From NCBI GenBank assembly GCA_003676145.1, contig NAUB01000021.1, positions 1 to 64,000 on the forward strand: a DNA stretch of 64,000 nucleotides, given 5' to 3'. A model generated the notes under the pieces. The model did not search any database. It saw nothing but the letters and a program-made list of their open reading frames with translations, and had not been told where the DNA came from. This DNA is from a gamma proteobacterium symbiont of Stewartia floridana. GTDB taxonomy: Bacteria; Pseudomonadota; Gammaproteobacteria; Chromatiales; Chromatiaceae. Every line of letters starts with the position of its first letter. Position 1 is the stretch's first letter. Position numbers and translations under genes: made by a program. Positions 1-64,000 of this stretch are shown piece after piece.

Positions 1-22
1 TAGCCCCAGCCCTCCGGGTTGC

Positions 23-147
23 GCCTGAAAAAGCGCCACTCGGCGTTGCTCGTCGTTCATTTGGAATCACCAAACCTCTCTCCTCGCGCCTTGATTGGTG
101 CTTTTTCAGGCACAACAGGGCCAATTGGATTAGTGTTAACAGGCCCT
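23..147. repeat. Dispersed repeat copy A with internal inverted repeat
   Basis: Two arms (23-37 and 97-111) are reverse complements with one mismatch. The stretch 48-147 aligns at about 80% by eye to 63603-63701 at the other end of the window, with one single-base gap. The 3' part (about 121-145) shares a TTAACAGGCC-type motif with other intergenic spots. This is non-coding, probably an old REP/MITE-like family. Confidence 0.6.
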
Positions 148-223
148 AGAAGCTTAACCGGTTGATTTTTTAGCAAACCAATCTTGAAGTCCTGGATATG
201 ACCTAATATGGTTAAGTGAAGCG

Positions 224-238
224 GCGTCCCATGGACGC
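224..238. promoter_or_regulatory. Short perfect inverted repeat upstream of zwf
   Basis: GCGTCC-CAT-GGACGC is a perfect 6+3+6 inverted repeat about 55 bases before the zwf start. It has no T-run, so it is not a terminator. It may be an operator or leader hairpin; it does not resemble a HexR box. The rest of 148-290 shows nothing I can assign. Confidence 0.3.
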
Positions 239-290
239 TGATTTCTGTAGGACTTAAGCATAATAAAAACGCATACAGGACCCGATAGCG

Positions 291-1826
291 ATGTTATCTG
301 ATTTTCCCGCCCATCAAGGTTTGAAGGCGAGCGAGCTGTTTTTGCAGGCTGATCGTCTGGAACCCTGTCTGTTAGTGATCTTTGGTGCAGCGGGTGACCT
401 CACCCGGCGTAAACTGATTCCGGCTCTCTATAATCTGGTGCGGGAAAAGGCGCTGGATGAGCGGTTCGCCGTGATTGGCTACAGTCGCTCAACAAAAAGT
501 GACGATGATTACCGGCAATTACTGTTTCAGGCTGTCCAGCAGCACTCCCGATCCCAGCCGATCGATGAGGGGGTATGGCATGAGTTCAGTCAACGGATCG
601 CCTATGTGGAAGGGGATTTTGAAGATCCGGAAGGTTACCACAGGTTGCGTGACGCTCTGGAGAAATATGAACAGCAGATCGGCAGTGAAGGCAATCGGCT
701 GTTCTATTTTGCCACCCCCCCTTCGGCGGCCACGATCATTCTCCACCGCCTGGATGAGGCGGGTCTGCTGGGTAAGCAGGGTGACCGTGTTCCCTGGACA
801 CGGGTGATCATGGAGAAGCCTTATGGCCGGGATCTCGAATCGGCAATCGAACTGAATCGTGTGGTGGGTGAAGTTCTGCAAGAGGACCAGGTCTACCGGA
901 TCGACCACTATCTGGGTAAAGAGACGGTTCAGAATATTCTGGTTGCACGCCTGGGCAATACCATTTTCGAACCGCTCTGGAACCGTAAATATATCGATCA
1001 TATTCAAATCACGGCGGCAGAATCGATCGGTGTCGAGGGGCGTGGCCGGTTTTATGACAATACCGGGGTATTGCGTGACATGGTACAAAGCCATCTGCTG
1101 CAGGTGCTCTCCCTGTGCGCCATGGAGCCACCAGTCTCATTCGCTGCGGATGATATTCGCGACAAGCGTGTGGAGGTGTTGCGTGGCTTGCGGAGTCTAC
1201 AGAATCGTGAGGTTTTCGAGCATGTGGTGTTTGGACAGTATCGGGGCTATCGGGACGAGGAGAATGTCGACCCCAAATCACGTACGCCCACCTATGCGGC
1301 GATCAAGTGTTATATCGATAACTGGCGCTGGCAGGGGGTGCCCTTCTTTCTTCGAGTCGGCAAACACCTCTCCCATAGAATGACCGAAGTCTCTGTGTTC
1401 TTCCGGCCGGTACCGCTGTGTCTGTTCGGGCGGGATGATGTCTGCCAGGATCTTGAGCCCAATGTTTTGACGATCCGCATCCAGCCCGATGCGGGTATGG
1501 CATTGAAGATAAGCAGTAAAAAGCCGGGGGACGATCTCGAAGTCAGCTCCGTTGAAATGGATTTCAACTACTCGGAAACCTACGAGCACCCGATCAAGGA
1601 TGCCTACGAACGGCTGCTGTTGGATGCGGTTAAAGGGGATGCAACCCTGTTTGCCCGCCGGGATGAAGTTGAATTTGCCTGGCGGTTCGTGACTCCGATC
1701 CTGCAAAGCTGGCAGGCGGAAAGTAAAAAACAGCCACGATTCTATGCCGAGGGCAGTGAAGGCCCTGAAGAGGCGAACGAGCTGATGGATCGCTACAGCC
1801 GGCAATGGCGGGAGATCAAACAGTGA
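291..1826 (+). CDS. zwf: Glucose-6-phosphate 1-dehydrogenase
   Basis: Cytosolic enzyme oxidising glucose 6-phosphate to 6-phosphogluconolactone with NAD(P)+, the first step of the oxidative pentose phosphate pathway. The 511-residue protein is of usual length. The dinucleotide-binding loop GAAGDLTRR lies at about 32-40, the EKPYGRD substrate motif at 175-181 and the active-site DHYLGK at 205-210, containing the catalytic His. It is the first gene of a zwf-pgl-gnd run, and its stop overlaps the start of pgl, which suggests translational coupling. No edd/eda genes are nearby, so the local product feeds the pentose phosphate route. Confidence 0.98.
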   Translation: MLSDFPAHQGLKASELFLQADRLEPCLLVIFGAAGDLTRRKLIPALYNLVREKALDERFAVIGYSRSTKSDDDYRQLLFQAVQQHSRSQPIDEGVWHEFSQRIAYVEGDFEDPEGYHRLRDALEKYEQQIGSEGNRLFYFATPPSAATIILHRLDEAGLLGKQGDRVPWTRVIMEKPYGRDLESAIELNRVVGEVLQEDQVYRIDHYLGKETVQNILVARLGNTIFEPLWNRKYIDHIQITAAESIGVEGRGRFYDNTGVLRDMVQSHLLQVLSLCAMEPPVSFAADDIRDKRVEVLRGLRSLQNREVFEHVVFGQYRGYRDEENVDPKSRTPTYAAIKCYIDNWRWQGVPFFLRVGKHLSHRMTEVSVFFRPVPLCLFGRDDVCQDLEPNVLTIRIQPDAGMALKISSKKPGDDLEVSSVEMDFNYSETYEHPIKDAYERLLLDAVKGDATLFARRDEVEFAWRFVTPILQSWQAESKKQPRFYAEGSEGPEEANELMDRYSRQWREIKQ

Positions 1827-2515
1827 CTGGCAAACGCATGGTTGTCGATCGAAGTGAATTCAACACGCGTGCCGTTGAGTGGATTGTCTCAACCATACAG
1901 CAGGTACTTGAAAAAGCTGACCACTGTCATCTGATGTTGGCCGGTGGCTCCACACCTCTACCCATCTATCGGCAGCTCGCACAGGATCACGATATCCCCT
2001 GGTCCCGCCTGATTCTCTATTTTGGTGATGAGCGCTGTGTGCCGGATGATACGCCGGAAAACAATGGCTACAGTGTGCTTGGAGCACTCTTTCCCAGCGG
2101 TCCTGCGGAAGGGGTTACCATCCATCGAATGTGTGGTGAGGATCAACCGGATGAAGCGGCGCAGGCCTATGAATCGATACTTCCTGAGCGTATCGATGTG
2201 CTACTGCTCGGTATGGGAGCGGACGGCCACACCGCGTCCCTGTTTCCCGGCTCGGCGGCGCTGGATGAAGTCAGTCGAAGGGTGATGCCGGTGATTGGCA
2301 ACAAACCTCCAATGCAGCGTCTTACCGTGACGCCACCGGTGATCCAACAGGCAACCCATCTGCTGGTTATGGTGCAGGGGGATGATAAAGCCGATGCGGT
2401 GCGCTGGGCCTTGCAGGATGGCAGCGTGCCCGCTGCCCTGGCAAAAGATGGGGATTGGTTATTGGACAGTCTGGCTGGACGCTCCATTGTAAACTCCCCG
2501 GCGGAATCGTTTTAA
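1823..2515 (+). CDS. pgl: 6-phosphogluconolactonase (DevB type)
   Basis: Hydrolyses 6-phosphogluconolactone to 6-phosphogluconate. The glucosamine-6-phosphate-isomerase-like fold is shown by an LAGGSTP phosphate loop near the N-terminus and the GMGADGHTASLFPG active-site motif in the middle. I prefer the GTG at 1823: it overlaps the zwf stop (GTGA) and has GGGAG eight bases upstream. An in-frame ATG at 1805 would add six residues and overlap zwf by 22 bases; an ATG at 1838 is the other choice. The protein is about 230 residues, normal for the family. It sits between zwf and gnd, completing the oxidative branch. Confidence 0.95.
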   Translation: MTGKRMVVDRSEFNTRAVEWIVSTIQQVLEKADHCHLMLAGGSTPLPIYRQLAQDHDIPWSRLILYFGDERCVPDDTPENNGYSVLGALFPSGPAEGVTIHRMCGEDQPDEAAQAYESILPERIDVLLLGMGADGHTASLFPGSAALDEVSRRVMPVIGNKPPMQRLTVTPPVIQQATHLLVMVQGDDKADAVRWALQDGSVPAALAKDGDWLLDSLAGRSIVNSPAESF

Positions 2516-2543
2516 TTCGAAGTTAGAGATACAGGAAGCCTCA

Positions 2544-3968
2544 ATGTCTGATTCACAACAGTTTCATATCGGTCTTATCGGATTGGGAGTGATGGGCAGA
2601 AATCTGGCCCTCAACATGGAGGAGAAGGGCTTTCCTGTCGCTGTCTGGAACCGACGCAGCAGTAGCTTGAATGAGTTTCTGCAAGAGAATCAGGGCAAGC
2701 GGTTTGGTGGTCATGCGGAGTTGAGCGGTTTTATCGCCATGCTGGAACGCCCCAGGCGCATCCTGTTGATGATCAAGGCTGGCGACCCTGTTGATCAAGT
2801 GATCGAACAACTGCTGCCGCTGCTGGAGCCCGGTGACATCATCATGGATGGAGGCAACTCTTGGTTTGAGGATACCCAACGGCGTGAAGCCCGTCTGAGG
2901 GCGCTGGGCCTGCACTATGTGGGTGTTGGAATATCCGGTGGTGAAGAGGGTGCCCGGCACGGTCCTTCAATGATGCCGGGAGGCTCTGCAGACTCCTATG
3001 CTGAGGTTAAATCGGTGTTTGAAGCGATCACGGCACAGACCGAAGCCGGTCCTTGCGTCACTCATGTAGGACCTGACGGCGCCGGCCATTTTGTCAAGAT
3101 GGTGCACAATGGCATCGAGTATGCCGACATGCAGCTGTTGGCGGAAGCCTATGATCTGATGGCGCGTGGGCTCGGCTTGCAGGAACAGGACATTGCGGAG
3201 GTGTTTGATCAGTGGAATCAGGGGCCGATGGAGTCTTTTCTGGTTGAGCTTTCCGCTCAGGTGATGAAGGTGAAAGACGATGAGACCGGCAAGCCGCTGG
3301 TCAGCCTGGTGATGGACAAGGCGGGGCAGAAAGGTACCGGGCGCTGGACTGTTCAGGCCGCGCTGGAGCAGGGGGTGGCGGTGCCTGGAATCTCCGCAGC
3401 GGTCGATGCCAGAGTGCTCTCTTCGATGAAGCAGCAACGGCTTGTCGCAGCCGGATTGTTGAAGGGGCCTGACGTTTCGGCCGGTGTGGATCACAAAGCC
3501 GTGTTGGCCGACCTGCATGGTGCGGTGTACGCTTCGAGGATCACTGCCTATGCCCAGGGCATGGCCTTGATACGCAGTGCCTCAGACCGCTATGAGTGGT
3601 CGGTGAACCTGGCTGAAACAGCCAGGATCTGGAAAGGCGGATGTATTATCAGAGCGCGTCTGCTCGATCCGATCCGGGCAGCTTTTTCCAACCATCCCGA
3701 ACCGGCCAATCTGATGATCGATGGGGAGATGAGTCATCAACTGCAAGGGCTGCAGGGAGCCTGGCGTCGGGTAACCGGGTTTGCGCTGACTGTGGGTATT
3801 CCGTTGCCGGTGATGGCTGCCTGTCTCGGTTATTTTGACAGTTATCGTACTGAGCGTCTGCCGCAAAACCTGATTCAGGCGCAACGGGACGCTTTTGGTG
3901 CGCATACCTATGAGCGAACCGATCACCCTGACTGGGGATTCGTACATAGCGAGTGGCTGGAATCGTGA
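2544..3968 (+). CDS. gnd: 6-phosphogluconate dehydrogenase, decarboxylating
   Basis: Oxidatively decarboxylates 6-phosphogluconate to ribulose 5-phosphate with NADP+. The 474-residue length is that of the long dimeric form. Seen in order are the Rossmann motif GLGVMGRNLALN near residue 13, IMDGGNSWFEDT, the substrate loop GISGGEEGARHGPSMMPGG, the catalytic Lys region FVKMVHNGIEYADMQ, and the WKGGCIIRARLL helix of the C-terminal domain. A GGAAG ribosome site precedes the ATG. It is the third gene of the zwf-pgl-gnd set, with a 28-base gap after pgl. No clear terminator follows before the convergent gene at 4033. Confidence 0.97.
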   Translation: MSDSQQFHIGLIGLGVMGRNLALNMEEKGFPVAVWNRRSSSLNEFLQENQGKRFGGHAELSGFIAMLERPRRILLMIKAGDPVDQVIEQLLPLLEPGDIIMDGGNSWFEDTQRREARLRALGLHYVGVGISGGEEGARHGPSMMPGGSADSYAEVKSVFEAITAQTEAGPCVTHVGPDGAGHFVKMVHNGIEYADMQLLAEAYDLMARGLGLQEQDIAEVFDQWNQGPMESFLVELSAQVMKVKDDETGKPLVSLVMDKAGQKGTGRWTVQAALEQGVAVPGISAAVDARVLSSMKQQRLVAAGLLKGPDVSAGVDHKAVLADLHGAVYASRITAYAQGMALIRSASDRYEWSVNLAETARIWKGGCIIRARLLDPIRAAFSNHPEPANLMIDGEMSHQLQGLQGAWRRVTGFALTVGIPLPVMAACLGYFDSYRTERLPQNLIQAQRDAFGAHTYERTDHPDWGFVHSEWLES

Positions 3969-4032
3969 TCTTTTACACTCTGATGGGTCGGGTTCGTTGC
4001 TGTAACGCCCGTTTGTGTGGTTCAACAGTAGC

Positions 4033-4791
4033 TTAAAGGTCCTGCCATTCAGTCAGCAGAATGCCTGACAAAATGCCTGCACAACCACCGCCAATCACAC
4101 CGCCCAGCATGGCCCCAGGGAGTCCCTCATGAATCGTCTGCAGCACGCTGACCAATGAACCGGCGATTTCATTATCGATCGAACTGATCATGATAAAGAA
4201 ACTCAGGGTTACAAAACTGGAGACACCGACTCCAACCATCAGGCCATCACCGATTGGTGGCAATAGATTGTCATAGAGTTTGATAAATCCCGGCACTAAA
4301 AAGACGTACACTATCCCGGTCAAGGGGCACATGATTGCCACAATCAAAGCAATCGAAACGTCTTCGAAAAAGCTTGAAAAGAGCAGAAAGCAGAGTGAGA
4401 CAAGCCAGCCGGCACTGAATCCCGTGAGGGTTTTTGCATCGGCACGATTAACCCTGGATCCCATCGAGAATACACCGTACAAGGCCCCCACGATCGCTCC
4501 GACCACGCTTGCGATGATCAGTATCGCCAGGAGATTGGCAGGTTTGTCGGCCAGTATGAAATAGAAGATACAGAGTGGTGAGGTGATAATGGTCATTAGC
4601 ACCGCCAGACGCATACTGCTATAGATCAGTGCACCCAGGGTGCCGGAGAGTACCCCGGCAAAAAGGTAAGGATTTATCGGCAACGACCAGTGTTCGGCAA
4701 ATGCGGTAAAGAAGACAAACAGCATACCGTAGAGCAGACCGATAAATGCCCAGATAGCACCTCGAATCAACGCCTCTTTAATTCGTATCAT
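4033..4791 (-). CDS. Polytopic membrane protein of unknown function
   Basis: A 252-residue, very hydrophobic protein with about seven or eight predicted membrane spans and many Gly/Ala/Ser small-residue helices. I do not recognise the family. The C-terminal segment is a glycine-rich helix (GAMLGGVIGGG), as in channel-like or scaffold proteins, but no transport motif is visible. It is transcribed towards gnd, followed by no clear terminator. A TTAACAGGCC palindromic motif lies just upstream of its start, at about 4811-4836. Confidence 0.75.
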   Translation of the reverse strand: MIRIKEALIRGAIWAFIGLLYGMLFVFFTAFAEHWSLPINPYLFAGVLSGTLGALIYSSMRLAVLMTIITSPLCIFYFILADKPANLLAILIIASVVGAIVGALYGVFSMGSRVNRADAKTLTGFSAGWLVSLCFLLFSSFFEDVSIALIVAIMCPLTGIVYVFLVPGFIKLYDNLLPPIGDGLMVGVGVSSFVTLSFFIMISSIDNEIAGSLVSVLQTIHEGLPGAMLGGVIGGGCAGILSGILLTEWQDL

Positions 4792-4875
4792 TGTGAAACT
4801 GTCGTGTTGTGTTAACAGGCCTTATTGGCCTGCTAGAGTACCTATGAATAGTAATCGGCCGCTTGTTGAAAACTG

Positions 4876-5247
4876 TTAACGGTTACTGTCGACGCCATCC
4901 TCAGGGTAGAGCCCTTTTTCATCCTGGAGGCTTAGCCAGCCTTTCGCGATGCGATAGATCAACCATACCGCGTTGATAAAAAGTATCACGTAACCTATTA
5001 AAATTACTGTGGTAATGAAGCCTATGATTGACCACAAAAGGACAAACCAGAAGGTTCGGATCTGCCATCGGAAGTGAGATTCCAGCCAGGTACCCCTGAC
5101 ATCATCCCGTTTGACATAGTTTATGATGACACCGATCAGGAGGGTGATCACAAACAGGAAGGAGGCGGCTTGTAGCGCGTAGACGCCAACGGTCAGTGTT
5201 ACTTCCCGTTCCAGGTTCCGTTGTTGATCTTGAGTGGGGCTGTTCAT
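4876..5247 (-). CDS. Small membrane protein, COG3671/DUF4870-like
   Basis: A 123-residue protein with three predicted membrane spans (about 25-45, 65-90 and 90-105) and a hydrophilic tail. The SHFRWQIRTFW stretch before the second span is typical of a widespread family of uncharacterised membrane proteins (COG3671, DUF4870-like). No function is known. It lies upstream of the 4033-4791 membrane gene on the same strand, with an 84-base gap, and could be co-transcribed with it. Confidence 0.75.
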   Translation of the reverse strand: MNSPTQDQQRNLEREVTLTVGVYALQAASFLFVITLLIGVIINYVKRDDVRGTWLESHFRWQIRTFWFVLLWSIIGFITTVILIGYVILFINAVWLIYRIAKGWLSLQDEKGLYPEDGVDSNR

Positions 5248-5447
5248 GGTTGAAGGTTCGCTTCAGTTAACATGACTCGGTTACCGGCAAGGTTGAGTAT
5301 CAAGAGACCATTGTACATCAGATTCATCAGCTGGGATCGCGTGGATTGTTGATCGCAGTGCCTGATGGGTTGTGTAGCATTTGCTACTGAAGAGCTGCTC
5401 AGGCTTGGGTAATTTCTATCACCGGTAAACAGCAAAGGTGATTAGAG

Positions 5448-5753
5448 ATGAAACCCATGAAATTCTTTATCGATACCCATAGTCAGGAAAGTGAAACATT
5501 CCCTGCTGGTCTGACTCAGCAGCAATTCGAGGTTTTCTACACCGCCTACGAGCAGGCCTGCATGGATGAGGATGTGGTTCCACTGCGCATCCATTTGAAC
5601 TATGAGGATGCCCGTGCCTTCTGTTTCACCATGGCAGCGGATGCGGAATCGGTTCAACGAGCTCACGAAAAGGTCGGATTGCCTTTCGACTCCATCACCG
5701 AAGTTAAAACGGTGACACCTGGCGATACTTTTTTTCAACGTCGGCAGGCATGA
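5448..5753 (+). CDS. DUF4242-like small protein
   Basis: A 101-residue soluble protein with no signal peptide. The pattern of an N-terminal beta strand (MKFFIDTH), a helix with QFEVFYTAYEQAC and a second beta-alpha-beta unit (AFCFTMAADAESVQRAHEKVGLP) resembles the DUF4242 / SCO4226 ferredoxin-like fold, in which some members bind nickel. That assignment is by eye. A GATTAGAG sequence lies just before the ATG. The gene stands alone between the divergent membrane gene and the peroxidase. Confidence 0.7.
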   Translation: MKPMKFFIDTHSQESETFPAGLTQQQFEVFYTAYEQACMDEDVVPLRIHLNYEDARAFCFTMAADAESVQRAHEKVGLPFDSITEVKTVTPGDTFFQRRQA

Positions 5754-5952
5754 GCCGGGATCGTACCAGCAATTCACCCAGCATTCATATCAGAGGTCTC
5801 CTTTTGTAGGGAGTGGATGGTAAGGATCTGTGGTCTGAATCGAGGTATCTGGACCGGCAATCATGAGACCCATATCGGGTATTGCAAGTATCCCCACCGC
5901 CAGGCAGTGGTCTGGTGGTGAGGAGGTAGATACAGGAGAAAGGGGTGAGCTG

Positions 5953-7347
5953 ATGTTGAATCTCACAATTATGAATTTTCTGAGTGTGGCGCTGATTGCT
6001 TTAGTCGTTGGGCTCGCGGTGCTTTTCACCATGGTGCGCTACGACCTTGGGCCAAAAGGTCGGCTGGCAAAGAGTGGGCAGTGGTTCCTGGCGACCGCTC
6101 TGGGTACAGGGATTCTGTCTCTGGCAGTTAAACTGATGATTATTCTGACTGTGACGAATTTCCCCGCTGCCGTGATCGACCCCTTGATTGAGCAGCCACA
6201 GGTGGAACCAGTCATCTCTGAGTACGATCCTTTGCTGGGTGTCCCGGCCTCAAAACGATTTCTCTGGCAGTCGCTGGATTTACAACCCGTCTCGGGTGAT
6301 CAGGTTGTCAGGAGTTCGTCCCCCTATGTCTGGCAGACTCTGCCTGATCGGGCTCCAGAGCCGGAAAATAATCCTATCACCGCTGAAAATGTCGTGCTGG
6401 GTAAAAGGCTTTTTTTCGACAAGAATCTCTCCTGGGACCGGACACTCTCATGCAGCTCATGCCATGATGTCATCGGTGGCAGTGGGGATGATGGAGTGCC
6501 GACTTCACTGGGTATCAACGATCAGATGGGCGGTCGCAATGCGCCAACTGTCTGGAATGCCGCCTTTCAGTCGGTACTGTTCTGGGATGGCCGGGCCGCT
6601 TCACTGGAAGAGCAGGCGAAAGGTCCACTGATCAATCCGATCGAGATGGGTATGCCCTCCTGGAAAGAGGTGGAACAACGGGTGCTTGAAGACCCAGCCT
6701 ATCAGCCTCTTTTTGACGCTGCCTTCGGAGCCGACACAGTGGTCGATATCGACCGGATCGCTGAGGCAATCGCCAGCTATGAAAGGACATTGATCACACC
6801 GGATACCCCTTATGACCGTTTTGTTGAGGGTGATTTGAACGCCCTCTCGGCCCAACAGTTAAGGGGGATGGCATCATTTCAAACCCTTGGCTGCGTCAAC
6901 TGCCACTTTGGCCCCAATTTCAGTGGCGCCAGTCTGTTTGATTCCCGCGCACCGTTGCGGATTTTTCCAATCTATCCTACGCCATTTGAGCAGAAGTATG
7001 AGTTGACCCGGGATACAGGCGCTGCGATGGCGGGGAGTGGTCGCGGCAGCTGGCGGGTGCCATCACTGCGCAATGTTGCCTTGACCGGCCCATGGTTGCA
7101 TAACGGCTCAGTGAGCGAACTGAAAGAGGTGGTGCGAATCATGTCCAGTGTTCAACTGGGTCATACCGGCCGCTATCTGGTCTGGTCGGATGACCACAAG
7201 GTCATGACCAAGCTTGATCGACCCGCACTGAGTGATGATGAAATCGAAGATGTTGTGGCTTTTCTGCATTCGCTCAGCAGCGATACGCTCCTCGAACGGA
7301 TCAAACTCGCCAAAGGGAGCAGGGATGAAGCCCTAGTTTCCCAATAA
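5953..7347 (+). CDS. Membrane-anchored di-haem cytochrome c peroxidase (CCP/MauG family)
   Basis: Predicted periplasmic di-haem peroxidase reducing H2O2 with electrons from the respiratory chain. Two haem c sites are visible counted from this start: CSSCH at 167-171 and CVNCH at 314-318, with the peroxidase motif around WDRTLSCSSCHD and a NAPTVWNAAF loop. Unusually, the N-terminus carries two hydrophobic spans (about 5-30 and 50-75) rather than a simple signal peptide, so the enzyme is probably tethered. I chose the ATG at 5953 because AGGAGAAAGGGG precedes it; an ATG at 5863 would add 30 unlikely residues. A Crp/Fnr regulator follows. Confidence 0.92.
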   Translation: MLNLTIMNFLSVALIALVVGLAVLFTMVRYDLGPKGRLAKSGQWFLATALGTGILSLAVKLMIILTVTNFPAAVIDPLIEQPQVEPVISEYDPLLGVPASKRFLWQSLDLQPVSGDQVVRSSSPYVWQTLPDRAPEPENNPITAENVVLGKRLFFDKNLSWDRTLSCSSCHDVIGGSGDDGVPTSLGINDQMGGRNAPTVWNAAFQSVLFWDGRAASLEEQAKGPLINPIEMGMPSWKEVEQRVLEDPAYQPLFDAAFGADTVVDIDRIAEAIASYERTLITPDTPYDRFVEGDLNALSAQQLRGMASFQTLGCVNCHFGPNFSGASLFDSRAPLRIFPIYPTPFEQKYELTRDTGAAMAGSGRGSWRVPSLRNVALTGPWLHNGSVSELKEVVRIMSSVQLGHTGRYLVWSDDHKVMTKLDRPALSDDEIEDVVAFLHSLSSDTLLERIKLAKGSRDEALVSQ

Positions 7348-7567
7348 TCGAAATCCCAAGAAGTAGGGTGGTGTTTCAAACGGATAACCGCCGGATGAGT
7401 TAGGCTGAAGTGGTCATATAACCGCCCAATCAGCTGACCCTATCCATACATCACCTGGACGCAAAGATTGCTTTTTGCCCGGCCCATTTGCATGGGTTAA
7501 CATCTTCTACCGCCGGTCTGCTGATGCAGGCTGGCGGTTTTCTGTTCTCAGAAGCAAAGGAGTCGAT

Positions 7568-8215
7568 GTGGCTGAAACATTTCTCGAGCTCACGCCATCC
7601 GGTCAGAAGCTGTTTGAAAACGGTGTGGTGCGAAAATGTTTTTCAAAACCCACCGCGGTGATTCACAAAGGGCAGGCGGTATCCGGCGCCTATCTGGTTA
7701 CCCAGGGCCGTTTGAGGGTCTTTACATACACACCCCAGGGGAGCGAGGCAACACTCTACTTTCTTGATCCAGGAGAGACTTGTGTGTTGGCGCTGAACTG
7801 CCTGTTCAATGATCTTCGTTACCCCGCCTGGGTGGAGACGGATGGGGATACCCATGTGGATGTGATTCCCGGTGCACTCTATCGCAAACTGTTCGAAGCT
7901 GAATCGACCGTGCAGAATCTGACCGTCAAGGCACTCTCCTCCCTGGTGTTCCGCCTGATGGAGGAGTTGGAGCAGGTACATGCCTGCAATCTGGATCAGC
8001 GTCTCGCCAACTTCATTCTCAGTAATGCCTCGGAAGAGGGTGTATTACGCATGACCCAGCAGGCACTGGGAGGACACCTGGGGACCACTCGCGAGGTCAT
8101 CGCCCGCCTGATGCAGGGCTTTGTCGCTGAAGGGGCTGTGGAGACCCGACGTGGTGCCGTGGTCGTTATCGACGCCGCCAAACTGGCGAAGCTGATCGAA
8201 CCGGCAAAACTCTAG
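7568..8215 (+). CDS. Crp/Fnr family transcription regulator
   Basis: A 215-residue protein with an N-terminal cyclic-nucleotide-binding-like beta barrel (about 20-110), a dimer helix, and a C-terminal winged helix with recognition region GGHLGTTREVIARLMQGF. No N-terminal Fnr cysteine cluster is present, so it is not an oxygen-sensing Fe-S Fnr; its ligand is unknown. I chose the GTG at 7568 because AAAGGAG lies five bases upstream; longer in-frame starts reach back to 7475 but lack such a site. It lies 220 bases after the cytochrome c peroxidase gene on the same strand, so it may control it. Confidence 0.88.
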   Translation: MAETFLELTPSGQKLFENGVVRKCFSKPTAVIHKGQAVSGAYLVTQGRLRVFTYTPQGSEATLYFLDPGETCVLALNCLFNDLRYPAWVETDGDTHVDVIPGALYRKLFEAESTVQNLTVKALSSLVFRLMEELEQVHACNLDQRLANFILSNASEEGVLRMTQQALGGHLGTTREVIARLMQGFVAEGAVETRRGAVVVIDAAKLAKLIEPAKL

Positions 8216-8308
8216 GGCACATTTTTCGTCAACTGGTTTATTATTCAATTATGTGATGCAACGGAAGCTCACACTCTTGGCCCTGTTGGATCCTACGCCG
8301 ACAGCGCT

Positions 8309-9556
8309 GTGTGTTTTCGAAACCAACAGGCCTCAATTCCAGTGGATGATCAGTTGACCAGCTACAGCAAGATTCGGGTTACCCGATCAATTACCATCCC
8401 CGACCCGATCAAGATCAGTCGCTATCGTCGGCTGCCGGAACTGGGCCCAAGAGTACTCTTTTTCAGCGGCGGTACGGCACTCAACAGCGTTAGCCGGGTA
8501 CTCAAAAACTACACCCATAACTCGATCCATCTGGTCACCTCTTTTGATTCCGGGGGAAGTTCTGCCAAGTTGCGCCAGGCCTTCAATATGCCCTCGATTG
8601 GTGATCTGCGCAGTCGTTTGATGGCCTTGGCGGATGAGAGCGTGACCGGTCATCCCGAGATCTACAAGCTGTTCAACTATCGTTTTCCAGGCAATTCCAA
8701 ACGGGCTGAGTTGATTAAGCAGCTGGAGATGATGATCCGGGGACGCCACCCGATGATTGAGCCGGTGCCGAATCCCATGCGGCGCATCATCCGTAATCTG
8801 CTGGGTTACTTTTACGATGCCATGCCGGTGGATTTCAATCTCAAGGGAGCAAGTATCGGCAACCTGATTCTGACCGGTGGTTATCTGAATAATCACGAAC
8901 ATCTCGATCCGGTGATATTTCTGTTTGAGAAGCTGGTCGGGGTACAGGGCACGGTGCGCGCCATTGTCAATGCAGACTACCATCTGGCGGCTGAATTGGC
9001 GGATGGACGTCAGGTGATCGGACAGCATCTGCTGACCGGGAAAGAGGTGGCTCCGCTGGCTTCGAATGTTACCGATCTGTCCCTGTCAAAATCGCTGCAA
9101 GATTATCAACCGGTCAAGGCCAAGCTGCGCAAAAAGAATCAACGGCTTATCGAGCAGGCTGAGTTGATCTGCTATCCCCCGGGGAGTTTCTACTCGAGTC
9201 TGATTGCCAACCTGCTGCCACAGGGGGTTGGTGTATCGATCGCAGTCAATGACTGCCCGAAAGTGTTTGTGCCCAATCAGGGAAAGGACCCTGAGCAGAT
9301 AAAGATGAACCTCAATCAGAGTCTGCAGCAGTTGATGCGCTATCTCCAGGCCGGGACCTCTAATGGCGTCGAACCGGAGCGTCTGTTGAATTTCGTCATG
9401 CTGGACAGCCGGCACGGTACAGTGCGTGCGGACCAACGCCATGCGTTATGGAAAAAATGGGGTATTCAGCTGATCGATGTCCCCCTGATCACTCCGCAGA
9501 GTGCCCCAAACTATGATGCCAATCTGCTGGTTTCCGCCTTGCTCTCTCTGGCCTGA
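8309..9556 (+). CDS. CofD/YvcK-like protein
   Basis: A 415-residue member of the 2-phospho-lactate transferase CofD / YvcK superfamily. Family features are the GGTALNSVSR nucleotide loop, TSFDSGGSSAKLR (like the SDDGGSSG motif), IGDLRSR, ASIGNLILTG and the NAD-like INADYH region. It is longer than YvcK of Bacillus and resembles the CofD-like proteins described from so-called GAK gene sets, but no ATP-grasp partner is seen here. F420 synthesis is unlikely because no other cof gene is present. The start is uncertain: 8309 is a GTG with no strong ribosome site and the first about 45 residues are poorly conserved in look. Confidence 0.8.
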   Translation: MCFRNQQASIPVDDQLTSYSKIRVTRSITIPDPIKISRYRRLPELGPRVLFFSGGTALNSVSRVLKNYTHNSIHLVTSFDSGGSSAKLRQAFNMPSIGDLRSRLMALADESVTGHPEIYKLFNYRFPGNSKRAELIKQLEMMIRGRHPMIEPVPNPMRRIIRNLLGYFYDAMPVDFNLKGASIGNLILTGGYLNNHEHLDPVIFLFEKLVGVQGTVRAIVNADYHLAAELADGRQVIGQHLLTGKEVAPLASNVTDLSLSKSLQDYQPVKAKLRKKNQRLIEQAELICYPPGSFYSSLIANLLPQGVGVSIAVNDCPKVFVPNQGKDPEQIKMNLNQSLQQLMRYLQAGTSNGVEPERLLNFVMLDSRHGTVRADQRHALWKKWGIQLIDVPLITPQSAPNYDANLLVSALLSLA

Positions 9557-9752
9557 GATGATGATTCGTCGCTCGTCCATCACGCAGCATTTAATTGAAC
9601 ACAGAGTCCATTTTATAAGCTATAAAGTGTAAGAGGGTCGATGCCGAAATTGACCCAGGGGGATTTTTGTCGACCGGCTGACTGGGGTAATCAATCAATG
9701 ACATACTTGGTCATGGGGTTGGGGTCGGCTTGCATTTGTAGGTACTTATTAA

Positions 9753-10934
9753 ATGATTTTCAATGGGTTGTTCGATCTATCTCTACTTGAATATATTCTT
9801 CTGACCTTGGGGCTTACCCATATCACGATTGTTTCGGTGACTGTGTTTCTGCACCGACACCAGGCCCATAAGGCCCTGACGCTGCATCCGCTGGTCAGCC
9901 ATTTTTTCCGCTTCTGGCTCTGGATGACCACCGGTATGGTGACCCGGGAGTGGGTGGCCATACATCGTAAACACCATGCAAAATGCGAAACCGAAAGTGA
10001 CCCGCACAGTCCTCAGACCAGGGGGCTGGGCACCGTGTTATGGCGGGGGGCTGAGCTGTATAAGGCGGAAGCGGCCAATCAGGAGACGTTGGAGCGTTAC
10101 GGTAAAGGCACCCCGGATGACTGGATCGAACGAAAACTCTACCAACCCCACAACTTTTTAGGTATCAGCCTGTTGCTGCTGGTGGAGTTTATTCTGCTGG
10201 GGCCGGCTGGTATCACCATCTGGGCGATACAGATGATCTGGATTCCATTCTGGGCAGCGGGAGTGATCAACGGTATTGGTCACTTCTGGGGCTACCGGAA
10301 TTTTGAGATCCCCAACACCTCCACCAACATCTTTCCCTGGGGCATTCTGATTGGCGGTGAAGAGCTGCACAACAATCACCATGCGTTTGGCAGTTCAGCC
10401 AAGTTGTCCAATCGCTGGTTTGAGTTCGATCTGGGCTGGTTCTATATCAAGCTCTTCTCCTATCTGCGTTTGGCGAAGGTACTCAAGGTGGCCCCCAAAC
10501 GGGCCTTTGTAGCGGAGCGGCCTCAGCTTGACCTGGATGCGATCAAAGCCCTGACCGTGAATCGCCTGCAGCTTTTCAGTGACTATCGTCGACGGGTTTT
10601 GAAGCCGGTGTTCCGTGCCGAGATTCGCCAGGCGGACAAGCCCCTGCGCCGGCTCTATCGGAATGCGCTGCGTCTGGTGCGGCGTGATGCGATGCTGTTG
10701 AGCGATAATGATCGCCAGCAACTGAGGGATATTCTCGATCACAACAGTGCGCTGGACAATGTCTATCAATTCAAAGTGCGGCTACAGAAGATCTGGGAGC
10801 AGCAGGCATCGAGCCATGAGAAGCGACTGGAAGCGCTCAGTCAGTGGTGCGCCCAGGCGGAGGCGAGCGGCGTGGAGGCGTTGCAGGAGTTCGCGGCTTT
10901 TCTGCGTCGCTACAGTATGACGCCGATTCGTTGA
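9753..10934 (+). CDS. Acyl-CoA / fatty acid delta-9 type desaturase
   Basis: Membrane di-iron enzyme that introduces a double bond in acyl chains using O2. The three histidine boxes are HRHQAH (34-39), HRKHH (71-75) and HNNHH (206-210), with hydrophobic segments at about 8-30, 45-62, 135-155 and 155-178. A basic cytosolic tail of about 170 residues follows, as in the about 390-residue Pseudomonas DesB-like enzymes. It stands alone, with no ferredoxin or reductase gene next to it. A repeat element lies downstream. Confidence 0.93.
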   Translation: MIFNGLFDLSLLEYILLTLGLTHITIVSVTVFLHRHQAHKALTLHPLVSHFFRFWLWMTTGMVTREWVAIHRKHHAKCETESDPHSPQTRGLGTVLWRGAELYKAEAANQETLERYGKGTPDDWIERKLYQPHNFLGISLLLLVEFILLGPAGITIWAIQMIWIPFWAAGVINGIGHFWGYRNFEIPNTSTNIFPWGILIGGEELHNNHHAFGSSAKLSNRWFEFDLGWFYIKLFSYLRLAKVLKVAPKRAFVAERPQLDLDAIKALTVNRLQLFSDYRRRVLKPVFRAEIRQADKPLRRLYRNALRLVRRDAMLLSDNDRQQLRDILDHNSALDNVYQFKVRLQKIWEQQASSHEKRLEALSQWCAQAEASGVEALQEFAAFLRRYSMTPIR

Positions 10935-11007
10935 GTGGTTGATTGGCAGCGAATGGGCGCTTATGCATCACCACTAAAGAAATTACTGTTGATAAAGACA
11001 CTTTAGT

Positions 11008-11098
11008 CCGCAAATGAACGCTAATAAACGCAAATAAGAGTCGCAAATAAAAACAGTAGTATTTGCGGTTATTCGCGGTGATTTGCGTTCATTCGCGG
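11008..11098. repeat. Imperfect inverted repeat of the CCGCAAATGAACGC family
   Basis: The left arm (11008-11038) and right arm (11060-11098) are reverse-complementary with mismatches and built from CGCAAAT / ATTCGCGG units. A second, interrupted copy lies at 17193-17352. It lies between convergent genes and may also act as a terminator hairpin for either. Confidence 0.7.
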
Positions 11099-11105
11099 CT
11101 ATCAG

Positions 11106-13988
11106 TTAAAGCTGCTGTATCTTCTCCAACTGAGCCTGCAGGCTCTCCAGCGCTTTACGGCTCTCCGCCAGTTTGTCTCGCTCTTTCTGAACCACCGCTT
11201 CCGGCGCCTTGTCGACAAAGTTGGGATTGGAGAGCTTTTTGTCTGTACGCTCCGCATCGGATTGCAGACGGTTGATCTCCTTTTCCAGTCGCTTAATCTC
11301 TGCGGCCTTGTCGATCAGACCGGCGAGGGGGATCAACACTTTCATCTCACCCACCAGAGCGGTGGCGGATTCCGGCTCCTTGTCCTGCGGGGTCAGAATC
11401 TCGATCGATTCGGTCTTCGCCAGAAAATCGAGAAACGGGCGATGCCGTTCGGCATAGAGTTTGTCACTCTCACTGGTATTCGCCAGCAGCACAGGTACCG
11501 GCTTGCCGGGAGCGATGTTCATCTCACCTTTGATCTTTCGAATCCCAAGGATGAACTGCATCACCCAGGCCATCTCACTTTCAGCATCTTCATCGATCAG
11601 GGAGTGACGCGCAGTCGGGTAGGGCTGATTCATGATAGTTGCCGTTGATTCAGCCGGGGTGTCTCCCTCTGTGGCTGGAATCACACCGGCAATCGGTGCA
11701 ACCCGTTGCCAGATCTCCTCGGTGATGAAGGGCATCACCGGGTGGGTGAGTCGCAGCAGGTTTTCCAGTACCCGTACCAGGGTCCGTCGGGTGCCTCGTT
11801 TCGCCTCGTCGCTGGCCTGCTCATTGTTGAGTACCGGTTTGCAGAGTTCTAGATACCAGTCGCAGTATTCGTTCCAGGTGAACTCATAGATCGCCTGGGC
11901 GGCATGATCGAAGCGGTAACCGTCGATGGCATCGGCCACCGCCTGTTTGGTCTTCTGCAGGCGCGACAGGATCCAACGGTCCGCCAGGGAGCGCTGCAGG
12001 CCACCATTCGCCGCTGAGTGTCCAGGCTTGATTTCGCCGATCGCGCAATCCTCTCCTTGCACATTCATCATCACGTAACGGGCGGCATTCCACAGCTTGT
12101 TGCAGAAGTTGCGATAGCCCTCGATGCGTCCCATATCCAGCTTGATGTCACGGCCGGTGGCAGCCAGCGCGGCAAAGGTGAAACGCATTGCATCCGTACC
12201 GAAGGCAGGGATACCGTCGGGCAGACTTCTGCGGGTCATTTTTTCGATCTTTTGCGCCAGGTGAGGCTGCATCATTCCGCTGGTACGCTTGCTCACCAGG
12301 GATTCCAGATCGATGCCGTCGATAACGTCGATGGGATCGAGCACATTGCCCTTCGACTTGGACATCTTGTTGCCTTCACCATCCCTCACCAGGCCATGCA
12401 CATAGACCTCCTTGAAGGGAACGTCGTCCATGAACTTGAGGCCCATCATGATCATTCGGGCTACCCAGAAGAAGATGATGTCGAAACCGGTGACCAGTAC
12501 GTTGGTCGGGTAGAAATCCTTCAGCCGCTCGGTCTGTTCCGGCCATCCCAGGGTGGAGAAGGGCCACAGGGCTGAGCTGAACCAGGTATCGAGCACATCC
12601 TCGTCCTGTCGCAGCAGATAGTCATCCGCCAGATTGTGCTTGCTTCTCACCTCCGCTTCGGAGCGACCCACATAGACATTGCCCTCGTCGTCGTACCAGG
12701 CGGGAATCCGGTGTCCCCACCAGATCTGGCGGCTGATGCACCAGTCCTGGATATTGCGCATCCACTCGTAGTAGGTGTTTTTCCAGTTGTCCGGGACGAA
12801 ACGGATTTTACCGCTCTCCACCGCCTCGATGGCCGGTTTCGCCAGGGGGGCGATCTTCACATACCACTGATCGGTAAGGAAGGGTTCGATGACCGCGCCG
12901 GAACGGTCTCCTCTGGGGACCATCAGCTTGTGATCCTCGATCTTCTCCAGCAATCCCTGCTCCTGCAGGTCGGCCACCATCAGTTTTCTCGCCTCGTAGC
13001 GATCCAGGCCCACATATTTCTGCGGCAGCAGACTGCCTTCCTCCGCTTCATTGTCGCGGATTGCCGCATCGATGGTGAAGATATTGATCAGACCACCGTG
13101 GATCTGTTCGCTGATGTTGATCTCGTCCCGGTGACGCTGCCAGACCGCATAGTCGTTGAAATCGTGGGCCGGTGTGATCTTCACGCAGCCGGTACCGAAT
13201 TCGGGATCGACATGCTCTTCGTCGGCGATGATCGGGATGCGGCGGCCGGTCAGCGGCAGCTCCAGCAACTCACCGATCATATGTTTATAGCGTTCGTCGC
13301 TCGGATTAACCGCGACCGCACAGTCACCCAGCATGGTCTCCGGACGGGTGGTGGCGACGATCAGATGCCCCTGACCGTTGGTCAGCGGGTAGCGCATATG
13401 CCACATGTGGCCGTTCTCCTCTTCGGAGAGCACCTCCAGGTCGGAGACCGCGGTGTGCAGCTTGGGATCCCAGTTGACCAGCCGCTTGCCCCGATAGATC
13501 AGTCCCTCTTCGTAGAGTCGGACAAACACCTCTTTGACCGCATCGGAGAGTCCGTCGTCCATGGTGAAGCGCTCATGCTGCCAGTCCAGGGATGAGCCCA
13601 GTCGGCGCAGTTGCCGGGTGATATTGCCACCGGACTCATGCTTCCACTCCCAGATCCTTTCGATGAATTTCTCCCGTCCCAGGTCGTGGCGCTTTTTCTG
13701 TTCCATTTCCAGCTGGCGCTCCACCACCATCTGGGTGGCGATACCGGCATGGTCGGTGCCAGGCTGCCAGAGTGTCTGGTCCCCTTTCATCCGGTGATAG
13801 CGGATCAGGGTGTCCATGATGGTGTTATTGAACCCATGCCCCATGTGCAGGCTGCCGGTGACGTTGGGTGGCGGAATCATGATGCAGTAACTGTCACCGT
13901 CTGTTTTGGTCGGTGCGAAATATCCGCGCTCCTCCCAGGTCTGATACCAGCTTTGCTCAATGGCGTGTGGATTATAGGTTTTTTCCAT
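11106..13988 (-). CDS. valS: Valyl-tRNA synthetase
   Basis: Class I aminoacyl-tRNA synthetase charging tRNA-Val in the cytosol. The 960-residue length is usual. The HIGH-type motif (LHMGHG) is at 47-52 and KMSKSKGN at 541-548, separated by the editing domain. The C-terminal 70 residues form the tRNA-binding coiled coil ([18 protein letters not shown] region). The gene is monocistronic, convergent with the desaturase gene, and separated from it by the repeat at 11008-11098. Confidence 0.99.
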
Positions 13989-14046
13989 GGATCTATTTAA
14001 TGGTCTAGCAACAAAAAAGGAGTATTATAACCTGCTTGAACACCGG

Positions 14047-14122
14047 TCTGTTAACACTAATCCAAACTGTTTGTGTTGTCCCGGATAAATATTCCAGCAG
14101 CACCGATTGGATCAGCGCTAAC
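14047..14122. repeat. Imperfect inverted repeat between valS and ppdK
   Basis: CTGTTAACACTAATCCAA near 14048 and TTGGATCAGCGCTAACAG near 14105 are imperfect reverse complements about 35 bases apart. Both match the end of repeat copy A (around 121-145). The element sits in the 274-base divergent promoter region of valS and ppdK, which otherwise shows nothing I can assign beyond the ppdK ribosome site AAGGGGAG at about 14245. Confidence 0.5.
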
Positions 14123-14262
14123 AGTCCCCACGGCAGATGATGCAATCTGGCTGCGACGAGAAGGACCGGAGAGGGTGGTCTTTTTCATCGCGCTGATCAA
14201 AGCTTCACAACAGACCTGAACACTATTAGGCGACTATAAAAACGAAGGGGAGAAGCGACACC

Positions 14263-17043
14263 ATGAGTACTTCACGACATGTCTTTGCATTCGATAAGGG
14301 TGACGGAAAGGACAAGAAACTGCTCGGGGGCAAGGGTGCAAACCTTTGTGAAATGACCCAGTTCGGCTTGAATGTGCCACCGGGTTTCGTCATCAGTACG
14401 GAAGCCTGTCTCGACTATCTGGCAACCGAAAACAAAGCGTTGCCCACCGAACTGATGGAGGATGTTCGTACTCATATGCAGCAGGTGGAGGCGTCCACCG
14501 GCAAGGGTTTCGGTGATCCGGCCAATCCGCTGCTGGTCTCAGTGCGTTCCGGTTCCGCCATGTCGATGCCCGGAATGATGGATACCATCCTCAATCTGGG
14601 GCTGAACAGCAAAACCCTGCAGGGGGTCATCGAACAGACCGGTGATTCTCGATTTGGTTACGATGCCTATCGTCGCTTCATCCAGTTGTTCGGCAAGGTT
14701 GCCCTGGGGGTTCCCGATGAAGCCTTCGATGAGGAGTTCGAAGCGGTCAAGCAGAATGCCCATGTGAATGAGGATGTGGGCCTCTCCGCGGATGATCTTA
14801 AGGAGATCAGCGAGCGATTTCTGACCGTGTTCGAACAGCAGACCGGGCGGCCTTTCCCGGAAGATCCCTACGAGCAGTTGGAGATCGCCATCAAAGCGGT
14901 GTTCGGCTCCTGGATGGGCAAACGGGCGGTGGACTATCGCCGCCAGTTCAACATCACGCCCGATATGGCCAACGGTACGGCGGTCAATGTCTGCACCATG
15001 GTGTTCGGCAATCGGGGTAACGATTCGGCTACCGGGGTAGCTTTTACCCGTAATCCAGGTACCGGTGAGAACAAGTTGTTCGGTGAATATCTGGTCAATG
15101 CTCAGGGAGAGGATGTGGTGGCTGGTATCCGCACCCCCAAGCCAATTGCCCGTCTGGCCGACGAGATGCCGGAGATGGCTTCCCAGTTGGAGACTTTGCG
15201 ACAGAAGCTCGAGGAGCACTACAAAGAGGTGCAGGACTTCGAATTCACCATCGAACAGGGCACACTCTACTGTCTGCAGACCCGCAACGGTAAGATGAAT
15301 GCCACCGCCATGGTGCGCACCTCGGTGGAGATGGTGGAAGAGGAGCTGATCAGCCGGGAACAGGCCCTGCTGCGCATAGATCCCGCCTATCTGGAGCAGA
15401 TGCTCTATCCCCGATTGAACAATGTGGTGAAGGCCGAGCCGGTCGCCCAGGGGTTGCCCGCATCACCCGGCGCCGCCAGTGGTGTGGCGGTATTCGATGC
15501 GGACCGGGCTGAGATGATGGGTAATGATCAGGGACAGCAGGTGATCCTGTTGCGCGAGGAGACCAAGCCGGAAGATATCCATGGTTTTTTTGCTTCGGAG
15601 GGTATTCTCACCAGTCGTGGCGGCAAGACCTCTCATGCGGCGGTCGTCGCCCGGGGTATGGGTAAGCCCTGTGTGGCAGGCGCCGAGGGCATCAGTGTGG
15701 ATGTGCAGAGACGCGAGGCGATTGCCAAGGGGACGGTGATTCGAGAGGGTGACATGATCACCATCGATGGCAGCAGCGGCAATGTCTATCTGGGTAAGAT
15801 TCCCATGGTGGAACCCGATTTTACCGAGGAGTTGAATCGTCTGTTGCGCTGGGCCGATGAGGTTGCCTACCTGCGGGTGATGACCAACGCGGACACCCCA
15901 ACCGATGCCAAGCGCGCGCTCAAATATGGTGCCATGGGGATCGGGCTCTGTCGCACCGAACGCATGTTCAATGCGGTGGACAGACTGCCGGTGGTGATCG
16001 AGATGATCGTGGCGGAAACTCCGGAACAGCGTCAGGCGGCGCTGGACAAACTGCTGCCCATGCAGCGGGGCGATTTCAAATCGATCCTCGAGGTGATGTC
16101 ACCCAGGCCGGTGACCATCCGACTGTTGGACCCACCGATTCATGAGTTTCTGCCGACTGAACAGCAGTTGCTGCTCGATCTGGAGGAGTTGCAGCATCTG
16201 CGGAATTCTGTACGGGGGATGAACGTCCTGGCCGGCAGTATGATGTTGCTGCAGGATCCGGAGAATGCCAAACAGGAGGCTGATTCACTGCGCCATATGG
16301 TGGATGAGACTCTGGTTGAACAGGCGATCGAGAAAAAGGAGACCATGCTGCGCAAGGTAAGAGCCCTGACGGAGACCAATCCGATGCTGGGACATCGTGG
16401 TGTGAGGCTTGGCATCACCTTTCCGGAGATCTATGGGATGCAGATCCGCGCCATTCTGGAAGCGGCTGCCGAGTGTGCCGCCAAGGACCTGGAAGTGCAT
16501 CCGCAAATGATGGTGCCCCAGGTGTGTACGGTTGAAGAGTTGAAGAAGGTGCGCGAGATGGTGGATGAGATTCGCGCCGATGTGGAGGAGAAATCCGGAC
16601 ATAAGCTCAACTTCCGTTTCGGCACCATGATCGAGGTGGTACGGGCCTGTATGCGGGCCGACTCACTGGCGGAAGAGGCGGAGTTCTTCTCATTCGGCAC
16701 CAATGACCTGACTCAGGCCACCTTCTCATTCTCCAGGGAGGATGCGGAGAACAAATTCCTGCCGATGTACAACCAGAACGACATTTTGAAGGACAACCCT
16801 TTTGAGGTGCTGGATGAGAAAGGTGTTGGCAAACTGATGAAGCTGGCTGTGGAGTGGGGGCGTCAGAACAAGAAGGAGCTGAGTGTGGGGATTTGCGGTG
16901 AACACGGCGGACACCCCAGCTCCATCGAGTTTTGTCACCGGGCCGGTCTCAACTATGTCTCCTGTTCGGCGCCTCGTGTGCCGGTTGCCCGTCTGGCTGC
17001 CGCGCATGCCAGTCTGCTGAATGGATCAGACAATACGAAATAG
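14263..17043 (+). CDS. ppdK: Pyruvate, phosphate dikinase
   Basis: Interconverts pyruvate + ATP + Pi and PEP + AMP + PPi, supporting gluconeogenesis or PPi-linked glycolysis. The 926-residue protein has an N-terminal ATP-grasp domain starting at GGKGANLCEM. The swivelling phospho-His domain has SRGGKTSHAAVVARGMG with catalytic His458 and the regulatory Thr two residues before it. The C-terminal PEP-binding barrel ends in GICGEHGGHPSS and SCSAPRVPVARL. I see no PPDK regulatory protein gene here. An AAGGGGAG site precedes the ATG. Confidence 0.97.
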   Translation: MSTSRHVFAFDKGDGKDKKLLGGKGANLCEMTQFGLNVPPGFVISTEACLDYLATENKALPTELMEDVRTHMQQVEASTGKGFGDPANPLLVSVRSGSAMSMPGMMDTILNLGLNSKTLQGVIEQTGDSRFGYDAYRRFIQLFGKVALGVPDEAFDEEFEAVKQNAHVNEDVGLSADDLKEISERFLTVFEQQTGRPFPEDPYEQLEIAIKAVFGSWMGKRAVDYRRQFNITPDMANGTAVNVCTMVFGNRGNDSATGVAFTRNPGTGENKLFGEYLVNAQGEDVVAGIRTPKPIARLADEMPEMASQLETLRQKLEEHYKEVQDFEFTIEQGTLYCLQTRNGKMNATAMVRTSVEMVEEELISREQALLRIDPAYLEQMLYPRLNNVVKAEPVAQGLPASPGAASGVAVFDADRAEMMGNDQGQQVILLREETKPEDIHGFFASEGILTSRGGKTSHAAVVARGMGKPCVAGAEGISVDVQRREAIAKGTVIREGDMITIDGSSGNVYLGKIPMVEPDFTEELNRLLRWADEVAYLRVMTNADTPTDAKRALKYGAMGIGLCRTERMFNAVDRLPVVIEMIVAETPEQRQAALDKLLPMQRGDFKSILEVMSPRPVTIRLLDPPIHEFLPTEQQLLLDLEELQHLRNSVRGMNVLAGSMMLLQDPENAKQEADSLRHMVDETLVEQAIEKKETMLRKVRALTETNPMLGHRGVRLGITFPEIYGMQIRAILEAAAECAAKDLEVHPQMMVPQVCTVEELKKVREMVDEIRADVEEKSGHKLNFRFGTMIEVVRACMRADSLAEEAEFFSFGTNDLTQATFSFSREDAENKFLPMYNQNDILKDNPFEVLDEKGVGKLMKLAVEWGRQNKKELSVGICGEHGGHPSSIEFCHRAGLNYVSCSAPRVPVARLAAAHASLLNGSDNTK

Positions 17044-17498
17044 AACCGACGACGCCAATAACTTTTCCGGGTTGTGGCGAATACTCACGGCTGTCCGGAA
17101 AAATCAATGTGACGGTGTTTAGTCAAAGTGTATTTGGTGGGGCTATGCCCCACCAAATTGGGTTTAAGCTGGCACCATTCAGATCATTGATTCCGCAAAT
17201 GAACGCAAAGCACCGCAAGACGTGCGCAACAGGACTTGTAATCATCTCCTGGCTTAAAAACTGTTTTTTCTGTAATCAACCGTTCCGGCATTCACCAGGA
17301 TGATGAGGGCTTAATCGACAGGCCCGGCTAATTGATTGGCGTCCATTCGCGGCCTGAAAGAAACTCTAACCTTCTACTCGTCCGTCACCCATGGTTCTCA
17401 ACATATCGATGGTTTTGCCTCAGATAGGGTCTGAATCCATCTGCTAGGATAGAGCGTAGTTCAATAACAAAAAGTAAATTTGATAAGGAATTTATTCC
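17044..17498. other. Repeat-rich 455-base intergenic region
   Basis: No credible gene. It contains the perfect hairpin at 17132-17158 and an interrupted copy of the CCGCAAATGAACGC inverted repeat (arms near 17193-17219 and 17337-17352). It precedes the VTT/oxidoreductase gene, whose ribosome site is AAGGAA at about 17484. Confidence 0.6.
17132..17158. terminator. Strong perfect hairpin after ppdK
   Basis: ATTTGGTGGGGC-TAT-GCCCCACCAAAT is a 12-bp perfect stem with a 3-base loop, 90 bases past the ppdK stop. It has only a weak T-run (TTGGGTTT), so it is either a terminator or RNA 3'-end stabiliser, or a repeat. Confidence 0.5.
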
Positions 17499-19634
17499 AT
17501 GAACTCACGCAAGCTTATTCTTCTGTCGGTTATCGTGATTGCCGTCATTCTGTTTTTCGCTTTCGACCTTGACCGATACCTGACCCTCGATTACTTAAAA
17601 TCCCAGCGGGATGCAATCATCGCCTGGAAGGATGCACAACCGCTTCTGGCCAGTGTCAGCTTCTTTGTGGTCTATGTTGCGGTGACCGCGCTGTCACTGC
17701 CCGGTGCTGCGATTATGACCCTGGCCGTGGGTGCGGTGTTCGGTTTCGTCTGGGGACTGATCCTGGTCTCCTTTGCCTCCTCCATCGGTGCCACCCTGGC
17801 ATTTCTGATCGCCCGGTTCCTGTTACGGGATACGGTTCAGTCCAGATATGGGGATCGTCTCAAAGCGATCAATGAAGGGGTCGAAAAGGATGGTGCTTTC
17901 TATCTCTTCACACTGCGCCTGGTGCCCATATTTCCATTTTTTGTGATCAACCTGTTGATGGCATTGACCCCATTGGGTACCTGGACATTTTACTGGGTCA
18001 GTCAGTTCGGTATGTTGGCCGGTACCATTGTCTATGTGAATGCAGGTACTCAGTTGGCCACGCTGGAGAGTGCTTCCGGCATACTCTCGCCGGCACTGAT
18101 TGGCTCGTTTGTGCTACTGGGACTGTTTCCACTGCTGGCAAAAAAGGCGGTTGCCATGATTAAACAGAGAAAAGCCCTGAAAGGGTGGCAGCGACCAACG
18201 GATTTCGATCGCAACCTGGTGGTTATTGGCGGCGGCTCAGCAGGTCTGGTCTCTGCCTATATCGCAGCGGCTGTAAAGTCCAAGGTTACCTTGATCGAGA
18301 AGCATAAGATGGGGGGAGATTGTCTCAACACAGGCTGTGTGCCCTCGAAGGCGCTGATTCGCAGCTCCCGTATTCTCAATCAATCCCGACGAGCTCAGGA
18401 GTGGGGCTTCGATGCAATCGATGTGAAGTATGATTTCAGTGAGATCATGCAGCGGGTCCAGCGGGTGGTCAAACAGGTGGAGCCTCACGACTCTGTGGAT
18501 CGCTATACCGGCCTGGGTGTGGATGTGGTCGAGGGTGAGGCAAAGATCACCTCACCCTACAGTGTGGAAGTGAACGGCATCGAATTCAGAACGCCGAATA
18601 TCATCGTTGCCACGGGGGCCAGACCCTTTGTACCGCCGATCAAGGGAATCGAGAGGATTGACTATCTTACTTCCGACAATCTGTGGCAGTTGAGGGAGAA
18701 GCCGGAACGCCTGCTGGTGTTGGGCGGAGGTCCGATTGGCTGTGAGCTGTCACAGGCGTTTGCCAGATTCGGCAGTCAGGTGACCATCGTCGAGATGATG
18801 CCGCGATTGATGATCAGGGAGGATGAAGATGTGGCCGAACTGGTGGCTGAACGTTTTCGGCAAGAGGGTATTCAGCTGTTGGTCGGTCATAAGGCGGTGG
18901 AGTTTTTCAAGGAGGACCGGGAACAGGTCTTGATCTGTGACCATGATGGAGAGCAGGTGGAAGTGGCTTTCGATCAGGTGTTGGTCGCGGTAGGGCGAAA
19001 ACCCAATACAACCGGGTTTGGTCTGGAAGAGCTGGGCGTTGCTCTCAACCCCAACGGAACCCTGGCAACCGATGAGTATCTGCAGACCTCGATTCCCACC
19101 ATCTACGCCTGTGGTGATGTGGCTGGTCCCTATCAATTCACCCATACCGCAGCACATCAGGCCTGGTATGCCGCCGTGAACAGCCTGTTCGGCCTGTTTC
19201 GCCGCTTCAAAGTGGACTATTCGGTGATCCCGTTTGCCACTTTTACCGATCCGGAAGTGGCCCGGGTGGGGCTGAACGAGTTGGAGGCCCAGCAACAGGG
19301 CATCGACTACGAAGTGACCCGCTTCGATCTTGCTGAACTGGATCGTGCAATTGCTGAAGGGGAGGCACACGGTATGGTCAAGGTACTGACACCGCCCGGA
19401 AAAGACCGGGTGCTGGGCGCCACCATCGTGGGGGAGAACGCGGGTGAACTGATCGGAGAATTCACCTCCGCCATGAAGCACGGTTTCGGCCTGAACAAGA
19501 TACTCGGCACCATCCATATCTACCCAACCCTGTTCGAGGCCAACAAGTATGCCGCCGGATCATGGAAGCGCGCCCACAAACCGGAGGGGTTACTGGCCTG
19601 GGTGGAGCGGTTTCATGACTGGCGCAGAGGTTGA
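17499..19634 (+). CDS. VTT-domain membrane protein fused to flavin disulfide oxidoreductase
   Basis: A two-part protein of 711 residues. Residues 1-230 are a TVP38/TMEM64 (VTT, DedA-like) membrane domain with about six spans and a GAVFGFVWG loop. From about 237 (NLVVIGGGSAG) it is a pyridine-nucleotide disulfide oxidoreductase, like mercuric reductase or lipoamide dehydrogenase, with redox pair Cys275/Cys280 in GGDCLNTGCVPSK, a second Rossmann GGGPIGCELSQAF, and the FAD motif YACGDVAG. The C-terminal helix reads HIYPTLFE where lipoamide dehydrogenase has HAHPT. There is no N-terminal HMA domain or C-terminal vicinal Cys pair, so Hg reduction is unlikely. The substrate is unknown; such fusions occur elsewhere in proteobacteria. 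Confidence 0.92.
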   Translation: MNSRKLILLSVIVIAVILFFAFDLDRYLTLDYLKSQRDAIIAWKDAQPLLASVSFFVVYVAVTALSLPGAAIMTLAVGAVFGFVWGLILVSFASSIGATLAFLIARFLLRDTVQSRYGDRLKAINEGVEKDGAFYLFTLRLVPIFPFFVINLLMALTPLGTWTFYWVSQFGMLAGTIVYVNAGTQLATLESASGILSPALIGSFVLLGLFPLLAKKAVAMIKQRKALKGWQRPTDFDRNLVVIGGGSAGLVSAYIAAAVKSKVTLIEKHKMGGDCLNTGCVPSKALIRSSRILNQSRRAQEWGFDAIDVKYDFSEIMQRVQRVVKQVEPHDSVDRYTGLGVDVVEGEAKITSPYSVEVNGIEFRTPNIIVATGARPFVPPIKGIERIDYLTSDNLWQLREKPERLLVLGGGPIGCELSQAFARFGSQVTIVEMMPRLMIREDEDVAELVAERFRQEGIQLLVGHKAVEFFKEDREQVLICDHDGEQVEVAFDQVLVAVGRKPNTTGFGLEELGVALNPNGTLATDEYLQTSIPTIYACGDVAGPYQFTHTAAHQAWYAAVNSLFGLFRRFKVDYSVIPFATFTDPEVARVGLNELEAQQQGIDYEVTRFDLAELDRAIAEGEAHGMVKVLTPPGKDRVLGATIVGENAGELIGEFTSAMKHGFGLNKILGTIHIYPTLFEANKYAAGSWKRAHKPEGLLAWVERFHDWRRG

Positions 19635-19666
19635 ACGAGTTCTCTGACGGCGTGTGAACTGTGATA

Positions 19667-19695
19667 TTCTGTCGGCTCCCGATTCGTCGACAGAA
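19667..19695. terminator. Inverted repeat downstream of the VTT/oxidoreductase gene
   Basis: TTCTGTCG and CGACAGAA are perfect 8-base arms separated by 13 bases, directly ahead of the next gene. No T-run follows. It may be a weak terminator or a protein-binding site for the gene at 19714. Confidence 0.3.
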
Positions 19696-19713
19696 CCCTG
19701 ATGAGGTGAAACC

Positions 19714-20517
19714 ATGCTGTTGCGTCGCATGATCAGAACAGTTCTTTTGATATCACGGCACCAGACAGAGACAGAATACCGGCCTGAAGCGAGATCTCGC
19801 CGGGTAGCTGGCCGCCATACCCCACCGCTGGCGGTCGCCCTGGTTGGGCTGCTGTTTTTTGCCAGCGTTGGATTCGCGGACAGTCATACCTGGCAGGGTG
19901 CTCTGCAGGATGGCAGTCAAATCTCCATCGATCCCAATACCAACAAGGTCACTCGTACCGCTGAGGGGATCAGCTCACCACTCTGGGATGGGGTGCACAG
20001 CCTGGATAATGGTGCGGTGATCATCGTGCGTAACGGGGTTGTCATCAAAGATGTGGCAATCATCGAAGCACAGCGTGAACAGGAGCGCGACCGGCTGAAT
20101 GCGGCCTGCATGCAGCTGGTGAGAAAGGTCTGTGGTGAACACAATGAGTGCAGTGATCAACCCGCTTGTGATCCCGCCCGTCAACTGTTGGCCATGGAGA
20201 GGGAAGAGCTGAACCAGAGTTGGGCGGGTATGGTGCTGGAATCCTCCACCCACTGCCTGGAGGGGCTCGGAAACGAAGAGTTTTTCAAATCCTGTGAGCG
20301 ATCCTCCGGGGAGAAGACACCCTGTGAGAAGTTGCAACTCAAGGTATGCGGTAATCAGAATCAGTGCGCTGAGCGGGAATCCTGTGGAGCAGCCAATCAG
20401 CTGGTAACCATGGAAAAGCAGGATAAGTTCTCAGTTCCCGGCGGCTTTACCTATGCGACAGCTCAATGTCGGGATGTGTTAGCAAAACAGAATGACTTTT
20501 TTGAATTATGTGAGTAG
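19714..20517 (+). CDS. Secreted protein with two Cys-rich repeats, unknown family
   Basis: A 267-residue protein with a long charged N-region (about 37 residues), then a hydrophobic signal segment ending near GFADS, so the mature part should be periplasmic or outer-membrane linked. After a small beta-rich domain (about 58-105) come two imperfect repeats. Each runs C-x(7-8)-CG-x(3-4)-N-x-C, then a second Cys, an A-x-QL-x2-ME segment, and a C-terminal Cys after a phenylalanine pair. The six-cysteine pattern suggests disulfide-bonded units. GAGGTG precedes this ATG, which supports the long N-terminus. I do not recognise the family. Confidence 0.7.
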   Translation: MLLRRMIRTVLLISRHQTETEYRPEARSRRVAGRHTPPLAVALVGLLFFASVGFADSHTWQGALQDGSQISIDPNTNKVTRTAEGISSPLWDGVHSLDNGAVIIVRNGVVIKDVAIIEAQREQERDRLNAACMQLVRKVCGEHNECSDQPACDPARQLLAMEREELNQSWAGMVLESSTHCLEGLGNEEFFKSCERSSGEKTPCEKLQLKVCGNQNQCAERESCGAANQLVTMEKQDKFSVPGGFTYATAQCRDVLAKQNDFFELCE

Positions 20518-20711
20518 TTCGCTGCTGGAGTTTGCAAATAGGCCCTAAAGTGTCGGAATTCTTAACATTTTGTTTAGATGCTCTGACTAAGATTAATCAA
20601 CTACCTAGAGAACTTTTGTTGAATATTACCGAAATCCCGTAGTTTTTTGACGCTATTGGCGTCGAATTAATTTACACATGCGGTTTTTTGTGAACTGTTC
20701 AATTATCTTTG

Positions 20712-20725
20712 TTGATGTAAATCAA
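20712..20725. promoter_or_regulatory. Perfect FNR/Anr-type box
   Basis: TTGAT-GTAA-ATCAA matches the TTGAT-N4-ATCAA consensus at all ten positions. Its centre (20718.5) is about 47 bases before the start expected from the -24/-12 promoter that follows. It would be at -41.5 for a sigma-70 start near 20760, with GATATT (20747-20752) as a possible -10. Low-oxygen control is the inference. Confidence 0.7.
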
Positions 20726-20739
20726 ACAGTTATTTCTTG

Positions 20740-20755
20740 TGGCACCGATATTGCG
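20740..20755 (+). promoter_or_regulatory. Sigma-54 (RpoN) -24/-12 promoter
   Basis: TGGCACCGATATTGCG has the invariant GG at 20741-20742 and GC at 20753-20754 with exactly ten bases between, and matches TGGCAC-N5-TTGC. Transcription would start near 20766, 25 bases before a small ORF with a GGAG ribosome site. Confidence 0.7.
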
Positions 20756-20790
20756 AGTATAGAAGCAAGAAAACCAATCGGAGAGACAAG

Positions 20791-20883
20791 ATGTTAAGCA
20801 GTAATCAACAACTTAGCGCATGGCCCGAGGACCCGGCATGGCCAGATCCTTTTGGTGATGACCCCTATGACATCCGCCGTTAA
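20791..20883 (+). CDS. 30-residue Trp/Pro/Asp-rich small ORF
   Basis: Begins ATG at 20791, with GGAGAGAC about 7 bases upstream, and ends TAA at 20883. The peptide is acidic in its middle and built from repeats of aromatic-Pro-x-Asp-Pro type (AWPEDP, AWPDPF, GDDPYD), ending with two Arg. There is no signal peptide or membrane span. The strong FNR box and the -24/-12 promoter directly upstream argue that the transcript is real. I cannot name a family; it could be a small protein, a modified-peptide precursor or a leader peptide. It is not PqqA, since the E-x3-Y core is absent. Confidence 0.5.
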   Translation: MLSSNQQLSAWPEDPAWPDPFGDDPYDIRR

Positions 20884-21065
20884 CGGATCACAACGATATC
20901 CAACTCTCTGCTATTTCATGGGTAGCTATCTAACGGTTGCATGCCTGCCTTAACACCCTAGTCGTAAGTCCCGTTCGGACTATCTTCCGACCTCACCTGC
21001 GTCCACCAATTCCAGTTTTATGGGGAGTACCCATGGGGTGGGTTAGTGCGCATTATTTCAAAGAC

Positions 21066-21100
21066 AAAAAAAACCCGGCAGGGGATGCCGGGTTGAAAAA
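21066..21100 (-). terminator. Rho-independent terminator of phaB (possibly bidirectional)
   Basis: AACCCGGCA (21072-21080), loop GGGGA, TGCCGGGTT (21086-21094). On the minus strand the stem runs into eight T, ideal for ending phaB. On the plus strand G then A-run follows, so it is weak in that direction. Confidence 0.9.
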
Positions 21101-21125
21101 ATCACTTTCGAGGGAGAAGTGATGA

Positions 21126-21875
21126 TTAGTGAATAAACAGTCCACCGTTGACTGGCAGATTGGCGCCGGTCACATAGGTGCTTGCATCGTCTGCAAGAAA
21201 GGCGACAGCCTGGGCGATCTCTGCCGGCTGACCCATACGACGCATCGGAATGCCGCCGACGATTGCTTCGCGCACATCGTCACGCATAGCCGCGGTCATT
21301 GCAGTCTCGATGTAACCGGGTGAAACGGTATTGACGGTAACGCCCTTGGCGGCACCTTCGTAGGCCAGGGCCATGGTGAAGCCGTGCATACCGGCTTTGG
21401 CGGCAGAGTAGTTGGTCTGTCCAAACTGGCCGCGCTGACCATTGACCGAGGAGATGTTGATAATCCGGCCAAAACCCTGTTCAACCATACCGGTCCAGAT
21501 TGGACGGGTAACATAGAAAACGCTGTTGAGGTTGGTGTCGATAACCGCATCCCACTGATCGGAAGTCATCTTCTTCATGGTGGTGTCACGGGTGATACCG
21601 GCGCAGTTGACCAGAATATCGACCTGACCGAACTTTTCGACAATCTCACTCATCAGGCTCTCACCACCTTCAGGTGTGGAAACATCGCCTGCAACAACTT
21701 CGACCTGAGCGCCTTGCTCCTGTTGGGCCTTTTTCCAGGCGTCAACTTGATCGGCTTCGGCAGGATGACAAGTAGCAACAACCTTGGCACCTTCTTCGGC
21801 GAGACGCAGGCAGACAGCGGTACCGATACCGCCCAGACCACCTGTGACAACTGCGAGTTTGTCTTTACAGCTCAT
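21126..21875 (-). CDS. phaB: Acetoacetyl-CoA reductase (NADPH)
   Basis: Short-chain dehydrogenase that reduces acetoacetyl-CoA to (R)-3-hydroxybutyryl-CoA for polyhydroxybutyrate. The 249-residue protein has the cofactor loop TGGLGGIG (11-18), NCAG (90-93), and the catalytic triad Ser142 or Ser143, Tyr156 and Lys160 in NYSAAKAG, with the SPGYIET motif after it. It is the outermost gene of a PHA cluster with phasin, phaR, phaA and phaEC. A GAGGAC ribosome site precedes the ATG, and a strong terminator lies just past the stop. Confidence 0.96.
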   Translation of the reverse strand: MSCKDKLAVVTGGLGGIGTAVCLRLAEEGAKVVATCHPAEADQVDAWKKAQQEQGAQVEVVAGDVSTPEGGESLMSEIVEKFGQVDILVNCAGITRDTTMKKMTSDQWDAVIDTNLNSVFYVTRPIWTGMVEQGFGRIINISSVNGQRGQFGQTNYSAAKAGMHGFTMALAYEGAAKGVTVNTVSPGYIETAMTAAMRDDVREAIVGGIPMRRMGQPAEIAQAVAFLADDASTYVTGANLPVNGGLFIH

Positions 21876-22041
21876 TATTCTATGTCCTCATCTTGGGAAT
21901 TATCTAAATACATCTTGGTGACGACTTTCGGTAATCCCTACCGCATGTTTCTGCTATTCCAGGACGACTCTTTGAGCCTAAGCATCCTGTGAATGGTGAC
22001 TGCAGAATCTCGGGAATCGTCAGTCAGCCTGCTCTTTATGC

Positions 22042-22069
22042 AAAAACCGGCGCACAAGGCGCCGGTTTT
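22042..22069 (-). terminator. Rho-independent terminator of the phasin gene
   Basis: AAAACCGGCGC (22043-22053), loop ACAAG, GCGCCGGTTTT (22059-22069): an 11-bp perfect stem. On the minus strand it ends in five T, 24 bases past the phasin stop. It also separates the phasin from phaB. Confidence 0.88.
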
Positions 22070-22092
22070 CACGGCAGCTGTTCAGCTTTCGA

Positions 22093-22464
22093 TTAAGCAG
22101 CTTTCTCAGCGACTTTGCTGATCTGCTCGTTGGCGGTAGCCAGGTTGCTCTCGTACCAGCTACGGACTTCCTCACCGGTCTTCTGGCTCATTTCTACAGC
22201 CTCACGGGTTTTGGTCATCAGCTCTTCGCCAAGCTTGCGGGTCAGGTCCATCTGGCCGCGAACGACTTCGTGGTAATCTTTCGCTTCAGAAACCAGTTTC
22301 AGCTGTTCCATGCTGGTGTTCATCAGGGAAGTGACGGTATCCATCTGAGCTTCCATCACCTGGTTCCAGGTTTTCAGGCTGATGTCGGTCAGCTGACGGA
22401 AACTGTCGTAACCGGTGGTGTTGAACTCATTGATCATCTCGATGCTCTCTTTTGCGTTTGCCAT
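22093..22464 (-). CDS. phaP: Phasin family PHA granule protein
   Basis: A 123-residue amphipathic helical protein expected to coat polyhydroxyalkanoate granules. It shows the phasin pattern of long helices with NTTGYDSFRQLTDISLKTWNQVMEAQM and no cysteine. The ATG at 22464 (MANAKES) is chosen because AGGAGC precedes it; an upstream in-frame extension to 22584 would run through the regulatory region. Two candidate PhaR sites lie 39-50 and 84-98 bases upstream, which fits the usual PhaR control of phasins. It has its own terminator. Confidence 0.9.
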   Translation of the reverse strand: MANAKESIEMINEFNTTGYDSFRQLTDISLKTWNQVMEAQMDTVTSLMNTSMEQLKLVSEAKDYHEVVRGQMDLTRKLGEELMTKTREAVEMSQKTGEEVRSWYESNLATANEQISKVAEKAA

Positions 22465-22502
22465 GGTATGTGCTCCTAGTTGGTTGTGCGTTGCAGCATT
22501 GT

Positions 22503-22514
22503 TGCGGTGCAGCA
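22503..22514. promoter_or_regulatory. Candidate PhaR operator 1 upstream of phasin
   Basis: TGCGGTGCAGCA fits TGCRNYGCASMA, the motif I recall for PhaR of Bradyrhizobium, at every position. It lies 39-50 bases before the phasin start codon. A related TTGCAGCA stands at about 22488. Confidence 0.5.
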
Positions 22515-22547
22515 TAAGGCAGATTCGAGGGCATGTCAAGAAAAAAT

Positions 22548-22562
22548 TTGTGCGCCGCACAA
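22548..22562. promoter_or_regulatory. Candidate PhaR operator 2 upstream of phasin
   Basis: TTGTGCGCCGCACAA is palindromic except for its central base and fits TGCRNYGCASMA when read on either strand. The minus-strand reading TGCGGCGCACAAATTTT is nearly identical to the site upstream of phaA/phaE. Confidence 0.5.
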
Positions 22563-22682
22563 TATTTTTTTCGATTTCGTGCACCAGACGCTGTGCACTC
22601 GAGCTAATGATCAGTTTGAAGAGAATTAATTATAATAAAAACAGTTAGTTATCTGTCTTTGGGTTTTGCGGGATGTGGTGGG

Positions 22683-23144
22683 TTATTGTTCCTTCTCTTC
22701 TTTCTTAGGGGAGGAAAAACCGGCCGCGGAAAAAAAATCTTTCTGCATATCGGTCCACAATTTCATATTGTTTTGGGCCAGATTTGTCATTGCGGTAAAA
22801 GGATCCTCACCCATATTTTTGCGGATCTGCTCCTGCTGGGCGGTGAACAGCCCCAGGCTCTGCTCCAGATAGTTACCGAAGATGCCCTGCAGGGTACCGC
22901 CGTAAAAGCGGATGATCTGTGACAGCATGTTGGCCGTGAACAGGGGTTTACCACCGGACTCACTCTCCAGAATGATCTGCAGCAGTATGGTGCGGGTGAT
23001 ATCTTCTTCGGTGGTGGAGTCGATGACTTTGATCAGTTCACCACCAACGATCAGCTGGCGCAGCTGTGAAAGGGTGATGTATTTACTCTGCTCAGTATCG
23101 TATAACCGGCGATTGGGATACTTTTTGATGAGACGATCTGACAT
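22683..23144 (-). CDS. phaR: Polyhydroxyalkanoate synthesis repressor PhaR
   Basis: A DNA- and PHB-binding repressor of 153 residues. The N-terminal DNA-binding domain is unmistakable (IKKYPNRRLYDTEQSKYITL, residues 6-25), followed by the PHB accumulation regulatory domain (FTANMLSQIIRFYGGTLQGIFGNYLEQSL). PhaR leaves its operators when granules form, allowing phasin production. It lies between phaA and the phasin gene, on the same strand. An AGGAAT site precedes the ATG. Sequences fitting its motif occur before the phasin gene and between phaA and phaE. Confidence 0.96.
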   Translation of the reverse strand: MSDRLIKKYPNRRLYDTEQSKYITLSQLRQLIVGGELIKVIDSTTEEDITRTILLQIILESESGGKPLFTANMLSQIIRFYGGTLQGIFGNYLEQSLGLFTAQQEQIRKNMGEDPFTAMTNLAQNNMKLWTDMQKDFFSAAGFSSPKKEEKEQ

Positions 23145-23481
23145 ATTCCTGACACTGTTGCTTAAACCATTGCACCAGTTTACAACAATCAGGCCATTGA
23201 ACCTAGAATCCGCAGTTCAGCGGGAGTATCTGGCGTAACAGACCGATCCGGGTTATCAATTCGTGGTTCTTATCTTCCCCGATTGCAAGATCTCACTCGA
23301 GCAGCACGGAATGATGAAACATCCCGCTAAAACAGGTCGGATTGATTGGTGGGGGTATGAGTGTGAATGATGGCAGAGAGAATGCCCATGCTGACCGGCG
23401 ATGAGCACCCCCAGAGGGCAGAGAAGCGCCTCTGGGGGAGGGATCAACCCGGCCCCGACAGGGCTGGGTCAGGATCAGGCT
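23145..23481. other. Intergenic region between phaA and phaR
   Basis: No credible gene. It holds the phaR promoter region and, near phaA, the hairpin at 23408-23438. Confidence 0.5.
23408..23438 (-). terminator. Hairpin downstream of phaA
   Basis: CCCCCAGAGG and CCTCTGGGGG are perfect 10-base arms with an 11-base loop, 44 bases beyond the phaA stop. There is no T-run, so it is a terminator-like or RNA-protective hairpin. Confidence 0.5.
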
Positions 23482-24666
23482 TTAGGCTTTTTCCACCGCC
23501 ATGGCAACACCCTGTCCACCACCGATACAGAGGGTAGCCAGGCCTTTCTGGCTATTGCTCCGTTGCATCTCATGCAGCAGGGTTACCAATACCCGGCAGC
23601 CGGAAGCGCCGATCGGATGGCCGAGGGCGATCGCACCGCCGTGTACATTGACCTTGTCCGTATCCCAACCCATCTCCTGGTTGACGCACATCGCCTGAGC
23701 GGCAAATGCTTCGTTGGCTTCAATACGGTCCAGATCATCGGCGCTCCAACCAGCCTTTTCCAGACACTTGGTGGATGCGGGAATTGGGCCAGTACCCATG
23801 ATCGCAGGATCCACACCGGCTGAGGAGAAGGCAACAATTTTGGCCATCGGGGTGAGGCCAAGTTCCTTGGCGCGGCTTTCAGACATCACCAGAACCACTG
23901 CAGCACCGTCGTTCAGGCCCGATGCATTACCCGCGGTTACCGATCCCTCTTTGGAGAAGGCGGGGCGCAGCTTGCCGAGGGATTCTGCGGTAGTGCCGGC
24001 ACGCGGGAACTCATCCCGGTCGAAAACCACTGGATCGCCTCTACGCTGGGGGATTTCGATCGGCACGATCTCGTCACTGAATACCTGGTCGTTCAGCGCA
24101 GCCTCTGCTTTTTGCTGAGAACCGGCGGCGAACTCGTCCTGCGCCTCACGGCTGAAACCAAATTTCTCTGCAACATTTTCAGCGGTGGTACCCATGTGGT
24201 AGTTGTTGAAGGCATCCCACAAGCCATCCTTGATCATGGTGTCGACCAGCTTCCAATCACCCATTTTACTGCCGTTGCGGGAGTTGGGCAGGACATGGGG
24301 TGCCAGGCTCATGTTCTCCTGACCACCGGCGATGACGATTTCCGCGTCGCCGCAGGCAATCGCCTGCATCGCCAGGTGTACGGCTTTCAGTCCGCTGCCG
24401 CAGACCTTGTTGATGGTCAGAGCTGGGGTCTCGACCGGCAGGCCGGCGGCGAGACTGGCCTGCCGGGCCGGATTCTGGCCGGTTCCTGCCGTCAGTACCT
24501 GACCAAGAATTACTTCATCAACCTGGTCGGGTTTGACGCCTGCACGTTCCAGCAGACCTTTGATGACAGTTGCGCCAAGCTCATGTCCGGGAATTTTCGC
24601 CAGACTGCCGCCAAAGGTACCGATGGCACTGCGGGCCGCCCCTACGATGACTATGTTTTCGCTCAC
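23482..24666 (-). CDS. phaA: Acetyl-CoA acetyltransferase (beta-ketothiolase)
   Basis: Condenses two acetyl-CoA to acetoacetyl-CoA, the first step to polyhydroxybutyrate. The 394-residue thiolase has nucleophile Cys89 in [11 protein letters not shown], His350 in [10 protein letters not shown] and Cys380 in CIGGGQG. It is of normal length and start. The gene is divergent from phaE-phaC across 288 bases that contain a candidate PhaR site, and upstream of phaR on the same strand. Its place in the PHA cluster points to PHB synthesis rather than fatty acid degradation. Confidence 0.96.
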
Positions 24667-24794
24667 GTTGGTTAATCCTCACATTATATTGTTTGTAGAG
24701 ATCTGTCTGTTCGATAGACCGATGTTTGGTGGCTGAAACACTCGAACTGCGTTATGAATTGGCCAACCTTGGCGTATGTTTTAACAAAAAATGT

Positions 24795-24806
24795 TGCAGC
24801 GCACAA
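24795..24806. promoter_or_regulatory. Candidate PhaR operator in the phaA-phaE promoter region
   Basis: TGCAGCGCACAA fits TGCRNYGCASMA fully and continues as ATTTT exactly like the phasin-upstream site. It lies between the divergent phaA and phaE starts; I see nothing else assignable in that 288-base gap. Confidence 0.5.
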
Positions 24807-24954
24807 ATTTTATTGCTAGCTTATTGGGCATGAGTGTTCTCTGCTGGGTTTTATAGTCTTTTGTCTTCTGTACGACAACCTTGCCTGGATTAATGCAGTT
24901 CAACCCTGACGAAACACCTAAAGAACTATTGAGACATAAACAAGAGACCATACC

Positions 24955-26052
24955 ATGAGTGAATCAGCTTTTTGGAACGAAGACTGGATGAAAATCCAGC
25001 AGAGTTATTGGGAGAACTGGAACAATATGAGCCGTAAGGCGATGGGCATGGAGCCTCCCAAGTCCCCATTGGAAAACGCCATGGACCATTGGTGGCAGGC
25101 CGTCTCTCCATCAGCCAGTGACATGTCGCGTGATTTCATGGGCAGGATGATGGAGCAGACCAAGAGCTACTTCCGTCTGGCTGAGGGTTACTTCAGCAAT
25201 GCTCAGGACAGCAACAACTGGCTGGATGCGGCCAATCGCACCGTGAGCGACATGCAGAGCATGTTCAACAACAGCCTGGAGAGTGTTTACAACGGCACGG
25301 AGACCGCCGGTGACGACGCCATGCACAAGATGATGGCGTTCTGGGAGATGCCCATGGACAACTGGCAGCGCATGGTCTCCTCCCTGTCGCTGATGCCTGG
25401 TGACCTGCTGCGCAACATGCCCCATCAGGATGGATTGGAGCGATTCCTGAGTGCCCCTGGTCTGGGTTATATGCGCGAAGAGGAGGGGCAGTACAAAAAA
25501 CTGACCCATGCGGTGGTCAACTACCAGCGCAACCTGGGTGAGTACATGAAGTTCTTCTCCAACCTGGGACTGCTCGCTGCCACTCGCATGAAGGACAAGA
25601 TTCAGGATGTCGCTGAGAGCGGCAAGCAGATTGACAGCGCCCGCGGGCTCTACGATCTCTGGGTCAGCAGCAGTGAAGAGGTATATGGCGAGCAGGTGAT
25701 GACGCCTGAGTACGCCAAGATTCACGGCACCCTGGTCAACAGCCTGATGAATTTGAAACAGCGTCTGGGCCATGTTGTTGACGAAGCGCTGGGTGGCCTG
25801 AACATGCCTACCCGTCGCGAGCTTCGCACTCTGCAGGATCGACTGCAGGAGTCCCGTCGTGAGGCTAAAGCGATGAAAGCCGAGATCGAACTGCTGAAAG
25901 AGCAGATGATCGAGATGCGCTCATTGGCTACTAGCCAGCCGAAGGCTGTGGCGGAAACCGCTGCCAAGCCGAAAGCGACGGCGAAGAAGAAAGCCAGCGC
26001 AAAAAAGAAGGCCGCAACCAAGAAAGCACAGCCAAAAGCTGATGCATCCTAA
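24955..26052 (+). CDS. phaE: Class III PHA synthase subunit PhaE
   Basis: Non-catalytic partner of PhaC in the class III PHA synthase. The 365-residue protein starts with the family's Trp-rich helical region (FWNEDWMKIQQSYWENWNNMS), carries the conserved MPTRRELRTLQDRLQESRRE coiled coil at about 282-300, and is followed by phaC. Beyond about residue 331 it has an unusual Lys/Ala/Pro tail (KPKATAKKKASAKKKAATKK), resembling histone H1-like tails and likely to touch nucleic acid or the granule surface. The ATG follows AAACAAGAGACC. Confidence 0.95.
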   Translation: MSESAFWNEDWMKIQQSYWENWNNMSRKAMGMEPPKSPLENAMDHWWQAVSPSASDMSRDFMGRMMEQTKSYFRLAEGYFSNAQDSNNWLDAANRTVSDMQSMFNNSLESVYNGTETAGDDAMHKMMAFWEMPMDNWQRMVSSLSLMPGDLLRNMPHQDGLERFLSAPGLGYMREEEGQYKKLTHAVVNYQRNLGEYMKFFSNLGLLAATRMKDKIQDVAESGKQIDSARGLYDLWVSSSEEVYGEQVMTPEYAKIHGTLVNSLMNLKQRLGHVVDEALGGLNMPTRRELRTLQDRLQESRREAKAMKAEIELLKEQMIEMRSLATSQPKAVAETAAKPKATAKKKASAKKKAATKKAQPKADAS

Positions 26053-26098
26053 GGTTATCCCTGTACACATCAAGTGATAGGAATTGAGGAGAACAGAC

Positions 26099-27169
26099 GT
26101 GCAACCATTTAACATGCGGCCCGATCAACTGGCCGAAGAGATGCTCGACTACAGCCGCAAGCTGGGCAAAGGTGTCGAAAATCTGCTGAATGCAGACAAG
26201 ATTGATGCAGGTGTAACGCCGAAAGTGGAGGTCTACAGTGAAGACAAACTGCGCCTCTATCGTTATGAATCCCCGGCGGATGTGGTGCAGAGTTCAGTGC
26301 CCACACTGATCGTCTATGCGTTGGTCAACCGTCCATACATGACCGACCTGCAGGAGAATCGCTCGACTGTCAGGAACCTTCTGGCCGCAGGTCAGGATGT
26401 CTATCTGGTGGATTGGGGATATCCGGATGAGGCGGATCGCGCCTTGACCATGGATGACTACATCAATGGCTATCTGGATCGCTGTGTCGATGTTATCCGT
26501 AAGCGTCATAAGCTGGATAAAATCAACATCCTGGGTATCTGCCAGGGTGGTGCCTTCAGCCTCTGCTATGCATCGATGCACCCGGATAAAGTGAAGAACC
26601 TGGTCACCATGGTGACTCCGGTCGATTTCAAAACTCCCGACAACATGCTCTCTGCCTGGGTGCAGCACATGGATGTCGATCTGCTCATCGATACCCTGGG
26701 TAATGTACCGGGCGAGCTGCTCAACTGGACATTTCTCTCGCTGAAACCTTTCAGTCTCACGGGTCAGAAATACCTGAGCATGGTCGATGTCCTGGAAGAT
26801 GAGGACAAACTGAAGAATTTCCTGCGAATGGAGAAGTGGATCTTCGACAGCCCGGATCAGGCTGGTGAGACTTTCCGTCAGTTCACTAAGGATTTCTACC
26901 AGCGGAACGGTTTTCTCGAAGGTGGCGTGAAGATCGGCGACCGACAGGTCGATCTGAAGAACATCACCTGTCCGGTACTCAACATCTATGCGGAACAAGA
27001 TCACCTGGTGCCGCCGGATGCTTCCAGAGCGCTGCGCGGCCTGACCAGCAGTAAGGACTATACCGAGCTGTCGTTCCCTGGCGGACATATTGGTATCTAC
27101 GTCAGCGGAAAAGCGCAGAAAGAGGTTCCACCTTCAATCGGTAAGTGGCTCGACGAGCGCATTAAATAG
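26099..27169 (+). CDS. phaC: Class III poly(R)-hydroxyalkanoate synthase PhaC
   Basis: Catalytic subunit that polymerises (R)-3-hydroxyacyl-CoA on the granule surface. The lipase-like box is GICQGG with nucleophile Cys148, and the other triad members are Asp in AEQDHLVPP (about 302) and His in GGHIGIY (about 331), counted from this start. At 356 residues it has the short class III size. I prefer the GTG at 26099, with GAGGAG seven bases upstream; a TTG at 26084 would start inside that ribosome site. It is 46 bases after phaE and ends in a double terminator. Confidence 0.97.
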   Translation: MQPFNMRPDQLAEEMLDYSRKLGKGVENLLNADKIDAGVTPKVEVYSEDKLRLYRYESPADVVQSSVPTLIVYALVNRPYMTDLQENRSTVRNLLAAGQDVYLVDWGYPDEADRALTMDDYINGYLDRCVDVIRKRHKLDKINILGICQGGAFSLCYASMHPDKVKNLVTMVTPVDFKTPDNMLSAWVQHMDVDLLIDTLGNVPGELLNWTFLSLKPFSLTGQKYLSMVDVLEDEDKLKNFLRMEKWIFDSPDQAGETFRQFTKDFYQRNGFLEGGVKIGDRQVDLKNITCPVLNIYAEQDHLVPPDASRALRGLTSSKDYTELSFPGGHIGIYVSGKAQKEVPPSIGKWLDERIK

Positions 27170-27190
27170 TTTCATCCATATGATCCTCCG

Positions 27191-27242
27191 CCGGTAGTCT
27201 CTACCGGTTTCTTTCGGGGTGCCGCCAGGCACCCCTTTTTTT
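27191..27242 (+). terminator. Tandem terminators after phaC
   Basis: CCGGTAG-TCT-CTACCGG followed by TTTCTTT, then GGGGTGCC-GCCA-GGCACCCC (27216-27235) followed by seven T. The second is a textbook rho-independent terminator. Confidence 0.93.
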
Positions 27243-27581
27243 GCCTCCATCATAAGTCTGAAAAATGTCTGGAAATTATCACAAGACCGACTGGGAAGCT
27301 GGAGCAGTGTGGAACTGTTTTTACAAATCCGATGTTCCTTGATTTTTACATGGCATTCTCAATTGGATTTTTCTCCCTGGATAGCTAATCTTTAGCTTAT
27401 ACAGATTGTACAACTTTATTATTTAATTATTGTGCATTTAATAGGGTTTCCTTAACAAAACTTTAGAGAGCGATGCTTGCGGCTCTCTTGTTTATGGCCC
27501 TGAGGTGTAACCACTTCAAAAGGTTGATTTACATCACCAGCGGGCGGTGGAGAGGCGTTACGGATTTAATGGTTATCTGTC
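27243..27581. other. Promoter region of the rnfG-like gene
   Basis: No gene seen. It is A+T-rich in its middle (about 27340-27460). It contains an FNR-like site TTGAT-TTAC-ATCAC at 27524-27537 (nine of ten consensus bases), whose centre is 51 bases before the next start codon. Confidence 0.5.
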
Positions 27582-28316
27582 ATGAAGCTTGAATATCAGC
27601 ATTGGTACAAACTGGTCGCAGCGGGCCTGGTGCTGGGTATCTTCACGGTAATCGGGGTTGCCATGGTGACTCTGGTGCATGAAAAGACGGCCCAGCAGAT
27701 CGCCGACAATCGGCTTCAGGAGACCTATCGGGCTTTTGATCGGGTGCTACGCGGAGAGCCATACGACAACCGACCATTGGACCATCCAACCCAGCTGGCT
27801 GCGGTGGAGTGGCTCAATGGTGGAGAACCGATCACCATCTACACGGCGAAAAGAGCGGGACAACCCGTAGCAACGCTTTTGAGTATCGATGCACAGAAGG
27901 GCTACAACGGCAGTATCACTCTGTTGTTGGGGATACTTGCCAACGGAACCCTGTCTGGTGTGGAAGTGGTCAGCCATCGCGAGACGCCCGGATTGGGTGA
28001 CAAAATTGAATCACGACGTTCGGACTGGCTGAGGCAGTTTGATGGCCGTTCGCTGAGTTCACCCGCTGAGGATCGGTGGGGGGTGAAACGGGATGGTGGT
28101 CAATTCGATCAGATCACCGGCGCCACTGTGACCTCCCGCAGTGTGGTTATGTCACTGAAACAAGCGTTGAGTTACCTGCAGCAGTTGCGTCCCGAGTTAT
28201 TTGAGAGAGTCGAGCCTTCCCCAATACTGAATAGCGCCAAGCCAGCGCTTATGCGTCCTGGTTGGATCGGCCTCAACCAGGGTTTGGCTAATATTAGAGA
28301 GGATCTGCTGATATGA
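27582..28316 (+). CDS. RnfG/RsxG-like FMN-binding membrane protein
   Basis: A 244-residue protein with one N-terminal membrane span (about 10-33) and a periplasmic FMN-binding domain. The flavinylation motif TGATVTS is at 179-185, and the GLGDKIE and FDQITGATVTS signatures match RnfG/RsxG, which carries covalent FMN in the Rnf ion-pumping complex. No other rnf gene is in the window, so this copy is an orphan. It overlaps the next gene by four bases (ATGA), so it is co-translated with a secreted glutathione peroxidase. About 30 residues at the C-terminus extend past the usual end. Confidence 0.85.
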   Translation: MKLEYQHWYKLVAAGLVLGIFTVIGVAMVTLVHEKTAQQIADNRLQETYRAFDRVLRGEPYDNRPLDHPTQLAAVEWLNGGEPITIYTAKRAGQPVATLLSIDAQKGYNGSITLLLGILANGTLSGVEVVSHRETPGLGDKIESRRSDWLRQFDGRSLSSPAEDRWGVKRDGGQFDQITGATVTSRSVVMSLKQALSYLQQLRPELFERVEPSPILNSAKPALMRPGWIGLNQGLANIREDLLI

Positions 28317-28852
28317 TTAAGGTACTTTTTCTCGGTTTGATGGTACTTGCTGGGCAGGTTTCAGCGCAGAGCAACTGTCCGGAGACATTGAATTTCAATA
28401 AACGCCAGCTCGCTGGTGAAAATCAGATCAATCTCTGTGAGGCCTATCTCGGTCAGGTTGTACTGATCGTTAACAGTGCGAGCAAATGCGGTTTTACGCC
28501 CCAATATGAGGGATTGGAAAAGCTCTATCGGGATTATCAGGAGCAGGGACTGGTTGTGTTGGGTTTTCCAAGCAACGATTTTGGTGCGCAGGAGCCCGGC
28601 AGCGAGAAACAGATTCAATCCTTTTGCCGCAATACCTACAGTATTGAATTCCCCATGTTCGAGAAGACCAGGGTACGTAAGGGTAATGCGGATCCCTTCT
28701 ATGAAGTGCTGGCCCGCAAGGCTGGAGAGTACCCTGCATGGAATTTCCATAAGTATCTGCTCAATCGTGAGGGAGAGCTGGTCGGTAGCTTTCCAAGCCG
28801 GACAAAACCGCAAAGCCAGGAGCTGGTGAATGCGATAAAAGATCTCCTGTGA
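28313..28852 (+). CDS. Secreted glutathione peroxidase family protein
   Basis: A 179-residue thiol peroxidase of the GPx/BtuE family reducing H2O2 or lipid peroxides. A signal peptide (1-18, ending VSAQS) sends it to the periplasm, which is unusual for bacterial GPx. The catalytic set is Cys59 in NSASKCGFTPQY (Cys rather than selenocysteine), Gln92, and Trp142-Asn143 in PAWNFHKYL. The FPSNDFG motif has Ser where FPCNQFG is common. It is translationally coupled to the upstream RnfG-like gene, which suggests electrons for it, or a shared stress role. Confidence 0.9.
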   Translation: MIKVLFLGLMVLAGQVSAQSNCPETLNFNKRQLAGENQINLCEAYLGQVVLIVNSASKCGFTPQYEGLEKLYRDYQEQGLVVLGFPSNDFGAQEPGSEKQIQSFCRNTYSIEFPMFEKTRVRKGNADPFYEVLARKAGEYPAWNFHKYLLNREGELVGSFPSRTKPQSQELVNAIKDLL

Positions 28853-29296
28853 GGTTTGACCGGCGGATTATTACTGTAGTTGTCTAGTCCGCTGGATCGT
28901 CCGCAATCGATCTGCAAATATCAGCATCGACCAAACTCTAATTTTTCTCAGATGACTACACACTTTTACCAGATCGTAGTGGCTTGAAAGGGTATTCGGC
29001 CACTTTGGCTGGAGTTTTGATTTGGTTTAGTGCCAATCCCATCGAATTCTCCTATTGTTTCGGCGGCTGCTCGTATGCCGCTTTAATAGATGTCACCTGC
29101 CTGGATTTTGTCCATAATGGACAGAGCACATAATCATTCGCGCAATCAGTCGATGCAAACCATTAGATAATCTCAGGTTAAAATCAGGGTTTCGGGTATT
29201 GAATGGAGTGGGGTATTCCTGACAATGTCCGTTGAGGCGGCTTGGGCAGTGATCCCAGAATGCTGATTGCTAGAGATACATTTGAAGTACAAAACG
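28853..29296. other. Intergenic region upstream of nhaA
   Basis: About 440 bases with no credible gene and no clear hairpin or operator. I see no assignable signal. Confidence 0.4.
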
Positions 29297-30520
29297 ATGA
29301 AAAATAAGTATATATATGCCGATGATTTTTCCAGGTGGATTCAGGATTTTATGCGTCAGGATTCTGCCAGTGGCATTATTCTGATTTTTGCTGCGCTATT
29401 TGCACTACTGATGGTGAACTCGCCGCTGAGTTGGGTCTATGACGGACTTCTCAGTACACCGGTAGAGATACGCATTGGTGGGCTGCATCTGGCCAAGCCG
29501 TTACTGTTGTGGATCAATGATGGCTTGATGGCTGTGTTTTTTATGCTGATCGGCCTGGAGGTGAAACGGGAATTCCTTGAAGGTGAGTTGTCCAGGGCCG
29601 ATCAGATTGTCCTCCCCGGGTTAGGCGCAGTCGGTGGTATGTTGGTACCGGCGGCCATCTACTACGCGCTGAATGTTGATGATCCGCTGGCGCTGAATGG
29701 CTGGGCTATTCCAGCCGCGACCGATATCGCCTTTGCACTCGGTATTCTCAGCCTGGCGGGTAGCCGGGTGCCGGTCTCTTTGCGGGTCTTTCTGATGGCG
29801 TTGGCTATTTTTGATGATCTGGGGGCGATCATCATCATCGCAATCTTCTATACGGCGGATCTCTCTTTCTACAGTCTGGTATTGGCGTTCAGCATGATCG
29901 CATTACTGATAATCCTCAATCTCATGCATGTAACGCGCCTGTCTGCCTACGTGATTGTGGGGATCATCCTCTGGATCGCTGTGTTGAAGTCCGGGGTGCA
30001 CGCGACCCTGGCTGGTGTGGTACTGGGATTAGTGATTCCGATCAGTGATCCGAAGCATGAAACCCGCTCACCTTTGCGGGAAGTAGAGCATGGTTTGCAT
30101 CAATGGGTCGCCTTTCTGATCCTGCCGATTTTTGCCTTTGCCAATGCAGGTGTTTCACTCTCCGGTCTGAGTTTTGGCGATCTGATGGATCCAGTCCCCC
30201 TGGGTATCGCCGCAGGGCTGTTTATTGGTAAACCGCTCGGTATCATGCTGTTTTGTGGTGGCGCAATTCTGTTGGGTTTTGCAAAGTTGCCGACCAGATC
30301 CAATTGGTTTGGTTTGTTCGCAACTTCGGTTCTGTGCGGTATCGGTTTTACCATGAGTCTGTTTATTGCTTCCCTGGCGTTTGAACAGACAGGTGAGGAT
30401 GCCCTGATTGTTGGCGATAGGTTGGGCATCCTGTTGGGATCGGGGCTGTCCGCGGTGGTTGGCCTATTGCTGCTCAAATGGTTCAATCCATCTACTGATG
30501 AGAATGATAGGCATGGGTAA
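29297..30520 (+). CDS. nhaA: Na+/H+ antiporter NhaA
   Basis: Inner-membrane electrogenic antiporter expelling Na+ against protons. The 407-residue protein has about twelve spans. It shows the ion-binding Asp pair in IFDDLGAIIIIA, the ATDIAFALGIL segment of the unwound helix region, and the EVKREFLEGELS loop. I use the ATG at 29297; a TTG at 29267 would add ten residues. It is a single gene, suggesting a saline habitat. No nhaR regulator is next to it. The family is secure; the start is less so because no strong ribosome site is visible. Confidence 0.95.
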   Translation: MKNKYIYADDFSRWIQDFMRQDSASGIILIFAALFALLMVNSPLSWVYDGLLSTPVEIRIGGLHLAKPLLLWINDGLMAVFFMLIGLEVKREFLEGELSRADQIVLPGLGAVGGMLVPAAIYYALNVDDPLALNGWAIPAATDIAFALGILSLAGSRVPVSLRVFLMALAIFDDLGAIIIIAIFYTADLSFYSLVLAFSMIALLIILNLMHVTRLSAYVIVGIILWIAVLKSGVHATLAGVVLGLVIPISDPKHETRSPLREVEHGLHQWVAFLILPIFAFANAGVSLSGLSFGDLMDPVPLGIAAGLFIGKPLGIMLFCGGAILLGFAKLPTRSNWFGLFATSVLCGIGFTMSLFIASLAFEQTGEDALIVGDRLGILLGSGLSAVVGLLLLKWFNPSTDENDRHG

Positions 30521-30596
30521 TTCCCCAGCTGTGGCGGGTGTCTAGTCTAGTTTTATCATGAACCTGGTCTGAACTGTATTCGGGCTGTTCTATATA

Positions 30597-30684
30597 ACCA
30601 CGAAGGGCACGAAGGACACGAAGGATGAAGGTTTTAAGGCAAATAGTTGTATGGTCCCTTCGTGCACTTCGTGTTCTTCGTGGT
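30597..30684. repeat. Inverted repeat of ACCACGAAG-type units
   Basis: Left arm 30597-30624 and right arm 30657-30684 are 28-base reverse complements with four mismatches, each made of CACGAAG units. Such elements are common intergenic repeats in proteobacteria. It occupies the 300-base gap between nhaA and the convergent kinase gene, which otherwise holds nothing I can assign. Confidence 0.75.
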
Positions 30685-30820
30685 AAAACTACAAAGATTA
30701 TTATTACGCATAGTAGTTTTAACTATATGAAGTCACAATCAAAGAATACATTTCAGAGTTAATTTGTAGGAATAATAATTTCGGATTCGTCATATCTGCT
30801 CATAATGACCCCAAGGCTCT

Positions 30821-32149
30821 CTAGATCGACAGTTCAAGTGCCAATGCTCTTACATTAAGCTTGGCCTTGAGTCTTACACAGGCAAGGTAGAGGCCTGCAA
30901 GCTTACGATGCAGTAACAGCACATCATGGGGTGGCAGATGCCAATATTTCTGATTCAAGCGCAGTTCGATGGCCTGTTCGCTCATCCGGGTCATCAGATC
31001 TGAATTGGCAAAATCATACTCACCGGACGTTCTTATCGGTTCTGTAACGCAATTCAGTAATCCAATCACCGCAGTCTTATATTGATCTGGCGCCTGTTCA
31101 TCCAGATAGCCCACATCCATGGCGGCCAGCTGCATCTGTTCGGTATTCCCTTCCAGTGCTGCCTGCAACAGGTGATTGAATGTCTGGGTGCGATGTTCCT
31201 CATAAAATTGAATTGCACCGAAGTCGAGCAATCCAAGTCGGTCACTTTGACTGTCATAGCGGTAGTTGGCGAAATTCGGGTCGGTTTGGACTGCACCCCA
31301 GCAGAATGTCTCATGCAGTGCCAGCTTCACCAATCGCTGGGCAACACTTCTGCGTACCGCTTCAGGCTCAGAAGCCAACTCATCCAATGGTTTTCCCGGT
31401 ATATACTCCATTACCAGTACTTCGTGAGTGGAACGATCCAGATCGGTTGAGGGTATTCGAAAACCTTTCAGGGATTTGATCCTCTTCTCATACTCGATTG
31501 TATTGGTAGCCTCGTTTAAGTAGTCAGCTTCCTTCTGCAGTTGAGTTTTTGTTTCCGCAAGCAGGCTGCTCAGGTCCAGTTCCTTGGGAATCAATCGAAA
31601 CAATCTCAGCAATGTGGCGACATTGTCAACGTCGCTGTCAATGCTGTTTCGAATGCCCGGGTATTGTATCTTGATCGCCAGGTGTTCACCCTGCTTGGTA
31701 ACGGCTTCATGGACCTGGCCGATGGAGGCTGCTGCCATGGGTGTGAAGTGAAAGCGCTTGAATTGCCGCTCCCATAATTTACCCCAATTGCTGTCCAACA
31801 CCATCGCCACCTGCCCAAGAGGCATATGGTGAGCATCCTCGCGCAGACGTTCAAGTATCTTACTGAACTCCGCAGGTAGCAGATCGCCCGATTCCATGGA
31901 GATCATCTGTCCCAGTTTCATGGCTGCACCCCGCATCTCGGCGAGATGATCTGCAAGTCGGTTGGCATTTTCCGGGGTTAGAAGAAGGCTAGGCGCACTC
32001 TTTTCCCCTCCGGATAGTATTCGTTTGAACCCTTCCGTCAGTGCGCCGCCGGCAACATTACCCGCAAGTTGACCCAACTTCAGTAGACGGCCGGTTCGGC
32101 TTTCAGGCACATGACTCTGGATGGTTTTGTTGTTTGATTCTTGTCCCAT
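30821..32149 (-). CDS. ABC1/UbiB-family atypical kinase-like protein
   Basis: A 442-residue member of the ABC1/ADCK/UbiB family, cytosolic with no membrane anchor. The KxGQ motif (MKLGQMISM), the AAASIGQVH motif (alanine-rich loop in place of a P-loop), and the FCWGAVQTDPNFANY plus LLDFGA segments match the QTD-signature and DFG of this family. Members such as UbiB assist ubiquinone synthesis, but this is a paralogue away from ubi genes, so its substrate is unknown. It is 19 bases downstream of the atypical SDR gene on the same strand, so the two probably form an operon. Confidence 0.9.
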   Translation of the reverse strand: MGQESNNKTIQSHVPESRTGRLLKLGQLAGNVAGGALTEGFKRILSGGEKSAPSLLLTPENANRLADHLAEMRGAAMKLGQMISMESGDLLPAEFSKILERLREDAHHMPLGQVAMVLDSNWGKLWERQFKRFHFTPMAAASIGQVHEAVTKQGEHLAIKIQYPGIRNSIDSDVDNVATLLRLFRLIPKELDLSSLLAETKTQLQKEADYLNEATNTIEYEKRIKSLKGFRIPSTDLDRSTHEVLVMEYIPGKPLDELASEPEAVRRSVAQRLVKLALHETFCWGAVQTDPNFANYRYDSQSDRLGLLDFGAIQFYEEHRTQTFNHLLQAALEGNTEQMQLAAMDVGYLDEQAPDQYKTAVIGLLNCVTEPIRTSGEYDFANSDLMTRMSEQAIELRLNQKYWHLPPHDVLLLHRKLAGLYLACVRLKAKLNVRALALELSI

Positions 32150-32167
32150 GATGGCTATTAACAGGCT

Positions 32168-33130
32168 CTAGTAGGCAGATGCTGTTTTATCCTCTCCAGT
32201 GGTAGGTTTATTGAGGAGGTATTGGAGATGGTCTGGACTGAACGATTTGGGCTCGATACCACAAAGATTGAAAATCTCATCACCACGACAGGTGTTGCCT
32301 TTGGTCAGCATGCGTATCTGGTCCCGGCTGATCGGAAACCAGCTATAGCGATCGAGCAACATTGCCGCCATGCTTGGACCAATCGCAGGTACTGGCAGCA
32401 TAATCTTCGATTTGCCGTTGACTTGAGCAATCCGTTTTAGAATCTCCTTCCAGCTCAAATCCTCGGGACCTCCCAGGGTATAGGTTTTGCCAATTGTTTC
32501 CGGTCGATGCAGGGCCTGAACAAAAGCCTTGGCCACATCCTCTACATGCACGGGTGAGAGTTGAAACTCTCCGGCATGTTGCGGATTGATGCCTTCGAAA
32601 AACAGTGGTGCCGGAAAGGGTGGGTCGATGATGTCCCGTTTCAGCATCGAGGCAAATTCAGTTCGGCCATGGGGATTACCGAAAATCACAGATGGTCTGA
32701 ATATGGTCCAGTCAAGATCAGTATGCTTGATGTGATCTTCTGCCGCAGCTTTGCTCAGCTGATAGGGGGTCAGTTTAAGATCCACCCCATTGGCACTCAT
32801 CAGTATGAAGCGTTTGACGCCCATCTCCTTGGCCAATGCGGCGGTTGTTACGACCCCCTTATATTGCAGGTTTTCAAAAGTAATTCCCTGAGCCGGGTAT
32901 GCCCTGAGAATTCCAATGTTGTAGATTACCGCATCCATACCCTCGAGCATGGCTTTTAGACTGTTTGTATCGTCCAGGCTTCCGGCATACCAGGTGATCT
33001 TGTCACTGTTCCCATGACGGTTTTCCGAGGCGTTCCTGATGAGAAGACTGGGGTTGTCTGCCTGATTTATGAGTTCTGTCACCAGATAGTTGCCGACAAA
33101 TCCAGTGCCACCCAAAATAGCGATTTTCAT
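32168..33130 (-). CDS. Atypical SDR, NDUFA9-like NAD(P)-binding protein
   Basis: A 320-residue protein with a Rossmann motif GGTGFVGNYL (8-17), a YQLSKAAAEDH segment supplying Tyr and Lys, and the C-terminal layout of the complex I NDUFA9 / NmrA-like atypical short-chain dehydrogenases. It probably binds NADP(H) and may act on lipid or quinone intermediates; this is inference from family members. It is followed by the ABC1 kinase-like gene and divergent from prxQ. GAGAGGATA precedes the ATG. Confidence 0.88.
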   Translation of the reverse strand: MKIAILGGTGFVGNYLVTELINQADNPSLLIRNASENRHGNSDKITWYAGSLDDTNSLKAMLEGMDAVIYNIGILRAYPAQGITFENLQYKGVVTTAALAKEMGVKRFILMSANGVDLKLTPYQLSKAAAEDHIKHTDLDWTIFRPSVIFGNPHGRTEFASMLKRDIIDPPFPAPLFFEGINPQHAGEFQLSPVHVEDVAKAFVQALHRPETIGKTYTLGGPEDLSWKEILKRIAQVNGKSKIMLPVPAIGPSMAAMLLDRYSWFPISRDQIRMLTKGNTCRGDEIFNLCGIEPKSFSPDHLQYLLNKPTTGEDKTASAY

Positions 33131-33320
33131 TATCCTCTCCGGAAGTGAATATAAGACTTATTTATAGGACCGCTGATTGGTCTGAAATGTCCCGATTTTT
33201 TCGCAAAAACGGCGCAAGAGAGCATGGTGAAAATGTGGTAACTATCAGCTTGGTGATTGATCCGGCAGGTGGAAAAAATGGTACACTCCAATAGACTTTA
33301 TTCTCAGAGTAAACGGAAAA

Positions 33321-33788
33321 ATGAGTGTGGTTGAAATTGGCAAGCCTGCGCCCCGGTTTGAACTCTACGATCAATCGGAGAATTTGTATCGGTTGAGTGA
33401 TTGTCTGGGCAGATGGGTGGTTCTGTTTTTCTATCCCAAGGATAATACACCCGGGTGTACCGCCGAAGTATGCGATTTCAATTACGAATATGACGGCCTA
33501 CAGACTCTTCAGGTAGAACTTCTCGGTATCAGCACGGACAGCCGTCAAAGTCATCAAAAGTTTGCCGAAAAACATCAATTGAAATTTCCAATTTTGTCCG
33601 ATCGGGAGGGCAGGGTTGCATTGGCCTATGGGTCACTCTTCAGGCTGGGGCCATTCAAAGTTGCAAAAAGAGACAGTTTCATCATCAATCCGCAGGGAGA
33701 TATTGCAGCAATCTACCGAAGCGTGAAAGCCAAAGGTCACGGCCGGTTTATGTATGAAGAGCTTCAAAAAATAATGGCAGGCGGATAA
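33321..33788 (+). CDS. bcp: Thioredoxin-dependent peroxiredoxin (Bcp/PrxQ)
   Basis: Cytosolic thiol peroxidase reducing hydroperoxides with thioredoxin electrons. The 155-residue protein has the motif FYPKDNTPGCTAEVC with peroxidatic Cys46 and resolving Cys51, five residues apart as in alpha-type PrxQ. The gene is convergent with the CinA-like gene, with only four bases between the stops, and divergent from the atypical SDR gene. It is the third peroxide-removing enzyme in this window, with the di-haem peroxidase and the secreted GPx. Confidence 0.95.
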   Translation: MSVVEIGKPAPRFELYDQSENLYRLSDCLGRWVVLFFYPKDNTPGCTAEVCDFNYEYDGLQTLQVELLGISTDSRQSHQKFAEKHQLKFPILSDREGRVALAYGSLFRLGPFKVAKRDSFIINPQGDIAAIYRSVKAKGHGRFMYEELQKIMAGG

Positions 33789-33792
33789 TCTG

Positions 33793-34530
33793 TCAGATCG
33801 ATAATTGAAATGCGATTTTCTGCTTGGTGAGCTGCTGTTTTAGTTGTTCAAAAGCACCATCGATATCCCCATCTCCGCGCAAGCCGAGCTCTATGCTGCC
33901 TTGGCTGCCAAAGCGGGGTAGGCTGTACATTTTGAGACCCTGATATTGATGGTTGATATCCTCCATCAGTGAGACTAAAGCGCTTTCCGGAGTATTCAGT
34001 ACCAGCAGTGATCTCTGCGTAAAACGATTCTCCTGTTGCGGGTATTTCTGCTTTAAAACCCACTCAGCCATGGGCCATGCCATCTCGGGAAAACCCGGGA
34101 GAAAGTGGTGATGATTGATTGAGAACCCGGGTATCTGATTGTGCGGATTGGGGATTAATTCACATCCCTTAGGCAGATCGGCCATCTTGATACGGGTCGG
34201 GTAGGCTGCTTCGCCAAACTGAGATTCGATCATCAGTTTCGCTTCCGAGTGTCGCTGAAGCGGGGTCTCAAATGCCTCAGCAGCGCAGCTGCGGGTTAAG
34301 TCATCGGGGGTGGCGCCGATGCCACCACAGACGAAGACGGGTAACTGATCCGCTATTGAAAATCGAAGATGTTTGACCAGGCTCTCCTGCTGATCAGGAA
34401 TCAACCAACATCTGTGGAGCAACCTGCCATGTTCTTTTAGTAATGAGCGAAAATGGGTTTGGTGACGATCCTCTCGGTCACCGTATAGAATTTCATCGCC
34501 AATCACTATCAGGCCAAAATATGTATTCAC
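33793..34530 (-). CDS. CinA/MoaB-like molybdopterin-binding domain protein
   Basis: A 245-residue protein of the MoCF-binding (MogA/CinA N-terminal) fold. The pattern is IVIGDEILYGDREDRH, then VCGGIGATPDDLTRSCAAEAF, equivalent to GGLGPTxDD of CinA, then NPHNQIPGFSINHHHFLPGFPEMA. The C-terminal CinA deamidase domain is missing, so it is a stand-alone domain of the YfaY type. It may hydrolyse a nucleotide-like damage product; the substrate is not known here. It is convergent with bcp and divergent from a possible 56-residue ORF. Confidence 0.88.
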   Translation of the reverse strand: MNTYFGLIVIGDEILYGDREDRHQTHFRSLLKEHGRLLHRCWLIPDQQESLVKHLRFSIADQLPVFVCGGIGATPDDLTRSCAAEAFETPLQRHSEAKLMIESQFGEAAYPTRIKMADLPKGCELIPNPHNQIPGFSINHHHFLPGFPEMAWPMAEWVLKQKYPQQENRFTQRSLLVLNTPESALVSLMEDINHQYQGLKMYSLPRFGSQGSIELGLRGDGDIDGAFEQLKQQLTKQKIAFQLSI

Positions 34531-34556
34531 GCAATACCTGCCAGTTGAGGAGTATG

Positions 34557-34727
34557 ATGTTCGATTGGTGGATAGAGTTGGGAGAGCCTGATGGTTTTGT
34601 TCAAGTGAAAATAGAGTGTCTCAGGATTTGGTCTCAGCCTGGTGTCCTCTATTCCCAAGAAGAGACATACTTGTATATCAATCCGTGGTCACAGAACGTT
34701 GGAAGGATGAATCAGAGAGTTCAATAG
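34557..34727 (+). CDS. Possible 56-residue Trp-rich small protein
   Basis: GAGGAG lies at 34547-34552, with two adjacent ATGs at 34554 and 34557; the second is better spaced. The peptide begins MFDWWIELGEPDG and contains three Trp in its first half and more near YLYINPWSQN. It fits exactly between the divergent CinA-like gene and the convergent LOV gene. No family is recognised; it could be chance. Confidence 0.35.
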   Translation: MFDWWIELGEPDGFVQVKIECLRIWSQPGVLYSQEETYLYINPWSQNVGRMNQRVQ

Positions 34728-34735
34728 TTTTTGAT

Positions 34736-35191
34736 TCAATGCTGTTCTGAGAGTTGATTCTGCAACCTCTCAATCTCTTGTTGGGCTTGCTCAAGCTTAA
34801 GCTCTATTTCGACCTCCCGGGTAACATCCTTTTGTACACCAATATAGTAAGTCAGGCCATCTTCTTCATTGATGATCGGGGTGATGCTCAACTCATTCCA
34901 AAAAAGCGAACCATCTTTATGGTAATTCCGTAACCTTGTTCGTGAAGGCTGATTGGTCTCTATGGCCTCACGAATCGACTGGCGGGCCTGTTGGTCTCGA
35001 TCGTCGCCCTGAAGGAAGCGGCAATCCTGGTAGAGAATCTCCTCTTCTTCATATCCGGTGAGTCTTTCAAATGCCTCGTTGACATAGAGAAGAATGGTGT
35101 CATCACCCTCACGCTCCGCGATCACCAAGCCATCATTCGCAGTATCTATAGCTTGCTTGAGCAGTTGCAAACTGATTGGTAAATGCTTCAT
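34736..35191 (-). CDS. Short LOV blue-light photoreceptor
   Basis: A 151-residue protein consisting of one LOV (PAS) domain plus a C-terminal coiled-coil helix (about 125-150). The photoactive Cys57 sits in YQDCRFLQG, a sequence identical in form to Pseudomonas SB1/SB2-LOV. The flavin-contact residues Arg58, Gln61, Asn89 (RNYHKDG), Asn99 (FWNELSI) and Gln120 (IGVQKDVT) are all present, so FMN binding and adduct formation are expected. In Pseudomonas putida such short LOV proteins act on a class II LitR regulator in light; a matching regulator lies at 46309-47235. A perfect inverted repeat stands 43 bases upstream. Confidence 0.93.
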   Translation of the reverse strand: MKHLPISLQLLKQAIDTANDGLVIAEREGDDTILLYVNEAFERLTGYEEEEILYQDCRFLQGDDRDQQARQSIREAIETNQPSRTRLRNYHKDGSLFWNELSITPIINEEDGLTYYIGVQKDVTREVEIELKLEQAQQEIERLQNQLSEQH

Positions 35192-35557
35192 GTCGTTCTA
35201 TTCCAACAGTCTTGTGCTTTCTGGTTTTCAAGCCTGTATCAGTATGATACAGCGCTCTTTACATCTGATTCTACGACAACCATTGGGTTGATAGAAGGGG
35301 TGTCACAAGATACTGGGGAATAATTTGCCCAAAATCAAGATGTGGTTATTGCTCTTGTGTGGATAATCGGGTTGTTCTCTGTACTATCTGTGCTTCCGGC
35401 AAACCCACAATGCTCATGTAGCAACAGAGGCCAGCTGGGGTGGGTGATTTGGTCTTGCAGAACCTGGGTCAATTTCTCTTTCTGTTACGAGTCATGCCGG
35501 AATCCCGGACCGCCCAGTTTGGATTCCGACATAACCGAATAATTTCGGGTAAATCAA
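35192..35557. other. Upstream region of the LOV gene
   Basis: 366 bases without a convincing gene; a 66-codon ORF at 35342 lacks a ribosome site. It holds the inverted repeat at 35234-35252. The rest shows nothing I can assign. Confidence 0.5.
35234..35252. promoter_or_regulatory. Perfect inverted repeat upstream of the LOV gene
   Basis: CTGTATCA-GTA-TGATACAG has perfect 8-base arms with a 3-base spacer, 43-61 bases before the LOV start codon. This is typical of a dimeric regulator's operator overlapping a promoter. It shares TGTAT/ATACA elements with the sites near 41365-41383. Confidence 0.55.
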
Positions 35558-36130
35558 TCAGGTTTGACCTAACAAGCTAATTTTTAAGGATTTATCAATA
35601 GGGTCCTTACCCAGCCAGATGTTCAGATAGGCCTTGGCGAGTAGAGGATCATTGAGTGTGATGACCTCTGAATCATTAAACTCCAATATCAGTCGATCGT
35701 CATCCTTCAAGGTCAAAGCGTATCGGTCACCCGGTTTTACATCCTGCATCGCATCGTGCAGTTGATCCAGGGCAGGACGCATTCGCTCAAGTTTCTCAGG
35801 CCCTTGCTGTTTGCGGATGAATGATTCTGCCACCTGCTTGATCTTACTTGCCTTAATCGGTATCAGGTAGTGAATCACCAGTCTCTGATCCTCTCGCTTC
35901 TCCTGTTGAGACGTATAGAGAGCGGCCGCATACAGATCGACCAGGATTCCCCAGGTCAATATTCCGGCACCTGAGAGTTCGAGCTGGTGGCTCTCAAAAG
36001 TGTGGTTCTGCGGAAAGTAGATATCCTTGATCTGGATACCTTGATTTGCATTGGCAACACCAGCGATGCTCAATAGGGATATCATTAGAGTGTATAGTGC
36101 GACTGACTTTGCTTTATTACGTTGAATCAT
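35558..36130 (-). CDS. Chalcone isomerase-like secreted protein
   Basis: A 190-residue protein with a signal peptide (1-29, ending VANANQG) and a chalcone-isomerase-like fold (Chalcone_3 type). It shows the GAGILTWGILVDLYAAALYT strand-helix start and a helix with IRKQQGPEKLERMRPALDQL. Bacterial members are periplasmic and are not known to make flavonoids; binding of a fatty acid-like ligand is likely. It is the last gene of the cfa operon, four bases after the DUF3833 lipoprotein gene. Homologues recur in LitR-linked clusters. Confidence 0.88.
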   Translation of the reverse strand: MIQRNKAKSVALYTLMISLLSIAGVANANQGIQIKDIYFPQNHTFESHQLELSGAGILTWGILVDLYAAALYTSQQEKREDQRLVIHYLIPIKASKIKQVAESFIRKQQGPEKLERMRPALDQLHDAMQDVKPGDRYALTLKDDDRLILEFNDSEVITLNDPLLAKAYLNIWLGKDPIDKSLKISLLGQT

Positions 36131-36133
36131 GAT

Positions 36134-36664
36134 TTACTCCTTTCTGAAAAAGAGAATGACTTCGCCAAGTTTGAAACCTAATTTTGTTACTACCGCTTTG
36201 TTCACCATCGTGTTTTGGTCGAGCAGAAACATCCAGTCATTGAAGTGCACACGCCAATCACTGCCACCAATTGTCAAGTCCATCTGATACTGCCACTGGA
36301 GTGCGCTGCCATAAGTTTCACCATGAGCGGTGCCGATGATGTCATTGGCGCTGCCGGTATACTGGTGTTTGTCGATACGTGTTATCAACCAGGTACGCTG
36401 TTCAGTGGTTCCATCATCGTAGTTAAACCACTCATCAAGTTTTAACTGGTCATTTTCTATCGTGCCGACAATGGTGACTTGAAACCGTTTTCGAAGCTTC
36501 CCGAAACGATCGATAAAAACTCCCCAGGCCTGCTGCTCACCCTCGAAAAACTCAAATAGATCGAATTCAGGAGCAGTGTTGGCGTAGTCAACCGGTTTCA
36601 TGTTTGAACAACCCAGGGTTATCAGTAACATAAGGCCTGCCAGCCAGGTTTTCTTCAGATTCAT
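36134..36664 (-). CDS. DUF3833 family lipoprotein
   Basis: A 176-residue lipoprotein. The start at 36664 (MNLKKTWLAGLML) gives a lipoprotein signal with lipobox ITLGC, and AGGAGCGAAAC is upstream; longer in-frame starts to 36739 would hide the signal. The body is the DUF3833 lipocalin-like barrel (FDLFEFFEGEQQAWGVFIDRFGKLRKRF). It overlaps the end of the upstream MFS gene by 77 bases in another frame, a long overlap. DUF3833 genes are commonly linked to cfa and DUF1365 genes; the function is unknown, perhaps handling of modified lipids. Confidence 0.88.
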   Translation of the reverse strand: MNLKKTWLAGLMLLITLGCSNMKPVDYANTAPEFDLFEFFEGEQQAWGVFIDRFGKLRKRFQVTIVGTIENDQLKLDEWFNYDDGTTEQRTWLITRIDKHQYTGSANDIIGTAHGETYGSALQWQYQMDLTIGGSDWRVHFNDWMFLLDQNTMVNKAVVTKLGFKLGEVILFFRKE

Positions 36665-37952
36665 CGCCTGTTTCGCTCCTCTGTATGATCGAGAGTTGAC
36701 GGCTGTCCAATGGAAAATGCCAAACCAGCCAAGCGGCAAAAACTTTGAATGGTATCGGTAGAAGTCCGTAGGCCAAGGCCAGGACCGTTATGCCGCTTGT
36801 TGAGGGTAGGGCAGGATCAAACCCACTCAGTTGTACCAATGGATAGACGAGTCCAATCGCCAGAGCCAGTGAGAGTTTGGTTGCCATTCCCCACAAACCG
36901 AAAAAAAGACCTGCCCGTTCACCGCCTCCACCAGCCCGGTCGATATCGATCACATCGGCCTGTATGGCGGCTGGTATTGACATGTCAATGCCCAAACTGA
37001 GTCCGGTTAACAGGCAGATCAATGCAAAAAGGTAGAAATCGCCGGGTGCCAGCCAGGGTACCCAAATAAAAACTGAACAGGAGAACAGCATGGCAACAGA
37101 CCAGGCGATGTGTTTCTGCACCCGCTTGGCGAGTGGTAACCAAATCAATAGTCCTAATACGCCGGATGCGAAGTAGATACCAAGCAACAACCAACGGCTT
37201 TCGTCCACCTGAAGGACATGCTCCACATAGAGTAAGAAAAGTGACGCCGGTATCGCATTGGCAATTCCATTCAACAGATAGGCAACCAGTAGTTTTTTTA
37301 ACGGTTTGTTGTTCGCAAGGAGATTGTAACCTTCCGAGAATCCGGTTCGTCTCATGGTTGATGTCAAGTCTGGAACCAACATCAGACCTGGCATGGAGAG
37401 TATGAATAAGGTGATGAAAACCAGACCGATCAATGCGAGTATCTCGCTATCCTTCAAGGTATTGAGTAGAAAAGGCAAGGATACGACCGTAATTGTTCCT
37501 GCAAGAACATAGATCTCCCGTACCGATGTGATTTGTGATCTTCGATAGTAATCGGTTGAGAGTTCTGCTCCCCATGCGTTGTAGGGTATGACCACCCACG
37601 ACCAACCGGTATAGAGTAGCGCTGACCAAACCAGCAAATAGAGCCCGCCAGGAGTGGTGTTGGGAATGAACAGCATGTAGCACGAAACCAGCAGCAATGG
37701 GGCGCCGCTGTAGATCATCAAGCGTCTGCGTCCCGGTTTGGTAAGAATTCTGTCACCGAGATATCCGGCGATCGGATCTGAAAAAAGATCCCAGAAGCGG
37801 GACATCATAAGCAGTAGACCAACTGCGGTCAGCCCAAGGCCGAACTCTTCTGCATAGATTGGTGGTAGAAATACAACCAGAGGCAAGCCGAGGAATGCCA
37901 ATGGCAAACCAGGTAGGCCATACAGGTATATTTGCTTGCCTCTGAAGTTCAT
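36588..37952 (-). CDS. MFS transporter, GPH/MelB-like
   Basis: A 454-residue inner-membrane transporter with about twelve spans. The motif MSRFWDLFSDPIAGYLGDRI matches the cation-coupled glycoside-pentoside-hexuronide (MelB-like) family. GPH-like proteins of this type occur inside cfa/DUF1365 clusters and may move lipid precursors rather than sugars; that is inference. It starts four bases after the cfa stop, and its 3' end overlaps the DUF3833 gene by 77 bases, so all are translated from one message. Confidence 0.9.
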   Translation of the reverse strand: MNFRGKQIYLYGLPGLPLAFLGLPLVVFLPPIYAEEFGLGLTAVGLLLMMSRFWDLFSDPIAGYLGDRILTKPGRRRLMIYSGAPLLLVSCYMLFIPNTTPGGLYLLVWSALLYTGWSWVVIPYNAWGAELSTDYYRRSQITSVREIYVLAGTITVVSLPFLLNTLKDSEILALIGLVFITLFILSMPGLMLVPDLTSTMRRTGFSEGYNLLANNKPLKKLLVAYLLNGIANAIPASLFLLYVEHVLQVDESRWLLLGIYFASGVLGLLIWLPLAKRVQKHIAWSVAMLFSCSVFIWVPWLAPGDFYLFALICLLTGLSLGIDMSIPAAIQADVIDIDRAGGGGERAGLFFGLWGMATKLSLALAIGLVYPLVQLSGFDPALPSTSGITVLALAYGLLPIPFKVFAAWLVWHFPLDSRQLSIIQRSETGDESEENLAGRPYVTDNPGLFKHETG

Positions 37953-37956
37953 CTCA

Positions 37957-39171
37957 CTAGCTGGCTTTGCGTAACAGAATCTGATGCAGGTTCAAGCGCT
38001 TGATCAGAAAGCCTGCTTCACAGTAGCTCAGGTAGTATTGCCACATTCTGATGAATTGTGGATCAAAACCCTGACTGAGCACCTGCTCTTTAACCTGATT
38101 AAAATTGAACTGCCACTTTTCCAGGGTTTTCGCATAGTCGAGTCCAAAAGAGTCATTTTCCACCAGTTTGAACCCGTGTCTCTCCGCAAGCGATTCTAAA
38201 CGCGAGACCGGTGGTAACATGCCGCCTGGAAAGATGTAGCGTTGGATAAAATCTGGCTTCTTCCGGTAACTGGCGTAAGCCTCTTCATCGATGGTAATGA
38301 CTTGTAAGGCAGCCGTTCCTTGGGTCTTCAGGAGCGTATTGAGTTTGCCAAAGTATTCATCCCAGTAAGCTTCACCAACTGCTTCGAACATTTCGATCGA
38401 TACGATATGATCATATTGCCCACTCAGATCACGATAGTCAGTCAGCTTCAGCTCGACTGATTCATCCAGGCCCTGATGTTGGATTCGATGATTGGCCCAT
38501 TCAAGTTGGGATGGTGATAGGCTGACACCGTCTACATTGAGCTGATTTGTCGCTGCCATTTCGGCGAACCCACCCCAGCCACAACCAATCTCCAGCACAG
38601 AGGCTCCAACTTGAGGTTGTATAAGATCCAGTATCCTTTGGTATTTTCGCTGTTGTGCCTGTTCAAGTGAGTCGTGTTCACTGTCAAACAGGCCACAGGA
38701 GTAGGTCATGCCCGCATCAAGCCAGAGCTTGTAGAAATCATTGCCCAGGTCGTAGTGCGCCTCAATATTCCTGCTGCTTCCCTCGCGGGTATTACGGTTT
38801 GACCAGTGATGGATCCGGTTTGCCAGATTTGAAAGTCGTGAGGCCCTGCGCAGGCGGGTGAAACGGTGTCGGTTTTCACCCAGTAGTACCAGCAGCGCGG
38901 TGAGATCTGGAGTATCCCACTCTTCAGCCATATAGGATTCGGCAAAACCTATGTCCCCTTTGCCGTAGATTCGCTTGATAAATGCAGCAAAACTCCGAAT
39001 ATTGATTCGAGCCGTATTGCCAGGGACTCTGCCATTCAAAATAAACAGACGTCCATTGGTTTGAATTTCCAATGTTCCCTGCTCGAGGCAGTCCAGTCGA
39101 CTGAGGAAATCTTCGAGTACGCCTTTGTAGAGATTGAAGCGTTCTAAGCTTTGAGTCTGTAGTGTGCTCAT
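37957..39171 (-). CDS. cfa: Cyclopropane-fatty-acyl-phospholipid synthase family methyltransferase
   Basis: SAM-dependent enzyme adding a methylene across the double bond of membrane unsaturated fatty acids. The 404-residue protein has the SAM motif VLEIGCGWGGFAE, the MTYSCGLFDSEHDSLEQAQQRKY segment typical of Cfa, and the IQRYIFPGGMLPP signature. It overlaps the DUF1365 gene by four bases and is followed by an MFS gene. In Rhodobacter and Pseudomonas, cfa homologues in such clusters respond to singlet oxygen or light. A furan or methylated fatty acid product is also possible. Confidence 0.94.
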   Translation of the reverse strand: MSTLQTQSLERFNLYKGVLEDFLSRLDCLEQGTLEIQTNGRLFILNGRVPGNTARINIRSFAAFIKRIYGKGDIGFAESYMAEEWDTPDLTALLVLLGENRHRFTRLRRASRLSNLANRIHHWSNRNTREGSSRNIEAHYDLGNDFYKLWLDAGMTYSCGLFDSEHDSLEQAQQRKYQRILDLIQPQVGASVLEIGCGWGGFAEMAATNQLNVDGVSLSPSQLEWANHRIQHQGLDESVELKLTDYRDLSGQYDHIVSIEMFEAVGEAYWDEYFGKLNTLLKTQGTAALQVITIDEEAYASYRKKPDFIQRYIFPGGMLPPVSRLESLAERHGFKLVENDSFGLDYAKTLEKWQFNFNQVKEQVLSQGFDPQFIRMWQYYLSYCEAGFLIKRLNLHQILLRKAS

Positions 39172-39950
39172 GTGGATATTTGCTCCTTAGGCGGTTTGGG
39201 CTTTGGGAAAAACTGAGCTCCACGAAGCCAAATCTTCAATGCCTGCCAATGGATGGCAAACATTACTTTAAAGGTCATCAGTGGGGTTCGAATCAACGCA
39301 TACAGCAATCGACTGTCTTTAAGGGGGTATGAGTAGCCAGCCTGACTTGCGGTGAGCATCAAGCGTTCATCTTGATATTCACGAATCACCACACCAAGTC
39401 GTTTACCAGGTTTGTGAAAAGCAAAATGGTATTCTCCATTCATGCCTATCAGAGGGGATACATGGAATTGTTTCTGTTTTACGGCACTCACCGGCCAGCT
39501 CAGACTCTCTCCATGATTGTGAATCAGATAAAAATGGTGCTCTTTGAAGGTATTGTTCACTTCACAAATCAGCGCTTTCAAACTGCCGTCTTTGTGGTAG
39601 CAGTACCAGATGGAGATCGGATTGAATGCATAACCCAATATGCGTGGAAAGCAGAGCAGTTTAATCGAACCATCCCCGATTTCGATATTCTGGGAAGAGA
39701 GCAGTTGAGTTGCCCAGCTCTTTAAACAGCTGCCGTCTCTCGGTCCATGATCCTTGCGGTTAAAGGAGAGCAGATTGAAGCGGTCGATTGAGAAGAGCGA
39801 CAGACTCCGACTCTCCGCTTCTATTCGATCCAGGTCGAACAGCAGACTGAATACCGGGTATGAAAAACGGTAATCCACAGGAAAGAACCGTTGATGCATC
39901 ACTTGGGTCAGGTAGATTTTACTCTGCTGGTCAGACATCGGTTCAGACAC
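39168..39950 (-). CDS. DUF1365 family protein
   Basis: A 260-residue protein of unknown biochemical role that is nearly always encoded between an FAD amine-oxidase-like gene and cfa. Recognisable stretches are VMHQRFFPVDYRFSYPVFSLLFDLD near the N-terminus, FPRILGYAFNPISIWYCY, and NTFKEHHFY. There is no signal peptide. It overlaps both neighbours (8 bases with the oxidoreductase, 4 with cfa), so it is translationally coupled. It probably takes part in fatty-acid modification with them. Confidence 0.92.
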   Translation of the reverse strand: MSEPMSDQQSKIYLTQVMHQRFFPVDYRFSYPVFSLLFDLDRIEAESRSLSLFSIDRFNLLSFNRKDHGPRDGSCLKSWATQLLSSQNIEIGDGSIKLLCFPRILGYAFNPISIWYCYHKDGSLKALICEVNNTFKEHHFYLIHNHGESLSWPVSAVKQKQFHVSPLIGMNGEYHFAFHKPGKRLGVVIREYQDERLMLTASQAGYSYPLKDSRLLYALIRTPLMTFKVMFAIHWQALKIWLRGAQFFPKPKPPKEQIST

Positions 39951-41295
39951 CCACGCTTCTGGCCAAAGATGCCAACTGATCCATGTCAGGTTGCAGCGTG
40001 GTTACCTCTGACTGTTTCGACCATGGCACCTGAACCCCAAGGCTGGCTGCAACTTGTACCGAGGAGCTTAAGGCATCTTCATGAAAACCGTAGCCAAAGT
40101 AACTGCCGCAGTACCAGATTTTCTGTTTTCCCTGAATCTCGGCCAACTGTTGTTGTGCCCACATGGCACCACTATCGAAGACAGGATGTTGATAGACCAT
40201 CTTCTCGATCAGGTGATCTTCCTGAGGAGATTGAAGCGGATTCAATGAGACAAAATAGTCCTTTTCTGCATTCAGTCGTTGCAGTCGGTTCATCCAGTAG
40301 CTGACAGATACTGCCCGCTGTTGCGTTTTCAGGTCATCCTCAGCGATATAGTTCCAGGAGGACCAGACATCACGTAGTCTGGGCATCAATGCGCTATCGG
40401 TGTGTAGATAGACGGTGTTGTCCTGGTATCTGAATCTACCCAGCAATTCGGCTTCGAGCGGGTTAGGGTTCTCAAGCAGGGAAATGGCCTGGTCCGCGTG
40501 GCTGGCGATAATCAGTGCGTCATAAGTCTCCTTATGGCCCGATTCAGTGGTGATTTCCACACCATCGGTTGTACGCCTTACCGATGCGACGGATTGGTTG
40601 GTTTTAACACGGCTACCCAATGCACCGGCCATGACCTTTACATACTGCCAGCTGCCCCCAACCAGGGTTTTCCATTGCGGACGATTCTTGATTCTGACCA
40701 AACCATGGTTTCTGAAAAACTGAGCGAAGCTGTTGAATGGAAATGAGAGCATCGTATTGGTCGGGCATGACCAGATCGCCGCTGCCATTGGCAGCAGGTA
40801 GTTATAACGGAACTGATGGTTGTAACCATGCAGATCGAGAAAATCACCAAGACTGATATTGTAGTCATCTTGATGAGTGTGGTTCTGACACTGCTTATTG
40901 AAACGTAGGATGTCCTTAATCATGGACAAAAATTGAAAATTAATCAGATTTTGTCTCTGGGCAAACAATTTCTTCAGATTGTCACCGGCGTACTCTAGCG
41001 AGCCGGAATCGATCGAAACGGCAAACGACATATCGGTGTTTTGGGTTTCTACCTGAAGGTGATCCAGCAATTTTGTCAGCAGTGGGTAGTTGGGTTCGTT
41101 ATAGACGATGAACCCCGTGTCGATCGGAATCCTGTCGTTACCCTCCTGGACCTCGATGGTATGTGTATGGCCACCCACATAATCGTTTTGTTCGTACAGA
41201 TCCACCTGATATCTGTTTTTAAGCAGCCAGGCCGCACTCAAGCCTGCGATACCGCTTCCGACAATCCCGATTCGTTTTATCTCGTTTTGTTTCAC
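39943..41295 (-). CDS. FAD-dependent amine-oxidase-like oxidoreductase
   Basis: A 450-residue flavoprotein beginning at a GTG (41295). The N-terminal Rossmann motif is GIVGSGIAGLSAAWLL and then YEQNDYVGGHTHT, as in the NAD(P)/FAD-binding amine oxidase family. It is the first gene of the six-gene operon down to 35558. Orthologues in Rhodobacter, Pseudomonas and Vibrio lie in stress or light-induced clusters with DUF1365 and cfa, where they are thought to oxidise modified acyl chains. The promoter region contains TACA repeats. Confidence 0.93.
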   Translation of the reverse strand: MKQNEIKRIGIVGSGIAGLSAAWLLKNRYQVDLYEQNDYVGGHTHTIEVQEGNDRIPIDTGFIVYNEPNYPLLTKLLDHLQVETQNTDMSFAVSIDSGSLEYAGDNLKKLFAQRQNLINFQFLSMIKDILRFNKQCQNHTHQDDYNISLGDFLDLHGYNHQFRYNYLLPMAAAIWSCPTNTMLSFPFNSFAQFFRNHGLVRIKNRPQWKTLVGGSWQYVKVMAGALGSRVKTNQSVASVRRTTDGVEITTESGHKETYDALIIASHADQAISLLENPNPLEAELLGRFRYQDNTVYLHTDSALMPRLRDVWSSWNYIAEDDLKTQQRAVSVSYWMNRLQRLNAEKDYFVSLNPLQSPQEDHLIEKMVYQHPVFDSGAMWAQQQLAEIQGKQKIWYCGSYFGYGFHEDALSSSVQVAASLGVQVPWSKQSEVTTLQPDMDQLASLARSVGV

Positions 41296-41329
41296 AGTAA
41301 ATACCTGCAGATCGATTTACAGGTAATAT

Positions 41330-41349
41330 TTGTACAAAATTGTACAAAA
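41330..41349. promoter_or_regulatory. Tandem TTGTACAAAA repeats in the divergent promoter
   Basis: Two perfect consecutive copies of TTGTACAAAA (41330-41339 and 41340-41349). Each fits nTnTACAn, the unit bound by CarH/LitR-type MerR regulators. A TATAAT at 41356-41361 could be the -10 of the plus-strand SDR gene, 20 bases after the first TTGTAC. Confidence 0.6.
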
Positions 41350-41364
41350 AACAACTATAATATT

Positions 41365-41383
41365 TATACAATGACATTGTATA
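41365..41383. promoter_or_regulatory. TATACAATG-A-CATTGTATA palindrome
   Basis: Perfect 9-base arms around one central base. The outer TATACA units match the TnTACA element of the tandem repeats 16 bases away. It lies 109 bases before the SDR start and downstream of the possible -10, so it would be a good repressor site. Confidence 0.6.
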
Positions 41384-41491
41384 TTTTAGGTTTATTAAGC
41401 TTCAAAGCGAATAAATCTATTAAAAACAATGTGATGTAGCTAATACGCAAATAAAGATGAGTCTGGCAAATTGATACAAAAGGTATAATTT

Positions 41492-42268
41492 ATGGTGCAT
41501 CCCAGGAATGATGAACAGAATAGATCCCCGGTAGCCTGGATCACCGGAGGCGGCAGTGGTATCGGTAGATCGCTGGCTCACGAGTTGAGTGACATGGGTT
41601 GGACTGTAGTGATTTCAGGGCGTAATCGGGAGAAGTTGAGCAGAACCGCAGAAGCCGTTGATAGACACACGATTCGGCAGATTGCGCTGGATGTGACTGA
41701 TGCGCAATCCGTCAACGATGTGATTGGCGAGATCGAGCGAGAGTATGGAAGCGTAGATTATGCATTTTTGAATGCAGGTGATTACTCACCAATGAGATTG
41801 AGTGATTTCGACCCGGAGCTGTTTCGCAGGCTTAACAACGTCAACTACCTCGGCGTGGTCAACTGTATCGCGGCGCTGATACCGGGTATGAGGCAACGAG
41901 CCCAGGGTCAGATTCTGATAACAGCCAGTCTATCCGGGTATTGTGGATTGCCAGGTGCTGCTCCCTACAGTGCCACTAAGGCGGCATTGATCAATCTGGC
42001 CGAGTCTTTACAGCCGGAACTGTTACAGTTGGGAATTCGTATCCGCTTGATCAATCCCGGTTTTGTGGCAACAGATCTCACAGATAAGAATGATTTCAAG
42101 ATGCCGTTTTTGATTACCCCGACAATGGCTGCCAAAGCGATTAAAGATCAGCTTATGTCAAAGCGTTTTGAAATCCGCTTTCCGACCATATTTTCATGGA
42201 TAATGAGATTACTCAGTTGGATGCCATACAGAGTCTATTTTGCACTGACGCGGAGATTGCTGAAATGA
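41492..42268 (+). CDS. Short-chain dehydrogenase/reductase
   Basis: A 258-residue classical SDR. The cofactor loop is TGGGSGIG, NAG follows, and the catalytic Ser and Tyr-x3-Lys appear in TASLSGYCGLPGAAPYSATKAAL. The C-terminal 20 residues are hydrophobic and basic, as in membrane-associated SDRs (MRLLSWMPYRVYFALTRRLLK). It is divergent from the FAD oxidoreductase operon and shares its TACA-repeat promoter. It overlaps the next gene by four bases. SDR plus NTF2-like pairs accompany LitR/cfa clusters in other proteobacteria. Confidence 0.93.
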   Translation: MVHPRNDEQNRSPVAWITGGGSGIGRSLAHELSDMGWTVVISGRNREKLSRTAEAVDRHTIRQIALDVTDAQSVNDVIGEIEREYGSVDYAFLNAGDYSPMRLSDFDPELFRRLNNVNYLGVVNCIAALIPGMRQRAQGQILITASLSGYCGLPGAAPYSATKAALINLAESLQPELLQLGIRIRLINPGFVATDLTDKNDFKMPFLITPTMAAKAIKDQLMSKRFEIRFPTIFSWIMRLLSWMPYRVYFALTRRLLK

Positions 42269-42702
42269 GTAACATAGGAGAGTGGTTGTCTCGCTACAGT
42301 GATTTTTTCGAATCGCTGGACAAAACGAAACTTGAGCAGTTTGATCAAGTGTTCAACCAGCAGATTCGTTTCAAGGATCCATTTAATGATGTTGTCGGCA
42401 TCGAATCGGTAAAACAGGTGTTCAGACATATGTTCAGAGTGTGTGAAACCTGTCAGTTTGAAGTGAGCGACAGTTGCGGCAGTGGCGATCAGGGCTATCT
42501 ACACTGGAAGTTTCTTTATCGCGCGAAGGGTAGTAGCGAAAGCCGAACGATCATCGGTATCAGTCAGGTTCGATTCAATCCTCAGGGTGAGGTGATCGAA
42601 CATATCGACTATTGGGATTCCGCTGAATATGTCTACGAAAAACTGCCGTTGCTTGGTGGCGTGCTAAGCTGGATTCGCAAGCGCTACCTGCAGGCGGCTT
42701 AG
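42265..42702 (+). CDS. NTF2/SnoaL-like protein
   Basis: A 145-residue single-domain protein of the nuclear transport factor 2-like fold (FNQQIRFKDPFNDVVGIESVKQVFRHMF, then HIDYWDSAEYVYEKLPLLGGVLSWIRKR). The ATG at 42265 overlaps the SDR stop (ATGA), so I prefer it to the longer in-frame ORF starting at 42196. Members of this kind sit beside the SDR in the light/singlet-oxygen clusters; the function is unknown, and a ligand-binding or isomerase role is possible. No signal peptide. Confidence 0.9.
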   Translation: MSNIGEWLSRYSDFFESLDKTKLEQFDQVFNQQIRFKDPFNDVVGIESVKQVFRHMFRVCETCQFEVSDSCGSGDQGYLHWKFLYRAKGSSESRTIIGISQVRFNPQGEVIEHIDYWDSAEYVYEKLPLLGGVLSWIRKRYLQAA

Positions 42703-42793
42703 AGGCGAGGGGGATTGACGTTTATAGTTTTTACAAATCGAACTAGACTTGGGACAGTTCCAACAATAATTCTGAAGACCAGTGGGGCGGCCA

Positions 42794-43297
42794 ATGCACC
42801 AATCAAGAGTTTCCATGCTACAGGGTATGCCGATCTTTGGCGGTGTCAGTGAGAAGACCTTGGATCTGTTAATCAACAAGGCCTCCATTATCGAGGTTGA
42901 AAAAGATCAATATTTTTTTCAGGAGGGAGACCTGGATAACTCGATCTATATACTGGAGCAGGGGCGGGTGGCCGTTTACAGAACCTGGCAGGAGCGGCTC
43001 TATATGCTCAGAAGCCTGGAAACCGGTGACTGTTTTGGCGAAATGGCTTTGATGGATTGCAAGCCACGCAGTGCAGCAGTTCAGGCCCTGGAGGATTGTC
43101 AGGCAATTCAGATCAAGGCGGCGCAATTGGCAGAACTCTACGGTATTGATCACGAGCAGTATCTGATGATTTATATGAATCTTGGTCGCGAGGTCTGTCG
43201 ACGCTTAAGTGAGGCGGATCAGCGTCTGTTCATCAACCGTTTTTCACTTGATGCGGGTGACCAGAGCCAAACCGATCAGGCCCAGTGCCATCAATAG
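42794..43297 (+). CDS. Stand-alone cyclic-nucleotide-binding domain protein
   Basis: A 167-residue protein with only a cNMP-binding barrel (about 15-125) and a C-terminal helix, and no HTH. The phosphate-binding cassette GDCFGEMALMDCKPRSAAVQAL retains the Glu and Arg used to bind cAMP/cGMP, so ligand binding is plausible. The ATG at 42794 is preferred to a GTG at 42782. It may be a second-messenger sensor acting by protein contact. It follows the NTF2-like gene by 91 bases, and its last 54 bases overlap the convergent small membrane protein gene. Confidence 0.88.
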   Translation: MHQSRVSMLQGMPIFGGVSEKTLDLLINKASIIEVEKDQYFFQEGDLDNSIYILEQGRVAVYRTWQERLYMLRSLETGDCFGEMALMDCKPRSAAVQALEDCQAIQIKAAQLAELYGIDHEQYLMIYMNLGREVCRRLSEADQRLFINRFSLDAGDQSQTDQAQCHQ

Positions 43298-43567
43298 TAG
43301 GGAGAGGGGCTGGAGCAACTGATTGTTACTCTCGTCCCGAAACAGGGTCATACAGCTGCTTTTCATCTGATAGGGGTTTGCACAAGGGTTTGTCCCTTCG
43401 TTCATCAGAAAGATTGTCTCGAACAGAGTCAGAGAGAGGCTCTGTTCAGCCCCTGGGCTGGCGCGTTGAGATGTAATATCCATGGGCAATAATGCAGGAT
43501 GCTCCGCAAGAATATCAGTAGAGCTGATAAACACGATCAATGGCAGTAAGATCAAAAAGCGCTTCAT
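43244..43567 (-). CDS. Small secreted or membrane protein with C-terminal anchor
   Basis: About 107 residues from the ATG at 43567 (MKRFLILLPLIVF). It has a signal peptide, a short extracytoplasmic part with two Cys, and a C-terminal hydrophobic segment QPLSLLLMALGLIGLALVTRIK. This resembles the transmembrane half of PEP-CTERM-type sorting tails but lacks the PEP motif. Its 3' end overlaps the convergent cNMP gene by 54 bases. No family is recognised, so a chance ORF is not excluded, but the two matched hydrophobic ends favour a real gene. Confidence 0.5.
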   Translation of the reverse strand: MKRFLILLPLIVFISSTDILAEHPALLPMDITSQRASPGAEQSLSLTLFETIFLMNEGTNPCANPYQMKSSCMTLFRDESNNQLLQPLSLLLMALGLIGLALVTRIK

Positions 43568-43868
43568 AGGAAACTGCTTGGCAGTGAGTAAGACTCTGAT
43601 TTGATTGCCCCCAGTAACATTGTGCAATTACAATGCCATTAAAATAATTCTCTTGTAATCAATTGCCTGAGTTATAAACAACCAGCACATACTTAGGCTG
43701 TGTAAAGTATCCCGACGTTTTCGATCTTCACTGGTTACCCGGTCTGATAGTGGAAAGGCTCTGGAGAGGCATCAAGCCATTTGCTTCCGGTGATTCCGGG
43801 ATAAGCAGAATTGATCGATTTATTCAGATATCGAGTGTTTGGCGTTATTGAAATCCCTATGCGGGAGG

Positions 43869-44834
43869 CTAAATCAAATTACGCAGACCAAGTTTCTCGG
43901 GATGGGGTTGCAGATAGATCTGTCTCGACATGTAGTCGTCCGGGTGGAGTCGGAAGTAGTGTTTCAACAATGTCATCGGCACCACTAAGGGGGTTTCCGT
44001 GCGTCGATAGGCCTCAATACAGGAGACAAGTTCACTCTTGTCGTCGGTGTCGATGCGTTTTTTCAAGTAGCCCATAATATGTTGCAACACATTGACATGA
44101 CGGCTACGGGTGACCCGGCGTTTGAGTGTCTGCATCAAGGCCTCAATGTAGGTGGCTGCGATCAGATCCAGGTCCTCGTCGGCGAGATTTGAGAGCAGTC
44201 GTCCCAGCCTCTGGTAAGCAGCTTGAGAGTGTGCCATTACCAGGTACTTGTGGTTGGTGTGGAAGTCGATCAGTTTTGCGGCAGTGAAACCTTGCCGTCG
44301 AAGCAGCTGCCAGCGGTGGTATACATAGATGCGGTTGATGAAGTTCTCCCGCAGTACCGGATCGTTGAGTCGGCCCTCTTCTTCCACCGGAAGTTGAGGA
44401 AGTTTTTCCATTAACAGCTGAGCAAAGATGCCACTGCCTTTTCGCTGCGCATGGGTTCCCTGTTCGGAATAAACCTTAACCCGAGACATGCCACAGCTGG
44501 GGGAGTCCTTTTTCAGGATATAGCCGCTCAAATGGTCCAGCCGCTCGGTCTGCTGCAGGGTATATGCCTGCATCTGCTTGGTAAAATCCTGGCTTGGATC
44601 CGCAACCCCGACCAGGCGGGGGCTGTCTGGATCACCGATCAGTCTGATCGTAGGGCGAGGCACGCCCAGGCCAATGCCGGTCTCCGGACAGAGTGGATGA
44701 TACTCGACATATTCCTGAAGTGTCTCGGCAATGAAACGATCCCGTTTGTGGCCTCCGTCATATCGCACCTGGTGTCCCAGCAGGCAGGCACTGAGTCCGA
44801 TGATCGGTTTTGTTGTATCGAATTGGTTCATCAC
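43869..44834 (-). CDS. DUF523 and DUF1722 domain protein (YbgA-like)
   Basis: A 321-residue protein with an N-terminal DUF523 domain (GLSACLLGHQVRYDGGHKR, CPETGIGLGVPR, LKKDSPSCGM, with conserved cysteines suggesting an Fe-S site) and a C-terminal DUF1722 (YbgA) domain (LIDFHTNHKYLVMAHSQAAYQRLGRLL). In many bacteria this gene is adjacent to photolyase, as here, where its start overlaps the phrB stop by four bases. TudS-like DUF523 proteins desulfurate thiouracil, so a role in handling modified or damaged pyrimidines is possible. Confidence 0.93.
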   Translation of the reverse strand: MMNQFDTTKPIIGLSACLLGHQVRYDGGHKRDRFIAETLQEYVEYHPLCPETGIGLGVPRPTIRLIGDPDSPRLVGVADPSQDFTKQMQAYTLQQTERLDHLSGYILKKDSPSCGMSRVKVYSEQGTHAQRKGSGIFAQLLMEKLPQLPVEEEGRLNDPVLRENFINRIYVYHRWQLLRRQGFTAAKLIDFHTNHKYLVMAHSQAAYQRLGRLLSNLADEDLDLIAATYIEALMQTLKRRVTRSRHVNVLQHIMGYLKKRIDTDDKSELVSCIEAYRRTETPLVVPMTLLKHYFRLHPDDYMSRQIYLQPHPEKLGLRNLI

Positions 44835-46306
44835 TTGCTACCCGCGGTGTTGGATCGACGCTTGACACTCTCCCAACGTTGCAGCGCCTCTCTTCTTGAG
44901 CTCTGTAAGTCGACAATGGGTTCGGGATAGGTTTTGCCTAGCTGCACACCCGCTTTGAACAGTTCGCTTGTTTTTGCCATCCAGGGGGCATACAGGCTCT
45001 TGCTGGGCAACGTGGACAATTCCGGCAGCCAACGCTTGATGTAGTTTCCGTTGGGGTCGAACCGTTCTGCCTGTCTCACCGGATTGAAAATACGGAAATA
45101 GGGTGCCGCATCTGCACCGCAGCCGGCACTCCACTGCCAACCCAGGCTGTTATTTGCCAGGTCCGCATCAACCAGCGTATCCCAAAACCAGCGGGCCCCA
45201 TCCAACCAGTGAATGCCCATGTTTTTAGTCAGCAGGGAGGCAACGATCATGCGCACCCGGTTGTGCATCCAGCCGGTTTGCCACAGTTCCCGCATACCCG
45301 CATCTACAATGGGTATGCCGGTCTCTCCCCGTTGCCATTTTTGCAGCAGGTTTTTGGCTTGCTTGTCTGACCGCCAAGGGTAGTCTGCAAACCGGGAGTC
45401 GAAGGGCAATCGGTCAGTGTCGGGGTTGTTTGCCAATAGATCGATGGCAAATTCACGCCAGGCCAATTGGCGCAGATATTGGCTGGCTCCCTCATTGTCG
45501 GTGTATGCCGGTGTGCCACCAATTCGGGCCGACAAGCCGTTGGCTATCTGTACCGGGCTGATCTCGCCAAAATGAAGATGAGCAGATAGACGGGATGTAT
45601 CGGAAAGGTCAGGCCTGTCTCTGCCGGTATGGTAATCATTGACCGTCTGTTGCATGAAGTCATGCAGCTTTTTAAAGGCGCCCGCTTCACCGGGCTGCCA
45701 GTGATTGTGAAACTCCCGGTACCAGGGGTTGCTTGGCAGCAGTTTCAGGCTGTCTATCTCCAGCGAATCAATCTCGTCGGGCAGCGGAGGCAGGGATTTT
45801 GGTGCTGGTTCCGTCGACCTTTGCAACATGCCCTGTTTTTGTAGCGCACGCCAGAAGGGGGTAAACACCCGGTAGCTGCCGCCATCGATTCGTCGGATCG
45901 AGTTACCACCCAACAGCTGATAGGAGTGAAACTGATGACAGCTGACACCCGCTTTGGTCAGTTCACGGCAGACCCGGCTATCCCGTTGTATCAACGCAGG
46001 TTCGGGCAGACAGGTAAAAAACAGATGTTGGCATTGATGTTTGATAGCCAGCTTGCGTAACACCAGACGACTCGATCCTTTGGCGATGATCAAGCCGGAT
46101 CCCAGCTTGCGCAGATCCCTATCCAGTGCGATCAGGCTGTTGTGCAGCCACCAGTTGGATGCTGCACCAGGCTGCCAGGGTTGTTCCTCCTCTGGCGCAT
46201 GGATGTAGACTGGTAGAAGATAATTCGCATCACGGATGGCGGCCAGCAGGGCCGGGTGGTCGGTCAACCTCAGATCCCTTCTTAACCAGAGGATCGACCG
46301 GGTCAT
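44831..46306 (-). CDS. phrB: Deoxyribodipyrimidine photolyase
   Basis: Flavin enzyme using blue or near-UV light to split cyclobutane pyrimidine dimers. The 491-residue class I photolyase has the antenna-binding N-terminal Rossmann domain (SILWLRRDLRLTDHPAL) and the FAD-binding helical domain with the WAREFAIDLL-like and NRVRMIVASLLTKNMGIHWLDGARWFWDTLVDADLANN signature. The Trp electron-transfer region is present (NSLGWQWSAGCG). It lies two bases after the MerR-type regulator and is coupled to the DUF523 gene, so all three form one operon, as in LitR-controlled loci. Confidence 0.97.
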   Translation of the reverse strand: MTRSILWLRRDLRLTDHPALLAAIRDANYLLPVYIHAPEEEQPWQPGAASNWWLHNSLIALDRDLRKLGSGLIIAKGSSRLVLRKLAIKHQCQHLFFTCLPEPALIQRDSRVCRELTKAGVSCHQFHSYQLLGGNSIRRIDGGSYRVFTPFWRALQKQGMLQRSTEPAPKSLPPLPDEIDSLEIDSLKLLPSNPWYREFHNHWQPGEAGAFKKLHDFMQQTVNDYHTGRDRPDLSDTSRLSAHLHFGEISPVQIANGLSARIGGTPAYTDNEGASQYLRQLAWREFAIDLLANNPDTDRLPFDSRFADYPWRSDKQAKNLLQKWQRGETGIPIVDAGMRELWQTGWMHNRVRMIVASLLTKNMGIHWLDGARWFWDTLVDADLANNSLGWQWSAGCGADAAPYFRIFNPVRQAERFDPNGNYIKRWLPELSTLPSKSLYAPWMAKTSELFKAGVQLGKTYPEPIVDLQSSRREALQRWESVKRRSNTAGSK

Positions 46307-46308
46307 GA

Positions 46309-47235
46309 TCAGTGGCCTATCATCAATCTGTCATCGATTTGAACCACAGCCGCAGCCAAATCCACTGCCAGTGGTATTGCGCCCGCTTGTAATATCTCCG
46401 CTTGATGGGTCTGTGTGATTGATCCGCCGACAAATACCGGCTCATTCACTTTTTGCACCAAAGCAGGCAGATGACTCTGCAACAGAGCCACTGGAGGTTC
46501 CAAGCTGCCGAACAGGACCAAGGCTTCACTGTGGGCGCGGTTGATTGTCATCGGCAGGTATTCCAAGCTCAAATCCGGTCCCAACAAAACGGGCCTGTAT
46601 CCCTGAGTCATCGCTTTCAGGCTGAACAGAAGAAGTTCAACTTCACTGTATTCATTCGGCAGACAGGCACCCAGCAGTCGCCTACCGCGGGCTTGTGCGG
46701 ACTGGTGATGAAAGCGCGCGCCGAGTTTGTTGCGCAGGTAGGTATGAAAGAAGCGGCTTTCCACTTCTGCCAAAGGCTGACTGCTTCGCCTTTGCTGCAA
46801 CTCGTGAAGCATGGGTTGCAGTAGCAGACGGGTTACCAGTTCGATTGGGTAGAGGGAGAGCGCCTCATTGTAGCTGCCGTCGAGGGCGTTTTCATCGAAT
46901 TCTGCGATCGCCTGAAGCATTCTGCTGCGATAGGTTTTCCAGACATCACTCTCTTCAGCCTGGGGTGAATCCACGGCTTGCAGTAACGTACCATCGTCAG
47001 AGAGCCGGTTCTTGACCTGGCCGATCGAGATACCCTGATCGATAAAATCCATGATCTGTCGGATCAGATGGATATGATCGTCGGTATAGAGCCTGTGTCC
47101 TTTCGGGGTTCTCTCCGGTTTTATCAGACCATAGCGTCTCTCCCAGGCGCGCAGCGTTACGGGATTGATGCCGGTCAGTTCGGAGACCTTTCGAATCGGA
47201 TAAAAACCGTTTTTGTAAGAGGGTTGTTCTTTCAT
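46309..47235 (-). CDS. MerR-family regulator, class II LitR-like
   Basis: A 308-residue regulator. The N-terminal MerR winged helix (11-79) has YPIRKVSELTGINPVTLRAWERRYGL and PKGHRLY, as in CarA/CarH/LitR. The C-terminal part retains a helical bundle and Rossmann-like B12-binding fold. However, the axial-ligand motif ExHxxG of CarH reads NEYSEVE (194-200), with Ser where His should be, and the bundle EH pair is ES (159-160). Cobalamin sensing is therefore unlikely, as in class II LitR of Pseudomonas putida, which is instead controlled by a short LOV protein. Photolyase follows two bases downstream; TACA sites precede it. Confidence 0.88.
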   Translation of the reverse strand: MKEQPSYKNGFYPIRKVSELTGINPVTLRAWERRYGLIKPERTPKGHRLYTDDHIHLIRQIMDFIDQGISIGQVKNRLSDDGTLLQAVDSPQAEESDVWKTYRSRMLQAIAEFDENALDGSYNEALSLYPIELVTRLLLQPMLHELQQRRSSQPLAEVESRFFHTYLRNKLGARFHHQSAQARGRRLLGACLPNEYSEVELLLFSLKAMTQGYRPVLLGPDLSLEYLPMTINRAHSEALVLFGSLEPPVALLQSHLPALVQKVNEPVFVGGSITQTHQAEILQAGAIPLAVDLAAAVVQIDDRLMIGH

Positions 47236-47553
47236 GAACCTGTTTGAAATGTTAAAACTTATACATAGTGTACAATAATTTTTAGAGATTTGTACGTTAA
47301 GAATTACCCTGGGATTGAGTGGCTTTTATTGCCTGGCAGAGTGCATTGGGTTGGTCTTGACAGGCTTCAGGCAATTCTCCTTAGACTGGCTGAGTAATTC
47401 TTTTTAATCAGTGTGTTATGGAGATACAAAAGGAAAGCATTTGGATCGATTGACTATTCTGCTTGAGGCAGGGTATCAATTCTGTTTTATTTGCCGACTC
47501 AATCGTTCGGATTGATATCCACTGTTTGGCTTAATTATCGGGTATCGGAGATC
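47236..47553. other. Divergent promoter region of the LitR-like and globin genes
   Basis: 318 bases with no gene. Next to the regulator it has the TACA units at 47260-47296. Closer to the globin gene nothing clear is seen. Confidence 0.5.
47260..47296. promoter_or_regulatory. TACA-type boxes upstream of the LitR-like gene
   Basis: TATACA (47260-47265), TGTACA (47269-47274) and TTGTACG (47290-47296). They resemble the tandem units at 41330-41383 and lie 25-61 bases before the regulator's start, so self-control is likely. Confidence 0.5.
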
Positions 47554-47943
47554 ATGCAACCAGCAGCAACACATTATGAAAGAGTGGGCGGCGAAAAATC
47601 GGTACGTGAACTGGTCGATCGCTTCTATGACCTGATGGATGAGCAGGACGATCTCACCGAATTACGTCAGTTGCATGCCAAGAGCCTCAAGGTCTCTCGA
47701 GAGAAGTTATTCATGTTTCTCTCTGGCTGGTTGGGCGGCCCATCGCTGTATACTGACAAGTATGGTCATCCAAGACTCAGAGCGCGCCATCTTCCCTTCA
47801 GTATCGGCATCGAAGAGCGGGACCAATGGATGCAATGTATGAAAACCGCCATGCAGCAGATGTCGATGGATGAGTCACTACAGCAGGAGTTGCTCCAGGC
47901 TTTTTTCAAAACCGCGGATTTTATGCGCAACCGGGAAGATTGA
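47554..47943 (+). CDS. Group II truncated haemoglobin
   Basis: A 129-residue 2-over-2 globin of the GlbO type, binding O2, NO or peroxide. His79 in ARHLPFSIG is the proximal haem ligand (F8), Trp92 matches the G8 Trp of group II, and Tyr25 is at B10. I prefer the ATG at 47554 (MQPAATHYERVGG), since the upstream in-frame ORF to 47491 reads through non-conserved sequence. It is divergent from the LitR-like operon. Oxidative or nitrosative stress protection is the usual idea. Confidence 0.92.
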   Translation: MQPAATHYERVGGEKSVRELVDRFYDLMDEQDDLTELRQLHAKSLKVSREKLFMFLSGWLGGPSLYTDKYGHPRLRARHLPFSIGIEERDQWMQCMKTAMQQMSMDESLQQELLQAFFKTADFMRNRED

Positions 47944-48064
47944 GTGACTGATCAGGCCATGCAGATCCCGATCCTCTACCATCGTATTGGAAACGGATGG
48001 TCTGTCTGAACGACCAAGACTGAAGCAGTGCAGCGCCATTCAGCGTCTCTTCGAAAAACCATTC

Positions 48065-48487
48065 TCAATCGATCAATACCCCTTTTTGGGCATACCAGTC
48101 TTTGTCAATGCGCCAGCTGACCCGCTCGATATCCTCTCTGTTGAGGACCAGTTTGCGCACTTTTCCCTGGATTTCACCCAGCTGTTTTTGTGCCGCTATC
48201 ACGTCCGGGTCCTGTTCGCTTTTGCGACTCAAACGGGGAAAGATCATGCTGAGAAATTTCACCGCCGGCACAGCGCTGGTTCTCGGTGTTGAGATAATCG
48301 CTGTTGCCCCTTTGATCTCCAATGCTCTGAAGGTATAAGGATAGGCTGCAATTTGCTTATCCTGCTTGAGCATCTCATCGATCTCTGCAAGTCTGAAGTC
48401 AAGGGTTAACAGCCAGGCCAACAGGCTCAAACCGACCAGACTGCCCAAGATGCCGGCATAGATCTTGGTGCCGCGATCAAGACTCAT
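48065..48487 (-). CDS. Membrane-anchored protein of unknown function
   Basis: About 140 residues from the ATG at 48487 (MSLDRGTKIYAGILGSLVG). One span (about 9-30) is followed by an extracytoplasmic domain with no known motif. The region FRALEIKGATAIISTPRTSAVPAVKFLSMIFPRLS is the likeliest conserved core. I cannot name a family. It is convergent with the globin gene. Confidence 0.65.
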   Translation of the reverse strand: MSLDRGTKIYAGILGSLVGLSLLAWLLTLDFRLAEIDEMLKQDKQIAAYPYTFRALEIKGATAIISTPRTSAVPAVKFLSMIFPRLSRKSEQDPDVIAAQKQLGEIQGKVRKLVLNREDIERVSWRIDKDWYAQKGVLID

Positions 48488-48605
48488 GGTGTTGCTCCCG
48501 AAAACCGACAGCATATTGAATCCTGCTCGTCAGGCTCAATGACAATCCTCATGGAGGATGGTGTGACTCTCCGGGTGTCGTCCGGCACCTGCTAACCGCT
48601 ACCGA

Positions 48606-49529
48606 TTACAGAGCGTACTCACCGCCGTAGGGTTCTTCACCTTCAACGACAGGCAGGGTCAGGCGATTCCCCCAGTGAGACCAGCCGCCGTTGTAGAGTC
48701 GCACATCGCTGTAACCGAGGTGTTTGAGTTGCAGATAGGAGAGGCTCATGCGAAAGCCGTCGTGACAGTAGACATAAATGGTCTTGTCTTTGGCGATCTC
48801 TTTATAGAGTGAGGCAATGGTTTCATCGTCCCGCCACTTTTGGGCGCTTGTGCCATCCAGACTCACAATGTTGATTGCCCCGGGAATATGGCCGGCGGAT
48901 ATGGAGTGCTTGACCACCTCTCCGGTATACATATCCTTCGGCCTGGCATCGAGCAGGACAAAATTCGGATCGCGGCTCGATACGATCTTGTCATAGACAT
49001 CGGTCCATTCCACATACAAATCAGGATTGGCTTGTTGCAGATTGACGTTGCCGGGTTGTGGCTGAGGTGTGGGATCTGTTGTCATCTCTTCGAAGGCACT
49101 CCAATCCACAGTACCCCCATTGAGAATCTTTACCTGTTCAGTATTGAAACCATAGAGTTCGAGCAGGTAGAAGAGACGTGTTGTCAAAGCGGTGTTTGAG
49201 TCGTCGTAGAGGAGCAGGGTGGAGTCATCATTGACACCCCACTGGCGTAAGGTGGACTGGAACTGATCTTTGGATGGAAAACGCATCAATGGGTAGGCCT
49301 GATTGTCGCCGAGATCTTTGAATCGTTGTACCTGAATGGCACCAGGAATATGCCCCACGGTATGGTAGCGGTGTGGATGATAGCGGACTTCGAGAATCAC
49401 CAGATTGTCATCATCGATATGTTCGGATAGCCAGTCCGAGTCCACCAGAAATTCAGCTTCGGCGAAAACGCTGGATGTGATCAGAAGTAACAGAGAGAAG
49501 AGTAAAGGTCGTTTCATTGCATCACTCAA
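48606..49529 (-). CDS. Two-domain periplasmic sulfurtransferase (rhodanese)
   Basis: A 307-residue tandem rhodanese exported by a signal peptide (about 1-23, ending VFAEA). The C-terminal domain holds the active-site Cys255 in YVYCHDGFRM, a CxxGxR loop, and the N-terminal domain is inactive, as expected. The GHIPGAIQV and AGHIPGAINI motifs begin each domain. It transfers sulfane sulfur, for example from thiosulfate, which would suit a sulfur-oxidising organism. The start is either 49529 or Met5 at 49517. Confidence 0.94.
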   Translation of the reverse strand: MSDAMKRPLLFSLLLLITSSVFAEAEFLVDSDWLSEHIDDDNLVILEVRYHPHRYHTVGHIPGAIQVQRFKDLGDNQAYPLMRFPSKDQFQSTLRQWGVNDDSTLLLYDDSNTALTTRLFYLLELYGFNTEQVKILNGGTVDWSAFEEMTTDPTPQPQPGNVNLQQANPDLYVEWTDVYDKIVSSRDPNFVLLDARPKDMYTGEVVKHSISAGHIPGAINIVSLDGTSAQKWRDDETIASLYKEIAKDKTIYVYCHDGFRMSLSYLQLKHLGYSDVRLYNGGWSHWGNRLTLPVVEGEEPYGGEYAL

Positions 49530-49756
49530 AGGTATTGATTTTAAGTCGGTTTCTTCAACCTGGTTTTTTATGATTGTGGATCACAAATACTTTAGCTGAA
49601 TCACCGGTTTATTCAATCACATTGAGTGATCCCGGGATCGGTTGGCAGAGATAGCGAGTGTTTGTATACAGCGGGGATTTCGGTTCGGCCTGGAAAATAG
49701 CTTTTCAGCCACCCTTTGACTGGATCAGAAGCGGAAGCAGAAGTAGGCAGCGGGAT

Positions 49757-49781
49757 GATGGGCCCGTTCTCCGGGCCCATC
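49757..49781. terminator. Perfect hairpin downstream of the SPOR gene
   Basis: GATGGGCCCG-TTCTC-CGGGCCCATC has 10-base perfect arms, starting 13 bases past the stop of the SPOR-domain gene. There is no T-run. It is a probable transcription-end or RNA-stabilising hairpin. Confidence 0.6.
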
Positions 49782-49793
49782 GGTCGCGACAGG

Positions 49794-51335
49794 CTAGTTG
49801 ATCAGATAAGACTGTACCTGCTTCATGGTATGCAGAGAGGGTTTTTTCCGCTCAATGTAGCGCGGCAATCCGTTCAGTCTGCTTTCGGCCTCCTGACGAC
49901 TGGCGTAGTTACCGTAAACAAGGGCAAACTGCTTGGATTGGTTAACGCTAACAGGAAGGTAGGCAAGCTCATCCTGCAACTGTTTGCTGTAGCGTTCCGC
50001 CAGTTTGTAGAGTTGTTGTTTGTCCGTCACCGTCGCTATATGGATGGTGTAGTTTTCAGCCGGTTGCTGTGCGATCCATTGTCCGCTGTGGATGACTCCA
50101 TCTTTACCTATGGATCTGTTTGGACGGATGTTGTTGACTCGGCCATCGAGCGTATCCACCTGATCGCCGATATGGGAGATCTGTTGATTGAGTGTTTCAA
50201 TCTCCTGCTGCATGATTTTATCATTCTGCAGGGATTTATCGCCAAGCTGGAGCATCAGGTTCTCATTCACCACCAACTGCTGGCTATTCTCAGTGACACC
50301 ACTCTGCAGTTGCAGGTTGTGCAGCTGTTCGGCTGTCCAGTTTGACTGGTTGTAGAGGTAGAAGCCCACTAGAGCGACCAACAACAAGGCGATGGCACTG
50401 CCAAGAAAACGGAAATGCTTTTTCTCGACCATGATCAGGCTGTAGAGAGCCCTGGCGGTCTGTCCCGCACGATCCTGCAGATCCGATATTTGCTCAGTGT
50501 GCTCTGCGGTCTGATTTCTCAGTTCCTCGATGGCAGTGGCAAGTTCGGAGGTACGGTTGTTCAAAATTGTCGTGGAGCGGGTGAGCTCACGACTCTTGTT
50601 TGTCAGCTCTTGCGCCGTGGTATCGAGGTGAGCGATCCGTTTCTCCAGGGCCTGATCCACTTCCTGCATCTTTAGCAGGCGCGCCTGGCTGGCCTTGATC
50701 TCCTCTTCAGCCTTGACCAGGTCCTGGCTGATTACCTCGGTTTTGTTATCGAGTGCATCATCCCGTTGCTGAGTGTCCGTTGCCAGAGTATTGATTTCGT
50801 TTAGCAGCTCCCCTTCGAGTTCATGCAACAATTTGGCATTGTCCTTGATACTCTTATTGAGTGCTTTGGTGGTTGATTTGGACTTTTTCGAGAGCTCATC
50901 TGTCCGTTCGATCAGCGTCAAAAGACCTTCATTCAATGTCCCCATTTCCGATTCGGTTTTTTCACTGACTTGTGTCAGTTGCTTGGTAACCGATCTGATC
51001 TCTCTACTGATTTGGGTCGACTTGCCGGAGAGTGATTTGTAGGCATCATCCAGTTCGCCGAGTTGTTGATAGGCTTCTGACACTTTGCTCGTCAGATCAC
51101 TGCCTTTTTCACTCAGATCGAGAAGTTTTGACTTAACGCCTTTATTGGCACTGCTCAATTCACTTCTCAGATCATCAAGATCGGCATCTATCTTGCCAAT
51201 TTTGTTGTTGAGTTCATTGGGCAGTGATGCGGTATTGCTGCCGGATTCCAGCGGTATGAGTTTTTTCTGAGAAGTGTTGTCCGGTGAATTTTCAGCCACG
51301 TTAGATGGTTCAATAGCGTGTTTTGAATTGGACAT
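49794..51335 (-). CDS. Large coiled-coil protein with one span and C-terminal SPOR domain
   Basis: A 513-residue protein from the ATG at 51335. The first about 300 residues are acidic heptad-like coiled coil (repeats such as SSANKGVKSKLLDLSEKGSDL and KEITSKLD-type units), predicted cytoplasmic. A single span follows (HFRFLGSAIALLLVALVGFYLY), then a second short coil, and finally a SPOR domain (YTIHIATVTDKQQLYKLAERYSKQL to the end). SPOR domains bind denuded peptidoglycan at the septum, so it may link a cytosolic scaffold to the division site, as DamX does with a shorter N-part. No partner genes are adjacent. Confidence 0.88.
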   Translation of the reverse strand: MSNSKHAIEPSNVAENSPDNTSQKKLIPLESGSNTASLPNELNNKIGKIDADLDDLRSELSSANKGVKSKLLDLSEKGSDLTSKVSEAYQQLGELDDAYKSLSGKSTQISREIRSVTKQLTQVSEKTESEMGTLNEGLLTLIERTDELSKKSKSTTKALNKSIKDNAKLLHELEGELLNEINTLATDTQQRDDALDNKTEVISQDLVKAEEEIKASQARLLKMQEVDQALEKRIAHLDTTAQELTNKSRELTRSTTILNNRTSELATAIEELRNQTAEHTEQISDLQDRAGQTARALYSLIMVEKKHFRFLGSAIALLLVALVGFYLYNQSNWTAEQLHNLQLQSGVTENSQQLVVNENLMLQLGDKSLQNDKIMQQEIETLNQQISHIGDQVDTLDGRVNNIRPNRSIGKDGVIHSGQWIAQQPAENYTIHIATVTDKQQLYKLAERYSKQLQDELAYLPVSVNQSKQFALVYGNYASRQEAESRLNGLPRYIERKKPSLHTMKQVQSYLIN

Positions 51336-51597
51336 GGTGTAGCCCTCGAATTGCGATGCGCGTGGGGCGTACTGGCGCATTATTTTTAAGAATAAGAATC
51401 CCCTAGGTCCGCAAAATTAGCAAATAGTAATATACAAATATAATTAGTTTTGTTTATGGTTTTTCTAGTGATCATAAAAAAATGTATAACTTGTTGTTAT
51501 TAAGGGGGAAAATATTATGAAGATTTGAAGGGGGCGAAACAGTTTGTCGGCGCATTATCCTCGATTTTTTCCGGATACCCGAGAATGGGGCGCAAGA

Positions 51598-51750
51598 TTA
51601 TGGGTTTTGTTTGAAGCCCGGATACTGGTCGACACGCCAGCGCTGTTCCTGGTGATCTTCCGGATCGACAAACCTGAGTTTTGACCAAGAGGCAATCCCA
51701 ACAATGAACAACAGTATCAATATGATCGAGACAGATTTCGGGGTAAACAT
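51598..51750 (-). CDS. Small single-span membrane protein
   Basis: A 50-residue ORF from the ATG at 51750: MFTPKSVSIILILLFIVGIASW, then a hydrophilic tail with RFVDPEDHQEQRWRVDQYPG. One span at about 6-24. No clear Shine-Dalgarno sequence is seen, so confidence is limited. It is divergent from the YdbH-like gene across 45 bases. An A+T-rich 217-base gap separates its stop (51598) from the SPOR gene start. Confidence 0.4.
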   Translation of the reverse strand: MFTPKSVSIILILLFIVGIASWSKLRFVDPEDHQEQRWRVDQYPGFKQNP

Positions 51751-51795
51751 ATGGCGTAGTATAAAGGAACCTCTGATAAATAATGGATACAACCT

Positions 51796-53916
51796 GTGGG
51801 TAAATTCCAGTTGCATAAAGTGAGGCTCAGTTTCAGCCGTCTGTGGTTACGGCACGCAGGTTTGTTGTTGTTTAAAAGTCTCACCTGTCTGTTGTTGGGA
51901 GCGTCTCTGCTGTCGATCTCCCGAACAGCTGTTTCGTTGAGTGATTTTTCCATACAGACGGATAAGTTAATGTCCGATGTGTGGTTCGCAGAGGGAGTAG
52001 TGCTGAATCTGAATCAAACGGCAGAGGGGCTGAGTCTCCATTTGACCCTTTCAGAATTCAGTCATCAGGCACTCCCTGGATCAGTGAAAGGTATTGAGTT
52101 TCGTTGTAGCGCCGTGCAGCAGGTTGATCACAGCTATTACTGCCCACAAGGAAGGTTATCGATCGCCGAATCCCCTTATGGTGGGCAACAGGCGGATATG
52201 GAATTGAATTATATCGATTCAGAGCATATTGAGATCAAACTGGATGGATTGATTATTGCGCAAGGGGGAGTGAGTTTTGATCTGACACTGAAAGATAGCA
52301 GTTGGCAATTGAGTCTGACTGGGACGGACTTGAATACAGATGAGCTCAGAACGCTGCTGCCAACGGATATAATCCCGCAGTCGTGGGATCTTGCGGGCCG
52401 TTTATCAATCGAAGCCAAGCTGTCCGGTACCGCATCGACACTGCAACAGGCTGAAGTCAGGACGGAAATCAAACAGCTCAATTATGCGGACGAGGAAGGC
52501 CTGCAGGTTGCGGAGGGGGGTTCAGGAAACCTCCATTTTAAAGCCGAGAAGCGTGATCAGCGATGGATTGGTTCGGCTCGTTTGCTGCTCGACCAAGGTC
52601 AGTACTACTCTGACCCTTATTATCTTGATCTAACGGAATCACCTCTTAATCTGACACTCAAGGGGGATTGGTCAGCTAAGCAGAATCAACTCCACTTGAA
52701 ACAGGCCGATTTACAATGGTTACCTACTGTGGCAGTGCAGGGGAGTGCGCAGATCGACCTGACTGAATTGGCACTCCAGCAGGCAAGCATAGAGTTTGCA
52801 ACCGACCATCTGGATCAACTCTATCAATCCATCATCCAACCGATGGTGATCGGCAGCATGGCCGATGAACTGGAGATTACCGGTGGTATAGAGGGAGAGA
52901 TGGAACTCGTTGATGGTGAGGTGACACTGTTCAGGTCTGAACTTAAGTCGATCGATGTGGACGATTTGCGGGGGGTGTTCGCACTCTATGATCTGCATGG
53001 GTTGTTAGCCTGGTCAAATCGTGAAAATGGTCACGCGAGCCATTTCGATGTGCAAAAGGGACATCTGTATCAAATTCCCCATGGACCGCTCAGTGTCAAT
53101 CTGCAAGCTCTGCCCAATGGCATCAGCTTGTTGAAACCTCTCGATATCCAACTGCTGGGAGGTCATATCATCATCGATCGACTGGAAGCGAAAAATCTGT
53201 TTTACGGTAGTCCCGAATGGGAGACCGGTGCGGAAGTAGTCAACCTCTCTTTGCAGAAGCTCTCTACCGCTTTCGATTGGCCAATCCTGAGCGGTGAGTT
53301 GAATGGTAGGTTGCCCAGGATGCACTATCAGGATGAATCTCTGGATTTTGATGGTGCGTTGCAGGTGGATGTATTTGGTGGAAGGATCGAAGTTGAACAA
53401 TTGAAGATCAAACAGCCTTTGGGTCGGGTTCCAGAGCTGTTTGCGTCTGCTGAGTTGACTGGACTGGACCTGGAACAGATCACCCGGACCTTCTCGTTTG
53501 GCCATATCGAGGGGGGGCTGGAGGGGAAGGTCAACGACTTACATCTGTTGAATTGGGAGCCTGTGGCGTTTCAGGCTCAGTTCAATTCGCCAGAAGATGA
53601 CGATCTGCCGCATCGGATCAGTCAGCGGGCTGTGGATAATCTTACCTCCATCGGAAATGGCGTAGGCGGCAGTTTACAGAATACCTTCTTGGGTATTTTC
53701 AAAGAGTTTCGCTACAATCGAATAGAGTTACGAGCCACCCTTGATGGGGATCTTGCCGAGTTGGGTGGTATCGACCATCCCGATGGGGGCTACTATCTGG
53801 TGAAAGGGGCCGGTTTACCAAGAATTGATGTCATAGCCCGCAATCGGCGGGTGGCCTGGAAGACACTGGTGGAACGTCTGAAAAATATCCGTGTCGAAGG
53901 GATGGAAGTGCAGTAA
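51796..53916 (+). CDS. ydbH: YdbH-like AsmA-family intermembrane phospholipid transport protein
   Basis: A 706-residue protein with an N-terminal anchor span (about 23-47) and a long beta-rich periplasmic body. Beta-strand repeats such as VQGSAQIDLTELALQQASIEF and the LSGELNGRLPRMHYQDESLDFDGALQVDVFGGRIEVEQLKI region are typical of the C-terminal DctA-YdbH domain. YdbH forms a bridge for phospholipid flow to the outer membrane, redundantly with TamB and YhdP. It starts at a GTG (51796). It is shorter than E. coli YdbH (879 residues). The lipoprotein gene downstream supplies its likely partners. Confidence 0.85.
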   Translation: MGKFQLHKVRLSFSRLWLRHAGLLLFKSLTCLLLGASLLSISRTAVSLSDFSIQTDKLMSDVWFAEGVVLNLNQTAEGLSLHLTLSEFSHQALPGSVKGIEFRCSAVQQVDHSYYCPQGRLSIAESPYGGQQADMELNYIDSEHIEIKLDGLIIAQGGVSFDLTLKDSSWQLSLTGTDLNTDELRTLLPTDIIPQSWDLAGRLSIEAKLSGTASTLQQAEVRTEIKQLNYADEEGLQVAEGGSGNLHFKAEKRDQRWIGSARLLLDQGQYYSDPYYLDLTESPLNLTLKGDWSAKQNQLHLKQADLQWLPTVAVQGSAQIDLTELALQQASIEFATDHLDQLYQSIIQPMVIGSMADELEITGGIEGEMELVDGEVTLFRSELKSIDVDDLRGVFALYDLHGLLAWSNRENGHASHFDVQKGHLYQIPHGPLSVNLQALPNGISLLKPLDIQLLGGHIIIDRLEAKNLFYGSPEWETGAEVVNLSLQKLSTAFDWPILSGELNGRLPRMHYQDESLDFDGALQVDVFGGRIEVEQLKIKQPLGRVPELFASAELTGLDLEQITRTFSFGHIEGGLEGKVNDLHLLNWEPVAFQAQFNSPEDDDLPHRISQRAVDNLTSIGNGVGGSLQNTFLGIFKEFRYNRIELRATLDGDLAELGGIDHPDGGYYLVKGAGLPRIDVIARNRRVAWKTLVERLKNIRVEGMEVQ

Positions 53917-54047
53917 GCGGCTTTTGCCGCAAGCAAACACTGATTGAGTCACGCTTCTTCATTTCACCAACTGTCGGAATCCGGCAACACCAGCGGAGCG
54001 GTTTCGATCTGTATCGGAAAGAGTGAACATTCAGGATAACCTATACG

Positions 54048-54716
54048 ATGAGGATACTCAGACTTATGATGAAGCGAACAGTTATGTTGCGGTCTTTTTT
54101 TGGATATCTATTGATCGCATTGAGCCTGGCCGCCTGTGTCACCATCAATATCTATTTTCCGGCCGCAGCTGCTGAAGAGGCGGCCAGGGTAATTGTTCGG
54201 GATGTACTGGGTGATGAAGCCAATCCTGATCAGCCTCAGAAGTCCGAACCCGAAACGCAGCAGGATGATGACCAATCCATCTATCCATTCAACAGCACAA
54301 AGCTGACATCGGCTGCTGAAACGATACTCAACTTTGTCATACCACCAGCCCATGCGGCACAACCCAACATCGATATCTCGTCACCCTCGATACGCAAGTT
54401 GCGTGCTTCCATGTCAAAGCGGCAGTCGAAGCTGACCGGTTTTTATCGATCCGGTGCTTTGGGTTTTACCAACAAAGGTCTGATTACAATACGTGAATTG
54501 AAAAAGATCCCGTTGAAGGACAGAAACCGGGTGAAGAAGCTGGTTGCAGATGAAAACGGAGATCGGAATTCACTCTATACAGAGATTGCCAGAGCCAATG
54601 GTCATCCGGAGTGGGAGCAGAGTATTCGCGATATTTTTGCCCGTGTATGGATTGAAGAGGCTCCTAAGGGGTATTGGTATCAGAACAGTAAGGGGAAATG
54701 GCAGCGAAGCAAGTGA
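54048..54716 (+). CDS. YnbE/YdbL-like (DUF1318) lipoprotein
   Basis: A 222-residue lipoprotein: a signal peptide ending ALSLAAC gives a lipidated Cys, followed by VTINIYFPAAAAEEAARVIVRDVLG. The C-terminal domain (SIRKLRASMSKRQSKLTGFYRSGALGFTNKGLI, then VKKLVADENGDRNSLYTEIARANG) matches DUF1318/YdbL. In E. coli, YnbE (lipoprotein) and YdbL (periplasmic chaperone) are separate and act with YdbH; here one protein appears to carry both roles, separated by an acidic linker. It lies 131 bases after the YdbH-like gene. The start could also be Met7 or Met8. Confidence 0.88.
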   Translation: MRILRLMMKRTVMLRSFFGYLLIALSLAACVTINIYFPAAAAEEAARVIVRDVLGDEANPDQPQKSEPETQQDDDQSIYPFNSTKLTSAAETILNFVIPPAHAAQPNIDISSPSIRKLRASMSKRQSKLTGFYRSGALGFTNKGLITIRELKKIPLKDRNRVKKLVADENGDRNSLYTEIARANGHPEWEQSIRDIFARVWIEEAPKGYWYQNSKGKWQRSK

Positions 54717-54759
54717 TGCACTCTAATTCGTACATCCAGCAGCTCGGCGTCAAGCGGGT

Positions 54760-56931
54760 CTAATTGGTCGCCGGGTTTTCCAGATCCTGGGTATAGTCTC
54801 TCGCTTCGCCGTTGTTTATATCGGCTGGTGGTGCCAGATACATCTCAACCGTTCTTAACAGTTCCAAAGTTTCGAAAGGTTTGGTCATAAACAGATCGGC
54901 ACCGGCCTCAAGGCATTGAACTCTTGCTTCATCTGTTGCATTGGCGGTGAGAATCATGATCGGAATGGCTTGGTTCTGTCCATTTTCACTGCGAATGTGT
55001 TTGATGATATCCACCCCGGTGACAGATGGCATTTGCATATCGAGTATTGCCAGATCAAAGGGATTTTGCCTTAACTGGCGCAAAGCATATTCGCCGGTTT
55101 CACACATGGTTACCTTATATCCGCTGCGTACCAATATCTCTTCAAGCAGATATCTGTTTATGGATGTGTCCTCACCAATCAAAATATGTCTATTCTTACC
55201 CGCATCCTGATAGGGTATTGTTAGTGTTCCACCAATATTGATGTAGTTTGATCTGGTCAACATGTAGTGAAGTGTATTGCGTAATGCATCGGATTCAAAA
55301 GGGGAATCGATGATTGCGCCGACAGGATTCTGCCTGATGATTTCATCTGCCTGATGTGCTTGTGTACGGATAACAATGGTATTACTGCAGATTCCCGGGT
55401 CAGAGAGTAGTTGTTGATAGAAATCCTGACCTCGGTGAAGAAGACAGCTCTCGTCGAGAACAACCAGTTGCGGTTGATACTTTACCGGATTGTGATAGAG
55501 CACATGAATGATGTCCGGTTTCTCGTCAAGCAGACGATGGGAGATATTCCAATCAAATAAAACATCTTCCACCAGTTTCGATATCTCGCTACTTTGGGTG
55601 ATGGAGATAACCTCACGATCGTTGAACTGTTCCTGATCAGAGTAGGGCAGCACCTCATATTGAAGTTTGAAAAAGAACCGGCTGCCCTTATCAGGCATGC
55701 TGTAGAAAGCAAGCTCGCCACCCATCAGCTTGACCAGGTCATAGGCAATGGTTGTTCCCAGGCCGGTACCGCTGACATTTCTGGCATCCGAGTTATCGAG
55801 TTGTGAGAAGCGGTTGAAGACCTGTTTCTGCTTGTCCGCTGTGATGCCGATACCGGTATCCAGCACCTCAAACAGGATGCTGGCACTGTTGTTTCTTCGG
55901 TTCTCCAGGCTGATTTGCAGGGCAATCTCTCCTTCATCGGTAAATTTCACCGCATTACTCAAGAGGTTCATCAGAACCTGGCGTAGTCTGGTTTCATCGC
56001 CAAGAAGATAGAAGGGAACGCTGGGGGAGAGATCGATACGGAACTCCAGACCTTTTCCCATCGCCGAAGGTCGGTAGTGGTTACTGACCTGGTTGATCAG
56101 GGCATGCAGGTCAAATGCTTGTTTATCGATGTTTAAAAAGCCGGCTTCAATTTTGGAGAAATCCAGAACATCGTTGACGATCGATAGCAGGTGATTGGAT
56201 GCGCTGTGAATGGCATTGATATTCTTGTGCATGGCTGTGCTGTGCTCCTCTCTCAGCATCAGATCACTCAAGCCGATAATGCCGGTCAAGGGTGTACGTA
56301 TCTCATGGCTCATGTTGGCCAAAAATCTCGATTTGGCCTCATTTGCCGATTGAGCTTCCAGTTTGGCGGTTGTCAAGTGTTTCAGCAGATAGGATACGAA
56401 AACCGGTATCAATATATTGGTTATCAGCAGGCTGTAACTCAACAGGGGAGACGTCGACCAGTAGTCGGCTGTCTGGATGGCAATCAGAAATCCGATATTT
56501 GAAAGAACCGTTGCGCCATACAGGTATCCGAGACCGAATCGAACGCCATAGCCAATGGTAATCAGCAGCATGATGGCAAACAGTGGCGGGCTATACTCAC
56601 CCATGGTCAGCAGACCGTAAAAGACAATCCCGTTGTCTCCCAGCAGTGTCATGGTTCTGCGGATAGCCGAGGGTTTTGCAACGATCCGCAAGCTCAGCAG
56701 GTGGAGTAGTGAGAAGAGTGTATATCCCAACCCCATATAGAGATGCAGCTGTATTACCTTGTCGCTGTCAGGGTTAAAGCTGTTGACCGCAAACATGTAG
56801 GTGGTGAATAGACTGATAAACAACAGGCGGACCAGCCCCTGGTGAAATTCATGACGGGTTATATCGTCTGAACCCACCTCACGCTGCGGTTTAGACTGTT
56901 TTGGGCGATAGGCCTCAGGCTTTTCACTCAT
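54760..56931 (-). CDS. RpfC-like hybrid sensor histidine kinase
   Basis: A 723-residue membrane kinase. About five or six N-terminal spans (32-185) form a sensor region similar in layout to RpfC. Then come HisKA with His209 in [10 protein letters not shown], HATPase_c with [20 protein letters not shown], a middle segment that looks like a degenerate receiver (about 430-560), and a C-terminal receiver with Asp631 in ILDMQMP and Lys in MTKPF. There is no Hpt domain. No RpfF or RpfG gene is adjacent, so the ligand and target are unknown. Monocistronic. Confidence 0.9.
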
Positions 56932-57301
56932 TATTTGTTAATTACTTTAGTCCGTTAATGGGCTTGCATCATTCGCTACTTGCAGTAGCTGACTCTATAA
57001 AAGTCATCACAGATTGTCATTATTCCAGATCAATTTTTAAATGGGTCGTACGCAGTGTGTTTTTGTGCAAATGGTCCGTCAACTTAGAATTTTCGTTCGT
57101 TATCGAGACTTTATCTTTATGTTACCTCAACGCATAGGGAATTAACTTCTTGTTTTTTTGTAATCAGAAAATCAACGACAGACTTGTTACGCTTTTAGCT
57201 GATTTTGAGCAGTATGATGCCTGTCGCTTGGGTATATGGATACCGGGCATGGCTCAGGGTAAGCCGAGTGGATGAGGCGGATCTTTGGTTCTGAACGCGG
57301 G
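56932..57301. other. Intergenic region between the sugar dehydrogenase and the hybrid kinase
   Basis: 370 A+T-rich bases with no convincing gene. It should hold the kinase promoter; I see no clear operator or hairpin. Confidence 0.4.
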
Positions 57302-58453
57302 TTATTGGCTATCCGGACCAGCTGCGCCCTTGGGAATAACTCTCACCAGTTTGCCATTTCGTTCGTCTGTCAGAAGATAGAGCATGCCGTCGGGGCCCTG
57401 GCGTACATCCCTTATTCTGCCAAGCTCATCGGTTAATAGACGCTCTTCATGAGTGATTTTATCGTTGTCGACCTCCAATCTCACCAGCTGCTGGAATTTC
57501 AAAGAACCAACAAACAGATTGCCTTTCCAGTGTGGAAACTGTTCGCCTGTGTAGAAGGCCATACCTGACGGGGCAATGGATGGGATCCAGGTGTGTACAG
57601 GCTGTTCCATGCCGGCCTTATGAGTGCCTTCACCGATTTTCGTGCCGATTACATAATTGACGCCATAGGTGATGATCGGCCATCCATAGTTACGGCCAGC
57701 GTTGGGGATGTTGATCTCATCCCCACCCTGAGGGCCATGTTCATGTGTCCAAAGCGATCCGCTGACCGGGTGCAAGGCAGCGCCTTGGATATTTCTATGT
57801 CCATAACTGTAAATCTCCGGTTTGACCTGAGCGTCATCGATAAATGGATTATCCCTCGGGATACGGCCATCATCGTGCAGCCTGATCAGGGATCCTGCAT
57901 GATCGGCAAGATCTTGTGCCCTTGGGCCGTCACCACGATCGCCTAAGGTGATGAACAGAAATCCCTGGTTGTCGAACACCAGCCTGGAGCCGAAGTGGTG
58001 GCGGGATTTTGTTTTGTTCGATAGACGAAAAATCACTTCCGGCTCTTCCAGGGCATGGTTTTTCAACTTTCCCCTCATCACGGTGGTGCCATAACGGTTG
58101 CCGGTACGCTCGGCGTAAGAGATGTAGATATAACGGTTGCTTTCGAACTGCGGATGCAGGGTGACATCCAGCAATCCTCCCTGACCATGGGAGCGGATTT
58201 CAGGTAGCCCCTGTATTGGTATGGGATCGAGCTTACCGCCTGCGTCCAGGTAACGCAGTTTGCCATTTTTCTCTGTGATCAGCATGGCCCCATCCGGCAG
58301 GAATGCCATCGCCCAGGGATTGGCGAGCTGCTGCGTCACGATCTCATAGCCGATCGCCTGCTTTTCTGTCTTGATGGCCCTGTCTGCTAAAAGAGGCTGT
58401 GCTGCACAAGCGAATAACAGAAAGGATATGGAGCCTACCATTGCTGTGTTCAT
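57302..58453 (-). CDS. PQQ-dependent aldose sugar dehydrogenase-like protein
   Basis: Periplasmic beta-propeller enzyme of the soluble glucose dehydrogenase / YliI type, oxidising aldoses with PQQ. From the ATG at 58453 the signal peptide is MNTAMVGSISFLLFACAAQP-LLADRA; a longer start at 58492 is also open. Motifs include LANPWAMAFLPDGAMLITEK, the catalytic His region EIRSHGQGGLLDVTLHPQF, YSYGHRNIQGAALHPVSGSLWTHEHGPQGGDEIN (Ca2+ and PQQ binding) and NYGWPIITYG. No pqq genes are in the window. It is a single gene. Confidence 0.93.
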   Translation of the reverse strand: MNTAMVGSISFLLFACAAQPLLADRAIKTEKQAIGYEIVTQQLANPWAMAFLPDGAMLITEKNGKLRYLDAGGKLDPIPIQGLPEIRSHGQGGLLDVTLHPQFESNRYIYISYAERTGNRYGTTVMRGKLKNHALEEPEVIFRLSNKTKSRHHFGSRLVFDNQGFLFITLGDRGDGPRAQDLADHAGSLIRLHDDGRIPRDNPFIDDAQVKPEIYSYGHRNIQGAALHPVSGSLWTHEHGPQGGDEINIPNAGRNYGWPIITYGVNYVIGTKIGEGTHKAGMEQPVHTWIPSIAPSGMAFYTGEQFPHWKGNLFVGSLKFQQLVRLEVDNDKITHEERLLTDELGRIRDVRQGPDGMLYLLTDERNGKLVRVIPKGAAGPDSQ

Positions 58454-58492
58454 AAGATGCACCTTAACTACCTCAGAATAATCCTGTTTCAT

Positions 58493-58801
58493 TGGCCCGC
58501 TGTATAGCAGGATTCAGGAAACCAATTTCTGGTCATGTCGTAATGATTGAAAACCAGACCTTGCCGCGAGTGCTATCGTGATCTGGTAGTTACTTCGAGT
58601 CTGCTCAATTGAATTAGTTTAGTGCCTGTTTTTAATAATGTGTTGAGTTGGCGGATCGATAGGCAGAAATTCGCACCGGGTTGCTACAAACCTGGGATCA
58701 CCAATCACCTGCTTTGTCGGCAAACTCTCTGAATTGTGGATCCGATGAAATAGATTTAAGATGGTTGCACGCTATCCATCAACCAATAGCTTGATAATTG
58801 A
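58493..58801. other. Divergent promoter region of the sugar dehydrogenase and arfB
   Basis: 309 bases with no gene. No convincing operator is seen. Confidence 0.4.
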
Positions 58802-59218
58802 ATGGCATTTCCAGTCAGCGACAAGATAGAAATTCCGCACGCTGAGATTCAGTGGAGTGCCATCCATGCCCAGGGGTCGGGTGGCCAGAATGTCAATAAG
58901 GTCGCTACGGCAATTCATCTGCGTTTCGATATCAAGGCCTCTTCCCTGCCTCTACGGATAAAGCAGCGGCTGCTGGCCCGCGCCGACAGTCGAATCAATC
59001 GCGACGGGGTGGTGGTGATCAAGGCCCAACGCTATAGGGATCAGGAGAAGAACCGTAAGGATGCTCTGCAACGGCTGCACTCTATGATCAGCAGTGCGAT
59101 GGCAGCACCGAAAAAACGCTTCAAGACCCGGCCTACCAAGGCATCAGTACGACGTCGCCTGGATGCAAAAAACAAGCGTGGCAAACAGAAGGCGCTGAGA
59201 CGCAAGGTTACGGAGTGA
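58802..59218 (+). CDS. arfB: Alternative ribosome-rescue peptidyl-tRNA hydrolase ArfB
   Basis: A 138-residue release-factor-like protein that frees ribosomes stalled without a stop codon. The catalytic GGQ is at 27-29 in AQGSGGQNVNKV, and the basic C-terminal tail (KRFKTRPTKASVRRRLDAKNKRGKQKALRRK) enters the empty mRNA channel. It lacks codon-recognition domains, as expected. It starts at an ATG after TTGATAATTGA, with no strong ribosome site. yaeQ follows after three bases, the same pairing as in E. coli. Confidence 0.96.
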   Translation: MAFPVSDKIEIPHAEIQWSAIHAQGSGGQNVNKVATAIHLRFDIKASSLPLRIKQRLLARADSRINRDGVVVIKAQRYRDQEKNRKDALQRLHSMISSAMAAPKKRFKTRPTKASVRRRLDAKNKRGKQKALRRKVTE

Positions 59219-59221
59219 GAA

Positions 59222-59758
59222 GTGGCACTTAAATCAACAATCTTCAAAGTGGAACTGCAAGTATCCAATATGGATGAGCAGCATTATGACACCTATAGCC
59301 TGACGCTGGCGAGACACCCATCGGAAACCAATCAACGTATGATGTTGCGTCTGGCGGTTTTCGCCTTGAATGCCAATCAGCAACTCAGCTTCACCAAAGG
59401 GATCAGCACCGATGACGAGCCGGATCTTTGGCTGAAGAGTCTGAGTGATGAGATCGAGCTCTGGATTGAGTTGGGGCAGCCGGACGAAAAGCGGCTGAGA
59501 CGCGCCTGCGGCCGATCCAAACGGGTAGTGGTCTATCCCTACGCGGAGCGAAGCGCCTCGGTCTGGTGGCAGCAGATGCAGCAGACGGTCAGTCGCTTTG
59601 CGAATTTAAGTGTCTTCAACCTCGCTCTTGAAGATATGCAACAGCTGGATGATCTCGCTGAGCGCAATATGCAGCTGCACGCCACCATACAGGAGGGCCA
59701 GCTGTGGCTGGGCAACGATCAAACAACCTTACTGATCGAGCTGCAGCCGTGGCAATAG
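59222..59758 (+). CDS. yaeQ: YaeQ family protein
   Basis: A 178-residue cytosolic protein of the YaeQ family, which has a PD-(D/E)XK nuclease-like fold. Recognisable are MALKSTIFKVELQVSNMDEQHYDTYSLTLARHPSETNQRMMLRL, the central DEPDLWLKSLSDEIELWIELGQPDEKRLRRA, and RVVVYPYA. It begins at a GTG (59222) three bases after arfB, so it is co-translated. The biochemical role is unproven; the conserved arfB link suggests an RNA or translation-related one. Confidence 0.95.
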   Translation: MALKSTIFKVELQVSNMDEQHYDTYSLTLARHPSETNQRMMLRLAVFALNANQQLSFTKGISTDDEPDLWLKSLSDEIELWIELGQPDEKRLRRACGRSKRVVVYPYAERSASVWWQQMQQTVSRFANLSVFNLALEDMQQLDDLAERNMQLHATIQEGQLWLGNDQTTLLIELQPWQ

Positions 59759-59789
59759 ATGTTTTTGAAGAGACAGACTGGCTGGTTGG

Positions 59790-60485
59790 TTACTTGGGAT
59801 TTCCTGCCGGCTTCAAGAGATAGATCTTTTCCACCATCTTACTCACCCCGTGGTGTTGATAGCGGTCTGTATTCTGCAGCAGATCCAGTTGATGCAGCAG
59901 GTTGATGGTGAAATGTTGTCCGAAAAGCTCCCGGACCTCCGCTTCGCCCACGCTGTAGGGTGGGCCATCCATCTCATCCTGGGGATACTCCAGAGTGACC
60001 AGCAGGATCTTTGCGTGACTGGGTAGCAATTCAATGATCAGGTGGGCAAACTGTTGCCGTTGTTGAGGGTTGAGAGCTATTAATGAAGCCCTGTCGTAGA
60101 CCGCATCAACATCCGATGTATCATGCTGCGCCAGGTCGAAGATATCCCCGCATAAAAGCTCAAACGGTCCCTGACGCCACTGCTCAAAATAGTCGCTCTG
60201 CTCTACAGCAGGCTGAAGATTGTGTTCATCGAAGAATTGGCTTATCGCCAATCGGCTTAGCTCAATCCCGCGAATACGGTATCCCTGCTCAGCCAGCCAG
60301 AACATATCCCGGCTCTTACCGCAAAGCGGCGCCAGTACCAGAGAGCCTGCCGGCAGGTAGAGGGTGTGCCAGTAATTCAGGAGATGTTGATTGAACTCCA
60401 CATGGTGCCAACCGATATTGTCATCTTCCCAGCGTTGCAGCCAGTTCTCATTGGGCGCTCTGAGTTCAGTGGTGGATTTGCTCAT
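59790..60485 (-). CDS. tpm: Thiopurine S-methyltransferase
   Basis: SAM-dependent methyltransferase of 231 residues, the usual size for bacterial TPMT. Motifs are NENWLQRWEDDNIGWHHVEFNQHLL near the N-terminus and VLAPLCGKSRDMFWLAEQGYRIRGIELS, which is the SAM-binding motif unique to TPMTs. The substrate in bacteria is often selenium, tellurium or sulfur compounds. It is convergent with yaeQ, with 31 bases between the stops. Confidence 0.95.
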   Translation of the reverse strand: MSKSTTELRAPNENWLQRWEDDNIGWHHVEFNQHLLNYWHTLYLPAGSLVLAPLCGKSRDMFWLAEQGYRIRGIELSRLAISQFFDEHNLQPAVEQSDYFEQWRQGPFELLCGDIFDLAQHDTSDVDAVYDRASLIALNPQQRQQFAHLIIELLPSHAKILLVTLEYPQDEMDGPPYSVGEAEVRELFGQHFTINLLHQLDLLQNTDRYQHHGVSKMVEKIYLLKPAGNPK

Positions 60486-60753
60486 CTATCGTCCTGCTGA
60501 TCGTCATATGGCTTGTTTGGGAGTATGTTTTTGTTTGCACAAGTTGGCAAGCAGAATCCATCTGACCGATTCCGCAAAACCGGGATCAGAGTAAGCTAAC
60601 TTGTTCTCTGATTTGCCTTTTTTGATTTAAAAAAATAGCCTGGGGAATTGCTTGAAATCGATCAGGGTTGGTATAATACTGTCTGTTTTTAGGGTTTTTT
60701 GGCTCACACGATGTGAAGCCATAGGGTTGCGGAGTATAGAGATAGGGAGATCT

Positions 60754-61647
60754 ATGAAGATGGGCATGACTGTTGATAAATCATTTGCTGACTTAGGCCC
60801 CGGGGGCAATCAGGATCCAGTCGTTCCGGATTGGCGGAGCATGGAGATGCCGGATGCCTGGCCTGATCTATCTAATTTCAGTAGCTTCGGGGGATTCTTC
60901 TCCCTGCTCAAGCTGATAGCCGCCAAAAAGCGTCCCACGGTTGAGCTTCCTGAAGGCATGCCCGGACGGGATATGATTCCCAAGTATGTGCTGCGGGAAT
61001 TCCACAATTTTCCCAACGGCAACTACTCGAAGGTGATGACACGGCGTTATATCAAAAATTTCGACCGTTTCATGTTGGGTGAAATCAGAAAACTCAGAAA
61101 ACGTCTGGCTTCGGAATTCAAAGGCGCCAATCGGGTTCTGGATATCGGTTGCTCCGGCGGCGGTGTTGCGGCTGAGCTGGAAGCTCTGGGTGTCGAGGAT
61201 ATCTGGGGCATAGATCCCTCTCCCTATCTGCTCAAATATGGCGCTGATGAGTACCCCAACATCAAGTTTGTGCAGGGCATTATTGAAGAGACAGGCTTTC
61301 CTGACCGACGCTTTGAAGGAGCTACCGCGGGATTTCTGTTCCACGAAATGCCGATCAAGTACTTCGAACTGAGTCTCAAGGAGATCAACCGAATACTCGA
61401 GCCGGGCAGTCTGCTGGCCATCGGTGAGCCATCTCCGGTCCAGGCCTACACCGGGTATTGGGAGATGATCCGCCGTTTTGGTCTGAAAGGGCTCTATTTC
61501 AGCTGGTTTGCCAAATCGATTCATGAGCCTTTTCTCAACACCTGGCACAATTGCGATTTACAGGGTCTGTTCGACAAGCATGGTTTTGACCTGGAGTTGG
61601 ATGAGGTTGGCATGCCGATTCGCTATATTCTGGCGCGCAAACGCTGA
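60754..61647 (+). CDS. Class I SAM-dependent methyltransferase
   Basis: A 297-residue protein with a central Rossmann methyltransferase domain. The SAM motif is VLDIGCSGGGVAAELEALG, followed by the acidic strand IWGIDPSP and the post-motif FLFHEMP. The ATG at 60754 is chosen because AGGGAGATCT precedes it; the in-frame ORF runs back to 60652 but without a site. The substrate is unknown. The N-terminal about 110 residues (ending with FMLGEIRKLRKRL) are not a known domain to me. It is followed by srkA on the same strand after 90 bases. Confidence 0.85.
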   Translation: MKMGMTVDKSFADLGPGGNQDPVVPDWRSMEMPDAWPDLSNFSSFGGFFSLLKLIAAKKRPTVELPEGMPGRDMIPKYVLREFHNFPNGNYSKVMTRRYIKNFDRFMLGEIRKLRKRLASEFKGANRVLDIGCSGGGVAAELEALGVEDIWGIDPSPYLLKYGADEYPNIKFVQGIIEETGFPDRRFEGATAGFLFHEMPIKYFELSLKEINRILEPGSLLAIGEPSPVQAYTGYWEMIRRFGLKGLYFSWFAKSIHEPFLNTWHNCDLQGLFDKHGFDLELDEVGMPIRYILARKR

Positions 61648-61737
61648 TAGTGGGTTGATTGGCCAGCGATACCACGCCTGAAGGGCGGTTCATTTGGTCA
61701 TTGTCTCTGAAGCTGGTCTCCCAGTAGAATCGCGTTG

Positions 61738-62733
61738 ATGAGTGAGTCCGAATTTCAACACGCGTTTGCCTCCCTGACGCCGGATACCATGCTCGATGCC
61801 ATCGAGTCGACCGGGGTTGTCTGCAGTGGACAGTTTCTGGCACTCAACAGCTATGAAAACCGGGTTTATCAGGTCGGTATGGAGGAGGGGCCGGCGCTGG
61901 TGGCGAAGTTCTATCGTCCCAATCGCTGGAGTGATGAGGCGATCCTGGAAGAGCATGAATTTACCCTGGCGTTGGCGGATCAGGAGATTCCTGTGATCGC
62001 ACCGACTGCTGATGAAAGCGGCGCAACGCTGCACCACCATCAAGGGCTCAGATTTGCCCTCTATCCCTGTCGAGGGGGACGTCCGCCGGAACTGGATGAC
62101 CCGTCACATCTGGAACAACTGGGGCGCTTCATCGGCAGGATTCATATGCTGGGTGCATCTGAATCTTTTAACCATCGTCCAGAGATCGACATCGAGCACT
62201 ATCTGTTACGACCCAGCCACTACCTGCTGGAGCACGATTTTCTACCGGAGCACCTTCTGAGCGCCTATCAGACGATTATCAAAGATCTGCAACAGCGAAT
62301 CGAATCCTGCTATAGCCAGGCAGGCAATTTCACCACCATAAGACTGCATGGGGATTGCCATCCCGGAAATATTCTCTGGCGGGATGACGGACCGCAGATC
62401 GTCGATTTTGACGACACCAGAAGCGGGCCTGCCATGCAGGATCTGTGGATGTTTCTCTCTGGAGATCGTCGCTATATGTCCGAACGTCTGGCTGATCTAC
62501 TGGATGGTTACACCCAGTTCTATGATTTCAATCCAGCCGAGCTCCATCTGTTGGAGGCGTTGCGCAGCCTGAGGCTTGTCCACTATGCGGGCTGGCTTGC
62601 CAAACGCTGGGACGATCCGGCCTTTCCAGCGGCCTTTCCCTGGTTCGATTCAGTGAGATATTGGGAAGACCATATCCTCACGCTGCGTGAACAACTTGCG
62701 AAGATGGATGAACCACCCCTTGTCTATAGCTGA
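61738..62733 (+). CDS. srkA: Stress response kinase SrkA (YihE)
   Basis: A 331-residue aminoglycoside-phosphotransferase-fold Ser/Thr kinase that protects against stress-induced death. The catalytic loop LHGDCHPGNILW and the metal site IVDFDDTRSGPAMQDLW are those of the family, and the N-terminal ENRVYQVGMEEGPALVAKFYRPNRWSDE matches YihE. I use the ATG at 61738; the ORF could also open at a TTG three bases earlier. In E. coli srkA is beside dsbA; here it is not. Confidence 0.96.
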   Translation: MSESEFQHAFASLTPDTMLDAIESTGVVCSGQFLALNSYENRVYQVGMEEGPALVAKFYRPNRWSDEAILEEHEFTLALADQEIPVIAPTADESGATLHHHQGLRFALYPCRGGRPPELDDPSHLEQLGRFIGRIHMLGASESFNHRPEIDIEHYLLRPSHYLLEHDFLPEHLLSAYQTIIKDLQQRIESCYSQAGNFTTIRLHGDCHPGNILWRDDGPQIVDFDDTRSGPAMQDLWMFLSGDRRYMSERLADLLDGYTQFYDFNPAELHLLEALRSLRLVHYAGWLAKRWDDPAFPAAFPWFDSVRYWEDHILTLREQLAKMDEPPLVYS

Positions 62734-62795
62734 CAGGGCAATAGGGCGGATGCTGGCAGGCTTTTCAGGCTTTGAGCGTGGAGACGAGCACTGAC

Positions 62796-63413
62796 TCAAG
62801 CCACGCTTTCCTCTATGGAAATGGGTTCCATGCCGTGCCACATACAATCGATCAGCTCATCGTAAAGCTCCGGCAGAGGGACATTCAGCACCCCATCCAG
62901 CCGCAGATGAATCAAGCGTATCGCACCGCCAAAGACACCCGAGGCGACCACCCAGGGGTCCCCATCGCGGATCTCACCGGATTCCATTCCCCGCTGTACG
63001 ATATTGCGCATCGTCTTGAACGGGGTGGAACTGCAGATCGGAGGCTCATCCGGTAGAAACTCCTGGTGTTTGGCATGCAGTACGTAGGCGACGATATTAC
63101 GCTTGCTCTCGGTATACTCAAACAGCAGTGAGATAATCCGGTTGCAGCTCTCACGAAAGCTCAGGTTTTCGTCGATCACATCGGCAACCAGCTCTTCCAT
63201 CTCTCTGATCAAGTGGTAGTAGAGGGCTTTTGCGACCCCTTCCTTTCCCCCGAAATGGTTGTAGATCGAGCCGATACTGACATTCGCCATCTTCTGGATG
63301 TCATGAATCGATACATTGTGGTAACCGCGTTCGACAAACAGATCGAGGGCTGTACTGAGGATGCGGTCGTAGACCGGTAGATCTTCCGTCGCGGTTTTTT
63401 TCAAATGGAGCAT
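62796..63413 (-). CDS. TetR family regulator
   Basis: A 205-residue repressor. The N-terminal HTH covers about 15-62 (ILSTALDLFVERGYHNVSIHDIQKMANVSIGSIYNHFGGKEGVAKALYYHL), and the C-terminal ligand domain is all-helical, with no recognised ligand class. Neither neighbour is an obvious target (srkA is convergent). The ATG lies at 63413. Confidence 0.92.
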   Translation of the reverse strand: MLHLKKTATEDLPVYDRILSTALDLFVERGYHNVSIHDIQKMANVSIGSIYNHFGGKEGVAKALYYHLIREMEELVADVIDENLSFRESCNRIISLLFEYTESKRNIVAYVLHAKHQEFLPDEPPICSSTPFKTMRNIVQRGMESGEIRDGDPWVVASGVFGGAIRLIHLRLDGVLNVPLPELYDELIDCMWHGMEPISIEESVA

Positions 63414-64000
63414 GTGGGTACCTGCCAGGGCCGATTAAGGCAAATTCGATCAGCCCTGATGAAACAATGGTTTCCTTCAGCAAGGCGGAGTGGGTGATGT
63501 GTCGTGACTAAATAGGATGAATAGCTGGCACCAACCTGGGAGACGATCTCTCCGCCTCCCGAAGTTAGCGGTGAGTCGCTTGAAAAAGTATTAGATTCAG
63601 GTGCTTGTCGTTCATAGGGAACAGCCAAACTTATCTCCTCACGCCTTGATTGGCGTTTTCCAGACTCAACAGGCCCAATCGGATTCGTTATCTCAGGTCC
63701 TGTCATATGCCATTTTTGATCAATTATATCCAGTGTGGCCTAAGGTACAAAGGCACCCACCGGAGGGTTTTAATCTCGATTGCTGTGAATCTCCCGCCAT
63801 GCCGCGCCCCCTATGAAACAGCTCTATTACTCAGGATTAGCTGAGTTTTGGTGTCTCACCGTTTGCTACAGGAAGGCCCTGACTACGCTGATCCGCCGTT
63901 TGAAATGGGAATGCCGTTCTTTATGCGCCAAGCCTTATTCCCCAGGGGGCATCCCTGGGCTAATGCATCATGAAGTGAATCGGCATTTCCACCCTTTCAC
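63414..64000. other. Non-coding end of the window
   Basis: 587 bases without a supported gene. It contains the second copy of the dispersed repeat (63603-63701) and a short hairpin CCCAGGG-GGCAT-CCCTGGG at 63941-63959. An ORF open from 63813 to the edge has a cysteine- and arginine-rich translation without recognisable features, so I did not call it. Confidence 0.5.
63603..63701. repeat. Dispersed repeat copy B
   Basis: Related by eye to 48-147: shared runs include GTCGTTCAT, CGCCTTGATTGG and CAACAGG. The order of all parts is the same, with about 80% identity and one gap. The upstream arm of the inverted repeat seen in copy A is not clear here. Confidence 0.55.

What the first reader, a model, noticed from the sequence alone, without database searches (positions are those of the whole stretch)
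34736..47296. Candidate blue-light regulon linking LOV, LitR, photolyase and membrane lipid remodelling
Within 12.6 kb lie a short LOV receptor, a class II LitR-like repressor, photolyase, and the FAD-oxidoreductase/DUF1365/cfa/MFS/DUF3833/chalcone isomerase-like operon with a divergent SDR/NTF2 pair. Homologous gene sets are light-induced in Pseudomonas and singlet-oxygen-induced in Rhodobacter. Here sensor and regulator bracket the lipid operon, and an MFS transporter, a cNMP protein and a Cys-bearing anchored protein are added. Several enzymes (DUF1365, DUF3833, chalcone isomerase-like) have no known reaction, so the product lipid could be new.
Basis: inference. Interest (0 to 1): 0.75.

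Follow-up and report, generated by a model that had tools for sequence, protein, structure and literature searches.

The report
Blue-light switch for furan-lipid photoprotection genes
This gene cluster is most likely a blue-light switch, of a kind already worked out in Pseudomonas, that turns on DNA repair, tRNA de-thiolation and the making of protective furan fatty acids; its repressor lacks the vitamin B12 light-sensing site of its relatives and probably relies on a separate flavin light sensor instead.

Summary
Observation confirmed: every named gene is there, plus a missed rudS (43869-44834) and candidate operators. The blue-light reading is supported by homology but largely published: in Pseudomonas mendocina a lit short LOV protein takes a class II LitR repressor off TGTACA sites and frees a phrB-ufaM operon (PMC9758184). 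The lipid is probably not new: FAD-oxidoreductase, DUF1365 and the cfa-like enzyme resemble UfaD, UfaO and UfaM of the furan fatty acid pathway (PMC7380195).

New here: the window LitR has lost Trp, Glu, His of the Wx9EH site and His, Gly of ExHxxG. Among 84 LitR rows, a short-LOV orthologue (150 bits or more) is in 0 of 42 genomes with the B12 site intact and 33 of 42 with it lost. The lost rows form one clade (SH-aLRT 94), so this is one event, not repeated. TRTACA clusters lie upstream of LitR-linked genes in 51 of 80 loci, reversed hexamers in 1 of 80; gaps are mostly 11 bp in B12-type loci, 18 bp in Pseudomonas and Halomonas kin. The window has LOV within the cluster and fits neither spacing. 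Nothing was tested at the bench.

The parts
34736..35191 (-). Short LOV photoreceptor, no effector domain; photoactive Cys57 in DCRFLQGDDRDQ
   Evidence: no TRTACA hexamer in the 366 bp upstream
35558..36130 (-). Chalcone isomerase-like protein, role unknown
   Evidence: PF16036 8.1e-26
36134..36664 (-). DUF3833, probable lipoprotein, role unknown
   Evidence: PF12915 5.6e-62; start by inspection
36588..37952 (-). MFS_2 transporter, role unknown
   Evidence: PF13347 5.7e-61
37957..39171 (-). UfaM-type SAM methyltransferase (Ala264, Gln290 where cyclopropane synthases mostly have His)
39168..39950 (-). UfaO homologue (DUF1365)
   Evidence: PF07103 7.3e-81; no PDB match up to E = 1
39943..41295 (-). 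UfaD homologue (FAD amine oxidase family)
   Evidence: PF01593 1.9e-21
41331..41383 (.). Candidate LitR operator: TGTACA 41331, TGTACA 41341, TATACA 41365, TGTATA 41378, between ufaD and SDR
   Evidence: 25 of 5000 random resamples reach four
41492..42268 (+). SDR oxidoreductase, divergent from ufaD
   Evidence: PF00106 1.9e-45
42265..42702 (+). SnoaL/NTF2-like protein, start overlaps SDR stop
   Evidence: PF12680 5.6e-13
43869..44834 (-). RudS: TudS desulfidase + DUF1722 (tRNA 4-thiouridine removal)
   Evidence: PF04463 9.3e-41, PF08349 2.1e-42
44831..46306 (-). Photolyase
   Evidence: PF03441 3.3e-86; best PDB 4u63 2e-114
46309..47235 (-). Class II LitR-like repressor, B12 site lost, CarH-like fold
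47260..47296 (.). Candidate LitR operator before litR: TATACA 47260, TGTACA 47269, imperfect TGTACG 47291
   Evidence: 122 of 5000 random resamples reach two exact hexamers

Best explanation
In the dark LitR sits on clustered TRTACA sites in the ufaD/SDR divergent promoter and in its own promoter and represses ufaD-ufaO-ufaM-MFS-DUF3833-CHI, SDR-SnoaL and litR-phr-rudS. Blue light makes the flavin-Cys57 adduct in the short LOV protein; lit LOV binds LitR and frees the promoters. The genes then repair pyrimidine dimers (photolyase), remove near-UV-absorbing 4-thiouridine from tRNA (RudS) and turn monounsaturated chains of phospholipids into methylated furan fatty acids, a defence linked to singlet oxygen. 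Shown here by sequence: gene content, loss of the B12 site in LitR, hexamer clusters and their recurrence, and the tie across genomes between B12-site loss and a short LOV. Inferred from homology and papers: light response, LOV-LitR binding, operator use, enzyme reactions and product.
For: Short LOV with the reactive Cys, closest to Pseudomonas short LOVs and the only close one in its genome, 321 bits against 65 for the next. LitR models as a CarH fold without W, E, H of Wx9EH and without H, G of ExHxxG, as expected of a B12-independent class II LitR. LOV orthologue in 33 of 42 B12-lost and 0 of 42 B12-intact rows. Hexamer clusters upstream of LitR-linked genes in 51 of 80 loci against 1 of 80 for reversed hexamers, and in both window promoters. 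The P. mendocina system works this way in vitro. UfaM-type residues in 62 of 63 rows.
Against: The published N12 (18-bp) operator does not occur in the window promoters even with two mismatches, and the window gaps (10, 24, 13; 9, 22) fit neither the 11-bp nor the 18-bp pattern. The exact pair pattern is hardly enriched in the genome: 3 places against 2 for the reversed control, 4 against 1 for a longer form. Nine of 42 B12-lost rows lack a LOV of 150 bits. In P. mendocina a gel shift showed lit LOV in a complex still on DNA while BIAcore showed release. The genome also has RpoE-ChrR, which could drive the same genes. No expression or lipid data.
Confidence: 0.75

Rival explanations
1. The lipid and photolyase genes are driven mainly by RpoE-ChrR in answer to singlet oxygen, as in Rhodobacter, and LitR-LOV controls only litR-phr-rudS or little at all.
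For: The genome has an RpoE-ChrR pair on another contig. The core RpoE-ChrR regulon includes phrB, cfaS, RSP1087, 1088, 1090 and 1091 (PMC5507510 passages). In the family a UfaM relative is in 23 of 57 genomes but LitR in only 5 of 57, so something else often runs the operon. A recalled RpoE-like pattern occurs at 47530-47554(-), about 295 bp before litR.
Against: That pattern has 4 matches in the window against 2.25 expected, none before ufaD (consensus recalled, not looked up). Four TRTACA hexamers lie in the ufaD/SDR promoter. LitR neighbours ufaDOM in 39 of 80 LitR loci.
Confidence: 0.2
2. LitR is itself the photosensor, through B12 or an unknown chromophore, and the LOV protein serves another pathway.
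For: LOV lies 11 kb from litR and has no hexamer upstream. LitR keeps the CarH fold, the first Glu of ExHxxG and the GG motif. Nine B12-lost rows have no LOV of 150 bits. PMC11417400 calls these regulators adenosyl-B12-dependent, against PMC9758184.
Against: Trp, Glu and His of Wx9EH and the His ligand of the cobalt are gone. LOV orthologues are absent at 150 bits from all 42 B12-intact rows.
Confidence: 0.08
3. The methyltransferase makes cyclopropane fatty acids and the operon makes another, perhaps new, modified lipid.
For: The best solved relatives are cyclopropane synthases; MFS, DUF3833 and CHI have no known role.
Against: It is encoded with UfaD and UfaO homologues, as in relatives. It has Ala and Gln where cyclopropane synthases have His; 62 of 63 rows of its type share each change, while 6 of 7 weaker rows have His.
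Confidence: 0.12

Closest known systems
PmlR2/PmSB-LOV and the PmlR1 operon of Pseudomonas mendocina (PMC9758184); PplR1-3 of P. putida as cited there
   Same: Short LOV with reactive Cys; B12-independent class II LitR; targets phrB, SDR, FAD-oxidoreductase and ufaM; TGTACA-type sites.
   Different: Here LOV and LitR bracket the lipid operon, whereas in P. mendocina LOV is beside a second LitR (pmlR2) at another locus; operator gaps are not 18 bp; the lipid operon has its own divergent promoter; MFS, DUF3833 and CHI are included; the LitR is an early branch.
CarH / class I LitR (B12 photoreceptor repressors)
   Same: MerR HTH, four-helix bundle and Rossmann-like fold; related operators; B12-type LitRs of relatives sit by the same genes.
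   Different: B12-binding residues lost in the window.
UfaM-UfaD-UfaO furan fatty acid pathway of Rhodobacter sphaeroides and Rhodopseudomonas palustris (PMC7380195)
   Same: The three enzyme families in one run, as the R. palustris numbering RPA2571-2569 implies.
   Different: Under a LitR-type repressor rather than RpoE-ChrR; product not tested.
RudS with PhrB and LitR (PMC11417400)
   Same: TudS-DUF1722 gene beside phr and LitR.
   Different: No notable difference seen.

Membership tests
Short LOV of the PpSB/PmSB type | LOV core with reactive Cys, no effector domain | tested here: met
   151 aa, Cys57 in DCRFLQ, matches 5luv and 3sw1 over residues 6-136
Short LOV of the PpSB/PmSB type | FMN photocycle | not testable with these tools
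   Needs spectroscopy
Class II LitR | MerR HTH with CarH-like C-terminal part that lacks the B12 site | tested here: met
Class II LitR | Groups with Pseudomonas LitR rather than with B12-type LitR | tested here: inconclusive
   In one clade of 42 B12-lost rows when rooted (SH-aLRT 94, under the 95 mark), but on the branch next to the B12-type rows, with higher identity to them (up to 50%), and no bootstrap
Class II LitR | Binds TGTACA-N12-TGTACA | tested here: not met
   No match in the promoters at up to 2 mismatches; hexamers present at other gaps. Binding itself untested
CarH (class I LitR) | Intact Wx9EH and ExHxxG | tested here: not met
   R, S, R for W, E, H; S and E for H and G
LOV-LitR anti-repressor system | Light-dependent LOV-LitR binding that frees DNA | not testable with these tools
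   Needs biochemistry
UfaM/UfaD/UfaO pathway | Three enzyme families encoded together | tested here: met
UfaM/UfaD/UfaO pathway | Direct sequence match to the R. sphaeroides or R. palustris enzymes | not tested
   Those sequences were not obtained
UfaM/UfaD/UfaO pathway | Makes 9M5-furan fatty acid | not testable with these tools
   Needs lipid analysis
RudS | TudS fused to DUF1722 | tested here: met
   PF04463 and PF08349 in one 321-aa protein

The most novel reading that the evidence does not exclude
One photoprotection module (photolyase, RudS, furan-lipid operon) changed its light sensor once in Gammaproteobacteria: a B12-binding CarH-type LitR lost its chromophore site and came under a short LOV anti-repressor, after which operator spacing moved from CarH-like 11-bp repeats to 18 bp in Pseudomonas and Halomonas kin. 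The window is an early-branching form of the new state, with LOV still inside the cluster and irregular operators.
Probability: 0.55. Interest if true: 0.62.

Novelty: new variant of a known kind. Interest (0 to 1): 0.5.

Why it matters
It places the LOV-LitR switch, known from Pseudomonas, in a wider line of Gammaproteobacteria and gives a testable account of how a B12 light sensor was exchanged for a flavin one while target genes stayed. That bears on how sensory circuits are rewired and offers further parts for blue-light gene control. It also corrects the idea that the lipid product is unknown: a furan fatty acid is the expected output.

Tried and rejected
The published N12 operator was looked for and not found in the window promoters. 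The TGTACA pair pattern is hardly above its reversed control in the genome (3 against 2 places; longer form: 4 against 1), so I claim no genome-wide regulon. Many independent losses of the B12 site: tested and dropped, the trees need one change and there is one independent pair. RpoE control of ufaD through a recalled consensus: no site before ufaD. The cNMP and small Cys-bearing proteins: dropped as parts, no match in 80 loci at 1e-6 or in the fetched loci at 1e-3 apart from a window fragment. Sigma-70 and terminator scans: no more than shuffles (14 against 15.1; 10 against 10.9). The place C7:1738 with a TGTACA pair before an Rrf2 gene was left open; of its genes Rrf2 is in 1, DUF302 in 1 and DUF2189 in 0 of 80 LitR loci.

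Count rules and dropped rows. The 84 rows are the window, L036, L037, L038 and L052-L131; L039 was left out as the same locus as L088; L036 and L076 are one genome and both stayed in. The 80 loci are the best 80 of a capped list. LOV presence means 150 bits or more; at E 1e-25 4 B12-intact genomes (L056, L058, L060, L079) and 36 of 42 B12-lost rows also count, the three family genomes having been searched at 1e-30. Many genomes are drafts or MAGs, so absences are soft. The Fisher value treats related rows as independent, which they are not. Resamples are first-order Markov draws. Hexamer clusters are two or more hexamers at most 26 bp apart, within 300 bp upstream of a tblastn match start. One of 33 LOV rows (L151) could not be read at the motif. 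Rows include some from one genome.

Papers: PMC9758184 abstract, sections 3, 4 (parts 1 and 2 of 3) and 15; PMC7380195 abstract and passages; PMC11417400, PMC9304148, PMC11796333, PMC6047819, PMC3818230 and PMC5507510 passages only; PMC7515241 (P. putida) not held. That I know of no paper on the B12-to-LOV exchange in LitR rests only.

It split the Pseudomonas and Halomonas counts; the statement that every checked B12 residue was lost was mended (the first Glu of ExHxxG and the GG stay).
Full report
What is there. On the minus strand ufaD (FAD-oxidoreductase), ufaO (DUF1365), ufaM (cfa-like), MFS, DUF3833 and CHI form one tight run from 41295 down to 35558, with the short LOV gene after a gap of 366 bp. 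SDR and a SnoaL-like gene run the other way from 41492, and the SnoaL start overlaps the SDR stop. The genome is a 4.55-Mb draft of 36 contigs, 97% complete.

The sensor. The LOV protein matches Pseudomonas short LOVs best (5luv 1.8e-54, 3sw1 4.1e-53) and is the only close one in its genome, 321 bits against 65 for the next. At the places of PpSB1 Arg61 and Arg66 it has Arg and Arg; of 32 LOV rows readable there (33 in all) only the window has Arg at 66. PpSB1-R66I recovers in about 23 minutes by UV/vis (PMC6047819 passages) and PpSB1 in 109 minutes (as quoted in PMC9758184), so a slow LOV is expected. This is a weak inference across papers; PmSB-LOV is also slow and I did not see its residue at that place.

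The repressor. LitR has a MerR HTH and an AlphaFold2 model of pLDDT 91.7 whose first 12 Foldseek matches are Thermus CarH (TM about 0.5-0.6 over the whole chain; about 0.8 by target length for most of the isolated B12-domain chains). CarH binds AdoCbl through W131, E141, H142 and H177 (PMC11796333 passages), and an intact Wx9EH helps tell CarH from B12-independent CarA (PMC9304148 passages). In the window these places read R, S, R and S; the Gly of ExHxxG is Glu; the first Glu and the GG stay. Of 84 aligned rows, 42 keep both motifs and 42 do not. A LOV orthologue at 150 bits or more is in 0 of the first and 33 of the second (Fisher 3.6e-15 only if rows were independent). At the looser E of 1e-25 it is 4 of 39 named B12-intact genomes and 36 of 42 B12-lost rows. 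With two paralogues of the same genome that keep both motifs as outgroup, the lost rows are one clade nested among intact ones (SH-aLRT 94; several deeper forks are weak; L086 and L091 are long branches). With motif columns removed and no outgroup, the same split has 79. So the data fit one exchange, and there is a single independent pair. Lost rows without a LOV of 150 bits: L091, L098, L102, L107, L110, L113, L125, L126, L129.

Where the LOV gene lies. Only the window, Cocleimonas flava (L086) and an Oceanospirillales MAG (L099) have a LOV of 100 bits or more within the fetched LitR locus. In 13 of the 32 other LOV loci of 150 bits or more a second LitR-like match lies within the short flank, as with pmlR2 in P. 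mendocina; L170 is the L099 locus again.

The operators. PmlR2 protects two TGTACA-N12-TGTACA sites (PMC9758184). In the window 3 of 11 TGTACA words lie in the two promoters, with TATACA and TGTATA beside them: four hexamers between ufaD and SDR (25 of 5000 resamples reach this) and two before litR (122 of 5000). In the 80 relatives such hexamers cluster upstream of LitR-linked genes in 51 loci, reversed hexamers in 1. Gaps are 11 bp in 30 of 43 for B12-type loci, 11 bp in 6 of 16 for seven early B12-lost loci, 18 bp in 24 of 26 for Pseudomonas and 6 of 7 for Halomonas kin (only 7 of 19 Halomonas-kin loci have a cluster). Tandem 11-bp repeats are the CarH design (PMC9304148). The window gaps are 10, 24 and 13, and 9 and 22 (the last to an imperfect word), so it meets neither exactly. 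In 16 B12-lost loci with rudS, 58 hexamers lie upstream of it where 1.9 are expected.

A possible further target. The pair pattern is at three places in the genome and its reversed control at two. One is the ufaD promoter; another, C13:325877, lies between a methyltransferase-like gene (415 aa) and the run of an 85-aa and a 294-aa gene without Pfam family. Homologues of the 415-aa and 294-aa genes lie within the fetched LitR loci in 9 and 3 of 80, all with B12-type LitR. Suggestive, not shown.

The output. In R. sphaeroides UfaD and UfaO are needed to reach 9M5-furan fatty acid after UfaM; UfaO carries DUF1365, the oxygen comes from O2, and deletion of RSP1087, 1088 or 1089 had no detectable effect on fatty acids (PMC7380195 passages). 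RSP1090 and RSP1091 were both needed for singlet-oxygen defence (PMC3818230 passages). The window methyltransferase has Ala264 and Gln290 where solved cyclopropane synthases have His; 62 of 63 rows of its type share each change and 6 of 7 weaker rows have His. That one of these His binds bicarbonate in E. coli Cfa is recalled, not looked up. RudS removes 4-thiouridine from tRNA and is often found with photolyase and LitR (PMC11417400 passages).

The same targets under another sensor. L076 (the same genome as L036, in the window's family) has a LitR with the B12 site intact next to ufaD-ufaO-ufaM-MFS-DUF3833-CHI and no LOV match; the window and L086 have the B12-lost LitR, the LOV and the same lipid genes. 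In the family LitR at 1e-20 is in 5 of 57 genomes and a UfaM relative at 1e-60 in 23 of 57, so the lipid operon is often run otherwise, perhaps by RpoE-ChrR, which this genome also has.

Judgement. Observation confirmed; interpretation partly supported and largely published; the evolutionary setting is the new part. New variant of a known kind.

Noticed in passing
G000:C13:325877 (L173:1501-1525): A TGTACA-N13-TGTACA pair between a methyltransferase-like gene and genes without Pfam family whose homologues lie near LitR in other genomes.
   Followed up: partly
L098, L107, L113, L125, L126, L129 (Halomonas kin), L102 (Pseudomonas viridiflava): LitR without the B12 site but no short LOV of 150 bits found in the genome: draft gaps, or another sensor.
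   Followed up: no
window 37957-39171, residues 264 and 290: Ala and Gln in place of two His of cyclopropane synthases, shared by 62 of 63 ufa-type rows: a possible marker of furan-pathway methyltransferases.
   Followed up: partly
window 43244-43627 (-): Small ORF with signal-like start, two Cys and a C-terminal hydrophobic stretch ending TRIK, a bit like sorted surface proteins; no family, no homologue in the loci searched.
   Followed up: no
window 47491-47943 (+): Truncated haemoglobin gene (Bac_globin) divergent from litR, likely start ATG 47554; it may share the litR promoter region.
   Followed up: no
12 of 80 LitR loci, e.g. L056, L065, L077, L086: A glutathione-peroxidase-like gene lies within the LitR locus, often directly beside LitR.
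   Followed up: no
G000:C15:15592 (L002) and G000:C6:34091 (L003): Two further MerR proteins of this genome keep Wx9EH and ExHxxG, so B12-type regulators may act beside the LOV system.
   Followed up: no
window 27397-27413: TTATACAGATTGTACAA, a further match to the longer pair pattern, outside the finding.
   Followed up: no
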